DNA of 13,960 nucleotides from positions 1 through 13,960 of the forward strand of contig JALLBK010000893.1 in assembly GCA_036940085.1 (NCBI GenBank), read 5' to 3'. Under the pieces are notes generated by a model. That model was not told the DNA's origin. It made no database searches and saw nothing but the letters and a program-made list of their open reading frames with translations. The translations under genes were made by a program, and so were the position numbers. This stretch comes from Discostella pseudostelligera (lineage: Eukaryota > Bacillariophyta > Thalassiosirophyceae > Thalassiosirales > Thalassiosiraceae). Below are positions 1-13,960 of the stretch, piece by piece. Position 1 is the first letter of the stretch, and every line of letters starts with the position of its first letter.

Positions 1-131
1 ACTATATTAGTTGTGTTTGGTTTCATCGGTTGCAGTGAACATCAATTGTTTCCGCAAAGTACTTTAACACACTTTCTCATTGCTCTGCATCCTGCACACC
101 TTATTACTCTCACTCAACGATGGATATACAG

Positions 132-894
132 GGAACTTATGAAAGATCCATCCAGTTCGTTAGAGACAATTCTCAAATCGTTGGAAACTATGAATGCTCA
201 AAAAGGAATGATTTACTTTTCTTCATTTTGTAAGTTATGTTGTCTCTCGTTGACTTTGGTTTCCGTCATTTTGTCATCACACACCTCCGCATCCATTGTT
301 TTAACACCGAATTCTTTGTATATGTGTTATGTAGATATATTGGCGGAAATCCTTGCAATACCAGCAGTGCCCATCCTCACCGCATCCTCCGGGTACCTCT
401 TTGGACTACTTCCCGGCACGGCCACTTGCCTATTAAGTGCCGTCATCGCCGCCAGTATTAGCTTTGTCATCGGTAGGACATGTCTACGAGGATATGTCGA
501 GGGAGTGCTGGCTGACAATCCCAAATTTCGTGCTATGGATAGGGCCATCGATAAAGGTGGATTCAAGCTCATGTTGATTACGAGATTGAGTCCATTATTC
601 CCATTTGCGCTGTCGAACTACTTGTTTGGAGCATCGAGTATACAATTTCCGAATTATTTCTTTGGGACATTATTTGGCTTTCTGCCGGGAACGTTTGCTT
701 ATGTCTATGCGGGAAGTGTGGGAAAAGCACTGACAATTGATAGTGCATCATCCAAACCTTGGTATATTTATCTGGCAGGGATGGCGGTGATAATAATCTT
801 GTTGAAAATTGCTGGAGATGTTGCCAGTGGTGTGATTGATTCAATGGAAGACGAAGCTGGAGAGGGTTGGGATGGAGATGCGGGCATATCGTGA
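132..894 (+). CDS. TVP38/TMEM64 (VTT/DedA-type) membrane protein, 5' partial
   Basis: Multi-pass membrane protein of the TVP38/TMEM64 (SNARE-associated, VTT-domain) family; relatives act in Golgi, ER or plastid membranes, several as lipid scramblases. Seen: an intron at 230-334 (GTAAGT...TAG, 105 nt) whose removal joins codon T|AT and gives YILAEILAIPAVPILTASSG, then the YLFG segment. After that come a hydrophobic stretch ending FVIGR, the re-entrant-type block RLSPLFPFALSNYLFG, and GTLFGFLPGTFAYVYAGS, followed by a last membrane helix and an acidic tail ending at TGA 892-894. The intron length is a multiple of three and it has no in-frame stop, so it reads through and could be mistaken for coding. 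Upstream, ATACAG at 126-131 is a plausible acceptor, so the exon may begin at 132 with earlier exons outside the window; ATG 139 is the first good in-frame start after it. The ATG at 13 gives unfamily-like sequence and I doubt it. The family is well supported; the N-terminus and compartment are open. Confidence 0.85.
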
Positions 895-934
895 GACAGA
901 GGACTTTCAGATATTAGACAGTTGCTTAATGTAT

Positions 935-960
935 TATTGAAGTACGATAATACTTCAATA
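935..960. terminator. Hairpin between convergent genes
   Basis: A perfect 10-bp inverted repeat (TATTGAAGTA / TACTTCAATA) surrounds a 6-nt CGATAA loop. It lies 41 bp past the stop of the TVP38-family gene and 76 bp past the stop of the convergent J-protein gene. The position suggests a role in 3'-end formation for one or both transcripts, but this is inference; eukaryotic 3' ends do not need such hairpins. Confidence 0.4.
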
Positions 961-1035
961 CTATTTTAACTGTTACCTACGATGGCCCATACAAGTAATG
1001 CAACACCTATCCTAACATTCCCATGCAATAATACT

Positions 1036-3154
1036 CTAATGATTGACGTTTGCAGTGTGTGCAGCATCCTCTTTCCTCTTAATTGTTTCAAGCATAGCGG
1101 CGAACGCTGCCTCCTCGTACATTGCCTTGGCATCTTCTGGTTGGACCGACCCCGCAGGTGTTGGGCATGCCATGAAGATCTCACCCATTTGTACGAGACC
1201 GTTCGCCCTCTTCGTCCTAGTTCCCTTGTCGACACTTTGATCATGTAAGACCATTTGAATCACCGTATGCAAGGTGGTTGTGATATCCACAACCGTGGTG
1301 GTCCACATAATATTCAGCATGCCGAAAATTTGCGCCTGCTCCATCGCTCTTTGCTTTTCCTCTCTCTCCTCTTCAGTTTTCGCCGCCGCAAGTTCCTGTG
1401 CAGCTGTTTGTTGCGTTGTCATCATTTTCATACCAGCGATGAGCCCATCACGCTTGGCTTTGGAAGAACCAGCAGATTTTTCCATTTTGGCGTGGTGTCC
1501 CTGGAGTGAATATGACGGTTCAAGAAAAGAGCTGTTTGAGATGGATCACAATGAATAGCGGATTCAAAAACGAGGGATTTACAATACATACCTTTGCCCA
1601 TTTGGCTATCGACGGCATTCCGACACCAGAGTCGAGGGCACCCAGAAACTGGTGTGCAGAGAGTGCATAAACCTTACCGATAAGTCGCGTCAGTTCAGGA
1701 CCATACGATGCCTGGCTCAAATTATCCGCTGATGATTCCCACATAGCCTTTGCTCCGTCGTAATCCTCGTTGATCCAAATCTGCAACCTCTCAGCGAGCT
1801 TAATTGCCAATCGAGTTACACGCCGCTGCTGTACGACCTTGGCATCTTTCTGTCCAATCTTAGGAGAATCAGCAACCAATGCACTCGTTGCTACTGCCAA
1901 CCTTCCAACATAATCCCCGAATTTGTCACTTCCAAACAAGAAGGCGAAAAGGATTGCCGGGTCAGCCTGCGTTTGCGCATGAGCAAGATCGGTTCGATCC
2001 GCCGACAGTCCTTCTTTGCCCATTTCATCATACTTCATACGGAGTTTAGGATCGGAAAGGACTTGGTATGCCTCGGAGATGTTCTTGAACTTCTCAGCGG
2101 CAACCTCGTCTTCCTTCCCAACTCTGTCCGGGTGACATTTCCTCGCCAAGAGATAATACTGTCGCTTAATCTGCGCAGGCTCGGCGCCGGGTGAAACTTC
2201 CAAATAGTCGTAGTAGGAGGTATCGACGACTTTAGAGGTGAGAGCTTTGTCAGGAAATTTGGACGATTCCTCCGCATCCTTCTTGGCTTCACCCAAAATA
2301 TCATCGTCATCTTCCGGCACGTCTAGTAGTGCATTTCGTTCTTCTTCGAGATTCGTGAGGATCCATTTACCCTCGACGTCATTCCACCACTTGCCACGCG
2401 ATGGCTCAATTATTGCACTTGGAGTGGAGGCAGCTCCACGGACTGATGAGGAGAAGATGTAAGATACATGGTCCCTCAAGAGGCTCAAACATTGTATTTC
2501 ACAACATGCAGCTCACCTATTTGAGTTACGCCCTGAATTGCTCCTCCAACAGCAATAGCTGCACCTCCAATCGCCCCCGCAACAGCTCCTATCCAAATGA
2601 AAGGAAAGATGAGAATTTTAATGTAAAAATGGGCGAATTGACAAGAATATATATCTCATGCTCAATCGCCCCTCACCTCCAGCCAATCCTAAAGCGCCTC
2701 CTATAATTCCCCCTTGCTTGGCGCCGGACACTGCTCCGATGGTCTGATCATAAAAAGTAAGAAGCACGTATCAACAAATGGCCGTGTATGAAAAAGGTCT
2801 TGGACAACTTCACTTCGCTCACCGGAAAGAGAACAACTAGTCCGACGGCACCCACCGCACCGGCGACTACATTGCTTACTCCGGAGGCAATTCCATGACC
2901 TAAATGTTTCGGGCTGATAATAAATGAACAAACAGAATGAGTGTATGGTGCATAGAGCATGGAGTGTAATGACGACGACACATGACCTAGCGTCGGACGT
3001 CCGCCGCTGCCATCTCCCGTTCCAGATGTGCTCACCGAGTGTTGTCAAGGATAGCCTGAAGTTGTTCTTTCGCCGCTTGCTGCTCGGCCTCAAGCTCTTC
3101 TTTCGTCTTCGCCTTTGGCTTTTGACCCTCGTTCGATTGCGTATTGTTGACCAT
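1036..3154 (-). CDS. J-domain (Hsp40) protein with glycine-zipper N-terminus and DnaJ-X C-terminus
   Basis: Co-chaperone that would recruit and stimulate Hsp70. Six exons, given on plus coordinates from 5' to 3' of the gene: 3036-3154, 2823-2913, 2677-2743, 2517-2588, 1592-2442 and 1036-1500. The introns are 122, 79, 88, 74 and 91 nt, all GT-AG, and the joined frame is open for 554 residues. Residues 1-40 are charged (KAKTKEELEAEQQAAKEQL). Residues about 45-116 are a Gly/Ala-rich run of GxxxG repeats (VVAGAVGAVG, GGIIGGALGLAGG, GAIGGAAIAVGG), a glycine-zipper membrane-type segment. VRGAAS and KWWNDVEGKW follow. The J domain spans about 193-258 with HPD at 220-222 and the helix IV-type SDPKLRMKYDEMG. 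The rest matches DnaJ-X proteins: ILFAFLFGSDKF, then after the last intron FGMLNIMWTTTVVDITTTL and the GEIF block. There is no zinc-finger region, so it is a class C J protein. The start ATG at 3154-3152 is the first in the exon. Four E2F-type boxes lie 168-267 bp upstream. The splice chain is inferred from signals and frame. Confidence 0.9.
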
Positions 3155-3256
3155 GGTGAAAGATATGTAAAAGATACGTTTTATGAGTGCAATTGAGAAG
3201 ATATTGCGAACTCTGGATTTGGATATGGTTGGAGTTGGATTGCATACTTACTGCAG

Positions 3257-3284
3257 CAGAATGGATGATGNAGAATGGATGATG
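3257..3284. repeat. 14-bp tandem duplication containing the undetermined base
   Basis: AGAATGGATGATG occurs at 3258-3270 and again at 3272-3284, separated by N at 3271. If N is C, the unit is a perfect 14-mer repeated twice. It may be real, or it may be a trace of an assembly or consensus problem at the N. Confidence 0.7.
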
Positions 3285-3320
3285 TCGTGTGTTGGTACTA
3301 CTAATGGTCACACTTCATGC

Positions 3321-3421
3321 TCCCGCCAAAATCAAGTGTCACCTTGATCTTCGCGCCAAATCTTTTGAAGTTGAAGGCGAATCATTATCTCCCGCCAAAA
3401 ACCCTCTGCTTTCCCGCCAAA
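3321..3421 (-). promoter_or_regulatory. Array of four E2F-type boxes upstream of the J-protein gene
   Basis: On the minus strand the canonical E2F/DP box TTTGGCGGGA occurs three times (plus coordinates 3321-3330, 3390-3399, 3412-3421), and the variant TTTGGCGCGA occurs once (3351-3360). All four have the same orientation, with 30, 39 and 22 bp between starts. They sit 168-267 bp upstream of the J-protein ATG and point toward it. E2F/DP factors control G1/S genes in plants, animals and algae, so cell-cycle control of the J-protein gene is a reasonable inference. The 3' end of the START gene lies on the other side, so no other promoter is expected here. Confidence 0.65.
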
Positions 3422-3509
3422 ACATCCACCACGTGGAAGTTCAAGTATGGTAGTCTCCTGAATGAATACTGGTACATTTTGCATCGATATTCAGCAAATG
3501 CAGAGCGCA

Positions 3510-6500
3510 TCAATCATCATATTGTTCCATTTCCTCATCGGCATCACCATTTTCCCACAGCATGTCCTGTTGCTGATACCTCTGATGAGTTGTTGGCGAT
3601 GAACCGGATTCTTTCAACCCACCTCCATCCGGCCAGAAACATGTGAATCCTATTGGACACAAAAGAGTGAGGAGTTAGACCATGTCGAACATTTGGAACA
3701 AACATCGGAGAGGTAAACGAACAGTACATAACTCACCCAAGTGGGCAATTCCTGCAGGCTTATTGCTTCTTCCTTGGGATCCACCGACGTTAGACATTTG
3801 TGAATTCGAATATTGCAATGGCTCTTCATGGTTGCAAATACTTTCGTTGATTTTGTGGAAGAATTTGAATGGCTCTATTTGAACTGCAGCGTTCACTGCG
3901 GTGTTCATCGCCTTCATAGTATTAGTGAGCGAAGCATGTTTCGTGAGAGCGTCAATTGCAAAAAAGGCACTCAATTCACACATCTCTCATGGTGTCTTAC
4001 CCATTGTGGTAATCCTCCGCCTGGATTTGCATGAGATAGCATTGTGATCCTGGTCTTATTGGGATCATCGGGATCCTTGGATATGACTGTAACATTTGAC
4101 GACATGAAGTAGACATGAGTTGATGCGCAATCAGTGGTTCATCACTTCATAGCAACACTTCAAAACTCACAATTGGCCCCTCGCAAGGCAAATCCGCGGC
4201 ATACATCTCCCTGGCCTATGATGTGCATGTGATCGATCAAGGAACAATAAGGCCACGATACCAATGAGCACGCTATGGAGAATGGCAGAAACTCACCTTC
4301 TACCATCACCCCTGGCATATCCTCATGTTCACAAGCCTGGTTTACAATCACCTGCGTCCCATCCCTCTTCCATCGATGGCTGCAATAGGTCACAAAGTCC
4401 CGTGGCTTCACAAACAAAATCTTCGGTACCTTACACCATGTAATTTTTGACGAGGGAGATAGTACCTCCACGTCGCGATGGTCGTCGATTAGCTCATTGT
4501 ACAGCGTCATCGTTTCGGGATTGGCGAGGAAAAAGCAAACTCGGTCGAGTGGTGCATCGATCGTGGAGTAGCATTTAAGACATGGGTAGAGTGGTTGTGG
4601 CTGCTGGGATGTTGTTGCTGTGCATTCAATATCGTTTTCGTCGCGAGAGTCAGGCATCCACTGTGATATCATTACATCATAGGAGAAAAATGAAAGCAAT
4701 ACGAGTGCGTGAGCATTAGTCGGGTGACAAACATATGAAGTGACAAACAACTGTCCCACCTTCAAAAACACTCTCGTCTGTCCAAACTGATTGAATTTTT
4801 TCTTCACAAAGTTATTACACGTGATTTCCTTCCATCCATCGTCCTGCTGCTGTTGATCGTCATCCCTCACATCTCCTCCACCTCGTGCTACTGCCCTTCC
4901 CGTTCCTGTTCCCCACCCTTCCTCCTCTGATAATAAAGCGGATGCCCACTGTTCGACTTCTTTACCGATACGCTCGAGTTGTTTTCTCCTTTGCTGTTTT
5001 TGTTTCAGTAGTTGCTGTTCCTGGCGGACGCCGTCGTAGTAATAATCCTCGTCATTGTCATTCGGCATTGTATCCCACTCAGTTGGCATTGGTCGTTGTT
5101 CCTGCCTTCTGCCCTCGGCCTCAGGATCATCATTGCCCTCCCAAATCTCTGGAATGTCTTCCATCCAATAGTCAAATTTCTCCTCCTCATCCTCCCGCGT
5201 CGGCTGTGGCTGATGCGGTTGCCTCCACCATTTCGATTTGGCATTGTCCTCCTCCTCGACACTTCTACTTCTTGCACTCCCCCCTCCCTGTCTATCAATG
5301 TCTGCTTTCTCCTTCTCATTTTTCTTGACCGCTCTCAATTCCTCCCGCAAAGCAATAATCTCTTCTCTCATACCACGGAGTTCCTGTATTGCCTCCGAGA
5401 GGAGAAGACTATCGTTGATGTTATTGTCCGTGCTCCTTTCATTGTTGCGGTTGCTGCTATTGCTATTCTTCGAACCCTTCGTTCGTTTGGGCAGTAATGA
5501 ACTCTTGCTCTTTGACGATGTTGCGGTGCGACGTTCGCTGGAAGAATTATTGTCGACTTCTCTTGCCTTTGGAATTGTTGCTGCTGTTGTTGCGTCCTCG
5601 CCGTTTCTTATCGACACATCTTTCCTTGGTGGTTGCTGCTGTCGTCGTTCAGGTATATCCATTGGAGATTGAGTAAGTAGTCGAGAAGGGGTATTCGCAG
5701 TAGGCGTCGGTAGGATAGGTGCTGCCGATGACAACATGGATGACAACGAAGATTGACGATTGGGTGGTGGTGCTGATGCACTTGGCATGGTCAGTACATC
5801 CTCCCGAATGCCATAGTAAAATCCAGTATTGTTCCTCCGTTTCCTTCTCTTTGAATTTGTTTGCATTGTCCTCCCCTTTGTCGTGGTGGAGGCAAGTGTT
5901 GCTGTTGCTGTTTTTGGCGGTAGCGGTGGTGCAGTATGTTGTTGCTTCCTCGCTCCTTCCTGCTGAGCCTCCTCCTGCTGCTGTTGCTGCTGTCGTTTTG
6001 GTCTCGTAGATACCATTTGTACTTCTCGTTCTTCTAATTCTTCAAGAGGTTGGCGCTGTTGTTTTTGTTGTTGCTGATGTGCCCACCAAGGTTGAAGATA
6101 ATTCTGCCGTATCAACTCTGTCAACCATCGGTGCATCGGTGCACCACCATCACTATCAAACGGATTCCCCCTTCTATCATCATTCATCTTCCTGTGCAAT
6201 TCATCATGATCATCACTGGTTGCGAAGAAGGGAGAGAGAATATCGTCTTCTCGGATGCCGTAGAAAAAACCAGTATTGTTCCTCCTCCGTCTCCTCCTTC
6301 TCCGCATTGCCGCCGAAGTCGATGCTGTGGTTGATAAAGTAGTGTGCGGTAATTGTTGCAGTAATGACGACGACCAGGGAGATAAAGCGCTAGAACTAGC
6401 GGTGGCTGCATCGACTAGAGAATTGCTACAGTGATGTAGAAGTAGGAGGAAGAATGTTGCCGCCGCCGCCACCGCCGTAGTAGTAGGTGTTGTCGTCATT

Positions 6501-6571
6501 GATGTAGCAACCGCCGGTCTCAAGGGTTGCATCGGCTGCCATTGTCGTTGTCGTCGCTGTCGTTGCTGCAT
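3510..6571 (-). CDS. START-domain lipid-binding protein with long low-complexity N-terminus
   Basis: The C-terminal START fold would bind a lipid in a hydrophobic cavity; the ligand cannot be read. Exons on plus coordinates, 5' to 3' of the gene: 4760-6571, 4297-4660, 4171-4215, 4001-4086, 3737-3911 and 3510-3649. GT-AG introns are 99, 81, 84, 89 and 87 nt, giving 873 residues. A hydrophobic AVAAAATFFLLLLHH at 33-47 resembles a signal peptide or anchor; M25 may be the true start, since the preceding 24 residues are polar and Gln/Arg-rich. Residues 60-570 are low complexity (Gln, Ser, Thr, Arg), with two copies of a basic run plus NNTGF(F/Y)YGIRED at 98-109 and 247-258, and a likely coiled coil at about 388-422. 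START covers about 570-800: YNELIDDHRDVEVL, KITWCKVPKILFVKPRDFV, YCSHRW, VNQACEHEDMPG, then across the introns GFALRGANF, KTRITMLSHANPGG and IEPFKFFHKIN. It ends FTCFWPDGGGLKES and an acidic tail. The first intron is in frame and stop-free, so a naive gene model would translate 33 extra residues and end at 4160. Confidence 0.9.
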
Positions 6572-6882
6572 CTCCTTGCCGCGGACGAAGAAGTCGTCGC
6601 TTCCGTATCTATGATGGCCTTTGATTATTGATTAAGTATGATGGCCCCATGCCCATGCCCATGCGCCTTTGTTGATGACAGCATCAGCGTAGCGTAAGCA
6701 GCATGCCGTTACGTTGAGTAGGGGTTATGGTGCATGAGGCAGATACTTAACGGGGGCAAATAGTCCAATGACACGTCATTTAAGGTTTTGGTGCACCGCC
6801 TTCCACCTTCAATTGAAAGATACTATTCCTACGCATGTGCAAGGGACCTGATTTCTCTCCACCTTTCGGGATGAGAAAGTTG

Positions 6883-6896
6883 CTCTCGATCGAGAG
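6883..6896. promoter_or_regulatory. 14-bp perfect palindrome
   Basis: CTCTCGATCGAGAG is its own reverse complement. It lies about 310 bp upstream of the START-gene ATG. It may be a dimeric transcription-factor site; the factor is unknown. Confidence 0.35.
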
Positions 6897-6946
6897 GTTG
6901 GACGTGGTTGGACGATGGCGGAAGGTAGGCGGAGGATGATGGATCA

Positions 6947-6960
6947 TATCTCTAGAGATA
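6947..6960. promoter_or_regulatory. Second 14-bp perfect palindrome
   Basis: TATCTCTAGAGATA is its own reverse complement and lies 64 bp centre to centre from the palindrome at 6883. Both have a CTCT...AGAG core. Function unknown. Confidence 0.35.
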
Positions 6961-7353
6961 GATAGGTGGACGAGAGGGTGGAGAAGAATCGGGGGAGGGC
7001 AGAGGAAATGGCAAAGAGATTCGGAAATACTCTATGAAAGGGGACAGATATACGTTTGGGATAGTGGTGGGTTGTTTTGGGGAGAGAGGACCGACAGTAA
7101 ATCTCGCTCTCGCATTCCACAATCCTCCTCCCTCCCCAAGCCAAAACGTGGAACGACGTGTATAAAATTAACACATTGTCTATTACTTCACACTGCATTG
7201 TCAATGCTTCTTCTCCATATAACCCTACCACGGACACCACCGATCCTCCAAATGTCGTCAAGCCACATGCAAACTACCCCTCCCCATCATTCCTCTCCCA
7301 GCCAGCATCCCTCGTCGCACTCTCGCTCACCCCACTCTCTCTCAATCACACTT

Positions 7354-8304
7354 TCAAAGATCAGCTACACCAGGATAATACTCGGTAATAAAGTCAGGCG
7401 TATCCGGTTCCAAATCATTACACCCCTTTCCTAAATTCAACAAATGCTTCAATGCACTCTCCACCTCCTGTTCGCCAGCACACCACAAATCAACACGTTG
7501 ACACATGAGCAATCCATTCTCAGCATGGGTATACACATCATCATTCTCATTGGTAATCGCATTCCATGTCGATTGCAACTCATCGGATATTTCAATGTAG
7601 CGTTTCAAGTCGGTGCCAAGTTTTGGATCCGATTTCCAATTGGGTTGTTCCTCCTCAAGGAAAGGACGCATAGGATCAAATCCAGGCGAATTCCATCGAG
7701 AGACGAGATATTCATGCTTGAGTTCCTTGTTGGATAAATATCCTAGAAATTTACGAGTGGCTTCAATACGTGCAGCATCACCGGAGAATTTGTTGGTTTG
7801 GAGAATGTATTGGAGTAAATGGGAGGTGCGGAAATTTAGTTCGGTGGTGATGGCTGGCATGGCATTGTCGGAACAACGGAGGAGGAGGGGCATAGTGGGA
7901 TTGAGCATTTTGAGCTCTTCGTAATTCTTATCGAACCATCCGCTGTTTGCATTGTTGATGGAGGATGGTTGTTGGGTTGTGTGGGTGGTTGGTATCGAAC
8001 ATGAATTGTATATGGTGTTCGATGTTGGGGGGTGGCAGACAGAGAGAGCAATAGAGAAGCATGTTAGCAGATCAATTGAAGCTATGCGGTATTCACTCTC
8101 GACATGGCAAGATAATAGAATAACACCAGAACTGCGACATACTACTACTACTACGACGACGACGACAGCCAGCGACAACCAACGCCCGACGACACGACGA
8201 CGCACTACTTCTACTTACATGACACCTCGACTCGCCGGACTTTTGGGACAGGCAAAAAATCGCACCACGGGTAAATGACGAGAGAGGGAGGCTTTCCACG
8301 ACAT
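7354..8304 (-). CDS. NDUFA2: NADH dehydrogenase (complex I) subunit NDUFA2/B8 with long C-terminal extension
   Basis: Accessory subunit of mitochondrial complex I with a thioredoxin-like L51/S25/CI-B8 fold. Two exons on plus coordinates: 8219-8304 and 7354-7942, separated by a 276-nt GT-AG intron that completes an ATC codon (Ile29); the product is 224 residues. Exon 1 gives MSWKASLSRHLPVVRFFACP followed by KSPASRGV. After splicing it continues GWFDKNYEELKMLNP and MPLLLRCSDNAMP. This matches the family pattern of a C followed by SP.S.GVR.F, a KNY.xLK..NP block, then PILIREC. Cys19 and Cys52 fall where mammalian NDUFA2 has its two cysteines. The usual length is about 100 residues. Here the N-terminal ~85 residues cover the family, and about 130 more follow (including PFLEEEQPNWKSDP and a tail DFITEYYPGVADL) that I do not recognise. 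The start is the first ATG of exon 1 and matches the family N-terminus. The 5' end faces the VDE-family gene across 525 bp. Confidence 0.88.
8136..8167. repeat. Trinucleotide repeat in the NDUFA2 intron
   Basis: A run of five TAC-type triplets followed by four GAC triplets lies in the NDUFA2 intron and partly explains why that intron (276 nt) is about three times longer than the others. It is probably polymorphic. Confidence 0.7.
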
Positions 8305-8829
8305 TGTTCTCTCTTTTTTATTATTGGTAGACGATGTGGGGTGGCTCTGATGTTGCTGCTACTACTTGATGCCGCTCCTGTGATGTGGTGCGGCGGTGCG
8401 TAGGCAATGGCGGTGGATTTGGGGATTTGACGGGCCAGCGGTTGCCCCCCATTCAGCTGCGTCTGTCCATCTACCGTAAGGACGATCTTTCGTCTGTCCT
8501 TCCTTCGCTTGTCTCAAGAAAGAGGATTAGCGACGATCAGCGAAGATCCACCTGTTGGAAAGTACGTGTTCCTCTCGCGGTTCAACTTGAAGCGCCGATC
8601 TTCGCCATCGCCGCCCACACAAACACTCCGACATCGACGATGATGCATTTGCGATGGATTTCCGCCTCGACAAGCAAGCTGCACAACACGTGGTCAATTC
8701 CCTCTGCTTGAAGATGCCGCAGACTGCAAGCAGCACCCCATGCCAATGCCCATAAGTCTTTGTCGTTCATCAATTAATTGAAGGAGTGCTCAATTCGTCG
8801 ACCTGCCATTTCCAGTAGCAGTAGTAGAA
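8305..8829. promoter_or_regulatory. Shared upstream region of divergent NDUFA2 and VDE-family genes
   Basis: 525 bp separate the two start codons and must hold both promoters. A 12-bp perfect palindrome (TCAATTAATTGA, 8770-8781) lies 48 bp before the plus-strand ATG. A near-perfect 8-bp tandem repeat (GGATTTGG / GGATTTGA) lies near 8412. I see no convincing TATA box and no supported gene; short frames on both strands match nothing I know. Confidence 0.5.
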
Positions 8830-10729
8830 ATGTCAGCAACGAGCAAGCGACGCGGCAAACGATCGCGTTCGATGATGACGATGTGCCCGTCGTCGGCGTC
8901 GTCGCCGTCATCATCATCTGCCGTAGTGATGCTGGCCACTGTCTTGTCGATCATGAGCAGCAGCGGTGGCAATAGCATGGTACATGCTGCCTATTTCTCA
9001 TCATCATCATATCCGGCTGCATTCGCTACTGCTCCCACTGGTGATAGATCGCACAGTGTACTGCATCTGCCTCGACATGCATCGTCTCTGCGACTCTCCG
9101 CCAAGCGACGAGATGTCGACAATTTCAACAACAAAGCCAACATGATTGACAAATCCACCCTCGAGAAAAATGTCGCCACCCTCTGCACCACACTTGGCTT
9201 CTCTGCGTTCTTTCTCATCAACCCACTCATACCACACCTACCGTACTCCTCCTTTCTATCCTCGGCCCATGCCGAAGATGAACTCTATGCCAAATACGGT
9301 GGCAAAGGTCTTGACACCTCCTTAGTTGATAAAGACTGCCTTCTCAATCATTGCTCCCTCCAAGCCAAAGCATGTCTACAAGATGATCCCGACTGTCGCA
9401 AGGGATTAACCTGCACTGCCAAATGCCTCGGTGATAATTCCTGCATCACTGGTTGTTTTGCCAAGTATGGCAATTCCAACTTAGATAATTTATTAAAATG
9501 CACCATTGAAGATCATGAATGTATCAAAGTGGCGATATTGGAGGGAGGGGCGGATAGATATGGAGAAGAACCGGCAAGTCCTGCACCGACGGTACAAAAG
9601 TTCGATATGAATAGTATGGAAGGAACATGGTATAAAGTTGCGGGGTACAATCCCAATTATGATTGTTATGCTTGTCAACGGAATACTTTTTCATCACCGC
9701 AACATGGTAATGAGAATGAGAGTTATGGAATCGGGGGATTGTTGGGTGCGATCTCGGGAAAGAATGCCGATCGACTCCAAGTCGATGTGGAATTCAGTAT
9801 GCCTCGACTACTCGACGATGGAAGTCCACCTCCTCCCAGTGGAGTGCGGGAAACATTTGTCGCCAATGCCAATGCTGCCGACATTAACACAGGTGGTGTG
9901 GGGTTGCAAAGTGTGGGATACAATCAGTATTCAACCCATGAGACGATGGTGTTTGATACGGTGAGCAATGGGGACAATGTCTTGGAGAACATTATGAAGT
10001 TGGGTAAGAAGGGTGAGGAGAAGTTGTATTCTCGAACGGCCCATTCGGAGGGAGAGATGTTTGGATTGAGTAAGTCGATCTGTTTTGTACATGGAGTGCA
10101 TATCTTTGAAGTCTCATGTCTAACATCTCTCGCTCTGCTTGCATTCTACTCGATCGACAGAATTCTGGGAAAACTGGTACATCATTGGCCAAAACGATCC
10201 CTATCAAGATGAATTCAAATTCATCTACTACAATGGCAAGACACGGCAGAACACCTACGATGGTGCCTTTGTCTACAGCCGTACTCGCACTCTCAGTCCG
10301 TCAAGTATGGAAAAAGTGTACCAAATTGCCAAAGATGCTGGTATGAATCCAGATCAATTTTGCAAGATTCAGAATAATTGCTTTGAGAATGATGCATCAG
10401 GAACTACCAGTGGCCTGTCGTCACCGGCCTATGTCGAACGAGAAGGATTGGGCAGTCCAACCAATCCCTTCCGGGGTATACTGGCCAGCACGCGCGTATC
10501 GGAAATATTGGGTGTAGAGTCGGTAGCTGCTGAGAGTATCATTCCGCAAACGATTGCGGATGATTACCTGAAGCAGCAGTTATCACAACAGCCATCATCA
10601 TTCACAAGTAGTAGACCGTGGTGGAAAGAGGTGGGAGACTATCTGGAAGATCCAAGACGGCATTTCCGATTGATGGATAGTTTACGAACGGATATGGATT
10701 GGCCAGAGTATATTAAGCAGAGGAATTGA
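8830..10729 (+). CDS. Violaxanthin de-epoxidase family protein (VDE-related type), thylakoid lumen
   Basis: Lumenal lipocalin-type protein of the VDE family; VDE itself reduces epoxy-xanthophylls in photoprotection, and diatoms carry VDE, VDL and VDR forms. Exons 8830-10069 and 10161-10729; the 91-nt GT-AG intron joins MFGL to KFWENWYIIGQNDPYQ; 602 residues. An in-frame stop at 8779 makes ATG 8830 the first start. Targeting is layered. A signal peptide has its hydrophobic core at about 31-43. YPAAFATAP (61-69) resembles the diatom ASAFAP plastid motif, and a second hydrophobic segment (about 115-146) ends in AHA, giving likely lumenal cleavage after Ala148. Ten cysteines lie in residues 170-231 (170, 175, 182, 189, 195, 199, 205, 209, 224, 231). 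The lipocalin part begins GTWYKVAGYNPNYDCYACQ and continues to FKFIYYNGKTRQNTYDGAF and FCKIQNNCF. The YDCYACQ wording and CIKVAILEGGAD after the Cys block fit VDR better than classical VDE, so true de-epoxidase activity is uncertain. The C-terminus lacks the Glu-rich coil of VDE. Confidence 0.9.
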
Positions 10730-11054
10730 GAGGATAGTGTGTTGTTGTTGATGTGGTCGACGTCGTCTACGTCGGATGATTGTTTGTACTGGTGTGAATT
10801 AGTAGTAAATCGACATGAAGAGAATATAAGCTAGAGTACACACTTGTATGAATCAATACGTCATGCTGCAATAACGTGGTCACCATGATTCGGATTAATT
10901 CGTTGCGGGGCTTCCACACTCATGTTCAATACCAACTGCACCATTCGAGGCGCACAGGCTGCAATGGAGAAGTACCAGACATCGACATGGTAAACATATC
11001 CATTATCAAACTCTACACTACACGCGGACAATTATTCACTCTCTTCCTGCTCAT
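10730..11054. other. Intergenic region, no feature seen
   Basis: This is the 3' flank of the VDE-family gene and the 3' flank of the first BTB pseudogene. I see no gene, RNA or clear repeat in it. Confidence 0.5.
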
Positions 11055-11568
11055 CTACTTCTTGTTATTTTTGTCGTCCTTCAGTGCAAGCGATGAAACC
11101 AACATTTCACGAGTACCATCAACATCCAACCCTCTTGCATGGGCCTTAAAGCGTAATTCACTGATTGGCATCATACCAATTTATGGCCGACCTCCTCTTG
11201 CATCTGTTTCCTCGCCATTGCTACCACCATGTCCTCAAAAATCCTCTGGGGAAGTGATTCAGTGATACCTTGTCAATAATCTCCAAGGGGTTCTCAGTGG
11301 CATAAACCGTGGCAGCTCCCTCAGTAGGGCACAGTTCTTTGCATCAGCAAATTGAAGGTTCTCTAGAAGGTTTTCTGAATTGAATTTCATTGTTGAGGAG
11401 GCATACTTTGTTTCGGCTTGTAGTATGAGGTTGGTCGCCCCATACTTATTTGCAATGTCAATGAGCTCCTTTATGTGCATGACATCACCATCAAATTTAG
11501 GCAGCTCACAGCCATAAATGTAGCGCAGCAAATGCCCAAAGGTATGAGGTGACACATCATGAATTGCA

Positions 11569-11582
11569 ACTTGGGACTTGGG
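11569..11582. repeat. 7-bp tandem duplication, breaks BTB frame
   Basis: ACTTGGG is repeated exactly twice. With one unit removed, the minus strand reads SPSQVAIHDVSPHTFGHLL without a break; with both, it stops after SPSQVPSCNS. Confidence 0.9.
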
Positions 11583-11732
11583 ATGGCGACTTCTCAGTGA
11601 TAATCAATTCAGCAAGCAATGGGGCAGCCTTCTGAAGGATGATATGATGAGCATAAAACTTGGTTGTCAATAGCTTGATTTCATCCTCACTTCCTTTATC
11701 ATTCGCATTCGCTCCTCCCACCTCGAACACAG

Positions 11733-11746
11733 TATATGCTATATGC
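11733..11746. repeat. 7-bp tandem duplication, breaks BTB frame
   Basis: TATATGC is repeated exactly twice. With one unit removed, the minus strand reads FNDQEFAYTVFEVGG, the start of the BTB domain; with both, it shifts to AYSIYCVRGG and soon stops. Confidence 0.9.
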
Positions 11747-12113
11747 AAATTCCTGATCATTGAACAAATCCTGAACCGTTTTGCATGCAGATGGATTGAT
11801 TGGAATGAATGCATGGAACGGATAATTGACTGGCGCCATTAAGACTTCAACCACCAAGGCTTCATGAACAAGAAAGGACAATAACGTTGGTCGCATGCCA
11901 TCTTTGAGATTAATGCATTTCTTATCCCCACAACTGATTGCTGGATACTCAGTGACAATATTTTTTATCGAAATAGCAAATTTTACAGTGCAGCTCGTGC
12001 TTGATAGATACCTGAGGTCTACCCAGGCGTGAGAGCCAGGCCTTGAAGGACATAGCGTCAGATCCCAATCAACACCCAAGCAAGAAAATCAAGATGAATC
12101 CATGGAAGCCCGT

Positions 12114-12127
12114 AGTATCTAGTATCT
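12114..12127. repeat. 7-bp tandem duplication
   Basis: AGTATCT is repeated exactly twice, in the degraded 5' part of pseudogene copy 1. The local sequence is too diverged from copy 2 to show the ancestral state. Confidence 0.9.
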
Positions 12128-12181
12128 GATTTCGCCACCCAATGTTGACACTCAAGTGAAGGCATCCCCACATGAACGTCC

Positions 12182-12195
12182 GTATTCGGTATTCG
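12182..12195. repeat. 7-bp tandem duplication
   Basis: GTATTCG is repeated exactly twice. The matching place in copy 2 (about 13885-13897, between CATGAAC and GTTAGGC) has a single, shorter version, consistent with an insertion in copy 1. Confidence 0.9.
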
Positions 12196-12570
12196 TCGTT
12201 AGGCTTCAGCTGTGGTTAGACATCATTTGATGGACCAGACACCAGAAGGTATGGAGAAAATTGGATTGATGGATGTTGAAGACAAATCGGGTGAATTGTG
12301 ATTATGTCAAAGCAATGTTCCTCTTCCCCTTTGGTTGAATAATGAGAGCTTCACTTTGATGCAGACCACTTGCAAGATCATTGAATTTTTTTGAACGATC
12401 ACATAGCAGCATGTCAGTTCATTTTATGCATCTCACCACCATGCGACACTTGCAAATTGCCCCGTGTTTCCTGTCCTTCTGGAAATGAATTGATCCCTCT
12501 CATATGTCAGATCCTAGCTTGCTCTCAAATTGGTAGTTCACGCATGGGCAAATTATTAAATTTTGAACCA

Positions 12571-12584
12571 TTGCATCTTGCATC
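12571..12584. repeat. 7-bp tandem duplication
   Basis: TTGCATC is repeated exactly twice, in the spacer between the pseudogene copies. Confidence 0.9.
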
Positions 12585-12814
12585 CATTCCCATACACAAA
12601 TGTACGGATCAACAAGATATGCAATGATGCACATGTTGTCGCCACCGCCACGTGCAGCGCACCTCCTAACTTGCATGTTTCTTTGTCATCCCGAGACTTG
12701 GATTTCATGAAGATTAGCATCAGCATAGGTAGTCCAAAGCTGAATTAAGGCTTTATCGTTCAGTTGACATTGTCACCTTTGTCGCGTGTCATAGTCATAG
12801 TCATGCTGTCCACA

Positions 12815-12828
12815 TTGGTGTTTGGTGT
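12815..12828. repeat. 7-bp tandem duplication
   Basis: TTGGTGT is repeated exactly twice, and the next two bases (TG at 12829-12830) keep period 7 for one base more. It lies 113 bp past the 3' end of copy 2. Confidence 0.9.
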
Positions 12829-13310
12829 TGTGTTAGCTGGTCGAAATGTTCTTACTTGTTGCACCGATTGACAGCCCAGTTTCATTCAGATCCCTTGTCA
12901 TTACCAATGCCACCACGAAAACCATATACTTCATGGGTGACTATTCATCATCTTCATCTTCACTCTCCGAATCCTTACCATCTTGCTTGTTATCCAAATC
13001 ATGCTGAGAAAGAGCAGAAATCGACATATCCCGAGACCCATCATCATCCAATCCTTTCGTGTAAGCTTTATTGGCAAAGTTCACTAACCAACATTGTACT
13101 TAATTCCCACACAGCTTGCTTTTCTTTCATATCTTTTCTCGTCATTGCTACCAACATATCTTTCATGAATCCCTCTGGGGAAGTGATCCATTGGCACTTT
13201 GTCAACAATCTCCGAAGGGTGACTCACTACGTAAATCAGAACAGCTTCACTCATTTCTCAGTAGGGCACAGTTCTTTGTTCTCCAGAAGGTTTTCTGAAT
13301 TGGTTTTCAT

Positions 13311-13448
13311 TGAAGAGGCATAATTTGCTTCGGCTTGTAGTATGAGGTTGGTCACCCCATACTTATTTGCAATCTCAATGAGGAGGCATAATATGTTTCG
13401 GCTTGTAGTTCGAGGTTGGTCGCCCCATACTTATTGGCGATATCAATG
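13311..13448. repeat. Diverged 68-bp tandem duplication in BTB copy 2
   Basis: Two units with period 68, anchored by GAGGCATA at 13315 and 13383 and by CCCCAT at 13355 and 13423. The units differ at several bases. The unit at 13311-13380 is closer to the matching part of copy 1 (about 11397-11464) than it is to its neighbour unit. As 68 is not a multiple of three, it breaks the frame. Confidence 0.85.
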
Positions 13449-13800
13449 ATTTCCCATAATCTCATGGCCATAAATGTAGCGTAAAACAATTTAAATACAT
13501 CAGGTGATACATTGTGAATTTTGATGCACAGGATAACAAATACAGCAGTCAACCACAAATAACAAGACTCTCCAACATTTCTCATTTGATACGGAATACA
13601 TAATCAAACACATGGTCACATAGGAAGGTGGTAGGAGTACTTTGAGGTACTAGTTCGACCTGAGTACCGTAACAATTAGGAATCTTAAGAGCGTCAATAA
13701 TTTTGCAGCTTGTGCTAGATCGATATCTAAGCTCTAACTCTAATTTGGTAGGATGACGGATGCGGATACTCAGATCCCATTCACACCCCAACTGCACCCT

Positions 13801-13814
13801 GTTCAACGTTCAAC
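13801..13814. repeat. 7-bp tandem duplication
   Basis: GTTCAAC is repeated exactly twice in the 5' part of pseudogene copy 2, next to an in-frame TGA on the minus strand. Confidence 0.9.
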
Positions 13815-13960
13815 GCATGAGAGTGAAAGTGAACCATAATTTTCGCCCACTGTGATAATCAGAGGAAGGAGTCCCCACATGAACATCCATATTGTTAGGC
13901 CTTGGCAGAAGTGAGACATGATGCACAACTTAATTTGAAGCCGCTACCACCTCCATCGCC

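Follow-up and report, generated by a model that had tools for sequence, protein, structure and literature searches.

Near one end of the window, by which we mean the whole stretch of 13960 nucleotides analyzed here, seven exact tandem duplications of 7 bp lie within 2.25 kb. The question raised by this locus is which process produces adjacent copies of such regular length, and whether it is a property of the locus or of the genome. The window is located on contig C792 of a genome of 23.04 Mb in 963 contigs, which encodes silicon transporters (three strong matches, best E-value of 8.1e-224), a protein family that is a marker of diatoms. Ordinary genes lie upstream of the cluster, including those of a VTT-domain protein, a DnaJ protein, and a violaxanthin de-epoxidase. 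The cluster itself overlaps two broken BTB gene copies on the minus strand and the sequence that separates them. Copy A (11064..12175) was located by tblastn with protein P0121 and other relatives; it is read in three successive frames, and its upstream end (around 12090-12175) is a weak match. The BTB domain was matched in this copy with 25.3 bits for a cut-off of 20.5 (window 11262-11603), and a match to the BTB family was also found at positions 11406-11591 of C792. Copy B (12998..13893) is of the same gene type and is more decayed. The BTB gene under the cluster is interrupted by frameshifts. Copy B also contains a 68-bp tandem duplication at 13307-13449 (2.1 copies, 86% match).

The seven duplications listed in the initial annotation are all exact at their coordinates, and four of them have one extra matching base. 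They are ACTTGGG (11569..11583, with the extra base) and TATATGC (11733..11746) in copy A, TAGTATC (12113..12127, with the extra base, so that the start can be read as 12114 or 12113), GTATTCG (12182..12195), TTGCATC (12571..12584), TTGGTGT (12815..12829, with the extra base), and GTTCAAC (13801..13815, with the extra base) in copy B. Outside the cluster, the duplication already reported at 6621..6634 is present, but it is not the only one: a second, TCCTCTT at 1067..1080, had been missed, which brings the total in the whole window to nine. Between positions 11100 and 13960, the seven duplications compare with a mean of 0.26 and a maximum of 1 across 19 control lags, and the earlier chance estimate of 0.15 was thus of the right order. 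The statement that the unit is always 7 bp did not hold, since 6-bp duplications are also in excess, both across the genome sample described below and in this same region (6 versus 0.79 expected). The latter are CATTCG (11700..11712, a run of 7), CGCCAC (12640..12651), GTCATA (12788..12804, 2.8 copies), TCATCT (12948..12962, 2.5 copies), CTCTAA (13732..13743), and AGTGAA (13822..13833). Shorter units are close to expectation (3 versus 2.6 at 5 bp and 12 versus 10.2 at 4 bp), and the exact-copy count found no tandem duplication of 8-11 bp in the region.

To establish the direction of change, we used as relatives 26 uninterrupted BTB proteins, obtained by searching with pieces of copy A. With all 14 of the relatives listed (of 26), the alignment of copy A passes through three frames in succession, and the frame switches at both duplications, from -1 to -2 at site 11733 and from -2 to -3 at site 11569. 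A paralogue from the same genome gives the same frame switches as the BTB relatives. Measured residue by residue, there is a net gain of 7 nt at 11733 relative to 18 of the 23 measurable relatives and at 11569 relative to 17 of 23 (3 of the 26 gave no pair at either site); the other length values, found with 5 relatives at 11733 and 6 at 11569, come from gapped alignments or more distant anchors. A third case was found outside the window, at position 845 of stretch L020 of the genome sample, where the duplication matches an exact 7-bp gap in an inverted copy that is 90% identical and on the same contig. Hence, in the three cases that can be cleanly tested (11733, 11569, and L020:845), the duplications are insertions relative to homologues with a single unit. 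For site 12182, the corresponding place in copy B carries a single unit along with other base differences, as read from the sequence. The length spectrum described below points to a mutational process of short reach, which has also broken an old gene copy in the window.

To analyze the length spectrum of the duplications beyond the window, we used 24 stretches of 10 kb (240 kb, around 1% of the 23-Mb genome), of which four make up the initial 40 kb of contig C1 and the others are the initial 10 kb of each of 20 further contigs, chosen by number and not by content. Contig starts are over-represented in this sample. Each base was assigned to a class by the longest stop-to-stop frame covering it, which is a proxy for annotation: non-ORF (no frame of 90 codons, 29.4 kb), middle (59.6 kb), or long ORF (at least 200 codons, 151 kb). 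The controls were equally long runs at 19 lags between 13 and 40, leaving out multiples of three. We used these lags in place of Markov expectations because coding and low-complexity sequences inflate the latter.

In the non-ORF class, we identified 30 exact duplications of 7 bp for a mean of 5.8 and a maximum of 13 across the 19 control lags, i.e., an excess of 24.2 (bootstrap 12.4-39.7). At 6 bp there were 47 for a mean of 12.6 and a maximum of 26. The signal is gone immediately above: 4 versus 3.4 at 8 bp (an excess of 0.6) and 1 versus 1.5 at 9 bp. Below, the same lag test, before removal of low-complexity units, gave 165 versus 118.5 at 4 bp and 47 versus 37.0 at 5 bp. Once low-complexity units were removed, the non-ORF counts were 42 versus 11.2 at 6 bp, 29 versus 5.1 at 7 bp, and 3 versus 2.8 at 8 bp, while those at 4 bp (108 versus 76, maximum 111) and 5 bp (43 versus 31, maximum 45) were inside the control range. 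In the middle class, the corresponding counts at 4 bp (204 versus 143, maximum 159) and 5 bp (78 versus 53, maximum 66) were above the controls. The excess in the non-ORF class has therefore a sharp upper limit at 7 bp and a lower edge without definition, with 4-5 bp differing by class. The initial annotation had proposed a count by unit length in which 7 bp would stand out over both neighbors. In this sample of about 1% of the genome, 7 bp greatly exceeds 8 bp but does not exceed 6 bp in absolute numbers. As the count at 6 bp is at least that at 7 bp, the reach of the process is 6-7 bp and not a fixed 7.

The two other classes are affected by coding sequence. The middle class has 37 duplications versus 7.4 at 7 bp and 5 versus 2.9 at 8 bp, with further excesses at 6, 9, and 12 bp (15 versus 1.3 at 9 bp). 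The excesses at 6, 9, and 12 bp are at least partly coding, and we read the one at 9 bp as in-frame protein repeats. In long ORFs, the excesses at 6 bp (241 versus 37.4), 9 bp (21 versus 2.3), and 12 bp were set aside as in-frame protein repeats and not taken as a signal of the duplication process. Residual coding sequence or hexamer repeats may also contribute to the 6-bp excess outside long ORFs. At lag 11, a seeming excess was largely due to one 11-bp minisatellite in L020. This minisatellite (TGCTGTGA core) is present at either end of L020, in opposite orientations (L020:1-60 and L020:9675-9790), and a 145-bp inverted repeat lies directly inside these ends.

Is the window then a hotspot? 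Its cluster was picked by eye. At the non-ORF density of the genome, the probability of at least seven duplications in 2.25 kb is 0.009, a value that ignores both the choice by eye and the overdispersion of 7-bp density between the sampled stretches (chi2/df of 1.96). Stretches L021 and L038 each reach 5 duplications of 7 bp in 2.25 kb, and they match only themselves and short partial hits in the genome. We thus rejected a hotspot tied to the BTB copies as the main cause. The framing of the cluster as local is weakened accordingly, the duplications being widespread and gathering where frameshifts are tolerated. The cluster in the window would then consist of hits accumulating in unconstrained BTB pseudogenes.

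Selection against frameshifts is visible in the long ORFs. There, exact duplications of 7 bp show no clear excess (16 versus 11.5 in 151 kb), whereas the non-ORF rate would add around 124. Their scarcity is explained by the purging of frameshifting copies, and the duplications are therefore part of real sequence under selection. We also counted copies with one mismatch, clear of the exact ones. In the non-ORF class these are in excess at 6 bp (129 versus 78, maximum 101) and 7 bp (59 versus 30, maximum 39), which implies that the process is not merely recent. There is no such excess in this class at 5, 8, or 9 bp (15 versus 11.8, maximum 18, at 8 bp; 3 versus 5.2 at 9 bp). At 10 bp the counts are at or slightly over the control maximum (6 versus 2.2, maximum 6, in the non-ORF class; 8 versus 3.6, maximum 7, in a second count). 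Long ORFs have no excess of one-mismatch copies at 7 bp (110 versus 117).

The junctions themselves give indications on how the copies arose. The match stops at 7 bp in 38 of 67 sites located outside long ORFs, continues by one base in 22, and by more in 7. This is near what is expected by chance, and microhomology is therefore not needed. Runs of 6 bp extend further than those of 7 bp. The copies are adjacent: runs of exactly 7 bp number 16 at spacer 0, 1 at spacer 1, 1 at spacer 2, and 1 to 7 at each spacer up to 15. Since the 7-bp runs have no peak at any spacer above 0, we rejected filler between the copies. The base composition of 41 exact sites over 13 positions had its largest deviations at -1 (chi2 of 9.6) and -2 (8.2, both with 3 df), which are not striking after 13 tests. 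There is thus no sign of a strong target motif, and a weak consensus may have escaped detection. A limit set by overhang melting found no support either: the units are not AT-rich, and their GC content at 7 bp (0.460) is that of the flanks (0.478, p of 0.45).

On balance, we lean towards a mutation process that acts across the genome of this diatom and adds exact copies of 6 or 7 bp next to the original, by fill-in and joining of staggered breaks. If the two strands were cut or nicked at opposed positions 6-7 nt from each other, the outcome would be a double-strand break whose short overhangs are complementary. Once each of these was filled in, joining of the ends would double the stretch between the nicks. 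A staggered cut followed by fill-in and joining fits the data because there is no sign of microhomology or of a strong motif at 7 bp, the copies are exact and adjacent, and the upper limit is abrupt. This scheme would account for the observations apart from the particular reach of the stagger. A Ku domain is encoded in the genome (presence only), which makes end joining plausible. The initial annotation had argued against slippage on a favored motif, and the junctions support this. As one of two options for a single process, it had proposed staggered cuts that are filled in and joined; this scheme fits, with a stagger of 6-7 nt and not the fixed 7 nt proposed. A bolder version of this reading is that a dedicated or lineage-specific activity cuts with a stagger of 6-7 nt almost anywhere and leaves this scar. 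Such an activity might come from a nuclease, from a transposase or integrase that is domesticated or abortive, or from an unusual step of repair, and duplications of 6-7 bp would then be a main force in the evolution of non-coding DNA and dead genes. We hold this version as tentative and somewhat doubtful. Among candidates, an RNA-guided nuclease of the Cas12f/TnpB kind was rejected, with a single match below the cut-off.

The strongest rival is the loss of longer duplications by slippage. One might suppose that duplications of many lengths arise by ordinary short-insertion mutation, and that slippage or annealing between the copies soon removes those from 8 bp upwards, so that the ones up to 7 bp accumulate. 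This would explain the cliff without a special cutting enzyme, and a wider range of lengths below 8 bp is consistent with the middle class, where units of 4-5 bp are in some excess. In flies and primates, short insertions also arise mainly by short tandem duplication (PMC2374710). Yet loss should grow gradually with length, whereas the excess falls from 24.2 at 7 bp to 0.6 at 8 bp. Besides, one-mismatch copies of 8 and 9 bp, which are harder to remove, are without excess in the non-ORF class. We consider this explanation unlikely.

The duplications could also be footprints of mobile elements, where a target duplication of 6-7 bp is made at insertion and an exact excision leaves two units. The narrow length and the exact adjacent copies without microhomology are in its favor, and groups of elements with such target duplications exist, e.g., Dada. 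Exact excision without filler every time would be unusual, which weighs against it. The initial annotation had mentioned insertion and clean excision of elements with 7-bp target duplications as an option, but in 254 kb (around 1% of the genome) we found no pair of terminal inverted repeats (at least 9 bp, 80-6000 bp apart) with 7-bp flanking repeats; candidates with flanking repeats of other lengths numbered 3 at 6 bp and 1 at 8 bp. When three duplication-rich stretches were searched against the genome, they matched themselves, the second copy in the window, and a few short partial hits. Hence, the duplication-dense stretches are nearly single-copy. A retroviral-type integrase domain was only found below the cut-off, and the 41 exact sites give no sign of a strong target motif. 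Excision of mobile elements is thus the less likely account, in a search that covered inverted-repeat elements and about 1% of the genome, and we regard it as improbable.

Replication slippage on microhomology or hairpins generates tandem repeats in general, and the six-base repeats found here include longer arrays. It is nevertheless a very improbable origin of the 7-bp copies, whose extension past the unit is near chance at the 67 sites, which show no enrichment of hairpins (stems of at least 6 in a share of 0.19 versus 0.19), and which have fewer than three full copies at 59 of the 63 sites in the first 200 kb. Hairpin-driven slippage was rejected together with adjacent inverted duplications, there being an excess of neither. 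Finally, an artefact of assembly, sequencing, or selection by eye is hardly credible: the assembly is fragmented (963 contigs) and holds scaffold-join artefacts, in which one N has the same sequence on either side, and the cluster was selected by eye, but the 7-bp copies adjoin directly with no N between them, the excess recurs in stretches chosen without regard to duplications, and an artefact would neither end at 7 bp nor spare long open frames (16 versus 11.5 in 151 kb, against 30 versus 5.8 in 29 kb of non-ORF sequence).

The joins with a single N were observed as near-identical repeats of 66-72 bp at L013:6542-6686, L021:7132-7259, L021:7748-7892, L039:9284-9428, and L025:1-139, with copies of 72 bp in L013, L021, and L039. 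The window has one as well, at 3258-3284, with 13-bp copies. These repeats are unmerged overlaps at scaffold joins and are able to mislead repeat counts.

How does the favored process, fill-in and joining of staggered breaks, compare with known systems? Target-site duplications of transposons such as Dada have the same narrow unit of 6-7 bp. Here, in contrast, the copies touch, and no element, inverted repeats, or strong motif was found in the sample. Short duplications linked to topoisomerase II resemble ours in that the stagger of the cut sets the length, but the stagger of type II topoisomerases is 4 nt, versus 6-7 here. There is also a likeness to small tandem duplications from the end joining of staggered breaks, such as those made by paired nicks (PMC8355091, PMC7971508), where copies are exact and adjacent, arise by insertion and not by slippage, and, in the NHEJ class, need no microhomology. 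Fill-in by Pol alpha-primase/CST followed by NHEJ was shown in mouse and human cells, with fill-in duplications studied at overhangs of 43-50 bp (PMC8355091). For natural insertions in rice, fill-in and end joining are inferred, with tandem duplications beyond 100 bp, in a paper that cites Vaughn and Bennetzen 2014, Messer and Arndt 2007, and Schiml 2016 (PMC7971508). From these overhangs of 43-50 bp and the rice duplications of more than 100 bp, known end joining therefore predicts no cliff at 8 bp. Lengths in rice and mouse are broad, up to 100 bp or beyond, whereas the excess in the diatom is at 6-7 bp and gone at 8. A broad range, set by the spacing of the nicks, is not strictly required by the mechanism.

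In primates and flies, most short insertions are tandem duplications, either simple or complex (PMC2374710). They resemble ours in that short exact duplications are the main insertion class, and some length peaks are unexplained there too. They differ in following geometric length regimes, with primate peaks at, e.g., 4 and 8 bp; the portion of that paper available describes no cliff between 7 and 8 bp. A mutation-accumulation study in Phaeodactylum reports few indels in its accessible part (PMC6604790). In the open literature searched, we found no paper on a spectrum of 6-7 bp tandem duplications in diatoms. Hence, small tandem duplications are known as a kind, and the unusual part is the sharp spectrum at 6-7 bp, measured in around 1% of one genome. 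Should this spectrum be confirmed over the whole genome and among new mutations, it would be a mutational signature that carries its own ruler, and the enzyme could be sought by its stagger. Many insertions in this genome could then be due to the process, which would offer a simple route to the death of gene copies. Counting exact tandem duplications per unit length against spaced repeats is a cheap test for any genome.

Two features of the remainder of the window deserve mention. An open frame of 803 amino acids on the minus strand (4160-6571) matches a START domain below the cut-off. It also contains a repeated motif, NNTGFFYGIRED and NNTGFYYGIRED, with a DNA repeat at 5799-5838 and 6246-6285 (85%). 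The violaxanthin de-epoxidase domain, at 8830-10729 on the plus strand, is divided between two open frames that overlap, 8830-10212 and 10139-10729, a split that we take to be probably an intron.
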